In this document: positions 1 to 42,281 of the stretch, piece by piece | Layout of the letters: every line of letters begins with the position of its first letter | Numbering within the stretch: position 1 is the first letter of the stretch | Source: Planctomycetia bacterium | Lineage (GTDB): Bacteria; Planctomycetota; UBA8108; SXIK01 | Length of the DNA: 42,281 nucleotides | Reading direction: 5' to 3' | NCBI GenBank assembly: GCA_005772855.1 | Contig: SXIK01000111.1 | Location: forward strand, 1 to 42,281 | Notes under the pieces: generated by a model | Told to the model about the DNA's origin: nothing | The model's database searches: none | The model's input: the letters and a program-made list of their open reading frames with translations, nothing else | Made by a program: the position numbers and the translations under genes

Positions 1-1
1 C

Positions 2-1777
2 AGCTACTACGACTACGACCCGCCCGAGGCGTACAGCCCGCAGCGGGACATCTACATTGAGAAGGACGCCTCGATCAACGATGACATCGATCGCCTGAGG
101 CTGTCTGCGACCAGCGCCCTCATGTCCCGTCGGGACGTCATCATTGTCGCGAGCGTCTCGTGCATTTACGGTCTGGGCGACCCGGACGATTACAAGGCAT
201 TGCTCGTTGTCGTGGAGCGGGGGGCACGGGTGGACCGGGACGATTTGCTGAGGAAGCTCGTGGATATCCAGTATTCCCGGAATGACCTGGAGCTTCTGCG
301 CGGTAATTTTCGCGTGCGGGGCGATGTCGTCGAGATCTTTCCGGCCTACGAACAGACCGCCTATCGTATCGAGATGTTCGGTGACGAGGTGGAAGCGATC
401 CTGGAGATCGATCCGCTCACCGGCGAGGTGAAACAGGATCTGCAGAAGGTGACGATCTATCCTGCCAAGCACTTTGTCATGAACCCCCAGAAGGTCGAAC
501 GCGCCGTCGACAGCATCCGCCAGGAGCTTCGAGAGAGGCTCGATGAGCTCGAGAAAGCTGGCAAGGCGCTCGAGGCGCAGCGACTCCGGTCACGTACGAG
601 ATATGACTGCGAACTCTTGCTCGAGATTGGCTACTGCCCGGGCATTGAAAATTACTCCCGCCACTTCTCGTCTCGCGCTCCGCAGGAGAGGCCACACAAC
701 CTGTATGACTATTTCCCCGAGGACTTCCTCGTGGTGGTGGACGAATCGCACGTAACGATTCCGCAGATCGGTGGCATGCACGCCGGCGACAAGTCTCGCA
801 AGCAGAACCTCATTCAGTACGGATTTCGCCTCCCTTCGGCGCTCGACAACCGCCCCATGCGATTTGACGAGTGGGAGTCGCTCGTGAAACGCGCGATCTT
901 CATCAGCGCCACCCCGGCCGAGTATGAGCTCAAGAGATGTAAAGGAGAGGTCGTGGAGCTCATCAACCGACCCACCGGCTTGCTCGATCCGGTGGTCGAG
1001 GTGCGGAAGGCCACGGGGCAAGTGCCCGATCTTCTCGCCGAGATCAGAAAGGCCGTCTCGCTGGGCGACCGCGTCCTCGTTACAACCCTCACAAAGCGCA
1101 TGGCCGAGGATTTGCATGAGCACCTCGAGGAGTCGGGTATCCGATCGCAATACCTCCACTCGGAGGTGCAGACCTTTGAGCGAGTGGAGATTCTGCAGGA
1201 CCTGCGTCGTGGACGGCATGAGGTGGTGGTGGGTGTGAACCTGCTTCGCGAGGGGCTTGATTTGCCCGAGGTGTCACTCGTGGCAATCCTCGACGCCGAC
1301 CAGGAGGGCTTCTTGCGGTCTGAAACCTCGCTCGTCCAGACGATTGGCCGAGCAGCCCGGAATGTGCGGGCTCGGGTCATCCTCTACGCCGACAAGATCA
1401 CCCAATCGATGGCGCGCGCAATGAGCGAGACAAGGCGACGCCGGGAGATCCAGATGGCCTACAACAAGGATCACGGGATCGAGCCCAGGAGCATCCAAAA
1501 GCAGATTCTGCCGGGTATTGAGCAAGAAATTCGCGCGGCGAAGGTGGTCCGGGCTGCTGTTCGAGAGGATGAATCGAGATTCAACCTGCGGGAGCGAGTC
1601 CTGGCCCTGGAGAAGGAAATGCTTGCGGCGGCCGAGCAGCTCGACTTCGAACGCGCGGCAGAGCTGCGCGACGTGATTCAAGGCCTCGAGAGCGGCAAGG
1701 TCGAGTCGGCGGGGCAGTTGGCCGGAGAGCCAAGCGCCAGCAGGTCGCGCCTCAAGGCCCCGGGGCGGCGAAAGTAA
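2..1777 (+). CDS. uvrB: UvrABC excinuclease subunit B (5' end outside window)
   Basis: UvrB is the damage-verifying helicase-like subunit of nucleotide excision repair; it takes DNA from UvrA and recruits UvrC. The frame is open from base 2, so the visible 591 residues lack only the N-terminal part with Walker A. Visible signatures in order: the beta-hairpin region (YYDYDPPEAY), SVSCIYGLGDP, the DESH box in VVDESHVTIPQIGGM, motif III ISATPAEYE, motif V LLREGLDLPE, motif VI QTIGRAARN, and a C-terminal UVR motif QLDFERAAELRD that contacts UvrC. An internal ATG at 122 is not the real start because the homology continues upstream of it. The hairpin differs from the common YYDYYQPEAY (see findings). 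It ends with TAA and is followed by a noncoding stretch. Confidence 0.97.
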   Translation, partial: SYYDYDPPEAYSPQRDIYIEKDASINDDIDRLRLSATSALMSRRDVIIVASVSCIYGLGDPDDYKALLVVVERGARVDRDDLLRKLVDIQYSRNDLELLRGNFRVRGDVVEIFPAYEQTAYRIEMFGDEVEAILEIDPLTGEVKQDLQKVTIYPAKHFVMNPQKVERAVDSIRQELRERLDELEKAGKALEAQRLRSRTRYDCELLLEIGYCPGIENYSRHFSSRAPQERPHNLYDYFPEDFLVVVDESHVTIPQIGGMHAGDKSRKQNLIQYGFRLPSALDNRPMRFDEWESLVKRAIFISATPAEYELKRCKGEVVELINRPTGLLDPVVEVRKATGQVPDLLAEIRKAVSLGDRVLVTTLTKRMAEDLHEHLEESGIRSQYLHSEVQTFERVEILQDLRRGRHEVVVGVNLLREGLDLPEVSLVAILDADQEGFLRSETSLVQTIGRAARNVRARVILYADKITQSMARAMSETRRRREIQMAYNKDHGIEPRSIQKQILPGIEQEIRAAKVVRAAVREDESRFNLRERVLALEKEMLAAAEQLDFERAAELRDVIQGLESGKVESAGQLAGEPSASRSRLKAPGRRK

Positions 1778-1961
1778 GCGTGGGAAGCGGGTTCCCTCTT
1801 CGGGTCATTTCCTCGGTCCGCAACTCGTGAGCCGCCAACAATATTTCTTGTGACACTCCGTCGCTTTGGGGTACTGGCACTAGAGAGTTGCTCCAATTGG
1901 ACATCAGAGCTCTTTTGAAGCTGCTCCGGAGTTGGGGATCAACTATGTGTCCGTCAGGGAA

Positions 1962-1990
1962 TTGACAGATTCGGTAAACGCACTTCGAAT
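1962..1990 (+). promoter_or_regulatory. Candidate sigma70-type promoter for the 2121-7118 gene
   Basis: A perfect -35 TTGACA (1962-1967) is followed after 17 nt by TCGAAT (1985-1990, four of six matches to TATAAT). It points toward the modular exported protein gene. The call rests on sequence match only. Confidence 0.45.
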
Positions 1991-2106
1991 GTGTGGTGGA
2001 TTCGATCTTATTGTAAGACCTGGAGCCGAAGCGCTTTGGGAAGACGGCAATCCTGCCGCACGGAGTCTGCATCAGGGTTAAGCCTTCATGCGTAGGGCCC
2101 ATTTCG

Positions 2107-2114
2107 AGGAAGGT
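2107..2114 (+). promoter_or_regulatory. Ribosome binding site that sets the start at ATG 2121
   Basis: AGGAAGGT sits 6 nt before ATG 2121. This ATG opens a signal-peptide-like stretch in the same frame as the long repeat ORFs downstream. It therefore marks the true start of a gene that otherwise appears to begin only after in-frame stops. Confidence 0.7.
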
Positions 2115-2120
2115 GATCGT

Positions 2121-2258
2121 ATGAGGTCGCGGGTTAAGAGTCGGGTAGGTTCCATGCTCTCCGGCAAGTCGAATCGCCGGGCGAGCGTCCAGGGCCACAG
2201 AATTTTTGGCTGGACAGTCTTGGTGCTTGCGTTTGCCTTGGTCTCGCTGCAAAGCTAG
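2121..2258 (+). CDS. N-terminal segment (signal peptide) of the interrupted modular protein
   Basis: This 45-codon segment is the short product expected if the first stop (TAG 2256) is obeyed. It has a basic N-terminal region (several Arg/Lys in the first 25 residues) and then a hydrophobic core WTVLVLAFALVSLQS, a Sec signal-peptide pattern with an unusually long n-region. The stop falls immediately after the hydrophobic core, near where signal peptidase would cut. The next in-frame codons (IVRICPPLPLEP) lead straight into the first repeat module. The start is supported by the AGGAAGGT ribosome binding site. Confidence 0.6.
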   Translation: MRSRVKSRVGSMLSGKSNRRASVQGHRIFGWTVLVLAFALVSLQS

Positions 2259-2606
2259 ATCGTTCGGATTTGTCCGCCACTGCCTCTGGAGCCTGTTGTG
2301 CAGTCGGACCAGTCCAGGGCGACTCTCGAGATCGAGATTTTCGGCGACAATACCCCGCCGGAGATGATCGAGGTGAGCGGCGAGGTCGTGACCAGTCTCA
2401 AGCCGAACCGCGTTGGGACGTTTGACACCGAGATGCTTTCCATGAGTCTCACGGGCCAATCTTCCCGTGGACCAGTCCAGATCGGCCTACAGCCGAATCG
2501 GCCGACGATGGGTAGTGGCGGGCCGAATCCTGACACCGGCCAAATCGACTCATTCTTCGACGTCTTTTTTGACCTGACGGTCTCTCCTCCAGGTCAAAAC
2601 CCTTAG
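2259..2606 (+). CDS. Second segment of the interrupted protein: first (variant) repeat module
   Basis: This is the open frame between TAG 2256 and TAG 2604; the first alternative start inside it is GTG 2298, with no convincing ribosome binding site. It contains a variant module (FDTEMLSMSLTGQ, then IDSFFDVFFDLTV) that matches the module at about 4530-5090 (SFDTDMFRIQG, VDSFFDITYRIDF). The module is cut by the stop: its expected end resumes in frame after TAG 2604 as LLNLKPLRVII and ADVELFNALG. It is unlikely to be an independent gene. Confidence 0.5.
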   Translation: MVRICPPLPLEPVVQSDQSRATLEIEIFGDNTPPEMIEVSGEVVTSLKPNRVGTFDTEMLSMSLTGQSSRGPVQIGLQPNRPTMGSGGPNPDTGQIDSFFDVFFDLTVSPPGQNP

Positions 2607-4064
2607 ACCTTGCTGAATCTGAAGCCCCTGCGCGTCATCATCAGAGATTTCTGCTGGGACCATAAGGTGGCTCCCGTGGTGGCTGTGCAGCCAGAGGGAC
2701 CCGAAGCCGACGTGGAGTTGTTCAACGCCTTGGGCCAGCGAGTGGGTCTGGTGCGGAAGGTGCGTCATCAGATCGGCGAGCCCCCACCGCCGTGCTTTCC
2801 GCCGGCCGGCAAGGATGTCATGGAGTCGACGCTCCTCCACGATATCGACATCCCGGGAATTGGGCTCTGCCAGGCAAACCTCGCGGGGCCAGTGGTCGTC
2901 GAGCGCGGCAATCCGTACGTGAATCCCGCCACCGGGCTCACCTGCATCGACACGAAGATCGTGGACTTGAACCTGCAAGGTGTCGACCCCGTCTGTGGAC
3001 GGATCTGTATCACTTTGAATCCGCTCAAGGCATCAACCGGCACAATCTGCGAGAAGGTCAAGGGGACGTGCTTCCCCGCGCAGAGCTGCTTCAATGTGTT
3101 CGTCAAGGTTCAGCTCAAGGACCTTGGTGACCCAGCTCAAGGCGGCCTCTGTCTCTACGCGTGCCAGCCAGCCGAGATGTGCTGCATGATCGACCAGATC
3201 CCGCCCTTCGGCTGCCTCTACAACCTGAATATCGGGAGGGACTCGGGGCCCGTGGCCCTCTACCGCGGCCCCTGTGACCCGACGGCGGCCGGTGACCCCT
3301 GCTCGCTCCAGCCCCCGCCCCCGCCCACGGCCTATATCGTGAAAGCAGTTCACCAACCCACGGTGCCGAGCCAGTGCAAGTGCTACCCCCTGGCCGGCGA
3401 TGACTCCTTCGTTACTACCCTCGGCCACGACATCACGATTCCCGGGTTCAACTTGCACTGCAGCAATTTCCAGGGCCCTGTGGTGGTGCGCCGGTCGAAC
3501 CCTTACATTGACCCCGCTACCGGTCTCTGTTGTATCAAGACCGAGATCGTCCAGCTGGAAATGAGGGGCACTTGTGACAATGGAACCCCGGCGGTCATCC
3601 GTCTCTGCCCGAAAATGCCCTCGACGGGCTTCATCTGCGAGAAGACGCCCGGGACTTGCTTCCCGGCCAATAGTTGCTTCGACGTCTTCTTCGAGGTCGA
3701 GGTTCAAATGGCCACCGGGCCCATGATCTTCAAGAACTGCAAGCCTGCGAACATGTGCTGCATGATCAACGCGTTGCCGCCGCTCGGCTGCCCCTACCAG
3801 CTCACGAACGCCCCGATCGAGCTGTACAAGGTGGTACCCGGAAAGCCCTTCCCGTGCAATCAGACTCCACTTCCGATGCCCGACGGAATTCTTCGGAACG
3901 CCAATCATACCCCGACGGAGCCCCTCGAGCCCTGCTGTCCCGATTACGGACCAGGGACGGACACCTTTCAGTCCAACCTTTTCCACGACATCGAGATCCC
4001 CGGCATAGGGCGCTGCAACGCCAACCTCAGCGGCCCCATCACGGTGGTGCGCGGAACGCCGTAA
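2607..4064 (+). CDS. Third segment of the interrupted protein: end of module 1, modules 2-3, start of module 4
   Basis: This is the open frame between TAG 2604 and TAA 4062; the first possible start is TTG 2610, without a clear ribosome binding site. Module starts are visible at about 2805 (LLHDIDIPGIG), 3391 (LGHDITIPG) and 3952 (LFHDIEIPGIG), each preceded by a linker such as AYIVKAVHQPT. Paired Cys motifs (CFPAQSCF, MCCMIDQIPP) suggest disulphide-stabilised extracellular domains. The segment ends in the middle of the conserved RGxPYxxPATG motif of module 4, where TAA stands at the place of Tyr in three other modules. That position argues that the stop is a nonsense substitution rather than a natural gene end. 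Confidence 0.6.
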   Translation, partial: TLLNLKPLRVIIRDFCWDHKVAPVVAVQPEGPEADVELFNALGQRVGLVRKVRHQIGEPPPPCFPPAGKDVMESTLLHDIDIPGIGLCQANLAGPVVVERGNPYVNPATGLTCIDTKIVDLNLQGVDPVCGRICITLNPLKASTGTICEKVKGTCFPAQSCFNVFVKVQLKDLGDPAQGGLCLYACQPAEMCCMIDQIPPFGCLYNLNIGRDSGPVALYRGPCDPTAAGDPCSLQPPPPPTAYIVKAVHQPTVPSQCKCYPLAGDDSFVTTLGHDITIPGFNLHCSNFQGPVVVRRSNPYIDPATGLCCIKTEIVQLEMRGTCDNGTPAVIRLCPKMPSTGFICEKTPGTCFPANSCFDVFFEVEVQMATGPMIFKNCKPANMCCMINALPPLGCPYQLTNAPIELYKVVPGKPFPCNQTPLPMPDGILRNANHTPTEPLEPCCPDYGPGTDTFQSNLFHDIEIPGIGRCNANLSGPITVVRGTP

Positions 4065-7000
4065 GTGGACCCGACGACCGGCCTCTGCTGCGTGGAGGTG
4101 TTCATGAAGAGCATGCTCCTCCAGGGGGTCGACCCATTGTGCGGGAGGATTTGCATCACCTTGGACCCGAAACGGCCGTCCAAGGGCCGCATTTGCCAGA
4201 AGGAGCGCGGGGGGCCCTGCTTCCCGGCCAATAGCTGCTTCGAGATGTTCGTGCGTGTCGAGCTCAAGGACCTGAACCGGGTCCTTATCGCCTGCGAGCC
4301 GGCCAAGATGTGCTGCATGATCGACGGGGTTCCACCCATTGGCTGCACGTACCAGCTGGACATCGGAAACCTCGGAAGGGTGCCCCTCTACGACGACACG
4401 GCGACCAACGCCATCGCCGGCGGCGGGGCCGCCGTGCCTTGCGAGGTCCCGGACAATGGGACGGGGACGATTACTCTGCCGCCCCCGAACTGCGGCTATC
4501 TGAGCCCCCAGGATGTCCACATGATCATTGATGGCTTGCCTGCCGGGACGACGATCCAGGTCGGCGCCGAGCACACCAGGTTCTTCAACATCCAGGAGCA
4601 ACCTGGTGGTTCGCTTGACGGCAACATGGAGAATTTCGGGTCAACAATGAACCTGAAATTGCAGGGGACCGGAGCCCTCTCCACTTTCCAGGCAATGCTC
4701 ACGCTGCAGGCTCAGTGCGAGACCCACACGGCGCCCCGGATGCCCGGTCAGCCGGTCCAGTCCTTCGACACGGATATGTTCAGGATCCAGGGGCAGCTGC
4801 CCATTGGCGACCCCGACTTCGACCTCTTACGGATCACCGCTGGTACCGGTTTCGGCCTACCGAGCCCTGGCCACACGACCCTGACGAGGCTGCCCAACGG
4901 CAACTGGAACGTCGATAGCTTCTTTGACATTACCTACCGAATCGACTTTGTCGGCAGGCCCGGCGGGCGCCTCATGGGCATGAGCGGCTCGACGACGGGG
5001 ACGATCCGCATGCAGACTGGAAGCGGCGGCGGGCCCACAGATCCGTGCCAGCAGCCGGCGCCTGTCCCGACCGCCTTCATCGTCAAGGCCGTGCATCAGC
5101 CGGTACCCTGTGCTCCCGATGCGCCGCCGGCAGGTGACGACACCATGCCTTCGGAGCTCGCGCACAGAATCCGGATCCCCGGAGCCGGCCCTGGTGGAGG
5201 AGACCTGATCTGCGACGCCGACATGCACGGGCCAGTCGTCATCCGGCGCGGGGCCCCGCACATCGATCCGGCCACCGGCCGCTGTACCATTGACACTGAA
5301 ATCGTCAGCATGGAGCTTACCGGAATCGACCCGGTCTGCGGCATGGTCAGGGTCCGGGAGTCCCCGACGAGGCCTTCCAGGGGCAAGATCATGCAACAGG
5401 GTGCCGCGGGCGGGTCCATGTTCCCCGCAGGCAGCTTCTTTGATATCTTCGTGGATATCGAGGTGGCCCCTACCGGCAACCCGGCGGGGACTGTCAGGCT
5501 GCAGAACTGTCTGCCGGCGCGGATGGAGTGCGTGATCACTGCCATCCCGCCCATCAACTGCGTCTATGAGCTGAACCTCTCGGACGTCCAGCTCTACCCG
5601 GCCGGCCAGTGCGGCCCGAACGTCCGGCCCGTGGGCGCCATCGAGGTGGCGCAGCACATTCCGAGGAAGCCGTGTCCCTGCCCGTACGGGCCCGGGACCG
5701 ACACGATGGACTCTCTCCTGAGGCATGATATCGAGATCTTCGGGGTTGGCGGTGCCTCGAAGCTCTGCACGGCTCCGCTCAGTGGCCCGGTGGTGGTGGA
5801 GCGTGGGGAGCCCTACGAGATCACCGATGCCGCGGGCAACAAGCTCTGCTGTGTCTCGACGCGCATGCTCAGCATGAACCTCACGGGTACCGATCCAACC
5901 TGCGGCGACGTGAAAATTCGCCTCTGTCCGGAGAGGCCTTCGCGCGGCACGATTTGCCAGATGATGCCGGGGGCTTGCTTCCCGGCGACGAGTTGCTTCG
6001 ATGTCTACATCGAGGTCGAGGTCATGGGCATGATCCTCAAGAACTGCAAGCCCATCAAGATGTGCTGCAAGATCAACACGATTCCGCCCTATGGCTGTGT
6101 GTACCTCGTGGATCCGGGCCCCGAACCGCTCCTTCTCTTCAGGAAGGGGGACTGCGACAGTCCCAACACGCGCGCGGTGGGCCAGATCAGAAGGGCCGAG
6201 CATATACCACAGCCGCCTTGCGACCCGCCGGTGCCGTTCACGAGCATCACCTGCGTGGGCCCAAACTCGGAAGGCACGGTGGTCGTCAAGTGGGATAACA
6301 ACCCACAGTGTCCGTGCAGGGGCAGGGTCCGGGTGACTCGGACCGACCCCGCTGGAGGCGTCCAGACGTTCGACGTGCCGGCCGGGGCCACCTCGTTCAC
6401 CGATGTGCCTGACCCCAAGCCCTTCTGCGTGCCGGGTGTCGCGGCCGTCACCTTCAAGTACTGCGTCCAGTGCCTCTCGACGACGGGAGCCGTGGTGGCT
6501 CAGTCCTGCTGTGAAGTGTCGGTGAGGTGCCCCGAGCCGCCCGCCTGCGTGGACTGCATCGAGGGAGTCAGGTGCCAGCCGAAGAGGGGTGGTGTCCTGG
6601 AGGTCACCTGGACCTACAAGCCGAACTGCCAGCCGCGGTGCGAGAAGGTCGAGATCTTCCTTAATTCCGCCACCGGTCCCGTCTTGCTGGGCACGGTGCC
6701 TGGCACCGCGACCTCGTTCGAGACGCCTTGCAAGCCCGGCCGGTACTGTATCCGCTGCATCTGCGCTGACGGCACCGCGGGTCCTCCTCACTGTTGCGAG
6801 CCGATCACGAGTTGCCCGGGCTTCCGTGTCCCCCTGGACTGCAACTCTGACGACAAAGTCGACATCGCTGATGGAGTCTGCCTCCTCACGTTCCTGTACC
6901 TGGGCGGACAGCGCCTGCCTTGCGGTGACTTGAGGTCTCCGGGGAACAGGGCGCTCCTGGACGCCAACGGCGACGAGGCTGTTGGCCTTGCCGACGCACT

Positions 7001-7118
7001 CCGTATCTTCGGCTGGCTCTTCCTGGGCGCCCCGACCCCGGTCCCGTGCATCGATGCCAAGTGCAGACAGTGCATTCCGATTCCGGACTGCCCGGACCGC
7101 TGCCCGCCAGGACAGTAG
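4065..7118 (+). CDS. Fourth segment of the interrupted protein: rest of module 4, modules 5-7, Cys-rich domains, dockerin-like end
   Basis: This is a 1017-codon open frame directly after TAA 4062, starting nominally at GTG 4065 with no ribosome binding site of its own. It completes module 4 (VDPTTGLCCVEV onward) and carries variant module 5 (about 4530-5090), module 6 (about 5125-5670) and module 7 (about 5690-6210). Next come two Cys-rich beta-sandwich-like domains with CxxC pairs and then the dockerin-like repeats with DxNxDxxxxxxD loops and hydrophobic LFLG helices. It lacks a signal peptide, so alone it could not be exported by Sec. Dockerin-like motifs in this phylum are usually C-terminal on secreted proteins. 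Confidence 0.7.
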   Translation: MDPTTGLCCVEVFMKSMLLQGVDPLCGRICITLDPKRPSKGRICQKERGGPCFPANSCFEMFVRVELKDLNRVLIACEPAKMCCMIDGVPPIGCTYQLDIGNLGRVPLYDDTATNAIAGGGAAVPCEVPDNGTGTITLPPPNCGYLSPQDVHMIIDGLPAGTTIQVGAEHTRFFNIQEQPGGSLDGNMENFGSTMNLKLQGTGALSTFQAMLTLQAQCETHTAPRMPGQPVQSFDTDMFRIQGQLPIGDPDFDLLRITAGTGFGLPSPGHTTLTRLPNGNWNVDSFFDITYRIDFVGRPGGRLMGMSGSTTGTIRMQTGSGGGPTDPCQQPAPVPTAFIVKAVHQPVPCAPDAPPAGDDTMPSELAHRIRIPGAGPGGGDLICDADMHGPVVIRRGAPHIDPATGRCTIDTEIVSMELTGIDPVCGMVRVRESPTRPSRGKIMQQGAAGGSMFPAGSFFDIFVDIEVAPTGNPAGTVRLQNCLPARMECVITAIPPINCVYELNLSDVQLYPAGQCGPNVRPVGAIEVAQHIPRKPCPCPYGPGTDTMDSLLRHDIEIFGVGGASKLCTAPLSGPVVVERGEPYEITDAAGNKLCCVSTRMLSMNLTGTDPTCGDVKIRLCPERPSRGTICQMMPGACFPATSCFDVYIEVEVMGMILKNCKPIKMCCKINTIPPYGCVYLVDPGPEPLLLFRKGDCDSPNTRAVGQIRRAEHIPQPPCDPPVPFTSITCVGPNSEGTVVVKWDNNPQCPCRGRVRVTRTDPAGGVQTFDVPAGATSFTDVPDPKPFCVPGVAAVTFKYCVQCLSTTGAVVAQSCCEVSVRCPEPPACVDCIEGVRCQPKRGGVLEVTWTYKPNCQPRCEKVEIFLNSATGPVLLGTVPGTATSFETPCKPGRYCIRCICADGTAGPPHCCEPITSCPGFRVPLDCNSDDKVDIADGVCLLTFLYLGGQRLPCGDLRSPGNRALLDANGDEAVGLADALRIFGWLFLGAPTPVPCIDAKCRQCIPIPDCPDRCPPGQ

Positions 7119-7161
7119 TCCGCGCGGCACCGCCCTGAACGGGTGACGCTGGTTTTCTTTT

Positions 7162-7208
7162 AGCTCGCGCCCCTCGCGCCCCCGAGGCGGGGGGCGCGAG
7201 CTTTCTTT
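7162..7208 (+). terminator. Rho-independent terminator after the modular protein
   Basis: A 12-bp GC-rich stem (7162-7173 AGCTCGCGCCCC with 7191-7202 GGGGCGCGAGCT) is followed by TTTCTTTT. It lies 43 nt after the stop at 7118. It also overlaps the earliest possible start (7208) of the next ORF, so the kinase gene must begin further down. Confidence 0.88.
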
Positions 7209-7265
7209 TGTGGGGCGGCCTGCAACCAGGACGGCAAACTTCAACATCTGCAAGGCAGTCGCCCC

Positions 7266-7295
7266 TCAACAGGCTCTCAGGCGTGCTGTTATACT
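7266..7295 (+). promoter_or_regulatory. Candidate promoter for the histidine kinase/response regulator pair
   Basis: TCAACA (7266-7271, weak -35) and TATACT (7290-7295, five of six -10 matches) are 18 nt apart, just downstream of the terminator and upstream of the kinase start region. Confidence 0.4.
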
Positions 7296-7312
7296 CGCCA
7301 GTCTGTAACGAA

Positions 7313-9370
7313 GTGCTACTGACTGGTGAGTTGGTTGTTGTTTGGGTCCGATTCCGCAGGCACGACTTGGCTTCCAAGCTCAAAAAGTACCTCCGCAACA
7401 CGCCGATCAAGCTGATCGCGGTGATACTCTTTGCCATCTTTGTGCCGAGTGTCCTGGTCACGGCGCTGGGGCTGGTGGCAGTGTTTCAGGCGCAAGGGTT
7501 CGTGCGAGATCGCTTCACGCAGCCTGTGCGGGAACGAGTCGACCAGCTCTACACGGCTCTGCAATCGGAATGGTCTCGCCGGCTAGAGCACTACAATCAG
7601 CACTTCCGGGATTCGGTCCAGCGGCGCGATTTTCTTGGCGATATCCGGGGACGAGACCCTTACATGGTCGACCTCCTGTTCGCCGGGCCCGCGGGGCCAA
7701 GCCTTGTGCCCGACCCACCCCCGCTTCGGCTCTGGTCACTCGATCCCGAAGCTCGTCTCAAGGAACTGCATCGTCTGGAGCTTCTCTCGAAGGATTACCC
7801 CTCGGCCCTTCGTGAATGCCTCAGGCTGCTCGAATCCGGCGAGGACGATGCGGTCCTCGTGGAGGCCAGAATTGGCGCGGCTCGAGTCAGCCACAAGCTC
7901 GGTGACAGGGAGCAAAGCCTCTCACACCTCCGGGCGGCACTGGCAAAATATGGCTACACAATGGACGTCACCGGAATTGTGCGCGGCCTCCCCATCCTGC
8001 TGCGCATTGCAGAGTTGGAGCGTGAGTCTGGCCGCGAGACACGTCGAAGGGAGGCCCTCCGGGAGCTCAGACGGTGGATAGAGCGGGTCGGAAACAGGAT
8101 GGATCCGGAGCTCCTCTCGTTCTTTCGTGAGCGAGCCACCTCGATTCCGGAGGGGGATGTGACCCAGTCGGAGGGGCCGACGGTTGGGCGATTGGGGTCG
8201 CAACACCTCTCTCCACTTTCAACAGTCCTTCCAGGATTGCCGAAAGTGCTCGCCTCGGCTCTCAGGATTGAGACTCACGTGCAGTTGGGGGAGCTTGGGG
8301 AATGGGATTTTGTCAGCTTTCCTTCGAGCGACGGGGCTGGGGTCGTCCACTTGGCTTTGAGCCGAGCTCAAGTGCTAAGGGAGGGCACTCGCCTCTGCGG
8401 CGAGTTGGGGCTGCCGGTGGGGGGGCTGTCGATTTGCGCAGTCGGTGAAGGCAGAGGCTCCGCGAACGAGATCCGTTCGACACGTCTGCCCCCGCCCTTC
8501 ACGAACCTTGAGATGCGGTATGTGTCTGTTGCCGGCCTTCTGCCGGAGGGGTTTCGGGCCTTTGGGGTCCTGACGCTCGCGACGTTTACCTGGGCGGTGA
8601 TTGTACTCGTCTTGTCGATCGTCATCGGTGTGCTCTTTACTGTGCGGTCGGTCTCGCGGGAGCTGAAAACGGCGCGGCTAAAGTCCGACTTCGTGAGTTT
8701 CATTACCCACGAGCTGAAAACGCCCTTGACGGCGATCAGCACCTTGACCGAGACCATGCTGGCCGGACGAATCAGCTCGCCCGAGGAGAGCCAACTCTGC
8801 ATCCAAATGATCAGCACCGAGTCTGAGCGGCTCTCGAAGCTTGTCGCACAGGTGCTCGAGTACTCGAAGATTGAGCGCCAGGAGAAGCAATTCCGGTTCG
8901 TCAGCTGCGACATGGAGAATGTCGTGAGGGAAGCCGCGCGCCTCTTCGCGGAACATAACCGCACGAGCCCCCGGGAGATCGAGATCAACTCTGCTCAACA
9001 CATCTCAAGAATCAAAATGGACCGTGCCTCCATGGTCGAGCTTGTCCTCAATCTTCTGTCGAACGCCGCCAAGTACTCGCCCCGTGAGAAGAAGATCGTG
9101 GTCAACCTACGGGAATCGATCGACGATATCTGCGTGGATGTCGTTGACCGAGGAATCGGCATCCGAAAGAGGGATCAAAAAAAAATCTTCGAGAAATTCT
9201 TTCGAGCGGACGACTACTTGACCCGCGAGATCGAGGGGACAGGCCTGGGGCTCGCCTTCGCACGCTACATCGCCAGAGTTCACAACGGGGACATCAAGGT
9301 TACGAGCCAGCTGTCGACTGGCAGCACTTTTACGCTGCAGTTGCGCAAGACCCACGTGCTTGCCGAATGA
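7313..9370 (+). CDS. Membrane sensor histidine kinase with TPR-like extracytoplasmic domain
   Basis: This is the sensor of a two-component system: it autophosphorylates on His and passes phosphate to the regulator encoded next. Numbering from GTG 7313 gives 685 residues. TM1 lies near residues 22-45 (LIAVILFAIFVPSVLVTALG) and TM2 near 420-445. Between them is a long extracytoplasmic region with helical TPR-like repeats (around LKELHRLELLSKDYPSALRE). The HisKA H-box is FVSFITHELKTPL with His466. The ATPase has an N-box (LVLNLLSNAAKYS), G1 (VVDRGIGIRK) and G2 (GTGLGLAFA). No HAMP domain is obvious after TM2. The start is uncertain: GTG 7313 and TTG 7331 are in frame, and the longer ORF from 7208 begins inside the terminator. 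Confidence 0.9.
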   Translation: MLLTGELVVVWVRFRRHDLASKLKKYLRNTPIKLIAVILFAIFVPSVLVTALGLVAVFQAQGFVRDRFTQPVRERVDQLYTALQSEWSRRLEHYNQHFRDSVQRRDFLGDIRGRDPYMVDLLFAGPAGPSLVPDPPPLRLWSLDPEARLKELHRLELLSKDYPSALRECLRLLESGEDDAVLVEARIGAARVSHKLGDREQSLSHLRAALAKYGYTMDVTGIVRGLPILLRIAELERESGRETRRREALRELRRWIERVGNRMDPELLSFFRERATSIPEGDVTQSEGPTVGRLGSQHLSPLSTVLPGLPKVLASALRIETHVQLGELGEWDFVSFPSSDGAGVVHLALSRAQVLREGTRLCGELGLPVGGLSICAVGEGRGSANEIRSTRLPPPFTNLEMRYVSVAGLLPEGFRAFGVLTLATFTWAVIVLVLSIVIGVLFTVRSVSRELKTARLKSDFVSFITHELKTPLTAISTLTETMLAGRISSPEESQLCIQMISTESERLSKLVAQVLEYSKIERQEKQFRFVSCDMENVVREAARLFAEHNRTSPREIEINSAQHISRIKMDRASMVELVLNLLSNAAKYSPREKKIVVNLRESIDDICVDVVDRGIGIRKRDQKKIFEKFFRADDYLTREIEGTGLGLAFARYIARVHNGDIKVTSQLSTGSTFTLQLRKTHVLAE

Positions 9371-9428
9371 TTCCCACCTGGGGGTATACTGGGGAGCGGA
9401 AGGCCCGCACAACGAATGCCGGGCCTGA

Positions 9429-10142
9429 ATGACTCGCATGACCCAGAAGACCGACAAGCCGCCCGGCCGGGTGAAGATCCTCGTCGTGGAGGACGACGGA
9501 GCCATTCTCTTCGCGCTGCAGAAGAACCTCCAGTTCGAGGGGTATGAAGTCATCCTGGCTTCCGATGGTGAAACGGGCCTCAGGCGAGCACTCGAGGACA
9601 GGCCGCAGCTCATCGTTCTGGACATCATGCTCCCCAGGATGAGCGGCTTCGAGGTCTGCGAGGCGATTCGGAAGCAAGAGATCGACATCCCGGTGATATT
9701 CCTCAGCGCCAAGGCGCAGGAGATGGACCGGATCGCCGGGCTGAACTTGGGCGCCGACGACTACATCACGAAGCCCTTCAGCATCCGTGAGCTACTGGCG
9801 CGGGTGAAGACGGTACTCCGGCGGTCCCAGGGGGAAACACAGGAGACGCTGCGATTTGGAGACGTCGAGGTCAATTTCACGGCCCAGACACTGGAGGTAC
9901 GAGGACAAGGGGTGAGCTTGACGCCAAAGGAGTTTGAGCTCCTCCGATTGCTGGTGCGATCGGAAGGCAAAGTCCTGCCACGGGACTCGATTCTGAACAG
10001 AGTCTGGGGGTACGGCTACGACGGCACGGCCCGCACGATCGACAATTTCATCAATCGGCTGCGCCAGAAGATCGAGGACGATGTGGACGCTCCGAGGCAC
10101 ATCCTCACAGTGCGAGGTGTGGGGTATCGGTTTCAGGGGTAG
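9429..10142 (+). CDS. OmpR/PhoB-family response regulator
   Basis: This is a DNA-binding transcription regulator, the partner of the kinase 58 nt upstream. The 237 residues give a receiver domain (about 14-130) with acidic pocket VVEDD, phospho-acceptor Asp65 in IVLDIMLP, and KPF of the conserved Lys loop. A winged-helix effector domain follows (about 145-235; LTPKEFELLRLL, the recognition region VWGYGYDGTARTIDNFI and the terminal VRGVGYRF). An alternative in-frame start is ATG 9438. The targets are unknown. Confidence 0.95.
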   Translation: MTRMTQKTDKPPGRVKILVVEDDGAILFALQKNLQFEGYEVILASDGETGLRRALEDRPQLIVLDIMLPRMSGFEVCEAIRKQEIDIPVIFLSAKAQEMDRIAGLNLGADDYITKPFSIRELLARVKTVLRRSQGETQETLRFGDVEVNFTAQTLEVRGQGVSLTPKEFELLRLLVRSEGKVLPRDSILNRVWGYGYDGTARTIDNFINRLRQKIEDDVDAPRHILTVRGVGYRFQG

Positions 10143-10502
10143 CAACGGCCCAGAAATATCGTTGCGGCAGCTTTCAGAGCCTGGGTGGGGCGGATGGGTC
10201 CCGAGCGGCACCCGCGGAGAGGATTGTAGAGGGTGGCTGGTGGCGATTGGCAAGAACCGAAGTGCTGAAAGTCATTCCAGCCCAGGGTGAATCTGGGAGA
10301 GAAATTTCCTCTTGATGACACTCCCGTGACAGTGTCCCGCGATAATCCTGCTCAACGCGGCTCAGGGCCAAGAAGTGTCGTTTCATTGTCAATACAGGGT
10401 TCATTCTCTTCTCTTTTTTTCTCTCTCTGGATTTTCAGGAAGGCCCTGAGTTGCTTTAGCCCTGGTCGAAGTGAGATCCAGGGTATCTTCCAATCCCTTG
10501 TC
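10143..10502. other. Intergenic region after the response regulator
   Basis: In these 360 bases the frame of the next gene stays open from 10287, but codons 10287-10502 give a low-complexity, Ser/Phe-rich translation unlike an ordinary N-terminus. I treat the stretch as noncoding leader. No clear terminator or promoter was found. Confidence 0.4.
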
Positions 10503-12017
10503 ATGAACGCGTACGGTTGGGTCCTTACTATCGTGAACCTCCTCGCAGTGGGCGCTCCGCCCCTGACGCCTTCGTTTTCGGAATCATGGTACAGGGAGGT
10601 TTTCGAGGGGAATGTCGTGCTGGCAGCGACGGAATATGAAATCCTTTACCTTGGCCAGCCTTCGGAAGACTTGCCGCCGCGGATGCGCCAGAGGGCAGCT
10701 TTCCGGGCCGGGCTTTGTTTTCAGCGCCTGGGTCTCACTCAGAGCGCTGTGCCGGCATTTATTTCGGCGTCGGCAATGGGTCATCCGCTGGGGGATTTCC
10801 AGGATCCAGCCTCGGCCCTGGTCGCGGAAGCAAATTTCAGATTGCGGTCCCTTCAGGGGGGTATGGTCTCAGGCGCGGGAGCAGATGAAGCCCGGCTCGA
10901 GTTTGCAATTCAGGGAATGCTGGAGCAGCTCAGGGCTACCGAGAGGAGCCGTTTCGCCGCGATCGCAAGCCTCGAAGGAAGCGCCTTGTCTCGGCGGAAA
11001 GTGGCACAGGATTGCCAGGAGCTTCTGGCTCGGCTGCGGGCACTTGGGGTGGATCTGATGTTTCCCATGCCAGTGGGCGAGGCAGTTGGGGAAGCGATTC
11101 AGCGTGGGATCAGGGAAGCCCTGGGGGCGGATGTGGATTACCCACGGCTTCTTGCTGCACTCAAGGGGCGCTGCGCGAGTGAGGCGCTATCCGCCCTCCT
11201 GGCGCGGGATGTCGAGCGGGCCTCCCGGCTACTGAAAAGCCTCGCCTGGCTCCTCAGTGGTGGTGGTGGTGAGGGATCCGACCAGCCCTTGAGGCCGTTG
11301 TCGGAGATCCTTCGTCGCATCCAGACCCTCCCGTTCTCACCGGGCCACATTTCTCCAGGAGATGTGATTGTCGCCGAGCGCCTACTCCTCGATCTAGAGC
11401 TGGAGCGCAAGACCACTCTATGTCGTGAGATTCGGGCCCGGCTCGACGAGGCAGCGGCGGCAGAGGTGCGCGGACGAGGCGACTTGGCGCTGCCGGCACT
11501 GGTCCGCATTCGAAGTGCTCTCGACTGGCATCTGGGCTCGACTCGTGAGGAATCGGAGGTCCGATCCTTGGTTGCGACCGCAGGAATGCGCGAGACTTCT
11601 CTAGTCCAATCCGGCAAATCCGCCGAGGCGATCCAGCAAATGGGAAGGCTCTTGCGAGGCCAGTCCGACCGAATTCTTCAGCTCTGCGAGGCCCACAGGG
11701 ACGAGGTGGGCGAGGAACTGAGACTGCGAGGGCCTGCCAGCGTCGGGGGCGTACCGGATGCCATCAATGTTGTGAGGGCTGAGGTCGACCGTCTGCTGGC
11801 ACGCGCTCGCAGTGGCATCACGCCTGTCGGACCCGACAGGGCGACGATGGAACCCCCGGCCGAAAAGGCGCTTCTTGAGTTGGGCCAGCTTCTGGAATGG
11901 GTGCCCTCGGCGGCGACGGCCGCGAGCCGGGCATCCCTGGAATCGCTGCTCGCCTCGCCAACAATTTCCAGCGGCGCCAATGGAGTGAAAACGCCAGAGA
12001 CCAAAGCCAACAAGTAA
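10503..12017 (+). CDS. Exported helical protein of unknown function
   Basis: I do not recognise a family. From ATG 10503 the 504-residue protein starts with a Sec-signal-like stretch (MNAYGWVLTIVNLLAVGAPP). A helical region with a TPR-like first repeat follows (YREVFEGNVVLAATEYEIL, then RAAFRAGLCFQRLGLTQSAV). The rest is Leu/Ala/Arg-rich and probably alpha-helical, with a Ser-rich tail. The frame is open from 10287, but the shorter start gives a sensible signal peptide; no strong ribosome binding site is visible at either. It is followed by its own terminator (12072-12121). Its position behind a two-component system suggests, but does not show, an envelope-related role. Confidence 0.6.
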   Translation: MNAYGWVLTIVNLLAVGAPPLTPSFSESWYREVFEGNVVLAATEYEILYLGQPSEDLPPRMRQRAAFRAGLCFQRLGLTQSAVPAFISASAMGHPLGDFQDPASALVAEANFRLRSLQGGMVSGAGADEARLEFAIQGMLEQLRATERSRFAAIASLEGSALSRRKVAQDCQELLARLRALGVDLMFPMPVGEAVGEAIQRGIREALGADVDYPRLLAALKGRCASEALSALLARDVERASRLLKSLAWLLSGGGGEGSDQPLRPLSEILRRIQTLPFSPGHISPGDVIVAERLLLDLELERKTTLCREIRARLDEAAAAEVRGRGDLALPALVRIRSALDWHLGSTREESEVRSLVATAGMRETSLVQSGKSAEAIQQMGRLLRGQSDRILQLCEAHRDEVGEELRLRGPASVGGVPDAINVVRAEVDRLLARARSGITPVGPDRATMEPPAEKALLELGQLLEWVPSAATAASRASLESLLASPTISSGANGVKTPETKANK

Positions 12018-12071
12018 CTACAGAACAAGCTTGACTGAAGCCCACGCCACCCCGGGCCAAGTCGAGTCATG

Positions 12072-12121
12072 AGGGTAAAAGGATGCCACCGGTAGAAAGG
12101 TTGACACTTTTACCCTTTTTT
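12072..12121 (+). terminator. Rho-independent terminator
   Basis: A 10-bp stem AGGGTAAAAG (12072-12081) with CTTTTACCCT (12107-12116) encloses a 25-nt loop and is followed by a T run. It closes the transcript of the 10503-12017 gene. Confidence 0.65.
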
Positions 12122-12258
12122 ATTTCAATTATACTTGTTCTTAAAGTACAAATTATTTCTGTGTCTGGCGCGGGCGCAGCTGTGCGGCTGCCGTGTTCCT
12201 CCGTGGCGGGCTTTGCGAACCGCGTTGACGCTTCAATGCCCCCCGGGGTAACAAAAAA

Positions 12259-12331
12259 TAGCGGCGTCCGGATTTGAACCGGAGACCTACGGATTATGAG
12301 ACCGTTGCTCTACCAACTGAGCTACGCCGCC
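12259..12331 (-). tRNA. tRNA-Met (anticodon CAT, elongator type)
   Basis: The reverse strand folds into a full cloverleaf. It has acceptor GGCGGCG/CGCCGCT with a G1-U72 wobble, D-arm TAGCTCAGTTGGTAGAGCA, anticodon loop CTCATAA, T-arm TCCGG-TTCAAAT-CCGGA and discriminator A73. The CAT anticodon lies at 12296-12298. It lacks the three G-C pairs of the anticodon stem and the C1-A72 mismatch of an initiator, so elongator Met is the better reading. The 3' CCA is not encoded; TTTTTTG follows directly and may act as part of a terminator. Ile2 is less likely, since the other CAT tRNA at 41157 fits Ile2 better. Confidence 0.9.
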
Positions 12332-12362
12332 ACACGGTCGGAATTCCATGAAAAGCGACTGG

Positions 12363-12391
12363 AACTTAACGGAAACCTTGCGGTCTTTCAA
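12363..12391 (-). promoter_or_regulatory. Candidate promoter of tRNA-Met
   Basis: On the minus strand TTGAAA (12391-12386) and TAAGTT (12368-12363) are 17 nt apart, about 32 nt before the tRNA 5' end. The site lies inside the long version of the comF ORF, which supports a later comF start. Confidence 0.35.
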
Positions 12392-12449
12392 ACTTTTTTC
12401 CAACACCTGGAGGCGAAGAGGGCTCGGACTTGGTCGTGGAATTCTCCGG

Positions 12450-13235
12450 ATGTCTGCTCACAGCAAGCTGCTTCTTGAGGCACTCCTGCGGGAGTCTCTG
12501 GATCTTATCGATCCAGGTTTTTGTCGAGAATGCAAGGGAGTGGTCACCCACCCCAGGGATCCATTCTGCAGCGACTGCCTGTCTCGAGTGCGCTGGATTG
12601 GATCCGCATGCGCACGCTGCGGTCTGCCGGTTGTCCAGCCTGCTCGGGCGCCTCAAGGACCGCTTCACGTCGACTCCTTGCCGCCGCCGTGTGGTGTCTG
12701 CCGACCACTCAGGTTGAGGTTCGATTGGGCCTCGGCCTCGGGGCTCCATGAGGGGCCTTTGCGCACGGCAGTCCTGGCGTTCAAGTTTTGCGGAGATCTC
12801 GGCGTTCTTCAATTCCTTCGAGACTCATTGACTCGGGCTGCACTGGCGAGCTCGCTGGAGCCGGCAATGCGCCAGGCCGAGGCGATCGTCCCTGTCCCGC
12901 TTCATCCGCTGAAACGCTGGTGGCGTGGGCTTGATTCCGGGCTCTTGCTCGCCGAGGAGCTCGCGCTGGGGCTAGCCCCGCGGCAGCGGCTTCCGGTGTT
13001 ACCACTTCTCAGAAAGCAGCGTTGGACTCCGCCGCAGTCGACGCTAAAGGCCGCACAGAGGCGGCGGAATCTCAGGAACGGGTTTGCCGTCCTTCCAGGG
13101 GTCAGAGTGCCGCAAGTGGTTGTCCTGGTCGACGACGTCCTCACATCAGGATCGACGGCTTCGGAATGTGCGAGAGCGCTCAAGCGGGGAGGCGCTCGGC
13201 GTGTCATCGTGGTTGTGGCGGCTCGCTCTGAATGA
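12450..13235 (+). CDS. comF: ComF family protein (phosphoribosyltransferase-like)
   Basis: ComF-type proteins have an N-terminal zinc-binding Cys region and a type I phosphoribosyltransferase domain; in competent bacteria they help single-stranded DNA uptake, elsewhere the role is unclear. Numbering from ATG 12450 gives 261 residues. N-terminal Cys pairs are CRECKG, CSDC, CARCG and CGVC. Then come IVPVPLHPLKRWWRG, the segment with QRRRNLRNGF, and the PRPP-binding loop VVVLVDDVLTSGSTASECA near the C-terminus. The frame is open from ATG 12348, but that start would overlap the tRNA promoter region and add an unmatched N-terminus. Its 3' end overlaps the convergent DUF4416 gene by 32 nt. Confidence 0.88.
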   Translation: MSAHSKLLLEALLRESLDLIDPGFCRECKGVVTHPRDPFCSDCLSRVRWIGSACARCGLPVVQPARAPQGPLHVDSLPPPCGVCRPLRLRFDWASASGLHEGPLRTAVLAFKFCGDLGVLQFLRDSLTRAALASSLEPAMRQAEAIVPVPLHPLKRWWRGLDSGLLLAEELALGLAPRQRLPVLPLLRKQRWTPPQSTLKAAQRRRNLRNGFAVLPGVRVPQVVVLVDDVLTSGSTASECARALKRGGARRVIVVVAARSE

Positions 13236-13764
13236 GCTGAAGCAGCTCCTTGCGGAAGCCATTGAAAAAAGCGTGATAGTCGGGGTTCTTGAAGTCGGGA
13301 TACGTCCATGGCAGTGGCTTGTAGGCGCCATTTTCGTAGCTCAGCGCGACTTCTTCCCAGATTCCGTCGCCACGGTAGAGGCGATGGGAGTAATCCTTCG
13401 TGGAGGCAAGAATAATCCGGCAATCGTTGAGGAGCCCAGGGTCAATATTCACGGGCCGCTCGACCGGCCAGCAGCTGCTTTCGAGCACCTCTTGCTCCAT
13501 CGCAATCGCAGCATGCTTGACGCGAGCCAGGCCATCTTGCGGCCAACGGTTCTCGAGCACGAAAAATTTCCTCTGCAACGCTTCTCCCATGGTACGGGAG
13601 TAGGTGCGCGTCTCGGGAAATGGGAAGAGCCCGCTTTCGCCCTGCGGGTGAAGTGGACCGAACCGAAGCACGATGAGCTTTCGGATGACTTCGAAAAGCG
13701 GCTCAAAGCCCGTGAAGACCCCGAAAAAAAGGTAAGCGGGCGGAGCGGTCCGCGGCACCCTCAA
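13204..13764 (-). CDS. DUF4416 family protein
   Basis: The 186 residues match the DUF4416 pattern as I remember it: LFFGVFTGFEPLFE at the N-terminus, RPVNIDPGLLNDCRIILAST in the middle, KDYSHRLYRGDGIWEEVALS and PLPWTYPDFKNPDYHAFF near the end. The function of the family is not known. The start is TTG 13764, which overlaps the stop of the upstream FliN-like gene in the sequence TTGA, a typical translational-coupling arrangement; GTG 13758 is the alternative. It converges on and overlaps comF by 32 nt. The two-gene unit with a FliN/SpoA protein gives a hint, not proof, of a functional link. Confidence 0.85.
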   Translation of the reverse strand: MRVPRTAPPAYLFFGVFTGFEPLFEVIRKLIVLRFGPLHPQGESGLFPFPETRTYSRTMGEALQRKFFVLENRWPQDGLARVKHAAIAMEQEVLESSCWPVERPVNIDPGLLNDCRIILASTKDYSHRLYRGDGIWEEVALSYENGAYKPLPWTYPDFKNPDYHAFFNGFRKELLQLIQSEPPQPR

Positions 13765-14045
13765 GGGGAGCTGTCTCCGGGCACGTTCCTGGGGGCCGAA
13801 TCAACTGAATCGAGCTGAAAGCCCAGCCGCTCGCCAATGTCAACGGCGCGGCCCTTCCCAATTTTCGAACCACTCACCCGGGCTTCCAGCGTCTGATCGT
13901 GCCGTCGAGGGAGCTCAAGGATGACTCCAGGCCGTAGATCGAGGATCCGCTCCAGGGGCATGCCTGTCTCGGCAATGACGACGGAAAAAGGAACTTCAAG
14001 ATCGGCCACCGGAGCGAATCCAGACTCGTCTTCGTTTGCACTCAT
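13761..14045 (-). CDS. FliN/SpoA-domain protein (flagellar or type III switch-like)
   Basis: This is a small 94-residue protein made almost only of a SpoA (surface presentation of antigens) domain as in FliN, the C-ring component of the flagellar motor or type III secretion system. Visible features are LEVPFSVVIAETGMPLERIL, LRPGVILELPR, the typical spacing to RVSGSKIGKGRAVDIGERLG and the end LDSVDS. The start is ATG 14045, set by an almost ideal ribosome binding site; GTG 14051 is the first codon of the open frame. It is coupled to DUF4416 by a 4-nt overlap. No other flagellar gene is in the window, so it is either a detached flagellar gene or a SpoA protein with another use. Confidence 0.8.
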   Translation of the reverse strand: MSANEDESGFAPVADLEVPFSVVIAETGMPLERILDLRPGVILELPRRHDQTLEARVSGSKIGKGRAVDIGERLGFQLDSVDSAPRNVPGDSSP

Positions 14046-14055
14046 GATCACCTCC
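14046..14055 (-). promoter_or_regulatory. Near-perfect Shine-Dalgarno of the FliN-like gene
   Basis: On the minus strand GGAGGTGATC directly precedes ATG 14045, matching the full anti-Shine-Dalgarno complement. It favours ATG 14045 over GTG 14051, which lies inside the motif. Confidence 0.8.
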
Positions 14056-14135
14056 CGCGTGCATTATCGGCCAGGCCGTGCGCAAAACTGAAACTATTTT
14101 CCCGGGACCCTGGCGCCGGAGCCGGGAGTTCGCGC

Positions 14136-14163
14136 TTGATCTTGTGTAGGCTCTACATAGAAT
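14136..14163 (+). promoter_or_regulatory. Candidate promoter of bL28 and gatCAB
   Basis: TTGATC (14136-14141) and TAGAAT (14158-14163, five of six) are 16 nt apart, upstream of the bL28 gene in the divergent gap. A leader of about 110 nt would follow. Confidence 0.5.
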
Positions 14164-14278
14164 CACGGACTTCCAGAAACAAGCCCCATTAACCCCGCTC
14201 GAGTGGGCATCGACGTCTGCCAGAGATTCTGAAGCAAGACGGCAAGGCCACACGAAGAGGCCAACCGGAGAGTAGGAC

Positions 14279-14560
14279 ATGCCCCGAGAATGTGAAATTT
14301 GTAAGAAGAGGGTGGAGGTCGGTTACCAGTACACCTATCGCGGCCTCGCGAAGTACAAGGGTGGCGTTGGCATCAAGGTGACTGGCAAGACGAAACGAAA
14401 GTTCCGACCGAACCTCCAGCGGGTCAGAGCCATGGTCGGGAATTCGACCCGCAGGCTGCGAGTCTGCACTCGCTGCCTCAAGAGCGGCCTGGTCAAGAAG
14501 CCCATCGCTCGCAAGGGTTACGAGGGGCTGATAAAGCGGGCTGCTCGAAGCGCGGAGTAA
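14279..14560 (+). CDS. rpmB: 50S ribosomal protein bL28
   Basis: This is a structural protein of the large ribosomal subunit. The 93 residues carry the family core RKFRPNLQRVRAMVG and RLRVCTRCLKSG. The Cys pairs CEIC near the N-terminus and CTRC near residue 64 form the zinc site of the Cys-containing bL28 type. It is somewhat longer than the common 60-80 residues because of a central insert (YTYRGLAKYKGGVGIKVTG) and a basic C-terminal tail. It starts at ATG 14279 and heads the gatCAB cluster; gatC begins 76 nt later. Confidence 0.95.
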   Translation: MPRECEICKKRVEVGYQYTYRGLAKYKGGVGIKVTGKTKRKFRPNLQRVRAMVGNSTRRLRVCTRCLKSGLVKKPIARKGYEGLIKRAARSAE

Positions 14561-14636
14561 CAGCCCGGCCACTTCCGCCGTTTTGCCTCATCACGTGATG
14601 CAGGGACACTGCGGCGAAACGCCAACGGGAGAACCC

Positions 14637-14996
14637 ATGGCCATTGAAGTCACTGACGATCTGGTGTGCCACATTGCCCGGTTGTCCCGCATAGCCATTT
14701 CCCAGGACGATTTGAAGGAGCTTGTAAGCCACTTCGAGAGGATTCTTGCCTTCGTGGGTGAGCTTCAGTCTCTGGATACGCGAGACGTCGAACCATCGAT
14801 GTTCTCCGTCGAGTCGACGAACGTGGATCGAGAAGATATTGTCTGCGCCTCCCTGGGCCGCACAGAAAGTCTCGCCAACGCTCCAGAGTCCAACGGCACG
14901 TTCTTCGTGGTGCCCCGAATTGTAGGCGGCGGGTCCGAGGCGGGCCCAGGCGCTCCGGTGCAAATGGAGGAAGACGGGGCGGAAGGGGCAGCATGA
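14637..14996 (+). CDS. gatC: Asp-tRNA(Asn)/Glu-tRNA(Gln) amidotransferase subunit C
   Basis: GatC is the small subunit that tethers GatA and GatB in the enzyme making Gln-tRNA(Gln) and Asn-tRNA(Asn) from mischarged tRNAs. The 119 residues show the usual N-terminus (VTDDLVCHIARLSRIAIS), the LVSHFERILAFVGELQSLDT helix, DVEPS, and a C-terminal FFVVPRIVG. The start at ATG 14637 has GGGAGAA upstream; the frame is open from 14583 but that extension is not family-like. Its stop overlaps the gatA start (ATGA). Confidence 0.93.
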   Translation: MAIEVTDDLVCHIARLSRIAISQDDLKELVSHFERILAFVGELQSLDTRDVEPSMFSVESTNVDREDIVCASLGRTESLANAPESNGTFFVVPRIVGGGSEAGPGAPVQMEEDGAEGAA

Positions 14997-16468
14997 CGAC
15001 CCGGGAAGCGAGCATCATCGAGATCCGGGACAGCCTTCTGGCGGGACGCACGAAGGCTGTGGAGGTCATTCACGAGGCTCTGCGGCAGATTCGAGCCGTG
15101 GATCCGCAGCTCAGGGCAACTTCTCAAATCTTCCAGGAAGAGGCGCTTGCGCGGGCCGAGGAGCTTGACATGAAGCTCAAGAAGGGCGAGGAGCCGGGAT
15201 TGCTGGCGGGTGTGCCCTTTACAGTGAAGGACAATATCTGCACTCGGACGGGGACAACCACCGCGGCCAGCAAGATCATCCCCACCTTCAGGGCTCCGTA
15301 TGACGCCACCGTGGTTCTCAAATTGTTGGCCGCTGGCGCCATTCCGATCGCAAAGACAAACATGGACGAGTTCGGCATGGGCTCCTCCACGGAAAACTCC
15401 GCAACGGTTGGCCCGACGCGCAATCCATGGCGCACCACGCACGTGCCAGGGGGGTCGAGCGGAGGGGCCGCAGCTCTGGCTGCGGCCACCCGGGGCATGC
15501 TGCACCTGGGCTCCGACACCGGTGGATCGATCCGACAGCCAGCTTCCTACTGCGGCGTAACAGGAATCAAGCCTTCGTACGGTCGGGTCTCGCGTTACGG
15601 TCTTCTTGCCTTCGCCAGCTCACTCGATCAAATCGGTGTTCTGCAGTCAAGCGCCCGCGAATGCGCGGCGGCGTTGTCGGTGATAGCCGGGCGCGATCCC
15701 ATGGACTCGACTTCAGCCTCAAGGGCAGTCCCTCATTACCTCGGGGAGTTGGAGCGCGACGTTCGCGGCCTCAGGCTAGGTATCCCAACGGAATACTTTC
15801 CCGACGCCATCGACGCGGAAGTTCGTGCCCGAGTACAGGAGGGCATCGACGTTTTTCGCCGGCTCGGAGTCGAGACGCGCGAGGTCTCCCTTCCCCACAC
15901 ACGGTACGCGAACCCGACCTATGTGCTCATCTCCGCCGCCGAGGCCAGCTCCAATCTTGCCCGCTACGATGGAGTACACTACGGCCATCGCGCCAGGAAC
16001 CCGCAAGGCCTTGTTGAACTCTACGCGCGCAGCCGGGCCGAGGGTTTTGGAGCCGAGGTGAAACGCAGGATCATGGTGGGCACGTTCGTCTTGAGCGCGG
16101 GGTACCACGAAGCCTTCTACAACAAGGCGTGCAAGGTGCGGAAGCTGATAAGGCAGGACTTCGAGAGTGCTTTCAAGGAAGTCGATGCCATTGTCTGCCC
16201 AACCTCGCCCGTGACGGCTTTTCCCATCGGGGCCAAGATCGACGATCCCCTGAAGCTTTACGCTGTCGACATCCTGACGGTGCCTGCCAACCTTGCCACG
16301 GTGCCGGGTATCTCCTTTCCCTGCGGCCTCACCAGTGAAAAACTCCCCGTTGGCCTGCAGATTTATGGCCGTCCCTTCGAGGATCACACCGTGCTCAGGC
16401 TTGCACATGCCTTCCAGATGACCACGAAGTTCCACCTCGCGGCGCCACCGGTTTACGCCGGGTCCTGA
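14993..16468 (+). CDS. gatA: Asp-tRNA(Asn)/Glu-tRNA(Gln) amidotransferase subunit A
   Basis: GatA is the glutaminase subunit that releases ammonia for transamidation of Glu-tRNA(Gln)/Asp-tRNA(Asn). The 491 residues carry the amidase signature with the Ser-cisSer-Lys triad: Lys79 in VPFTVKDNIC, the cis Ser in GGSSGG (155/156) and the nucleophile Ser179 in GSDTGGSIRQPAS. The length is normal for the family. The start ATG 14993 overlaps the gatC stop by 4 nt, so the two are translationally coupled; gatB follows after 22 nt. Confidence 0.98.
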   Translation: MTTREASIIEIRDSLLAGRTKAVEVIHEALRQIRAVDPQLRATSQIFQEEALARAEELDMKLKKGEEPGLLAGVPFTVKDNICTRTGTTTAASKIIPTFRAPYDATVVLKLLAAGAIPIAKTNMDEFGMGSSTENSATVGPTRNPWRTTHVPGGSSGGAAALAAATRGMLHLGSDTGGSIRQPASYCGVTGIKPSYGRVSRYGLLAFASSLDQIGVLQSSARECAAALSVIAGRDPMDSTSASRAVPHYLGELERDVRGLRLGIPTEYFPDAIDAEVRARVQEGIDVFRRLGVETREVSLPHTRYANPTYVLISAAEASSNLARYDGVHYGHRARNPQGLVELYARSRAEGFGAEVKRRIMVGTFVLSAGYHEAFYNKACKVRKLIRQDFESAFKEVDAIVCPTSPVTAFPIGAKIDDPLKLYAVDILTVPANLATVPGISFPCGLTSEKLPVGLQIYGRPFEDHTVLRLAHAFQMTTKFHLAAPPVYAGS

Positions 16469-16490
16469 AGCCAGGTGACCGGAGACACGC

Positions 16491-17966
16491 ATGACGAAAT
16501 CCAAATCTGATCCGACCGACGGCACGCCGTTCGAGGCGGTGATCGGGCTCGAGGCGCATGTCCAGCTCAAGACACGCTCGAAGATGTTCTGCGGGTGCGA
16601 AAACCGTTTCGGCGCCGAGCCCAACACGCTCGTTTGCCCTGTCTGTCTCGGACACCCCGGATCCCTCCCCGTCGTCAACCGCCAGGCCATGGAATGGGCC
16701 GCGCGAGTTGGTCTTGCGTGCGGTTGCGAAATCGCCCGCTTCACGAAATTCGACCGGAAGAATTACTACTATCCGGACCTTCCCAAAGGCTATCAGATCT
16801 CGCAGTACGACTTGCCCATCTGTAACGGTGGGGAGGTTGAGGTCCACTTCGCGAATGATTCCGGCGTTGTGAGGCGCAAGATCGGTCTGGTGCGAATTCA
16901 CCTCGAGGAGGATGCTGGAAAAAATATACACGCCGAGGCTCGGCCCGAGAGCTGGGTCGATCTGAACCGTGCTGGCGTGCCTCTCCTCGAGATCGTCTCG
17001 AAGCCCGACATGCACACGCCCGAGGAGGCCGGCGCCTACCTTCGCATGCTGCGCCTCATCATGCTCTATCTCGGCGTGAGCGACTGCAACATGGAGGAAG
17101 GCACGCTCCGGTGCGACGTGAACATCTCCGTCCGCCCCCGAGGCTCGACGCACCTCGAGACGCGTACCGAAATCAAGAATTTGAACTCCTTCACCCACGT
17201 GGAGAACGCGCTTCAGCACGAGATCACCCGGCAAATGAAGATCAAGGCAAGAGGCGAGAAGATCGTTCAGCAAACGCTGCTCTTCGACCCGGAGAAGGGG
17301 GAAACGAGAGTGATGCGCGGCAAGGAGGAAGCGCACGACTACCGGTACTTCCCTGAACCGGACTTGGCGCCCTGGATCTTCAGCGAGGAGTGGATCGAGA
17401 GCCTTCGCAAGTCGCTTCCGGAAATGCCTGCCGTCCGACTCCAACGATTCCAGGGCGCGCTCGGCTTGAGCCCCTACCATGCCGACGTGCTCGTGCGGGA
17501 CGTGGTCATGGCAGAGTTCTTCGAGGAGGCCCTGGAAACTTATGACAAGGCGCAGTCTGTCGCCAACTGGGTGACGAACGTCGTCCGCGAAGAGTCCAAT
17601 GCACGAGGCATCTCGGCGAAGGAGATTGGGATCTCACCCGCAAGGCTCGCGGGGCTGGTGAGGGCAATTGACGAAGGCAAGGTCTCGAACCAAAAGGCTC
17701 GCGATGTCTTCAAAGCAATGCTTGGGAACACAAGAGCTGTAGCCGAAGTGATCGGGGAGCTTGGCCTCGAGCAGATCAGCGACGATTCCTTTATCCGGAA
17801 CGCAGTGAAGGAGGTGATCGGGAAGCATCCGGGCCCGGTCGAGGATGTAAAGAAAGGCAAGGAGAACTCGATCAACTTCCTGGTGGGGCAGGTCATGCGC
17901 CAGTCAAAGGGCAAGGCGAATCCGGGTATTGTATTGAAGCTTGTGAAGGAGGAGTTGGGCGTTTGA
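16491..17966 (+). CDS. gatB: Asp-tRNA(Asn)/Glu-tRNA(Gln) amidotransferase subunit B
   Basis: GatB binds the mischarged tRNA and carries out the kinase and transamidation steps. The 491 residues show the usual N-terminus (FEAVIGLEAHVQLKTRSKMF), the zinc Cys pairs (CGC and CPVCLG), YYPDLPKGYQISQYD, VDLNRAGVPLLEIVSKPD, the MRCDVNISV-like MEEGTLRCDVNISVRP, and a C-terminal YqeY-like helical tail with NFLVGQVMRQSKGKANP. It is the last gene of the bL28-gatCAB string and converges on the minus-strand gene ending at 18038. Confidence 0.98.
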   Translation: MTKSKSDPTDGTPFEAVIGLEAHVQLKTRSKMFCGCENRFGAEPNTLVCPVCLGHPGSLPVVNRQAMEWAARVGLACGCEIARFTKFDRKNYYYPDLPKGYQISQYDLPICNGGEVEVHFANDSGVVRRKIGLVRIHLEEDAGKNIHAEARPESWVDLNRAGVPLLEIVSKPDMHTPEEAGAYLRMLRLIMLYLGVSDCNMEEGTLRCDVNISVRPRGSTHLETRTEIKNLNSFTHVENALQHEITRQMKIKARGEKIVQQTLLFDPEKGETRVMRGKEEAHDYRYFPEPDLAPWIFSEEWIESLRKSLPEMPAVRLQRFQGALGLSPYHADVLVRDVVMAEFFEEALETYDKAQSVANWVTNVVREESNARGISAKEIGISPARLAGLVRAIDEGKVSNQKARDVFKAMLGNTRAVAEVIGELGLEQISDDSFIRNAVKEVIGKHPGPVEDVKKGKENSINFLVGQVMRQSKGKANPGIVLKLVKEELGV

Positions 17967-18037
17967 ACCCTCTTCCGTGCTCGCATAGCCCTCACGCGCC
18001 CCGTGGATCGGGCGGACAGCTTCCGAAGCCTTCGGCT

Positions 18038-21000
18038 TCACTTTCGCCGGTACGCCGATAGCTCTCCATCCCCGGTCGAAACGAGTATCCAGTCGGAGCT
18101 GCCCACAATAGCCGTGATTGGCTTCGAGGTCCTGGCAGACCACACGGGCGCAAGCGGATCGCTTCGGTAGACGAAGAAGCGCCTGAGGTCGGCGGTCGTC
18201 ACGACCACTCCTCCAACGATTGTCTGCAGAGATGCGGCGCCTTTCTCGACAGCCTCGGTGCTCACCTCTTCCGCAGTTTCTGAAGCGCACACCGCAAGTT
18301 TGCCATCAGGAGACAGGGTGAAGAGGGTACGATCCTCGTGGGAGATCACAGCCTTGCTTCCCGTCGGCAGATGCCGCACGTACGCAGTCTCGCCGTTCTC
18401 CGATTTGAGGAAGATGAGGTCACCGTCCTCAGCCAGCACCAGAACCGCCTTGCCGGTGTGGAGAATGTCGTGCGCACCCGCAGATCCGATCTGACGCTTC
18501 CAGACAATACTGGGCGGATTCACCCGGACTCTCGCCACGCCGCCATTGTGCAGCATGAGGAGCAGATCCTCCTCGAGGTCGGTTACCTTCTTTGGCGGTG
18601 ACTCGAAGTTCAGGCTCCAGGCAAGCGCTCGGGCCCTTCGCGAGTAAGCCTGCAAATTGCCCGCATGCGTCCCGACAAGGACGAAGGGAGATCGGACCGG
18701 TGCATGAAGCGGAGAGGCTGCGAGGCTACCCAGGAAGACCTCGGTCGCTGCCTCCTGGGCAGTGGTCTGGGCGCCATCGAACCCCTTCAATGTTCTTGGG
18801 GGCGGCAAGAACAGCAGGTGGCCGGTATTCCAGAGCGTCAGGATGCCTTCCTCCGTCCATTCAGGCCGAGCGACCAGTGTTCCATGACTCTCTGGACTGA
18901 AGCGCCAGTCGAGCTTGCCTGTCGACGCACGGATTGCCGCAAGACCCCCCGATTCCATTCCCACCAGCACCGTGTCGGCCACCAGGATTGGCCAGGGTTC
19001 GGTACGATTCGAGTTGGGTACGGACCATTCTCGCTTGCGATCGAGAAAGTACCTCTTGAGCGGGCCATCGGCGCCCTGCAACTCGACGGTTCGAGAGTCG
19101 TGGCCAGGCAGAATGATCTGGAGCTCCATCGCGCCGGAGTGTGGCAAGTGAATCGCGTGGGGCGTCTTTCCCAGCACCTTGACCTCACCCGGGGCCAGGA
19201 TTTGCGAGACCTCGGCGCCTGCGGGCACAGACTCCACGACCACCGGGAGAAGTAGCTGGGGCACGTGAACGGACTGTGGATACATTTCCACCAGCCGATG
19301 GTAGGTCTTGTAAGCAGCTTCAGGCTCGCCGGAGGACTCAAGTCTCCTGCCTTCAGTCAGCAAGTCCTCTGCCGAGGGATCATCGCTGCCAAGTCGGCGC
19401 AGTATCTCCTGAGCCTCAACCATGACTTCCTCGCCATGCGTCAAGCCCAACACGGGCTGAAGGATTCGCAAGGTTTCCTCGCGTTTGCCTTCAGCCGCCG
19501 CCTTGCGCGCCTCGTTCAGGACAGCGAGCTTCTGCTGACTGCGCTCCTCGGCCAGTCGGCGCGCGGAGCTCTCAAGCCTTGCTTGTAGCCGGTCGGCCAG
19601 GGGCCGCCAGATACTGAGAGGGTGGCTGGCACTGAACTCCTCGCATTGCCGGGCAATCCTTACATAACGCTCTTCCGATGTGCGCGCACCGGGCGAATGG
19701 ATCGTTGAAAGTGGGCCTTCCATGGCATCCGCCGTCCTGGAGGCTTGCTCGATCCTTGACCAGGACCGGTAGGTCCAGGCCTGATACGACGCAAGGGCCA
19801 GGGCGCAGAGCAGAAGGACGCGCCGCAGCTTGAATTGTCTGGCGCCGCCTTGCGCCGCCGAGAACAACCGTTCGATCTGGCGGACCTCGGCTCCGCTGAC
19901 GCCGAGGCGGCGAACTTTCTCGATGAGCTCCTGCGCCTTGGCAGTTTGTCCCCGCTCGAGATATTGACGCGCCAGAGTCTGTAGCTCGGCGCTTGCCTCC
20001 GTCGTCCGACCAAAGTCGAGGTAAATGTTGATGAGCTTCTTGCGAAATGCCGCGTTGCCGGGCAGCTCCTTGAGAATATCCTTGCAGGCCTCGAGCGCGA
20101 CCTCCGCAGAGCGAGTCTTCCGCGCCTGAGCGGAGATCAGGTCACAGACTTCCGAGAGCTCCTCCAGCCTGCGTTCCTTGACGAGCAACGGCAGCGCCTG
20201 AGTGAAAATATCGCGGTCCGTCGGGCGAATGCGCAGCGCGCCGAGTAGGAATTGAATCGCCTGGGCAGTATTGCCATTCAAGATCTCCTCGGAAGCGGCC
20301 TGGCTGTAGATCCTTGTGATTTTCTCGGTGACGAGGATCTCGTCCGGCTTGAGCTGAAGGGCCTTCTGGTAAGCCTTCATGGCCTTGGCGGCCTTGCGCA
20401 TCCGGTAGAGCGAGTCACCGATGTAGTTGTACTGAATCACGGCCTCGTCGACTCGTTCAAGCTTTTCGTAGACGACCGCGAGGCGTTCCCGGGCCGCAAG
20501 CTCGTCGACGCCATACTTGACAGCATTCTTGAACCACGGAAGGCAGCGCTCTGCGTCACTCCGCTTCAACGTGTGGGTCGAAATCCCTCTCAACTCCGGG
20601 TGAATCGTCTTCTTGATCAGGCCGTCCTCAAGCGCCCGCAGCAAGGCGTCTTCCACATGCGACTCGTAGAAGTAGGTATCTCGCAGAATCGACTGGAGAT
20701 CCCGCATCCCATCGATCAAACCCAGCGCTTGCACGAGGAGCCTGTCCTCCCCGCCACCTTGCCGCAAGGCCATGCCTCGCTCGGTGAGGACGAAGATTTC
20801 CTCCCGCGATGGCACGAGCACCTCAAACCGCTTCCAGAGATCTGCACGGCGTCGCAAGGCCTCGATGAGCTGCGTTATCGCGACGGGGCTTCGTGCTGCG
20901 ATGTCATTGGAGGTGAGGAGGTAATCGGGAACCAGATCCTCCTGAAAGTGAAATGACTGTTGGGTCCTGAAGAGCGTCTCCGTGAGCTCTTCCAGGAGCT

Positions 21001-21310
21001 GCTCGGTGGCGGCATCCACCAGCTCATCTTCCGAGAGAAGCCCATGCTCGAGGAGGTACTCGGCGAAGATTCTGCGCGTACGATCGGCCTCATGCAACGC
21101 AGCCTCGAAGTTCTGGGGACTGATGCGCTCCCCGGGGATACCCAGATCGGATAGCTTCCGGACAGCTACCTTGCCGGAGAAGTGCTCGCCGACGATGTAG
21201 ACGGCTTCGCCTTGACAAAAGACTTCGCGGAAGCTGTTTGTTTTCCCAAGGGTAAGCGTCCCAACAGCCTTTTTTTGGGCTTGAGATTCGAGAAACTTGA
21301 GAATGTCCAT
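18038..21310 (-). CDS. PATAN (DUF4388)-TPR-TM-PEGA-PQQ propeller membrane protein
   Basis: This is a 1090-residue protein joining several modules. Residues 1-210 form a DUF4388/PATAN-like region (GTLTLGKTNSFREVFCQGEA, then FAEYLLEHGLLSEDELVDAA). TPR repeats occupy about 250-480 (AVIQYNYIGDSLYRMRKAAK). A single TM lies near 495-512 (VLLLCALALASY). An external helical region spans about 530-690. A PEGA domain (VVVESVPAGAEV) lies near 690-760 and a PQQ/WD-type beta-propeller near 760-1090 with repeated GKLDWRF-like blades. It probably bridges cytoplasm and periplasm as a scaffold; no enzymatic motif is visible. It is the last gene of the minus-strand operon, 17 nt after the previous gene. Exact function is unknown. 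Confidence 0.8.
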   Translation of the reverse strand: MDILKFLESQAQKKAVGTLTLGKTNSFREVFCQGEAVYIVGEHFSGKVAVRKLSDLGIPGERISPQNFEAALHEADRTRRIFAEYLLEHGLLSEDELVDAATEQLLEELTETLFRTQQSFHFQEDLVPDYLLTSNDIAARSPVAITQLIEALRRRADLWKRFEVLVPSREEIFVLTERGMALRQGGGEDRLLVQALGLIDGMRDLQSILRDTYFYESHVEDALLRALEDGLIKKTIHPELRGISTHTLKRSDAERCLPWFKNAVKYGVDELAARERLAVVYEKLERVDEAVIQYNYIGDSLYRMRKAAKAMKAYQKALQLKPDEILVTEKITRIYSQAASEEILNGNTAQAIQFLLGALRIRPTDRDIFTQALPLLVKERRLEELSEVCDLISAQARKTRSAEVALEACKDILKELPGNAAFRKKLINIYLDFGRTTEASAELQTLARQYLERGQTAKAQELIEKVRRLGVSGAEVRQIERLFSAAQGGARQFKLRRVLLLCALALASYQAWTYRSWSRIEQASRTADAMEGPLSTIHSPGARTSEERYVRIARQCEEFSASHPLSIWRPLADRLQARLESSARRLAEERSQQKLAVLNEARKAAAEGKREETLRILQPVLGLTHGEEVMVEAQEILRRLGSDDPSAEDLLTEGRRLESSGEPEAAYKTYHRLVEMYPQSVHVPQLLLPVVVESVPAGAEVSQILAPGEVKVLGKTPHAIHLPHSGAMELQIILPGHDSRTVELQGADGPLKRYFLDRKREWSVPNSNRTEPWPILVADTVLVGMESGGLAAIRASTGKLDWRFSPESHGTLVARPEWTEEGILTLWNTGHLLFLPPPRTLKGFDGAQTTAQEAATEVFLGSLAASPLHAPVRSPFVLVGTHAGNLQAYSRRARALAWSLNFESPPKKVTDLEEDLLLMLHNGGVARVRVNPPSIVWKRQIGSAGAHDILHTGKAVLVLAEDGDLIFLKSENGETAYVRHLPTGSKAVISHEDRTLFTLSPDGKLAVCASETAEEVSTEAVEKGAASLQTIVGGVVVTTADLRRFFVYRSDPLAPVWSARTSKPITAIVGSSDWILVSTGDGELSAYRRK

Positions 21311-21327
21311 TGAAAGCGCTCTTGGGT

Positions 21328-22203
21328 TTAGTGTGGTTTCCGACTCCTGAAGGGAGCGGAGTCCTGCTTCATTTTTTCGAGGACGATTTCGGCAAGACAG
21401 GGAACTTCCACGGTCGGGGACTCCGACGCAGCCACAGACCTCGGCTCTTTTTCATCGCTCGAGGTAGACCCGGAGGGCTGGGCGGAATCCGATGGGCTCT
21501 CCGGAGAAACATTTCGCAGCCTCATCAGATTGAGGCAGCTCCTGAGGCAAGGCGAATCGCGTCGAGCAAGGATTTCCCGCGCATGAGCACCTCGGATCCG
21601 TTCTGCCGTGGAGTCGCAAAGGGGGGGCAGGGTCTCTGCCAGCGCGTCCATTGCGCTCTTGCGAAGGAACGATGCCTCGTGGCCGAGGAGTTTCGCCGCG
21701 GCAGATTCAAGTACATCTGAATCCTTGCCGCCTCGGACCATGAGAATCCACTCCGAGGTCTCCTGGATGAGACTTTCACGCCCCTGAGCCGCCAGTTTGC
21801 CGTCTGCGACAAGCACGCCGATCCTGGGAGGGGCGCCCACCAAGGGGTCGACATCTCGCCTCACCCCGAGTCGCACAGCCCAGCGTGGGCTTGCTGCGTC
21901 GATCCACCGAATACCTACAATGCAATCCTCGTCAACTTGAAGTCCTGGCGTATCGGGGAGTTCGTTCCTGAGCGTGAATACGAGTACCGTGTTCCCCCCG
22001 GAATCGCCCCAGATGGGCTCTTCAACTTTCAGGGTATGCACGAGACCGCCGGGGACTTCCTCAGTTCGCTGGATCAGGGCCCTGACGACGCAATCCGAGC
22101 ACTTCACGAGCCCGTCGATGGACTCGGGCTCATCCACACTCGCGGCCAATGCGAGGAGCATCGCGCTGATGAGTTGGGCCGATGGAGGGAGGACGAAGTT
22201 CAT
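21328..22203 (-). CDS. Exported protein of unknown function
   Basis: This 291-residue protein has an N-terminal signal-like stretch (SAQLISAMLLALAASVDEP). The first half holds a beta-rich region with Cys pair KCSDCVV and LKVEEPIWGDSGGNTVLVF, reminiscent of small exported beta-sandwich proteins of this phylum. A HEAT-like helical part (DVLESAAAKLLGHEASFLRK) and a Ser/Pro-rich tail follow. I do not recognise a named family. Its ATG overlaps the stop of the upstream metalloprotease-like lipoprotein gene by 4 nt, so the two are translationally coupled, and the PATAN/PQQ gene follows 17 nt downstream. Confidence 0.75.
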   Translation of the reverse strand: MNFVLPPSAQLISAMLLALAASVDEPESIDGLVKCSDCVVRALIQRTEEVPGGLVHTLKVEEPIWGDSGGNTVLVFTLRNELPDTPGLQVDEDCIVGIRWIDAASPRWAVRLGVRRDVDPLVGAPPRIGVLVADGKLAAQGRESLIQETSEWILMVRGGKDSDVLESAAAKLLGHEASFLRKSAMDALAETLPPLCDSTAERIRGAHAREILARRDSPCLRSCLNLMRLRNVSPESPSDSAQPSGSTSSDEKEPRSVAASESPTVEVPCLAEIVLEKMKQDSAPFRSRKPH

Positions 22204-24338
22204 TGCAGGCGGATCCTTCCCAGGAGGTAAGCCCAGCTGAGGGGATTGAACCGGGGGGCCTCTGCTCCCTCAAGCAGAGCATCCTGGAAGCTCAATACAG
22301 CCGACATGATATTGGCCCCCACGGTGTCAAGGTGATAAGCGCTGGTGTAGGGCCCCGCGAACAAGGCGTTCCGCTCCCCGCCGAAGAGGCCGCGAGGCGG
22401 TGGACCGTTGGCCACGAGACCCAGCGAGTGACCCATTTCGTGGGCAATGACGAGTGCCACCATGCGGCTCCACGCATCCACTGCGGAGACGATGGCATCA
22501 TGGCGACGATTGGCCTCGGGCAGGTTTGCGGGGTCCGAGCGCATGAATTCACTCCCCAGGACAATGCGGTCGAGCGGGTCTTGCCCAATCGGATCACCAC
22601 GGCCCGGAGTGAATGGGTCGAAGCGGCTCCGAAAGAGATGGCTCGTGTTGATGTGATACTCGACGATATTTGTTGTGAAGATTCCAAGCTCAACCGAGGT
22701 GTTGTTGTTCCGTCGAGAGTTCCCCGAGTCGAACTCCGCTCGCCCGATGGTGAAGCCAGGGATCGGATCGTCGCCGCCCATCGCCATCCTCGAGACTCGA
22801 CCCCCTGGGTGGGTAAGGTGAATTCGAAGGTTGGCTGCATCCCGTTGGGCGGAGCCATCCGGCTCGCGGCCAAAATGCCTGTACACGTATCCACGCACGG
22901 TCTCCTTCGTCCACGCGACGACCCAGGCACTCAGCACAGCCTCGAGCGAGCCAGCCGGCGAGCCTGGCCTTGCCAGGCCCACAAGCGCCAGGTCTTCCTC
23001 GTAGTCCGGAAGTCCGTTGGGATCTTCCGTTGCCCCCACGACCCGGCGGCCGCTGACGTCCGTGCTGTCGGTAATGGTGAAGTTGTCGCGGTGAAACTCG
23101 AGGACCCAGTTATCTTCTACCTCGAGTGGCGCCGCACCTCCTGTTCGGGAAGCCACCTCGAAAGTGAAGGAAGTCGTCTCCGAGCGATTTCCGAGAGAGT
23201 CCGCGACGCTCGCCATGACGGTGACTTCGCCCCCTGGAGCCTTCATTGCGGCTGGCACGAGCCAGTTCTGACAGTCTGGGTCGGCCCCCGTGACGAAAAA
23301 TCTTCCAAGGTCCAGGCTCCCTTCGGGGTGCGGCACGCCCCGCGAACGACCCAACGAGGTCGTGGAGGAGATTTCGAGGCTTTCCAGGTCAAGCTCCGCG
23401 CCTCCAGGGGCCCTCGACGCCTCGACGGTCAGGTGAAAGCCGCTCGAAGGCGTCTGGAGGCGAAAGGCTTCCTCAACGCCCTCAAGGTTTGTAAAAGTGG
23501 ATGAGCCATTCATCTCGGGCTCGATTCCCTCCAGGGAGAGCAGCTTGATGGAGGGCGCCAGCGTCCTCAGCTCGAATGGCTCGGTCACGACCGCCTCGCT
23601 GCTCGCGGTGTCCATCGCGCGCACCCTGAGCTGCGCCACTGCCGAGCTGATCCCGGGAGCATCATCCTGGGCCTTCCAGTGAAGGATAATGTGGGTGCTG
23701 GAGCCATCAGCAGGCATTGGGTGGGAGCCCATGGCTTCAACAAATGACGCCGGACGATACGCTGCTCCACGGACCGAAAGTTCTGCTTTGAAGCGGATGT
23801 GGTCGCCTTCGGCATCCGAGATATCCAGGGCGACCGGCAGGATTCCACCCGCGATTGGCCGCCCGATCGCGACGAAGTGGACCACCGGGGGGGAGTTGGG
23901 CCCCAGGCCGAAAACTTCGCTCTCGGCAGCATGGCCGACCCGCCGTGTTCCGGGAACCTGCGGAATCACACGAATCTTGAGGTCATGTTGGGCCGTCGCC
24001 GAAATGTCCATCGAAGCGTGCCAGGACGTGCTGACACGCCGAGGTGTCCTCGACACCGCCAACGTGAGCGCCGGTACGGAGCTTTCGCGGTAGGTTGCCC
24101 CGCCGTCTTCGCTGAAGTCGATCCGGACGAATGCTTGAGCGGAAATCCCGGCCAGGCTGTAAGTCAATTCCACCTCATCTTTGCTCTGTGGTTGAGCCAC
24201 GACGTCCGCGACCCACACGTCCAGCGTCTCCTGGGTCTCCCTGGAAGCTTGCCGTGAATTACGTCCCATGTCGTTGCAGCCGCTCATCAAGAAAAGCGCC
24301 AGCAACCCAGGCGCCGCGCCGCGGAGAGGAGAAGCCAT
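22200..24338 (-). CDS. Lipoprotein with metzincin-like zinc protease domain
   Basis: The 712-residue protein begins with a lipoprotein signal (lipobox LMSGC, Cys21), so it should be anchored to a membrane facing outward. Several beta-sandwich-like segments follow to about residue 480. The C-terminal part has a zincin motif HEMGHSLGLV near residue 633 and a Met-turn-like NIMSA downstream. In metzincins the motif is HExxHxxGxxH/D; here the third ligand position is Ala, so either another residue binds zinc or activity is lost. It is the first gene of a three-gene minus-strand operon. The substrate is unknown. Confidence 0.75.
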   Translation of the reverse strand: MASPLRGAAPGLLALFLMSGCNDMGRNSRQASRETQETLDVWVADVVAQPQSKDEVELTYSLAGISAQAFVRIDFSEDGGATYRESSVPALTLAVSRTPRRVSTSWHASMDISATAQHDLKIRVIPQVPGTRRVGHAAESEVFGLGPNSPPVVHFVAIGRPIAGGILPVALDISDAEGDHIRFKAELSVRGAAYRPASFVEAMGSHPMPADGSSTHIILHWKAQDDAPGISSAVAQLRVRAMDTASSEAVVTEPFELRTLAPSIKLLSLEGIEPEMNGSSTFTNLEGVEEAFRLQTPSSGFHLTVEASRAPGGAELDLESLEISSTTSLGRSRGVPHPEGSLDLGRFFVTGADPDCQNWLVPAAMKAPGGEVTVMASVADSLGNRSETTSFTFEVASRTGGAAPLEVEDNWVLEFHRDNFTITDSTDVSGRRVVGATEDPNGLPDYEEDLALVGLARPGSPAGSLEAVLSAWVVAWTKETVRGYVYRHFGREPDGSAQRDAANLRIHLTHPGGRVSRMAMGGDDPIPGFTIGRAEFDSGNSRRNNNTSVELGIFTTNIVEYHINTSHLFRSRFDPFTPGRGDPIGQDPLDRIVLGSEFMRSDPANLPEANRRHDAIVSAVDAWSRMVALVIAHEMGHSLGLVANGPPPRGLFGGERNALFAGPYTSAYHLDTVGANIMSAVLSFQDALLEGAEAPRFNPLSWAYLLGRIRLQ

Positions 24339-24605
24339 GCAGCCTCAAAATCATTTCATTATCTTCCCTCTTCTCAAATCAAGACACCCACGCCCAACAA
24401 GGGCGTTCACCATTGCAGGAAGAATAGAACATTTCGCGATAGTGGGCACACTTGGCCGACAACGACTCTTTTCCGGAAACAGCGTGACTGTCTACAAGAT
24501 GGATCGTGGGCGAGGTGACCTGTAGAATCGCGCAGTACTTGAGCCACTTCCACAGCCTCCAATCGACGAACAGAACGTCAAGCAGCCGGTAAAAGGCCCC
24601 GCACG

Positions 24606-25991
24606 ATGCTTCCCACGGCTTATGTCTTGAATCCGGGCAGGTTCCGCAAAGGCGGGTGTGGAGTAACTCTCGCGCTATGCTTCCTGTTCCCGGTCACCTC
24701 TCAGTCGCAAGAGCTCGGAGCGGCTCCGGATCTGGACTTACTCGAAAAGAACCTCAAGCGTGCGATGGAGACCGAGAAGTTCGACACGGCAGAGTCGCTC
24801 GTCGGTCAGCTCGGAGCGACCGGTAATCCCAGGGCTGCTGACATCATCATTCAAAACGCTTTCACCGGTAACAACTATGGGGTCGAAAAGGCCGCCGGGG
24901 CGGCGATCCTGAGCATGAAGGATCCAGCCGTGCGCGCCAGGGTCCTCGAGGCCGCACAGGCCGCGAAAAATCCAAAGCCACGATCCCGGATCATCCTCTT
25001 TTCCCTGGTTGCAAAGTTTGCCGTGGACGATCCCGAGTCACTGGGCGTCCTGTGCGCCGGTCTCGAGGACCCCAGCAAGCCTGTGGTTTTGACTGTCCTA
25101 AAAAAGCTAAGGGAGCTCATGAAGCCTGAGTCGGTCCCCGCATTGATCGAGGCGCTGGAAGTGCGCGAAAAAAAGGGGCGAGACAGAATCTACTTCGATA
25201 TTGTGCGCAATTTGAAGGCACTCACGGGAGTGGATCTCGAGTTTTCAGCCGACTGGAGGAACTACACAGCCGCGCACCAGGGTGCAAGGCCAGCCCCGAC
25301 AAGGAATCCGTCAGGGAGTGCTACCGGGGTCTTCAAACGGCCAAAGTTCTTCTCCGTCAGCGTCGACTCCGACCGTGTCCTCTTCGTCATCGACGTCTCG
25401 GAGAGCATGCTCCAGGTGGATCCCGAGCTCAAGGCTCCAGGTCCAAAAGAGGAGACAACGAGATCAACCGGAACAACTGCTGTTGCGAAAAAGAAGTCCC
25501 CTGAAACAAGGAAGTCAGGGCCTTCCACACGGGAACGATTGACCCGAGTGAAGGTGGAGCTGATTAGCGTGATCAACAGTCTTGAGCCAAAGACACGATT
25601 TGGACTCCTGAGCTTTAGCCATGAGCTGGCGTGGTGGGGGGAAGGCAGAGGATCGCTCAGAGAGGCTTCACCAGGCAACAAGTCAGACGCGGTCACCTGG
25701 GTGCGCAACCTGGTCGCCAGTGGGGCAACCCGAACCGACCTGGCGCTCGAGGCGGCGCTGAGTATCCCGGACATCGACACGATTTTGCTCCTCACGGACG
25801 GTGCGCCGAGGAACGAGCACAATCAACCCGTCGACATCGGGACCATCCTGGCGCGAACCAAGGAGACAAACCGTTTTCTACGTTGCCGCATCCACACCAT
25901 CAGCTTTGCGCAGATTGTTGCCAAGCGCATGGTCAAGTTTGTGAAGGAGCTTGCGGTAGCGAACGACGGAGTCTGCACGATGCTGCCTTGA
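24606..25991 (+). CDS. Exported HEAT-repeat and von Willebrand A domain protein
   Basis: This 461-residue protein has a signal-peptide-like N-terminus (GVTLALCFLFPVTSQSQE). A helical HEAT-like repeat region spans about 45-200 (GNPRAADIIIQNAF, VEKAAGAAILSM). A VWA domain starts near residue 255, with the MIDAS motif DVSES near 262, the Thr of SGATRTD and Asp of LLLTDGAP. A low-complexity Lys/Thr/Ser insert (about 276-305) interrupts the VWA fold after the first strand. VWA domains bind metal and mediate protein contacts; the partner is unknown. It is transcribed away from the minus-strand operon across a 267-nt divergent gap in which I see no clear promoter. Confidence 0.85.
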   Translation: MLPTAYVLNPGRFRKGGCGVTLALCFLFPVTSQSQELGAAPDLDLLEKNLKRAMETEKFDTAESLVGQLGATGNPRAADIIIQNAFTGNNYGVEKAAGAAILSMKDPAVRARVLEAAQAAKNPKPRSRIILFSLVAKFAVDDPESLGVLCAGLEDPSKPVVLTVLKKLRELMKPESVPALIEALEVREKKGRDRIYFDIVRNLKALTGVDLEFSADWRNYTAAHQGARPAPTRNPSGSATGVFKRPKFFSVSVDSDRVLFVIDVSESMLQVDPELKAPGPKEETTRSTGTTAVAKKKSPETRKSGPSTRERLTRVKVELISVINSLEPKTRFGLLSFSHELAWWGEGRGSLREASPGNKSDAVTWVRNLVASGATRTDLALEAALSIPDIDTILLLTDGAPRNEHNQPVDIGTILARTKETNRFLRCRIHTISFAQIVAKRMVKFVKELAVANDGVCTMLP

Positions 25992-26019
25992 AGCCTCTCC
26001 CACACTGTTGGCCGGCTCT

Positions 26020-26079
26020 GAGGCCGCCATTCAGCGTCCGAGTCGCTCGGTGTCCAGCCACCGGTGGGGGCCTCCTTTT
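26020..26079 (+). terminator. Possible terminator after the VWA gene
   Basis: GAGGCC (26020-26025) can pair with GGCCTC (26069-26074), followed by CTTTTA. The loop contains a smaller CCGAG-TCG-CTCGG hairpin. The long loop makes this a weak call. Confidence 0.3.
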
Positions 26080-26173
26080 ATTACTCACTGATGGGGCATG
26101 AGGCAGTATTATAAGGCGCTCAGTGGAGGCGCTTGCGGCCTCCAGATTGCGCCAGGTATCGGGAAATCAAACC

Positions 26174-26180
26174 AGGAGGT
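26174..26180 (+). promoter_or_regulatory. Strong ribosome binding site that sets rsfS start at TTG 26185
   Basis: AGGAGGT lies 4 nt before TTG 26185 in the rsfS frame. The upstream ATG 26098 has no such site and adds a non-family N-terminus. Confidence 0.7.
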
Positions 26181-26184
26181 GCAC

Positions 26185-26601
26185 TTGAAAAATTGGAAGG
26201 ACGGCTCGGCCTCGTTGGCCAAGCTGTGCGCAAGGATCTTGTACGAGAACAAATTGGACGATATCCGGGTGCTGGACGTGGGGGATTCGCTTCAGATAAC
26301 CGACTTTTTTGTGATTGCCTCCGGGAGCACCCCGCGGCACTTGAAGGCAGCGAGTGACGAGCTCCTCAGGAATCTCAGAGAAAGTGGTACGTTGCGGCGG
26401 GGCATTGAAGGCTATCGAGAGGCGAAGTGGGTGTTGATTGACTTGGACACTGTAGTGATCCACCTCTTTCTGGGCGAGAGCCGATCGTTTTACGGCCTCG
26501 AGAATCTCTGGGGTGATTGCTCCACTGTGGAGTGGATGGGCCCCTCGAGCGAGGAGCCCGCCAGGGCCGTGGCACTGCCGGCTGCCCGGATCTCGAAATA
26601 G
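26185..26601 (+). CDS. rsfS: Ribosomal silencing factor RsfS (Iojap family)
   Basis: RsfS binds uL14 on the 50S subunit and blocks subunit joining during nutrient limitation. From TTG 26185 the protein has 138 residues with the family core: LAKLCARILYENKLDDIRVLD, ITDFFVIASGSTPRHLKAAS, REAKWVLIDLDTVVIHLF and the FYGLENLWGD end. The length is close to the family average once this start is used. The short C-terminal tail is extra. tsaE begins 16 nt after the stop; the genes look like the start of a plus-strand operon. Confidence 0.93.
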   Translation: MKNWKDGSASLAKLCARILYENKLDDIRVLDVGDSLQITDFFVIASGSTPRHLKAASDELLRNLRESGTLRRGIEGYREAKWVLIDLDTVVIHLFLGESRSFYGLENLWGDCSTVEWMGPSSEEPARAVALPAARISK

Positions 26602-26617
26602 CGTCGCTTCCTTCGCC

Positions 26618-27163
26618 ATGAATCGTCCGGACCGTCCGATCTGCGAGCTGGTGTTCGACTCGAAGTCGCCTGAAGCGACTTGCCAGATCGCAAAGCGTCT
26701 GGGCGAGAGCCTCCGGGGTGGCGAGGTGCTCGCTCTCGTCGGTGACCTTGGAAGCGGCAAGACCACATTCACCAGGGGGCTCTGTCTGGGACTCGGGCTT
26801 GACGACGCAAGGCAGGTATCAAGCCCCACGTACGTTCTGGAACACCTCTATGCGGGCCGATTCTGCATTTATCATTACGACGCTTATCGGCTGGTCGGGC
26901 CCGAGGAGTTCGTGGCCCTTGGCTTCAGGGAGCACCTGAGTCCACAGAGCGTTCTCGTCATCGAGTGGGCTGACAAGGTCCTGGAGTCCCTGCCGCCGGA
27001 GCGACTAGAGATTGAATTGTCCATGCAGAACGATGTGCCGAATGTCTCGGAAGCGCCCGATTCTCGCCGCAGGATCCGCTTTTCCGGACCTCGAGAAGTG
27101 TGGGGCCATCGCCTCGGTGGTATCTTTCCGACGAAGGACTCAAGTTTCGGGCTCCTCGGATAG
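26618..27163 (+). CDS. tsaE: tRNA threonylcarbamoyladenosine biosynthesis ATPase TsaE
   Basis: TsaE is the ATPase that works with TsaB and TsaD to make t6A37 on ANN-decoding tRNAs. The 181 residues contain Walker A GDLGSGKTTF, the switch-like SSPTYVLEHLY, YHYDAYRL and VLVIEWADKVLESLP. The C-terminal 30-40 residues (after IELSMQ) are an extension rich in Arg/Gly. ATG 26618 fits the family start; the frame is open further upstream inside rsfS but without matching sequence. The kinase gene follows after 12 nt. Confidence 0.93.
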   Translation: MNRPDRPICELVFDSKSPEATCQIAKRLGESLRGGEVLALVGDLGSGKTTFTRGLCLGLGLDDARQVSSPTYVLEHLYAGRFCIYHYDAYRLVGPEEFVALGFREHLSPQSVLVIEWADKVLESLPPERLEIELSMQNDVPNVSEAPDSRRRIRFSGPREVWGHRLGGIFPTKDSSFGLLG

Positions 27164-27175
27164 ATAGATGATCCG

Positions 27176-28489
<1,314 letters not shown>

Positions 28490-28562
28490 GATTCAAGTTG
28501 AACCCAGGAGCGATGCGAACGTAGCATCCCAGTTTTCGGGATCAGGACACCTCGATTCATCC

Positions 28563-28961
28563 ATGACCCTTGACGGAGAGAGCGCCTTTCTTTTCCAGGA
28601 GACTCACCTGGCGGGACCTCTGGAGGAACTACGTTCCACAGTGGAGAAGAAGACCCGTATGCACTTGAGCCTCGGAGAAACCGCGGCAGCCGCTCGACTG
28701 GACCTCGCTTATCAGATCGCCCGGCAGGCTCTTGAGTCTGCGCTTGTGACGCCGCAGCTGGCGTTGCGTGCGCCTTCCGCCGAGGGCATCGAGTCGAGCC
28801 TGGGAGTCCCGAATCCATCCTCCTGCGAGCCTGAGCGACCCGAGGCCTTGCTCGGGCAAGACCCGTCTCCCGCTGGCTCGAGCGGGGAAGTCCTCCCCCC
28901 GGGATCCAACGGCGGTAGGCCCGCCGCTTCGCGTGCTTCCGAGGCGGAAGAGAGAACTTAG
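28563..28961 (+). CDS. Small hypothetical protein between kinase and ATPase genes
   Basis: An open frame of 132 codons fills most of the 476-nt gap between the kinase and the ATPase gene, ending 4 nt before the ATPase ATG. Its first 60 residues look protein-like and helical (FLFQETHLAGPLEELRSTVE, AAAARLDLAYQIARQALESA); the rest is Pro/Ser/Glu-rich. No ribosome binding site is obvious at ATG 28563, and the frame is open from 28467 inside the kinase gene. I do not recognise it. It could be a real linker gene or a chance ORF. Confidence 0.4.
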   Translation: MTLDGESAFLFQETHLAGPLEELRSTVEKKTRMHLSLGETAAAARLDLAYQIARQALESALVTPQLALRAPSAEGIESSLGVPNPSSCEPERPEALLGQDPSPAGSSGEVLPPGSNGGRPAASRASEAEERT

Positions 28962-28965
28962 AACC

Positions 28966-31332
28966 ATGCTCATTCGTGCCATTCGGGCCGAGAACTTCAT
29001 GAGGTTCGATCGGCTTGAGATCTCGAACATTCCGCGACGTGGGCTCATCGGTATCGAGGGCCCCAACGAGTCTGGCAAGAGCACGATTGGAGAAATTCTC
29101 CTCTTCGTATTCTTCGGGAAGACCCGCAGCTCCTCGGATGCTTCGCTTTCAAGCCTCATCCGTTGGGGGACCGACTCCATGACCGCAGAGGTGGAGTTCA
29201 CGCTCTCGCCTGCTTCCGATTCTGACCGAAGTTGCTGCGCACTTCTGGCCCCACAGGACTTCCTGATCTTTCGCCAGATTGACAAGTACGGCACGAACTA
29301 CGTGAAGGTCCTGGAGCTTCCGGAGCGCAAGGAGATGGCCAGCGGCTGCCGTCAAGTTGCTGATTTCGTCGCCAGCCGCGTAAAGTTTGATTTTGGAGAG
29401 CTCCAAAACTCATTCTTTCACGACCAGCACTCCGGGCGCAGGACTCCGGGGTCGAACACGGCTTTTTTCGAGGTGGCGGCAGGACTCAAGCACCTTCGTG
29501 CGGCGGTCGAACAGTTGCGACGTGAAAGGGAGCCCAAGGATCGGCAGTTCGTGTACTTCCAAAAGGAGATTGCGCGCAACCTGGTCCAGGCCGAGAAGCT
29601 CGAGAAGGTTGCGCTGAAGATCCCCGACGTCTCTCAAAAACTGACGAAGGTAATGGATTCGCTGCAGGACAAGTCCCGACGCACCAGTGAGCTCAAAAGG
29701 CGTGCAGACCTCTTTCGATCCGACGCAGGTCAGATGGAATACCGAGCCAAGCGGGTGGAACAACTGAGAGATCTGCCTCTTGAGTCCTTCCAGCAGGAGG
29801 TTGAGAAGCTGGCATCACAGGGGCCGCCGGCCAGCCTGCGGGACTCACGCTCGTTGGAAGAGGACACGCTGCGGTCAATGTTGAATGCATCGCAGAGCGC
29901 AGGCGAACGCCTCAAGGCCCTGGCTCTCGACTGGGGTGCGTTTGTCACCAAAGTTCGGCTCGAGGCCGATCGTATCTGCGCCATCCTCAGACCCGATAAC
30001 CCGCAAGGACTTGATGCCAGGCTAGGCGCCCTGCGCTCCAGCCTTCGCGTGGAGGAAGGCCGCAGGGCTCGAAAAATGGCGCTCGTGGCCCTGAGCCTGT
30101 TCACTGCTGCCGGCCTGAGTGCTCTGGCGGCTCTCTCGCATGCGGGAAAGATCTTCGCACCCGAAGTCTGGCCTGAGGGCTGGAAACTGACATTCCCTAT
30201 CCAGCTCGCAGGCGCCGCCGTCTTGTTTTTCCTGGCTGCTGGGGTGGCGTTCTTCGCTCGGGGAAAATCGCAGGGGCGAATTCATGGCTTGCGGCAACTG
30301 GAGAACACTATCAAGGCAGAGGCGGAAGCTTTGCAAGCTACTCAAAGGGGAGCTGCGCCGTGGCTGGCAGCAGTGCTTCTGAGGGATCTGCCTCTTTCCC
30401 TCGCGGGGACGTCCGCCTCGGGCCTGGACCCACTGGCGAAGGACTCGCAGGACTTCCAGGCCCGACATTCAGCCCTGCTGTCGACCGAGGGGGAATCCGC
30501 GCTGGATCGCCAACTCCAGGCTTTCGCGAAGAACGAACGTGACTTGCGAGCTCGGTTCATGGGTGAGGCGCAAAAGCTTGAAAAAGTTTTGCAGGAGGAG
30601 GACGCTGCCACGAAGAAGCTGCTCCTCGACAAGGAGCGGACAGAAGGCGAGCTTCGGGAATGCCAATCGCAAGCGGGAAAGCGTGATCTGCTCCTCGCAA
30701 GGAACAAGGAGCTCGATGAAAAATCGGCCCTGGCCCGGGAGGAAATCGATCTGCAGCTGCTTGCGGGCCGACTTCTCGAGGAGACGATCGGCTCGATCGG
30801 CACCAGGATCGGGCCGGCCCTGACTCGATTCACAAAGAGCATCCTTCCCGCTTTGACCTCCGGCCGGTACCGCGAGGTCCGGGTAGACAACGGTCTCGAG
30901 GTGAAGGTCTTTTCCAGCGAAAAGAGTGATTTTCTGGCTCTCCACGAGTTGAGCGGGGGTACGTCGGAGGCCCTGTCGCTGGCTCTTCGACTTGCAGTCT
31001 CGCATGCATTTACGAGCGCACGCACGGGACAATCGCAGTTCGTCTTCCTTGATGAGCCGTTCAAGATGATGGACGCGACGCGCGCCATGGAGACCTTGCG
31101 GCTGCTGCCGAGGTTAAGCCCCAGCCTGGAGCAGTTCTTTGTGGCCCAGCCGGCCTTCCAGCCCGAGGCAAGGAGCCTTTTTGACTTCATGATCCACACG
31201 TCCCACGACGGGGCTCGTCTGGAAGCCCACGGCGACATTGGCCTGGCACCGGGGACCACTCACGAAGCCGATTCGAGGCTTCGAGCTCATGGGGAAGGGC
31301 GTGATCCGGTGGAATACGCCGCTCGGACATGA
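28966..31332 (+). CDS. SMC/Rad50/YhaN-like AAA ATPase with two central membrane segments
   Basis: The 788-residue protein has an ABC-type head split by coiled coils as in SMC, RecN, SbcC and YhaN. Walker A is GPNESGKST (near residue 30), the signature is LSGGTSEALSLALRLA near 665, and Walker B is FVFLDEPFKMMD. Long coiled coils run about 170-360 and 440-610. Between them, where SMC proteins have a hinge, two hydrophobic helices lie near 371-391 and 412-431, as in the membrane-anchored YhaN type. Its start at ATG 28966 follows GGAAGAGAGAA. No SbcD/YhaO nuclease gene is adjacent. The stop overlaps the miaA start (ATGA). Confidence 0.9.
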   Translation: MLIRAIRAENFMRFDRLEISNIPRRGLIGIEGPNESGKSTIGEILLFVFFGKTRSSSDASLSSLIRWGTDSMTAEVEFTLSPASDSDRSCCALLAPQDFLIFRQIDKYGTNYVKVLELPERKEMASGCRQVADFVASRVKFDFGELQNSFFHDQHSGRRTPGSNTAFFEVAAGLKHLRAAVEQLRREREPKDRQFVYFQKEIARNLVQAEKLEKVALKIPDVSQKLTKVMDSLQDKSRRTSELKRRADLFRSDAGQMEYRAKRVEQLRDLPLESFQQEVEKLASQGPPASLRDSRSLEEDTLRSMLNASQSAGERLKALALDWGAFVTKVRLEADRICAILRPDNPQGLDARLGALRSSLRVEEGRRARKMALVALSLFTAAGLSALAALSHAGKIFAPEVWPEGWKLTFPIQLAGAAVLFFLAAGVAFFARGKSQGRIHGLRQLENTIKAEAEALQATQRGAAPWLAAVLLRDLPLSLAGTSASGLDPLAKDSQDFQARHSALLSTEGESALDRQLQAFAKNERDLRARFMGEAQKLEKVLQEEDAATKKLLLDKERTEGELRECQSQAGKRDLLLARNKELDEKSALAREEIDLQLLAGRLLEETIGSIGTRIGPALTRFTKSILPALTSGRYREVRVDNGLEVKVFSSEKSDFLALHELSGGTSEALSLALRLAVSHAFTSARTGQSQFVFLDEPFKMMDATRAMETLRLLPRLSPSLEQFFVAQPAFQPEARSLFDFMIHTSHDGARLEAHGDIGLAPGTTHEADSRLRAHGEGRDPVEYAART

Positions 31333-32282
31333 GCGGTGAAATTGCCGAGCTCGTCGTCATCACGGGCCCAACGGCCAGCGGGAAGGGGAGCCTCGCGTTT
31401 GAGTTGAGCTTGAGGCTCTCGAGAGAAATTATTTCGCTCGACTCCATGAAGGTTTACCGGGAGATGGATGTTGGCACGGCCAAGCCGTCCCCCGAACGCC
31501 GCTCGAGGGTCCAATATCACTTGCTTGACATCCTCGACCCCAACGAGGAGTTCAGCACCGGGGAGTACCTGCCTCTGCTCGAGAGCACGATCGCCGATTG
31601 TCAGAAGCGGGGCCAGAATCCCATCATTGCCGGAGGAACGGCCCTTTATTTGAAAGGCTATCTGGACGGATTTCAAAAGGGCCCGGAGGCCGATTGGGGT
31701 GTCCGGAACCGCCTCCGTGAGGAGGCTCTGCAACTTGGGCCCGAGGCGCTCCACGAGCGGCTGCGAGGCCACGATCCCCAGGCAGCCTCAAAGATCCATC
31801 CCAGGGACTCGCGGCGGATCGTACGCGCGCTGGAGGTGGTGGAGAAGACGGGGCGACCCATCAGCGAGGAGTGGGCGTGGAAGGCCCACCCCGTGCCTCC
31901 CCGGCACGTCCGGATCTTCGGCCTCGAGTGGCCCCGGGAGGAGCTTTATGCCCGGATCAACCTTCGCGTGGAAAGAATGGTGGAAGCGGGCCTCTTCGAG
32001 GAGGCCGTGCGCTTGCGCCAGAGAATCCCTCCCCTGAGTCGCACTGCGGCGCAGGCAATTGGTTTGAAAGAAGTTTGGCAAGGGGCGGATCTGGCCCGCT
32101 CAAGAAAAGAGGTCGTGGAGCGCATTCAACAAGGCACCCGGCGGTTTGCGAAAAGCCAACTGACGTGGTTCCGCAAGATGCCGATCGAATGGATCCCGAC
32201 CACGGGGACTGCGCGTGTGGAAGACCTTGCAGATGAGGTCCTCCGTAGGCTGACTCGCGACAGTCCTCAAGTTTGTTGCTGA
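31329..32282 (+). CDS. miaA: tRNA dimethylallyltransferase MiaA
   Basis: MiaA transfers a dimethylallyl group to A37 of tRNAs reading UNN codons. The 317 residues carry the family features: a P-loop-like GPTASGKGSLAF, the LDSMKVYREMDVGTAKP block with catalytic Asp, VQYHLLDILDPNEEFS, IIAGGTALYLKGYLDG, DSRRIVRALEV, and the C-terminal TRRFAKSQLTWFRKM. The residue after the P-loop Lys is Gly where Thr/Ser is usual (see findings). It is translationally coupled to the upstream ATPase gene by a 4-nt overlap and is the last gene of the plus-strand string, convergent with a small lipoprotein gene. Confidence 0.95.
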   Translation: MSGEIAELVVITGPTASGKGSLAFELSLRLSREIISLDSMKVYREMDVGTAKPSPERRSRVQYHLLDILDPNEEFSTGEYLPLLESTIADCQKRGQNPIIAGGTALYLKGYLDGFQKGPEADWGVRNRLREEALQLGPEALHERLRGHDPQAASKIHPRDSRRIVRALEVVEKTGRPISEEWAWKAHPVPPRHVRIFGLEWPREELYARINLRVERMVEAGLFEEAVRLRQRIPPLSRTAAQAIGLKEVWQGADLARSRKEVVERIQQGTRRFAKSQLTWFRKMPIEWIPTTGTARVEDLADEVLRRLTRDSPQVCC

Positions 32283-32326
32283 AAGCTCTTGATGAGCACT
32301 TGCCACCTCTCAAGCGCAGCTCAAGA

Positions 32327-32563
32327 TCACTCGTAAGGACCACGCCCGTAAGCGTCCTCGGTGTCCTGGTCGTAGTCCACGCCAAAGATCACGTCCTGGA
32401 CATCGGCATAGAACCAGCCCATTTCCTTGGCGAGGCGGGGGCCGTTCTCGCATTTTAGCTCCGGAGGCGAGCGACCCGTGCCGTCGTATCGAGGCGGCGA
32501 AACACAACCACTCACAAACGCCAGTGCGCACATTGCCGAGGCAAACACGAGGCGAAACGACAT
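32327..32563 (-). CDS. Small lipoprotein (78 residues)
   Basis: This is a probable exported lipoprotein: MSFRLVFASAMCALAFVSGC is a complete lipoprotein signal with lipobox VSGC. The mature part is about 58 residues, ending in an Asp/Tyr-rich stretch (ADVQDVIFGVDYDQDTED). A good ribosome binding site (GGGAGG) precedes ATG 32563. The DVxxxIxG region resembles one in the neighbouring lipoprotein (32737-33090), so the two may be diverged paralogues. No known family is recognised. Confidence 0.75.
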   Translation of the reverse strand: MSFRLVFASAMCALAFVSGCVSPPRYDGTGRSPPELKCENGPRLAKEMGWFYADVQDVIFGVDYDQDTEDAYGRGPYE

Positions 32564-32597
32564 ATGAACCTCCCGATGGATCCCTCTTAAGATTCCT

Positions 32598-32617
32598 GCC
32601 CGGGAAACTTCCCGGGC
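32598..32617 (-). repeat. Near-perfect palindrome before the small lipoprotein
   Basis: A 9-bp inverted repeat (GCCCGGGAA/TTCCCGGGC) with only two central bases lies about 35 nt before the start at 32563, in the leader or between the two lipoprotein genes. It has no T run, so it is not a typical terminator; it could be an operator or a leader hairpin. Confidence 0.4.
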
Positions 32618-32736
32618 TCATGGGGCGATGCTCAATGCCAGCGGCGAAGAGAAAGCCCCCGAAGAATACCATCGTCCCGTTGAGGGTCCACTCAACAGCT
32701 CTCCGGGAAGGTTACGGGAAGCCCCGGGATCGATGA

Positions 32737-33090
32737 TCAATAATCGGTTTCAAGTGGATACTCAGGAATATCGAGAAGTATGCGCTCCATATCCAGCTGG
32801 AAACGATGGAAACCATGAACGAAGCTCATGGCTTCGCGGGTCAAGTTCTCACCGTAAGTTTCGCCTGTATGGGCTTCGAGTCCATAAATTATCCGGTCCA
32901 CATCCTGGTGCAAGTGATCGAACGGGATGGGATTCAGGGGATTGGGATAGTGGAAGCCATCGAGGGTTGTGAGCGCCACCCGCTTGAGATGGGCCTGACC
33001 CCAAAGAACAGGTTTCTTCGTTGCGCAGCCGGCTGAGATCGCCCCAATCGAGGCCGCGAGTCCCAAGGTTAGAACGATTTTTCGGAACAT
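32737..33090 (-). CDS. Small lipoprotein (117 residues)
   Basis: The N-terminus (MFRKIVLTLGLAASIGAISAGC) is a clear lipoprotein signal with lipobox ISAGC. The mature part has HLHQDVDRIIYGLEAHTGET, similar to the DVxxxIxGV region of the downstream lipoprotein, and ends DIPEYPLETDY. GGAGGG precedes ATG 33090. It lies 173 nt upstream of the smaller lipoprotein gene and is probably cotranscribed with it. I do not recognise a family. Confidence 0.75.
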   Translation of the reverse strand: MFRKIVLTLGLAASIGAISAGCATKKPVLWGQAHLKRVALTTLDGFHYPNPLNPIPFDHLHQDVDRIIYGLEAHTGETYGENLTREAMSFVHGFHRFQLDMERILLDIPEYPLETDY

Positions 33091-33834
33091 GCAAACCCTC
33101 CGGAATCGGTGAGACCTGGAAATGCTTCGACCCTCTCAAGAGACACCCGTGCGCTTTACGGTTCAGACTGCCGGGCTCAGCCGCAAAGCATGCACTACAT
33201 TGTCCAAAAAGTGAGTTGAGCCTGGACTCTCGCCTGGTTCACCTTTCTTGCTTCATTGCCTCGGTCTGAATAGCCAACGCTGGGGGCGTGGGCCTTCTCC
33301 AAGGAGAAGTGGATTTTAGAGGTCCAGTTCCAATGAAGTCAACGGAGAAGGTCATGCACCCCTTGTTTCCAGGTGTCGTCCCCAGGTGTCCGGAAGGCAG
33401 GAAGGGCGCACAGCTGGACGGCCCTGAAGCGGCCTGACTGGCGGCCCGTCAGGATGGGCTGGGAGGGCAATCGCTACCCCGCGAGGGGCAACAATGGAGA
33501 TCCCACGTGAGGCCATGGCGACTGTATTGCGATTCCTGCTCCGGGCGGCCAGGGAGGAGTTGATCGCTTGAGATGGCCCTCCAGATCGGCGCTTGATTAT
33601 CAGTCGTAACACGAATTATCAGAACACGATACGACGCGGAAATCCTGTCCGAAAGCCCCCGCTCGAGCTTCTCGAGCGGGGGCACCTGCCAAAAAAACAG
33701 CACTTCTTCTGATAATCATAACCTTTTGCGGGGCAGCCAGTTTCTCCTCTCCTTCGACTCCGGCCTTGCGATGCTTCCCGGCTTCCCCCACCATGGGGGG
33801 GCTACAGGCGCTCTGACTTCGAGGACCTCGGGTA
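33091..33834. other. Long noncoding stretch before the Lon-like gene
   Basis: No ORF in these 744 bases looks like a protein: the six-frame translations are Arg/Ser/Pro-rich and lack start signals. The right part (33595-33716) holds a dense cluster of direct and inverted repeats listed separately. The left part should contain the promoter for the minus-strand lipoproteins, but I found no convincing match. Confidence 0.5.
33595..33716. repeat. Cluster of direct and inverted repeats around a 13-bp perfect hairpin
   Basis: Nested elements are visible: GATTATCAG at 33595-33603, ATTATCAGAA at 33615-33624, and its exact reverse complement TTCTGATAAT at 33707-33716. Inside lies a perfect 13-bp hairpin GCCCCCGCTCGAG-CTT-CTCGAGCGGGGGC (33655-33683). 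GTCGTA (33603-33608) and TACGAC (33630-33635) form another inverted pair, with AACACGA repeated between them. Neither side of the hairpin has a proper T run, so a simple terminator is unlikely. It may be a structured RNA, an operator array or a small mobile repeat. Confidence 0.55.
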
Positions 33835-36015
33835 ATGAAGCTCACGAACAAGACCAAGAAGATGAAGAAGAAATTTGACTCGGCCATTCAGGCACGAGCG
33901 CTCCTGCGGCTCGGAACTGAGACCTGGAGCCGACAAGCCATCCATATCCATCCCTCACTGAAGGATCGGATTGCCTCCTTGCGAGTCCGCGTTGAAGATC
34001 TCGCCTGGAAGTGCGATCCGGCCCTTCTTGGATTCAAGTCCACCCGCAAGATTCGTCCTTTGCGAGGGATGCTGGGCCAGCGCCAAGCATTGCGGGCTCT
34101 GCGCCTCGGGCTGACTGTCTCGAGCCCAGGGTACAACCTTTTCCTCTGTGGGTTAAACGGTACCGAATCCCTCCGCACGATCGAGGAATACGTGGGCTCC
34201 CTGCACCTTCCCGGCCAGCACGTTCCCGAGCGGTGCTATGTTCAGAACTTCGACGACCCGCAGCGACCCAAGCTGCTGAATCTGCCAGAAGGGGAAGGCG
34301 AAAAACTCCTCAAGGGCGTAACCCTCGTGCTCAAGCGCCTCCAGAAGGCGCTGCAAAAGAAGACTGAAAAGCAATGGCGATCGGTGGCCAAGCAGGTGTT
34401 GGAACGAGAGTTTCCCGGATTAATTGAGCTGTTCGAGTCGTCGGAAGCCCGCCAGTGGCTTGAAGCCTGGCGCCGGAACCTCCTGGATCAAATTCACAAC
34501 GCCGTCATCGAGGATTTCGAGGTCAACCTCGTCAACTCAGGTACCCAACGTGTCGCCCCTGTCGTGGTCGAGAGAATCCCCAACACGAGCAATCTCTTCG
34601 GCTGGATTGGACGGCGACCGATTGGTGAGCAGGCCCCGGCCCCTCATTTCACAGAAATTCGGGGCGGATCCTTCCTCAAGGCGGACGGGGGATTCCTGAT
34701 CCTGAACGCAGCGGACTTTTACTCGCTGCCGTCGTCCTGGAACATGCTGAAGAGCTGCCTCAAGTACGGCACCCTCCAGATCGAGGACACCGATCCGTCC
34801 AATCCATCTCGCATGGGTGGCCTAAAACCGGAGCCGATCTCCCTCAACGTCAAGGTGATTCTCCTCGGGGATTTCGAGCTCTATGACGAGCTCTTCGAGG
34901 CGGATCCGGACTTCCGCGATATTTTCAAGGTACGAGTCGATTTCGACTCCGAGCAGACCTTGAGCTCGCTTGTCCTGCGCCGGGAGTACCCGGCCTTCGT
35001 CGCCAGGGTGTGCAAGGAAAATTCACTTCTTCCGCTTTCCGCTCCGGCGGTCGCACGGGTGATTGAGTTGGCCATGCGGAAGGCTGGCCGCAAGAAAAAG
35101 GTAACTCTCCAATCCTGGCTGATGGCCGATCTTCTCAGGGAGGCTGATTACTGGGCCCGTGACGCCCGGCGGCGTCTGATCACGGAGCAGGATGTCACGA
35201 AAGCCGAGCTCGAGAGCAATCAACGCCTTAACCTTGTCGAAACAAAGATTGCCGAGATGATCATGGAGGGCACCATCCTGATCTCGACCAGTGGGTCGCG
35301 AATCGGGCAGGTAAACGGCCTCGCAATCTACGACATGGGGGACTACCTCTTCGGAAAGCCAAGCCGCATCACCGCAGAAACCGCCTACGGCCAGGGGGGG
35401 ATCATCAACATCGAGCGGGAGAGCGGGTTTAGCGGTCGCAGTCACGACAAGGGCGTCCAGATCCTGGGTGGATTCTTGCGATCGAGATTTGCTCAGCGTC
35501 GGCCCCTGAACCTGACCGCGAGCGTTTGCTTCGAGCAGTCCTACTCCGGAATTGATGGTGACAGTGCCTCTGCGTCGGAAATCTATGCGCTACTTTCAAG
35601 CCTGGCCAAGTTGCCGCTCCGTCAGGATATCGCCGTCACTGGCTCCATGAATCAAAAGGGAGACATTCAACCCATCGGGGGCGTGAACGAGAAGATCGAG
35701 GGGTTCTTTGATTGCGTCCGCGCTGGCCACCCGACGGGTAAGGAAGGCGTCATCATTCCGCGCAAGAACGTCAATGAGCTCATGCTCAGGGATGACGTCG
35801 TTCGAGCGGTGAAACGTGGAAAGTTTCACATCTACGCAATCAATACCGTGGAGGAAGGCTTCGAGATCCTCACCGGCCTGCCTGCAGGCCGACGTCGCAA
35901 GGACGGGACCTACACTCCTCACAGTGCCTTTGCCCTCGTGGACAGCCGTCTGGAGGAGATCACCAATGGTTTGAGGCAGTTTCAGGCCGGCGAGGAGGAT
36001 GGTGGAGGACCCTGA
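33835..36015 (+). CDS. Lon-related protease (AAA_32/Lon_C type) with degenerate P-loop
   Basis: The 726-residue protein matches the family often named Lon-related putative ATP-dependent protease. The N-terminal half has the family pattern (YNLFLCGLNGTESLRT where a P-loop would be, then CYVQNFDDPQRPKLLNLPEG, FTEIRGGSFLKADGGFLILN). The C-terminal Lon-type protease domain has the catalytic dyad Ser577 (GIDGDSASAS) and Lys620 (GGVNEKIEG), spaced 43 residues as in Lon. The Walker A site lacks the GK[ST] triplet, so ATP use is doubtful. It starts at ATG 33835 after the repeat cluster and converges on thiL. Confidence 0.92.
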   Translation: MKLTNKTKKMKKKFDSAIQARALLRLGTETWSRQAIHIHPSLKDRIASLRVRVEDLAWKCDPALLGFKSTRKIRPLRGMLGQRQALRALRLGLTVSSPGYNLFLCGLNGTESLRTIEEYVGSLHLPGQHVPERCYVQNFDDPQRPKLLNLPEGEGEKLLKGVTLVLKRLQKALQKKTEKQWRSVAKQVLEREFPGLIELFESSEARQWLEAWRRNLLDQIHNAVIEDFEVNLVNSGTQRVAPVVVERIPNTSNLFGWIGRRPIGEQAPAPHFTEIRGGSFLKADGGFLILNAADFYSLPSSWNMLKSCLKYGTLQIEDTDPSNPSRMGGLKPEPISLNVKVILLGDFELYDELFEADPDFRDIFKVRVDFDSEQTLSSLVLRREYPAFVARVCKENSLLPLSAPAVARVIELAMRKAGRKKKVTLQSWLMADLLREADYWARDARRRLITEQDVTKAELESNQRLNLVETKIAEMIMEGTILISTSGSRIGQVNGLAIYDMGDYLFGKPSRITAETAYGQGGIINIERESGFSGRSHDKGVQILGGFLRSRFAQRRPLNLTASVCFEQSYSGIDGDSASASEIYALLSSLAKLPLRQDIAVTGSMNQKGDIQPIGGVNEKIEGFFDCVRAGHPTGKEGVIIPRKNVNELMLRDDVVRAVKRGKFHIYAINTVEEGFEILTGLPAGRRRKDGTYTPHSAFALVDSRLEEITNGLRQFQAGEEDGGGP

Positions 36016-36048
36016 TGGGGCATTCCTGCCTCGCGTCCGGGCGTAACG

Positions 36049-37125
36049 TCAAGGGCCCACGCGACCGCCATGGAAATGGTCCCAACCACGCTTTACGACC
36101 TTGCGAATCTTGCCCCGCGAGTCGACAAGTCTCAAACCCCGGCGGGCAACGATTCGGCCAATTTTGGTGATCCGCAGCTTGAGCCTTCGCGACAGCTCTC
36201 CGACCTTCTGCTCCAGGTGCGCGCCGGGTTTCGTCGTGAAACAGAGCTCGTAGTCCTCACCACCCTCCAGCGCTGTGCCAACCCCCGTTTCACCAAGGGC
36301 CCTGGCCACTCGGTCGAAGGACTCTTCGCCGGACAACGGCTCCTCCCAGACCTCGGCGCCGAGCGAATGGCCCGACGCCGTGGTGCTTTCCTCAAGAATG
36401 TGGGCCAGGTCCGAGCCGAGCCCGTCCGAAAGGTCGATCATGGCCGTGGGTAGCAGTGCCTTCGAGATCGCCTGCGACTCCTTGAGCCGTGCTCGCGGAG
36501 AAACAAATGCGGCGATGGCCCGCTTCAGAAGGACGCGATCGGCGACAGTAAGGCCCGAGTGGGTCCGGGCACTGCCGAGCGCGAGGGTGCGTAAACCCAG
36601 ACGGGCAAGCCCGGGGTGGCCTGTCACCCAGATGTCGTCGCCCGCGCGAGCACCGCTCCTTCGCACCAGTTCGCTGGCGCGTCCCTCGCCGACCGCGGTG
36701 ACAGCGATGGAGAGTGGACCCGAGCTCAAATTCCCACCGATGATGCGGATCCCGTAACTCCTGGCAGAGCGGTGAAGTCCTCCGTGGAGCTGTCGAAACT
36801 GAGCATCACTCGTCTCTGGCGAAAGCACGATCGAGACAAGGATCGCCGCCGGCCTTGCTGCCATTGCGGCCAGATCGCTCACGCTACTGGTCACGGCCCG
36901 TTCACCGATCTCCCGCAGGGTTAACCAATCTCTACGGAAGTGCACACCCTCGACCTGCGCATCGACCGAAAGGACGACGCTCAGGCCTTTCCCTGGCGTC
37001 CATATTGCTGCGTCGTCCCCGATGGAAAGTGGAAAAGCCGGCGAGGCAGGCCTGGACTCGAGAGATCGGATCCAGCGGATCCACTGGAACTCACGTCCTC
37101 CACCTCCTTTCCTTTTGACAGGCAT
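36049..37125 (-). CDS. thiL: Thiamine-monophosphate kinase ThiL
   Basis: ThiL phosphorylates thiamine monophosphate to the active cofactor thiamine diphosphate. The 358 residues show the PurM-like fold signatures: LSIGDDAAIW, VDAQVEGVHFRRDW, ERAVTSSVSDLAAMAARP, IIGGNLSSGPLSIAVTAVG, DLSDGLGSDLAHI and ALEGGEDYELCF. It starts at ATG 37125, about 50-60 nt from the divergent ParA gene, so the promoters of both must lie in or near that small gap. It converges on the Lon-like gene, with 33 nt between stops. Confidence 0.95.
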   Translation of the reverse strand: MPVKRKGGGGREFQWIRWIRSLESRPASPAFPLSIGDDAAIWTPGKGLSVVLSVDAQVEGVHFRRDWLTLREIGERAVTSSVSDLAAMAARPAAILVSIVLSPETSDAQFRQLHGGLHRSARSYGIRIIGGNLSSGPLSIAVTAVGEGRASELVRRSGARAGDDIWVTGHPGLARLGLRTLALGSARTHSGLTVADRVLLKRAIAAFVSPRARLKESQAISKALLPTAMIDLSDGLGSDLAHILEESTTASGHSLGAEVWEEPLSGEESFDRVARALGETGVGTALEGGEDYELCFTTKPGAHLEQKVGELSRRLKLRITKIGRIVARRGLRLVDSRGKIRKVVKRGWDHFHGGRVGP

Positions 37126-37183
37126 GGGGCGAAGAGCTAACCATCTGGGCCTTGAGTATCAAGGGAAAAGGTCCTTGAGCCTC

Positions 37184-38119
37184 ATGGCTCGGTGGAAAGG
37201 AGCGTTTCTGCGCACAATCGCGTTCATTAACCAAAAGGGTGGTGTCGGCAAGACCACGTGCACGGTCAATGTGGGCGCCGCCCTGGCTGCGATGCAGAAG
37301 CGCGTGCTTCTCGTCGACATGGATGCGCAGGCCAACCTGAGCCTCCACCTCGGGGTCGAGGTGCACCGGCTCGAGAAGTCGATCTACACGGTGCTGACGA
37401 ACCGATCGACTGCCCGAGAGGCCGTTTTTTTTGACCTCCGCAAGAACCTGAGCCTCTTGCCGGCCAACCTGGACCTTGCAGGCGCCGAGATTGAGCTTGT
37501 CAATCTGGTGGGGCGCGAAACCGTGCTCCGCACGACGCTGAGCCGTTTCCTGGCAGAGGAAGCGTTTGACTTCGTTCTCCTCGACTGCCCACCATCCCTG
37601 GGCCTTCTCTCCCTCAATGCCCTGCTGGCGGCCCAGGAGGTCTTCATCCCTCTGCAGACGGAGTTTTTCGCTCTTCAAGGGATGTCCCGGTTGATCGATG
37701 TCCTGGAGTTGATCCGCGGTCGGCTGGGGCATACCATCGAAATCACGGGGATTATTCCAACCCTCTACGACGGCCGCACCAACTTGAGCCGGGAGGTCGT
37801 GAGCGAGATCCAACGATTCTTCGGTGACAAGGTGTTCCGTTCCATTATTCATTCGAACGTGAAGCTAGCGGAATGCCCGAGCCATGGTAAAACCATCTTC
37901 GAGTATGCTCCGAGCTCCAGAGGCGCCCAGGATTTTGAACGGCTGGCGAGAGAAATCCTGCGCCGGGAAGGGGCCGTGCCCGACCTCGAGCCCGCCTTGC
38001 CGGAACCCCGAGACAGCATCGACGAGGTGCCCCGTAGGGACGTTGCGTCCGATTCGTCAGCTGCCTCTGGTGGCCCCGATCGCCTGCCTGTGGTTCCTGC
38101 TCCTGGCCCTCTGTCCTGA
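37184..38119 (+). CDS. ParA/Soj-family ATPase
   Basis: ParA-type ATPases position chromosomes, plasmids or protein clusters. From ATG 37184 the 311 residues start FLRTIAFINQKGGVGKTT (deviant Walker A KGGVGKTT). They continue VLLVDMDAQANLSLHLGV, FVLLDCPPSLGLLSLNAL (Walker B-like), VFIPLQTEFFALQGMSRL and IHSNVKLAECPSHGKTI. The C-terminal 50 residues are Pro/Asp-rich and overlap the next gene. TTG 37175 is an alternative start with GGAAAAGG before it. No ParB gene or parS-like repeat is next to it, so chromosome partitioning is possible but a MinD/McdA-like positioning role cannot be excluded. Confidence 0.93.
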   Translation: MARWKGAFLRTIAFINQKGGVGKTTCTVNVGAALAAMQKRVLLVDMDAQANLSLHLGVEVHRLEKSIYTVLTNRSTAREAVFFDLRKNLSLLPANLDLAGAEIELVNLVGRETVLRTTLSRFLAEEAFDFVLLDCPPSLGLLSLNALLAAQEVFIPLQTEFFALQGMSRLIDVLELIRGRLGHTIEITGIIPTLYDGRTNLSREVVSEIQRFFGDKVFRSIIHSNVKLAECPSHGKTIFEYAPSSRGAQDFERLAREILRREGAVPDLEPALPEPRDSIDEVPRRDVASDSSAASGGPDRLPVVPAPGPLS

Positions 38120-39341
38120 AGCGTTCGCGGACGACTCGTTTCTACATCACCGCGACGAGGCGGTCCGGCATTACCAGGCGCACAAATATTTCCAGGCGAT
38201 CCAGTCTCTCGAGAAGGCCCTCGGCAGGGCGACACCCCGGGAGAAGGCCGAGGCTCAAACCTTCCTGGCCCGTTGCCGGAGTGCCTTGGGCGTGGAACTT
38301 TTCAACTCGGGCGAGAACCGAGGGGCCGAGGAGGCTTTCAGGGCGGCGCTTTTGCACGCCGAGGACTCCTACGCGCGCTTCGGTCTGGGCTTTCTGCATT
38401 TTGTTCGGCTCGAGGACGAGGAAGCACTGGGTCACCTTTGGGAGGCTGTGCGGCTTGAGCCAGCGCTTTCGAAGACGCAAAAGCTACTGGGACTCCTCGA
38501 GTACCGTCAGGGCCGGGTGAATACAGCGCTTGGCTTCGTGAGGGAGGCTTGCCGTCTCGACCCGGCGGATTCCGAGGCCAGAGTCCTGCGGACCCGCTGG
38601 GAGCTGGAATCGCAGTGGACCGGACTATTCAAGGAAAGGGCGGCGGGCGGGTTCTTTTTGCGCGTGGATCCAGCTCTCGGCCTCCAGCGGGCGAACGAGG
38701 TGGAGCGGGAGCTCGAGCGGGCGCGTCGGGACATGGTGGAAGCCTTCTGCCTCGACGAAACCGGCAGGAGGGGGAAGGCGCGGGATCTGCAGCGAATTAC
38801 CGTCGTCCTCTTTTCTCCGGAACGCTTCCACAGGGCAACGGGCAGCTTTCACTGGGTCGGCGGGCTCTACGACGGGCAAGTAAAATTTCCCGTGCGGCCA
38901 GACCGCGGTGATGCCGCAGCGCAGCGAGAGCTGGTCTCTACCATTCGTCACGAGATGGCTCACTGGGCAATTCGGGAGATCGGTCCCGAATGCCCCAACT
39001 GGTTGAATGAGGGGCTGGCTCAGTACTTCGAGAGCGCGGAGCCCCGGTCCCGAGCCCGGGAAAAACTGCGGGCAAGCCAGGCCGCCCGGATCGCTTTCAA
39101 GGACATGCCCGCAAGACTCTGGGAGATCGACAACGAGGAGGTTGCCCAGATGACCTACCTCGAAGGGCTTGGCTTTGTTGAGTTCCTCGCGGAGCGCTAC
39201 AAGCCGTTTCGGCTCACCCTTTTACTGAAGGCTCTGTCGTCCGAGGGCTCACTGCGGCGTGCCTTCGCGGTAACTTATGGAACTGGCCTCGAAGAGCTCG
39301 AAAGGAACTGGTGGAAGTCCCTCGAAGACGGTCCAAGGTAA
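38043..39341 (+). CDS. Exported TPR protein with gluzincin-type peptidase domain
   Basis: The 432-residue protein from TTG 38043 (AGGGA upstream) begins with a signal peptide (ACLWFLLLALCPEAFADD). TPR repeats follow at about 30-170 (AVRHYQAHKYFQAIQSLEKA, LGVELFNSGENRGAEEAFRA). A C-terminal zinc-peptidase-like domain carries HEMAHWAIREIG and the downstream Glu ligand in NEGLAQYFE, the peptidase MA/DUF1570-like pattern. The start lies inside the 3' end of the ParA gene (77-nt overlap, different frame). The overlap suggests coupled expression with ParA. Substrate unknown. Confidence 0.82.
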   Translation: MRPIRQLPLVAPIACLWFLLLALCPEAFADDSFLHHRDEAVRHYQAHKYFQAIQSLEKALGRATPREKAEAQTFLARCRSALGVELFNSGENRGAEEAFRAALLHAEDSYARFGLGFLHFVRLEDEEALGHLWEAVRLEPALSKTQKLLGLLEYRQGRVNTALGFVREACRLDPADSEARVLRTRWELESQWTGLFKERAAGGFFLRVDPALGLQRANEVERELERARRDMVEAFCLDETGRRGKARDLQRITVVLFSPERFHRATGSFHWVGGLYDGQVKFPVRPDRGDAAAQRELVSTIRHEMAHWAIREIGPECPNWLNEGLAQYFESAEPRSRAREKLRASQAARIAFKDMPARLWEIDNEEVAQMTYLEGLGFVEFLAERYKPFRLTLLLKALSSEGSLRRAFAVTYGTGLEELERNWWKSLEDGPR

Positions 39342-39391
39342 ACGTGAAGTGGCGTTCCACCTTCTGGTCCTCCCATTGCGGGCCCAGCAGG

Positions 39392-39559
39392 CTACGTCGA
39401 AGCGACCGCGGGTTTTCGCGGTGGGACTTTCTTGTAGCCGAGGTCCTTGAAGATCTTCAGTACCTCGGTCCAGGACAGGAAGGTCTTTCCCGACTTGGCC
39501 TTGTATTTCTCGATCGCCTTGATGAACTGAAGCTCTTCTGTGGAGCAAGAATCAAACAC
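39392..39559 (-). CDS. Small conserved-looking protein (55 residues)
   Basis: On the minus strand GTG 39559, preceded by GGAGGTG with 5-nt spacing, opens a 55-codon frame to TAG 39394-39392. The protein begins MFDSCSTEELQFIKAIEK. It goes on with YKAKSGKTFLSWTEVLKI and FKDLGYKKVPPRKP and ends with a basic, Pro-rich tail. The pattern FIKAIEKYKxKSGxTFxSWTEVLxxxxxLGYxK resembles short proteins I associate with Planctomycetota; I know no function. The composition (Lys, aromatic, amphipathic helix) suggests a small helical DNA- or protein-binding unit. It converges on the TPR-peptidase gene. Confidence 0.7.
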   Translation of the reverse strand: MFDSCSTEELQFIKAIEKYKAKSGKTFLSWTEVLKIFKDLGYKKVPPRKPAVAST

Positions 39560-39969
39560 TCGACACCTCCAGCGTTGGCCAGCTATTGCCAGACCACGAT
39601 TTTCCTCATGCGACTCTTCCGTTCCACCAATGGCTTTCCATTCAGCGGGCGGTCCAAACCTACCTTGAGGATATCGACGTGCTGAGCCAGGATCTGAACG
39701 CGTGAAAAAGCCTGGGCTATTCCTGTTCAGGACAATCGGCCCACGGCAAGTGGCGCGAACACGAGCGACATGCCCTTGCGAACTCTTGTGATAGCAAACA
39801 TTTACGGCTTCACGGGAGGATTTCCTGCTTGCGCGTTCGGACTCGATGAGCTATCTTCCTAGCAGACCTAACTAATAGTAGGGTAACAGCATAGGAATCC
39901 GCGGAAGGGAATAGAGCCTTTTCGGTGGGTTTCAGAGTTCTTTGGGAGTAGGCCCCACAGGAGGCTGGA
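39560..39969. other. Intergenic region upstream of the HU gene
   Basis: These 410 bases hold no convincing gene. A candidate promoter for HU lies at 39829-39857. The remainder should include the promoter of the minus-strand 55-residue gene, which I could not identify. Confidence 0.45.
39829..39857 (+). promoter_or_regulatory. Candidate promoter of the HU gene
   Basis: TTGCGC (39829-39834) and TATCTT (39852-39857) are 17 nt apart. A leader of about 105 nt would follow to ATG 39970. Moderate match only. Confidence 0.35.
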
Positions 39970-40341
39970 ATGAACACGGTCACGAAGCGCGAGTTGGTCC
40001 AGCGTATCGCAGAAAAAACGGGCGTCCAGCAGATCAGCGCCAAGGACGTCATCCAGAGATTTCTCGACGAGATCATCAGCGAGCTCGCAAAGGGAAACCG
40101 ACTCGAATTCCGTGACTTCGGAGTTTTCGAGCCGAAGAGCAAGGCGCATCGGGTGGCTCGGAATCCGAGGACAGGTGACAAGGTGGAAGTGCCGCAGAAG
40201 ACTACGGTCAAGTTCAAGGTCGGCCGCCTCATGAAGAAGAAAATTCAGAAAGAGGACGTTACTGCTGAAGACCTGGACGACGATGACGAGGACGCTCCCA
40301 AGGACGGCAAGGTGGTGCATGGGACCGCGAATGACCAGTGA
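39970..40341 (+). CDS. HU/IHF-family DNA-binding protein with acidic C-terminal tail
   Basis: This is a histone-like DNA-bending protein. The 123 residues start MNTVTKRELVQRIAEKTGVQ. The arm region has the RNPRTGDKVEVPQKTTVKFK motif typical of HU/IHF, with Pro in the position that intercalates DNA. After about residue 92 comes an extra acidic tail (DLDDDDEDAP) that most HU proteins lack. AGGAGG precedes ATG 39970. A clear terminator follows at 40446. Confidence 0.95.
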   Translation: MNTVTKRELVQRIAEKTGVQQISAKDVIQRFLDEIISELAKGNRLEFRDFGVFEPKSKAHRVARNPRTGDKVEVPQKTTVKFKVGRLMKKKIQKEDVTAEDLDDDDEDAPKDGKVVHGTANDQ

Positions 40342-40445
40342 AAGCACGAAGCCCTGCTCACTTTCAGCAGATTTCTGACGCGAACTGGTGGACTTCGCGG
40401 TGCTGAATATCAGCCCTTCGACTTCTCAAACTGAACGAAGAACGG

Positions 40446-40478
40446 AGACGCGCCCCGAGCGCGTCTTTTTCTTTTTTT
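40446..40478 (+). terminator. Rho-independent terminator after HU
   Basis: An 8-bp stem AGACGCGC (40446-40453) with GCGCGTCT (40459-40466), 5-nt loop, is followed by a long T-rich run to 40478. Confidence 0.85.
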
Positions 40479-40628
40479 GCTTTGAGGCCCGTGCGGCAGT
40501 TAGAATCGCCGTTGAGAGCTCAAGAGGCGCGTATGGCGCAGTCGAGACCCGCATTCACTTGTGGCATCGGCTACCCGAGGAAGCGTGGTCGACTCTAGAG
40601 ATCAGCCCGTGGAAGATGGGAGATTCGA

Positions 40629-41096
40629 ATGGAGAGCATGATTTACACAGGTCTTCGGTGGGGGGCCGCTCTGTCGATCGCGGCGAACCTGCTGAGCTGT
40701 TACAACCTTCCCGAACCACGTGTCTCGGAGAAGTCGGTTCTTGACGCAGCGGTGGAAGTCATTCAAACGCGGTACCCCAATTCCTCGCCCTCGGTCCAGA
40801 ACGGGTTTGTTCTGGCTGTGACGCCGTTGGCTCTCGAGGGACTGACCAAGACACGCAGGCAGATTTCCGTCGACATCCGCAGGACTTACGCCGGCAACTA
40901 CGAGCCCGTGGTCCGCGTAAGGCACGTAGCGGAACTGGGTACCACGGTCCTGCGTGCGGATCCCGAGACGGACGACCTTGGGGCTGCCGCTCCTCTGGCC
41001 GACAGAAACGAGTGGCGCACGCTCGGGAGTCTCCCCACCGAGGAGGTCGAGCTGACGAATGCCATTCTGGCAAAGATTCAGCCCAGGGGAATGTGA
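40629..41096 (+). CDS. Lipoprotein of unknown function
   Basis: The 155-residue protein starts with a short signal sequence and lipobox LLSC (Cys24 from ATG 40629; ATG 40638 is an alternative start). GGGAGA precedes it. The mature part has an alpha/beta pattern (SVLDAAVEVIQTRYPNSSPS, QISVDIRRTYAGNYEPVVRV) ending with the acidic/helical ELTNAILAKIQ. No family is recognised. It lies between the HU terminator and the tRNA gene. Confidence 0.75.
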   Translation: MESMIYTGLRWGAALSIAANLLSCYNLPEPRVSEKSVLDAAVEVIQTRYPNSSPSVQNGFVLAVTPLALEGLTKTRRQISVDIRRTYAGNYEPVVRVRHVAELGTTVLRADPETDDLGAAAPLADRNEWRTLGSLPTEEVELTNAILAKIQPRGM

Positions 41097-41156
41097 CTTC
41101 ATGGGAGAGCCAGCTCCCCTTCACCCGGGCAGCCAAGGGCAATTCACACAATGTTT

Positions 41157-41233
41157 GGGCCCATAGCTCAGTTGGTGAGAGCAGGGGACTCATAATCTCC
41201 GGGTCGCAGGTGCGAGTCCTGCTGGGCCCACCA
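41157..41233 (+). tRNA. tRNA with CAT anticodon, best read as tRNA-Ile2 (lysidine type)
   Basis: This is a complete cloverleaf with encoded CCA: acceptor GGGCCCA/TGGGCCC, D-arm TAGCTCAGTTGGTGAGAGCA, anticodon stem GGGGA/TCTCC with loop CTCATAA (CAT at 41191-41193), T-arm GCAGG-TGCGAGT-CCTGC, A73 and CCA. The acceptor GGGCCC and the GACTCATAATC-type anticodon arm resemble tRNA-Ile2, in which TilS changes C34 to lysidine to read AUA. It lacks initiator features. Elongator Met is the alternative. Confidence 0.9.
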
Positions 41234-41236
41234 CTT

Positions 41237-41278
41237 AAAATCCAGGGTTTTCGCAACAGGACGAGACCCTGGATTTTT
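41237..41278 (+). terminator. Rho-independent terminator after the tRNA
   Basis: An 11-bp stem AAAATCCAGGG (41237-41247) with CCCTGGATTTT (41268-41278) and further T residues lies directly downstream of the tRNA CCA end. Confidence 0.88.
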
Positions 41279-41605
41279 TGGGATTGTGACAGCTCTGCAA
41301 CAGATCGCGCTGGATGAGCTGACGCCCAAGAAATCGCCTCACCGGAGGTGAATGCCGGCTCTGTTTGAGCCGGGGACCCCTCCGGCTTTCCAACATCCTC
41401 CGGCACTTTCTGTACGTCGACGCATACGACGGCACGCGCCGGATCAATGTGGTGACCGACAACTCGCTGTCTTGCTTCGGCAATGGGCCTCTTCGGTCCC
41501 GATTGTGAGCTTGCGCATCCCGTGCTCATGCGATTAACCTTTATTGCTTCTCCAGCCACTGGGCTGGTGGAACAGGAGTCAGGTTTGTGCGCACGGGAGG
41601 GAAGA
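41279..41605. other. Intergenic region between tRNA terminator and dockerin-like gene
   Basis: I see no supported gene in these 327 bases. Short open frames are Arg/Ser-rich and lack ribosome binding sites. The right end has GGGAGGGAAGA before ATG 41606. Confidence 0.45.
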
Positions 41606-42001
41606 ATGCGTCAGGGTACTGGAGCAGGAAGAAATACGATGGGACGATTTGCGAGCGCGGTCGTGGTGTGTCTGGCAGCTCGGGGTGCCTCTGCCGGCGC
41701 GGACGTTCGTTTTGTGCGGGGGGATTCCAACGCCGACGGAGCGGTCAACATTTCAGATCCCGTCAGCACGCTGGGTTTCCTCTTCCTGGGGAACCCCTCG
41801 GCTCTCCAGTGCAAGGACGCGGCGGACTCGAACGACGACGCGAAGCTCAACATCTCCGACGCCGTCCACACGCTTGGGTTCCTCTTCCTCGGTACGCCCG
41901 CCCCGCCTGCACCCTTTGGCTCCTCGCCCACAGACTGCGGCGTGGACCCGACCGGCGCGGATATCTTGGCTGCGATAGGTTCTCGCCTTGCCCTGTTCTA
42001 A
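41606..42001 (+). CDS. Exported dockerin-like protein, probably the N-terminal part of a frameshifted larger protein
   Basis: From ATG 41606 (GGGAGGG upstream) the 131 residues begin with a signal-like stretch (MGRFASAVVVCLAARGASAG). Two dockerin-like Ca-binding repeats follow: DSNADGAVNISDPVSTLGFL and DSNDDAKLNISDAVHTLGFL, each closing with FLG. Such repeats in this phylum sit on secreted proteins. The end (DILAAIGSRLALF) is unlike the usual Cys/Pro-rich tail. In the next frame, directly at 41971, the expected CDRFSPCP appears and runs on into an FGE-type domain. So the stop at 42001 is probably caused by one missing base near 41970. Confidence 0.75.
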   Translation: MRQGTGAGRNTMGRFASAVVVCLAARGASAGADVRFVRGDSNADGAVNISDPVSTLGFLFLGNPSALQCKDAADSNDDAKLNISDAVHTLGFLFLGTPAPPAPFGSSPTDCGVDPTGADILAAIGSRLALF

Positions 42002-42281
42002 CATGCACGGCGGTGGAAGGGTTCGCGTTCATCGGCCTCAACGCGCAAGGGTACCCCGAGTACCGGCACGTCGGCACCGCGGAATTCATCGGGACGGATT
42101 TGGTCTTCGTGCTCCTGCGAGGGGCAGACGGCGGCGAGGTCCGCTTCCAGATGGGGAGCCCCGACACGGAGTGTTCTCGCGGAGGCGAGGAAGGCCCTGT
42201 CCACGAGGTGCGGCTGAGCCCCTACCTCATCGCCAAGCACGAGTGCACGCAGGCCGCGTGGGAGGCGGTGATGGGCTCGAA
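41971..42281 (+). CDS. FGE-sulfatase (SUMF1/EgtB/PvdO type) domain fragment, out of frame with the dockerin-like gene, cut by window edge
   Basis: The frame starting at 41971 is open to the end of the window and encodes EGFAFIGLNAQGYPEYRHVG, TDLVFVLLRGADGGEVRF, QMGSPDTECSRGGEEGPVHE and VRLSPYLIAKHECTQAAWEA. This is the start of a formylglycine-generating-enzyme-like domain (typical EGPVHEVxLSPFxIxKxEVTQxxWxxVMG). Members act as oxidases on sulfatase Cys residues, as nonheme iron enzymes, or as binding domains such as in DGR targets. There is no independent start with a ribosome binding site; GTG 42013 is possible. It overlaps the dockerin-like ORF by 31 nt in another frame, best explained by a single-base deletion in one ancestral gene. 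The catalytic part lies beyond the edge. Confidence 0.75.

Follow-up and report, generated by a model that had tools for sequence, protein, structure and literature searches.

Results and discussion

An interrupted gene for a secreted repeat protein

The reading frame at positions 2121-7118 of the window (the whole 42,281-nucleotide stretch analysed, contig C86; the genome comprises 5.03 Mb in 244 contigs and is 96% complete) is probably a gene, inactivated not long ago, for a secreted protein of DUF6073 repeats that ends in a dockerin-like tail. Translation of its 1666 codons agrees with the sequence-only reading in all main features: the frame is open apart from TAG 2256, TAG 2604 and TAA 4062, it contains no frameshift (the alignment to an intact ortholog stays in one frame along the whole length), a good ribosome-binding site (GAGGAAGGTG) precedes ATG 2121, and the first 45 codons are signal-peptide-like, with a signal peptide found at the equivalent place of the ortholog. 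The terminal stop of the frame, at 7116, is also TAG. The in-frame codon scores of the four segments between the stops are 0.05, 0.12, 0.16 and 0.14, all positive, and the true frame scores best of the three forward frames in each segment, barely so in the short signal-peptide segment.

TAA 4062 takes the place of a Tyr, as had been proposed, and Tyr is present in several sister modules as well as in the ortholog. Both TAG codons fall within the poorly conserved N-terminal 230 residues, where the alignment is uncertain, and the original residues at these two sites therefore cannot be named. The coordinates of all features are collected in Table 1.

Table 1. Features of the interrupted gene, its neighbours and the CUA-anticodon tRNA (window positions unless a contig is given)
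Feature	Position	Strand	Remarks
uvrB	122..1777	+	upstream neighbour; 5' end may extend beyond contig; also in ortholog contig
Whole interrupted frame, secreted repeat protein	2121..7118	+	ATG 2121; terminal TAG 7116-7118
Signal-peptide-like N-terminal segment	2121..2255	+	from sequence and ortholog equivalent
Stop 1, in-frame TAG	2256..2258	+	facing CCG (Pro) in ortholog, alignment uncertain
Stop 2, in-frame TAG	2604..2606	+	facing ATC (Ile) in ortholog, alignment uncertain
Repeat module W1, DUF6073-like	2775..3320	+	
Repeat module W2, DUF6073-like	3363..3905	+	module used for structure model
Repeat module W3, DUF6073-like	3921..4460	+	contains TAA 4062; ends approximate
Stop 3, in-frame TAA	4062..4064	+	replaces conserved Tyr; ortholog codon TAC
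Repeat module W4, DUF6073-like	5100..5645	+	
Repeat module W5, DUF6073-like	5661..6215	+	
Dockerin-like C-terminal tail	6771..7115	+	two Asp-rich loops
Histidine kinase	7208..9370	+	downstream neighbour; also in ortholog contig
Response regulator	9429..10142	+	also in ortholog contig
CUA-anticodon tRNA (L055)	C101:979-1054	-	positional ortholog of tRNA-Lys(CUU)

The encoded protein consists of the signal-peptide-like segment, about five DUF6073-matching modules of ~180 residues each and other domains, namely a distinct block recognised by its DGLPAGTTI motif, the Cys-rich domains and the dockerin-like tail. Longer pieces of the frame match the DUF6073 profile (PF19550) with 55.3 and 54.8 bits, against a cut-off of 25. 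Modelling of a module, based on nine copies taken from the window and the ortholog, gave an all-beta structure (pLDDT 91), whose top match among solved structures is DynF (6ubl, E 3.9e-5). The tail scores 13.8 bits with the dockerin type I profile (PF00404), under the cut-off of 22.9, a PDB sequence search with it gave no match, and judged by its sequence it is dockerin-like only. Related tails occur in dozens of places in the genome; three dockerin matches flagged as holding TGA proved to be ordinary gene ends.

In its intact form the gene, located between uvrB and a two-component system, would have encoded a secreted protein in which some five DUF6073-like modules are combined with Cys-rich domains and the dockerin-like tail, and the three nonsense substitutions would have been acquired in the lineage of the window. 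Termination at 2256 would release a peptide of ~45 residues. The pieces downstream of the stops carry no signal peptide, and a product of downstream restart would hardly be exportable, so that the protein is expected to be effectively off. The CUA-anticodon tRNA of this genome (see below) may pass some ribosomes through both TAGs, but not through TAA 4062. Young damage would explain both the lack of indels and the preserved state of the modules. Loss of function, its recency and a single true genotype behind the sequence are what we infer from these data.

The ortholog and the age of the damage

The sole ortholog was found in a genome (G001) of a different genus in the same family, with a frame of 2009 codons and no internal stop. 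A contig scan for relatives returned only the contig of this genome, and the gene was not found in any other of the 59 genomes searched (E 1e-10); with no second ortholog among them, the stops could not be placed on the tree. The ortholog contig (371) carries uvrB, the repeat-protein gene, the histidine kinase and the response regulator in the same order as the window. The comparison with related genomes thus yields one ortholog with sense codons at all three stop sites, and the two genes therefore do not share the stops as a conserved device.

The sequence-only reading had also offered programmed readthrough, or an on/off switch next to the signal peptide, and this idea is not supported. In its favour, the first stop lies directly after the signal peptide and the modules are uneroded. 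The ortholog, however, lacks all three stops, no significant RNA structure was detected 3' of them (z -1.6, +0.7 and -1.0, in a test of structures other than pseudoknots), and we know of no switch design with three separate stops of two kinds. Evolved readthrough or switching is thus highly improbable.

The identity between the two proteins is 32-40% in the N-terminal 230 residues and 63-65% in the central modules. For residues 231-1330, pairwise dN is ~0.30 and dS 0.8-0.9, and evolution is faster in the N-terminal 230 residues (dN 0.6-0.9); these figures reflect past constraint and cannot reveal constraint since the stops appeared. Counted at 55 conserved columns across the five modules, departures number 22 in the window copy and 31 in the ortholog. 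Since erosion of the conserved repeats does not exceed that in the ortholog, the damage looks young, although the lack of excess erosion fits either recency or continued constraint. Among the explanations offered by the sequence-only reading, a very recent pseudogene fits best, given the intact syntenic ortholog, the unshared stops and the absence of excess erosion.

Three stops in this gene correspond to 108-138 neutral substitutions on average, with a wide error. Under neutral decay, nonsense mutations would make up all three disabling changes with a probability of 0.2-11%, a range that rests on assuming 0.15-0.03 frameshifting indels per substitution. The earlier argument that stops without indels speak against ordinary decay therefore keeps some weight, as the pattern is unusual, but it is not decisive and the pattern is not extraordinary. 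The zero frameshifts count against recent inactivation, and simple neutral decay does not quite fit three stops that come without an excess of missense change. The stop types expected from random mutation of this gene are 53-62% TAG and 12% TAA, and the two TAG and one TAA observed agree with this.

A population mosaic would account for three stops without indels or erosion. Here, each strain would carry its own null allele of a surface protein that is not essential, the consensus would have joined these alleles, and no cell need carry all three stops. The contig-end overlaps suggest a short-read graph assembly, able to join strain variants; nothing, however, shows variants at this locus, and we consider a mosaic doubtful. 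That the three stops, and perhaps the tRNA too, result from sequence or assembly errors is quite improbable: assemblies are known to contain false internal stops (PMC11017572), but there are few interrupted genes in the surveyed sequence, and three substitution errors within 1.8 kb with zero indels would make a strange cluster. Of the overlaps, that between the end of contig C233 and the start of C22 comprises ~140 bases across tRNA-Lys(UUU), which points to a graph assembly with breaks at k ~141, and the two tRNA-Lys(UUU) copies on these contigs are probably one gene.

A CUA-anticodon tRNA in the same genome

The search for suppressor tRNAs proposed by the sequence-only reading (CTA or TTA anticodon) succeeded in part. 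Rfam found 34 tRNA genes, all with assigned anticodons, one of which is CUA. No UUA-anticodon tRNA, the ochre suppressor needed for TAA 4062, is among these 34, in a tRNA set that is incomplete in the assembly. The candidate CUA tRNA could read TAG 2256 and TAG 2604, not TAA 4062, and so could not alone restore the protein.

The CUA tRNA and tRNA-Arg(UCG) lie in one cluster, and in G001 and two further genomes (G004 and G006) the place next to tRNA-Arg(UCG) is taken by tRNA-Lys(CUU) (the G004 copy is masked beyond the anticodon stem). Relative to the tRNA-Lys(CUU) of G001, one anticodon base is changed (CUU to CUA), and stem pairing is retained save for an A6-G67 mismatch in the acceptor stem, the only departure from the canonical tRNA shape. 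A promoter-like stretch, in which TTTTCCTTTGACA and TAAATA are separated by 17-18 bases, is common to the two loci, the CCA end is kept in the gene, and a terminator hairpin follows. The CUA tRNA is the positional ortholog of the sense tRNA-Lys(CUU), from which it is derived by anticodon change. That tRNA-Lys(CUU), redundant with tRNA-Lys(UUU), is itself decaying accounts for the change no less well than weak or new suppression would.

No CUA or UUA tRNA of matching shape was found in the 293 other Planctomycetota genomes of a 294-genome pattern search, which would miss tRNAs shaped otherwise. The secDF gene on the contig of the CUA tRNA (C101) has relatives across the order, and in G004 secDF and the pair of tRNAs are likewise on one contig; both observations favour correct binning of C101. 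An exact fragment of the CUA tRNA is absent from the viral contigs searched, and there is thus no sign of a phage origin. A pyrrolysine system was rejected, with no PylS over the cut-off (best 20 bits against 178).

The CUA tRNA is the basis for the alternative of partial amber suppression, in which the altered tRNA-Lys(CUU) would insert probably Lys at UAG and in-frame TAGs would be tolerated. The gene would then be expressed at a reduced level through the TAGs until TAA 4062, or would pass the TAA by background leakiness. The canonical tRNA with its conserved promoter-like stretch, CCA end and terminator, the sole match among 294 genomes, agrees with suppression, as do the two TAGs among the three stops and the TAGs in another gene and in one kinase match described below. 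On the other side, the CUA anticodon cannot read TAA 4062 and no UUA tRNA is among the 34 found; the A6-G67 mismatch may mean that the tRNA is itself decaying; the TAG share is not above the random-mutation expectation; and RF1 is intact, with TAG, unaccompanied by guard stops, terminating 23% of genes. Suppression is for these reasons considered unlikely, although a suppressor-type tRNA with no match in 293 other genomes of the phylum counts against a plain pseudogene.

Stop codon usage and other interrupted genes

TAG terminates 23.0% of 851 genes in the genome, and 22.7% in the G001 sample. There are no guard stops after the TAG terminators, the distances to the next stop are normal, and RF1 (prfA) is intact (a TGA flagged in prfA is its normal gene end). 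Reassignment of TAG is ruled out by these observations, and with the code unchanged, suppression, if any, is weak or new. Frames with multiple TAGs at three other loci (L062, L064 and L057) are antisense shadows or adjacent genes, e.g. pheS-pheT.

Stops with coding sequence on either side in the best frame were surveyed in 1.14 Mb, and a cruder scan covered 1.78 Mb; home-made Viterbi frameshift calls were unreliable and were left out of the counts. The majority of the flagged stops in both are gene ends. At C79:24769 (L124:4769, plus strand) a TAG faces CAG (Gln) in two relatives, with a one-base frameshift ~30 codons later. The phosphorylase-like gene at C50:28230 (L114:8230, plus strand) is truncated at its end and contains a TGA and a frameshift; it is an ordinary pseudogene. 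Both resemble ordinary pseudogenes and each is frameshifted, which indicates that gene decay is ongoing in this genome. Among 46 protein-kinase matches, one contains an in-frame TAG (C238:16364-17173, plus strand), which could be at the domain end. The counts of interrupted genes are too small to show an excess of TAG.

In-frame TGAs at L067:13659 (C143), L101:8413 (C93) and L111:9495 (C239) are likely selenocysteine sites by their sequence contexts, which we take to be, respectively, a peroxiredoxin catalytic-Cys site, a formate-dehydrogenase-like protein and a SelW-like CxxU motif. A further in-frame TGA, in an FG-GAP repeat protein (L132:15051, C152, minus strand; EDL*SFFWRQV), is selenocysteine or nonsense.

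A broader possibility, which we regard as speculative and improbable, is early amber decoding in the lineage: the redundant tRNA-Lys(CUU) would have become a working UAG reader while RF1 persists, UAG would be ambiguous, and TAGs would accumulate in tolerant genes. Such ambiguous decoding of UAG while RF1 is present is predicted by the 'ambiguous intermediate' model of codon reassignment, and few wild, free-living examples of it are known to us. If true, the lineage would be a wild intermediate of codon reassignment, and if the CUA tRNA is active, the genome would allow measuring life under suppression with 23% TAG terminators. In general, the repeat-protein gene is probably ordinary decay caught early, and the anticodon switch in a tRNA conserved by relatives is the less ordinary observation.

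Comparison with known systems

In laboratory E. coli amber suppressors, one anticodon base converts a sense tRNA into a UAG reader and RF1 is retained. The CUA tRNA, a putative suppressor, is similar in its single anticodon-base change in the presence of RF1. In contrast to the E. coli suppressors, it belongs to an uncultured planctomycete, arose with no laboratory selection and has an acceptor-stem mismatch. The CUA anticodon is shared with PylT, hence the ARAGORN label tRNA-Pyl, whereas the 5-bp anticodon stem, the ordinary D arm and the position of a tRNA-Lys ortholog are unlike PylT. Stop-recoded phages (for example PMC7886860, PMC11210395) likewise combine a CUA suppressor tRNA with in-frame TAGs in the genome; unlike in these phages, the tRNA here is a chromosomal positional ortholog of tRNA-Lys, and TAG is still the stop of 23% of genes.

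The modules resemble DUF6073 proteins and the DynF fold (6ubl) by the profile match over the cut-off and by the structure match, and differ in that five of them stand in tandem in a protein that is secreted and has a dockerin-like tail. It has been reported that genes interrupted by in-frame stops may be retained under constraint (PMC7918605). Those cases and the gene in the window have in common a nonsense interruption with coding constraint still visible in the sequence, probably of young age. Their stops, however, are shared between at least two genomes, while those of the window gene are in no second genome, and the window gene bears three stops in one gene.

What the first reader, a model, noticed from the sequence alone, without database searches (positions are those of the whole stretch)
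26185..32282. Kinase and membrane-anchored SMC-like ATPase embedded in a translation-factor operon
rsfS, tsaE, a zinc-ribbon Ser/Thr kinase, a small ORF, a YhaN-like ATPase with two central membrane helices, and miaA lie on one strand with short gaps or overlaps. TsaE and MiaA both act on position 37 of tRNA and RsfS on the 50S subunit. The kinase and the ATPase are not standard members of such a cluster. A link between signalling, envelope-tethered DNA or RNA handling, and translation control is a speculative but testable idea.
Basis: partly seen in the sequence, partly recalled or inferred. Interest (0 to 1): 0.6.

Follow-up and report, generated by a model that had tools for sequence, protein, structure and literature searches.

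The report
Membrane-tethered Rad50-like ATPase with tiny partner
A Rad50-like DNA-clamp type ATPase that is anchored in the membrane is made together with a tiny, unnamed two-helix protein, in this bacterium and in distant ones, which points to an undescribed two-part machine; its place among tRNA genes is a local habit of one bacterial class.

Summary
In detail: rsfS, tsaE, kinase, small ORF, ATPase and miaA lie on one strand with gaps of at most 73 nt or overlaps. The order is conserved across the window's Planctomycetota class: tsaE upstream in 24 of 27 loci, miaA downstream in 17 of 27; the contig ends first in all but one miss. The reading changes. (1) The constant unit is the small ORF plus the ATPase. 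In 392 phylum genomes the small-ORF profile hits 35 times; 34 abut the ATPase, the 35th is at a contig end beside the kinase. Elsewhere the pair occurs without tsaE/miaA. (2) The kinase is accessory, found at this locus. (3) The ATPase has Rad50 heads and a membrane hairpin instead of a zinc hook; it fails the YhaN model, and the genome has a separate nuclease/SMC-like pair. (4) An LpxH-like neighbour in related families is replaced by LpxI in the window's family, so it is no Mre11 substitute. Function is inferred: an inner-membrane-tethered, ATP-gated nucleic-acid clamp.

The parts
26185..26601 (+). rsfS (ribosome silencing factor), first gene of the run
   Evidence: PF02410 96.2 bits, TIGR00090 94.5 bits
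26618..27163 (+). tsaE (tRNA t6A ATPase subunit)
   Evidence: PF02367 116.2 bits, TIGR00150 104.3 bits
27176..28489 (+). Ser/Thr protein kinase; N-terminal MshE-related domain (27197-27367), CxxC...CxxC zinc ribbon (27389-27460), kinase domain (27683-28447) with VAVK, HRDIKPEN, ADLG, APEQ
   Evidence: PF00069 203.9 bits; NF053729 31.7 bits, under the cut-off of 38; alignment of 10 kinases
28563..28961 (+). small partner protein (132 aa): conserved two-helix hairpin, motif PLEEL/F...R, then a disordered tail
   Evidence: no Pfam, NCBIfam, PADLOC or PHROGs family (one sub-threshold Pfam match, E 0.035, for the longer frame); profile hits abut the ATPase in 34 of 35; AlphaFold2 helices 19-36 and 40-62 at pLDDT about 96-98
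28966..31332 (+). membrane-anchored Rad50-like ATPase (788 aa)
   Evidence: AAA_23, SMC_N, SbcC_Walker_B; fold Z 26.3 to Rad50 3auy for the relative L092
29059..29085 (+). Walker A GPNESGKST of the ATPase
30079..30135 (+). first central hydrophobic segment (TM1), in the place of the zinc hook
   Evidence: flanks richer in K/R than the loop in 48 of 48 homologues
30199..30255 (+). second central hydrophobic segment (TM2)
30949..30963 (+). ABC signature LSGGT
31039..31059 (+). Walker B FVFLDEP
31329..32282 (+). miaA (tRNA dimethylallyltransferase), start overlaps the ATPase stop by 4 nt
   Evidence: PF01715 265.5 bits, TIGR00174 256.1 bits
24606..25991 (+). HEAT/VWA-like protein upstream, found upstream of the same locus in 20 of 27 class loci; may or may not belong to the operon (193-nt gap)

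Best explanation
The core is a two-gene module: a Rad50/SbcC-type ABC ATPase whose coiled-coil apex is a membrane hairpin, and a constant, translationally coupled two-helix protein. Shown by computation: the pair is conserved across Planctomycetota and in Gammaproteobacteria and a few others; the ATPase has Rad50-type heads, coiled-coil arms and two central transmembrane segments with positive charges outside the loop, so the heads should lie in the cytoplasm; no nuclease gene accompanies it. Inferred: two ATPases dimerise on ATP around nucleic acid (most likely DNA), tethering it to the inner membrane; the small protein is a subunit that braces the heads or coiled-coil bases, doing structurally what the helix-loop-helix of Mre11 or a kleisin does elsewhere (recalled), without a nuclease. 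In the window's class the pair sits in an inherited housekeeping operon (rsfS-tsaE-...-[lpxH]-miaA), and in some families a kinase with a zinc ribbon and an MshE-like N-terminus stands in front of it, probably to regulate the pair.
For: Co-occurrence: 34 of 35 small-ORF hits adjoin the ATPase in 392 genomes. Overlapping stop/start in 36 of 39 loci measured, 21 by 4 nt and 13 by 7 nt. Planctomycetal and gammaproteobacterial small proteins: hhalign probability 74.9%, E 2.6e-5 over 55 columns. Two central hydrophobic segments in 48 of 49 full-length homologues, K/R richer in the flanks than in the loop in 48 of 48; two ordinary SbcC controls have CxxC and no such segment. Rad50 tops the fold comparison: Z 26.3, rmsd 5.1 over 355 residues; SbcC 23.6; SMC/condensin near 22. 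Walker A in 47 of 49 and Walker B in 47 of 49. The own genome's nuclease has its own ATPase next to it.
Against: No functional data; nucleic-acid binding is inferred from fold kinship only. That the small protein touches the ATPase is inferred from gene order: the joined model gives no contact measure in the tool output, and the hairpin is predicted equally well alone. The homology of the planctomycetal and gammaproteobacterial small proteins rests on a moderate profile match. My signature-motif pattern was met in only 38 of 49, and L057 has lost the Walker B glutamate, so not all are typical ATPases. The joined model reads a stop codon through as its linker.
Confidence: 0.5

Rival explanations
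1. The module serves the envelope (lipid A or outer-membrane building) rather than nucleic acid: the heads drive or sense something at the inner membrane.
For: lpxH-like gene directly between ATPase and miaA in all 10 loci read; kdsA upstream of the pair in an unrelated class (L170); an MlaE-like permease near it in L166 (my reading of the sequence).
Against: No neighbour recurs across classes; RNase II and HrpB neighbours in Gammaproteobacteria; lpxH swapped for lpxI in the window's family without loss of the pair; heads are closest to Rad50.
Confidence: 0.18
2. It is a Mre11-Rad50/YhaO-YhaN type repair machine whose nuclease is encoded elsewhere in the genome.
For: Rad50-type heads; the own genome has a calcineurin-type phosphoesterase on another contig.
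Against: That phosphoesterase is followed, overlapping, by its own SMC-like ATPase; a match to the SbcD model is found in only 12 of 29 class genomes, over the cut-off in 3, while the ATPase is in 27 of 29; AAA_27 not met.
Confidence: 0.12
3. One reading: the kinase and ATPase link signalling and the envelope to translation or tRNA modification.
For: Fixed order with rsfS, tsaE and miaA in the class; among 50 loci, mostly gammaproteobacterial, an RNase II-like gene near the pair in 12 and an HrpB-like one in 22.
Against: The pair occurs without these genes in other classes; the operon also holds lpxH in most families; 19 of 27 ATPase genomes show no kinase at the locus.
Confidence: 0.07
4. It is an anti-phage system of the MADS or Lamassu kind.
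For: Weak PADLOC matches of the ATPase to mad3 (4.7e-15) and LmuB (1.5e-7) and of the kinase to many defence kinases.
Against: Present in 16 of 16 high-quality genomes of the class in one fixed housekeeping site, with ATPase and MiaA trees grouping the same families; defence genes are usually patchy (general knowledge). The matches lie on shared ATPase and kinase domains.
Confidence: 0.05

Closest known systems
Rad50/SbcC (Mre11-Rad50, SbcCD)
   Same: ABC-type head split at the two ends of one chain, coiled-coil arms, Walker A, signature, Walker B; best fold match Z 26.3
   Different: Membrane hairpin in place of the CxxC zinc hook; a two-helix protein in place of the nuclease next door
YhaN/YhaO (AAA_27 ATPase with phosphoesterase)
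   Different: AAA_27 under the cut-off in the window's ATPase, well over it in YhaN-type proteins of the class (L200 71.6 bits, L201 224.5 bits); L201 shows no hydrophobic segment
Lamassu LmuB / MADS mad3
   Same: SMC-like ATPases with weak sequence matches; Lamassu chains in the Foldseek list
   Different: No other Lamassu or MADS genes at the locus; fixed housekeeping location
MshEN c-di-GMP receptor domain (kinase N-terminus)
   Same: NF053729 matches in 8 of 8 kinases tested, over the cut-off in one (L203, 41.0 against 38)
   Different: Under the cut-off in 7 of 8, window 31.7 bits; whether it binds c-di-GMP is open
LpxH (UDP-2,3-diacylglucosamine diphosphatase)
   Same: Neighbour in related families; NF003743 over the cut-off in L033 (170.6 against 134)
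   Different: Absent from the window's locus and not matched in its genome, which has LpxI instead

Membership tests
Rad50/SbcC | ABC head with Walker A, signature and Walker B at the two ends of a coiled-coil protein | tested here: met
Rad50/SbcC | CxxC zinc hook at the coiled-coil apex | tested here: not met
   no CxxC in the window's ATPase; two hydrophobic segments there instead
Rad50/SbcC | Mre11/SbcD nuclease encoded next door | tested here: not met
   window genes; the neighbouring phosphoesterase of relatives is LpxH-like and alternates with LpxI
Rad50/SbcC | ATP-dependent DNA end binding | not testable with these tools
   needs protein
YhaN (AAA_27) | match to PF13514 over its cut-off | tested here: not met
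   13.8 bits against 22
YhaN (AAA_27) | YhaO-type phosphoesterase partner next door | tested here: not met
   none at the locus; the own genome's phosphoesterase adjoins another ATPase
Lamassu / MADS defence | partner genes of the system beside the ATPase | tested here: not met
   neighbours are rsfS, tsaE, kinase, small ORF, miaA; the small ORF has no PADLOC match. The kinase matches mad6 only through its kinase domain
Active Ser/Thr (Hanks) kinase | catalytic Lys, HRD, DxG and APE motifs | tested here: met
   VAVK, HRDIKPEN, ADLG, APEQ in the alignment; motif names recalled
MshEN c-di-GMP receptor | match to NF053729 over its cut-off | tested here: not met
   31.7 bits against 38 for the window
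MshEN c-di-GMP receptor | binds c-di-GMP | not testable with these tools
   needs a binding assay

The most novel reading that the evidence does not exclude
A new class of SMC-like complex: a Rad50-type ATPase fixed to the inner membrane by its apex, with a two-helix subunit in place of the nuclease or kleisin, that ties the chromosome (or RNA) to the envelope in Planctomycetota and Gammaproteobacteria, in some lineages under control of a dedicated zinc- and perhaps c-di-GMP-sensing kinase.
Probability: 0.3. Interest if true: 0.75.

Novelty: new variant of a known kind. Interest (0 to 1): 0.5.

Why it matters
A membrane-anchored Rad50-like ATPase with a constant small partner and no nuclease would be a distinct way of holding nucleic acid at the envelope. 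The pair occurs in a named strain (Sedimenticola selenatireducens BK-1, L129), so a deletion can be tried. It also gives a protein family where the libraries searched have none, and corrects the idea that these genes belong to tRNA metabolism because they sit beside tsaE and miaA.

Tried and rejected
Mre11-like partner: the phosphoesterase between ATPase and miaA in related families looked like one; rejected because it matches LpxH models and alternates without overlap with LpxI: LpxH-like in 18 and LpxI in 7 of 29 genomes, none with both, 4 with neither, LpxB in 27. None of the 18 passes the TIGR01854 cut-off. Trans nuclease: rejected as likely. Defence: rejected as likely. Fold of the small protein: Foldseek gave nothing better than E 2.1 and the sequence search of PDB nothing better than 0.29; a two-helix hairpin carries little signal. 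Joined model: I hoped for contacts; the tool reports none, and the hairpin is equally confident alone. Conserved neighbours outside the class: only small sets, such as a secreted-looking ORF with a DVC-KKGCW motif upstream in L168, L171, L172, L179. Papers: five searches, listings and abstract starts only, brought up no description of such a pair; one search was on MshEN and kinases. Most subscription papers are not held, so absence from print is not shown.

Weak points told: the iterated profile was trained on several of the loci it then lists, so its E-values for those are not independent; the gammaproteobacterial small ORFs scored only 0.0006 to above 1 there. In one search the script picked a small ORF in 39 of 43 loci; L089, L090 and L092 clearly have one and L101 a doubtful one by eye. 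One search clustered the upstream ORF in 29 of 50 loci (4 of the 54 loci given showed no ATPase ORF in that script). Long branches warn against reading the deep order of the ATPase tree. In one search one of 50 sequences was dropped as too short and one (L101) had no second segment.
Full report
What is in the window. Six genes lie on the plus strand from 26185 to 32282: rsfS, tsaE, a Ser/Thr kinase, a small ORF, a large ATPase and miaA, all but the small ORF with family matches over their cut-offs. Gaps are 16, 12, 73 and 4 nt and the last pair overlaps by 4. The window is one contig of a 5.03-Mb draft genome; most closely related records are titled Planctomycetota or Planctomycetes.

Conservation of the order. 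The ATPase is found in 27 of 29 genomes of the class, 16 of 16 of the high-quality ones. Besides the window I read 27 loci from the 26 other genomes. TsaE lies upstream on the same strand in 24 of 27; two of the others begin inside the ATPase and one (L039) shows about 1.3 kb without it. MiaA lies downstream in 17 of 27; in the other ten the contig ends in or at the end of the ATPase. ATPase and MiaA trees group the same families.

The small ORF is the partner. It is present upstream of the ATPase also where the kinase is missing. A profile from 18 rows finds 35 hits in 392 genomes of the phylum; 34 adjoin the ATPase on the same strand, and the last lies at a contig end beside the kinase. ATPase matches in those 392 genomes show a natural break: 38 genomes at E 3e-40 or better, then 1e-25 (145 of 392 match at 0.001, most through the generic ATPase motifs); the 1e-25 match (L180) lies beside an SbcD-like frame and reads as an ordinary SbcCD pair. 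Of the 38, 34 have the profile hit by the ATPase; four more (L169, L171, L172, L177) show the ORF, with the caution that the iterated profile had learned from such rows. Outside the class none of the 20 loci read shows tsaE, and one (L175) has a divergent miaA nearby. In Gammaproteobacteria, Magnetococcales and a few others a similar short ORF precedes the ATPase; the two profiles match with probability 74.9%, E 2.6e-5. In 36 of 39 loci measured the small ORF overlaps the ATPase start. Synonymous changes exceed non-synonymous ones per site in 12 of 12 chosen pairs. No library searched names it. AlphaFold2 makes it a two-helix hairpin with a disordered tail.

The ATPase. In 48 of 49 full-length homologues two hydrophobic segments stand at the middle, and lysine plus arginine is richer in the flanks than in the loop in all 48, so both ends should face the cytoplasm. 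Two ordinary SbcC proteins used as controls have a CxxC there and no hydrophobic segment. A model of the relative L092, joined to its small protein by reading one stop through, has mean pLDDT 77.9 and pTM 0.57; Rad50 leads the fold list with Z 26.3, rmsd 5.1, 355 residues aligned, and Rad50 also leads Foldseek (E 3e-15). It is not YhaN by the family test: AAA_27 13.8 bits against 22, while YhaN-type proteins of the class score 71.6 and 224.5. The window's genome carries a phosphoesterase with its own SMC-like ATPase on another contig, and SbcD matches occur in only 12 of 29 class genomes, 3 over the cut-off.

The kinase. Its N-terminal 159 residues were sought in the 29 class genomes: the best match is at this locus in eight genomes, and in a ninth (G021) it follows a TsaE-like frame near the end of a contig; two more genomes have only weak matches elsewhere. 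Genomes with a kinase-less locus in f3 genus g6 and f5 genera g10-g12 have no match. On the ATPase tree the label needs three changes, which fits one gain and two losses. Catalytic motifs and two CxxC pairs are conserved. The N-terminus resembles the MshE c-di-GMP domain, over the cut-off in one of eight kinases, 31.7 against 38 in the window. Of the MshEN structure paper (PMC5013675) I saw the listing and abstract start only.

A false trail closed. All ten loci read in families f2, f5 and f6 have a calcineurin-type phosphoesterase between ATPase and miaA. It could have been an Mre11 stand-in. It matches LpxH models; 18 of 29 genomes have it and 7 have LpxI, with no overlap, and 27 have LpxB. 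It is on the ATPase contig in 11, beside an ATPase fragment in a twelfth, and the other six cannot be judged because the ATPase contig ends. It is therefore most likely lipid A LpxH, replaced by LpxI in the window's family. It also shows that the operon is mixed housekeeping, not a translation operon.

Mechanism. Shown: a coupled, conserved pair with Rad50-type heads and a membrane hairpin, no nuclease beside it. Inferred: ATP-gated clamping of nucleic acid at the inner membrane, with the small protein as a structural subunit; regulation by the kinase where present. The tRNA link has no support beyond position.

Verdict. Observation confirmed; interpretation partly supported. A new variant of a known kind (Rad50-like ATPases), with an unnamed partner family. 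The function is open, and the experiments named in the next steps would decide it.

Noticed in passing
L057 (G027) ATPase, C-terminal head: In L057 (family f6) the Walker B glutamate is replaced (FFDHP) while Walker A stays; the ATPase may be a binding-only form there.
   Followed up: partly
class genomes G000-G028: LpxH-like (18 of 29) and LpxI (7 of 29) exclude each other, a clean non-orthologous replacement tied to family; four genomes show neither.
   Followed up: yes
L198:7843-11711 (G000:C151): Phosphoesterase overlapping an SMC-like ATPase without AAA_27 match or hydrophobic segment, cut by the contig end; a second nuclease/SMC-like pair of the genome.
   Followed up: partly
window 24606-25991: HEAT/VWA-like protein, upstream of the same locus in 20 of 27 class loci.
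   Followed up: partly
window 33835-36015: LonB-like protease (AAA_32, LonB_AAA-LID); also downstream of miaA in L033.
   Followed up: no
G000:C21:5413-5652 and similar: Short open frames (about 200-260 residues) with the kinase-like N-terminus in several class genomes, apparently without a kinase domain.
   Followed up: no
L168, L171, L172, L179: A secreted-looking ORF with a DVC-KKGCW motif precedes the small ORF in these planctomycetal loci; L179 also has a zinc-ribbon kinase on the other strand.
   Followed up: no
window 12258-12332 and 41157-41233: Two tRNA-Met genes with anticodon CAT.
   Followed up: no
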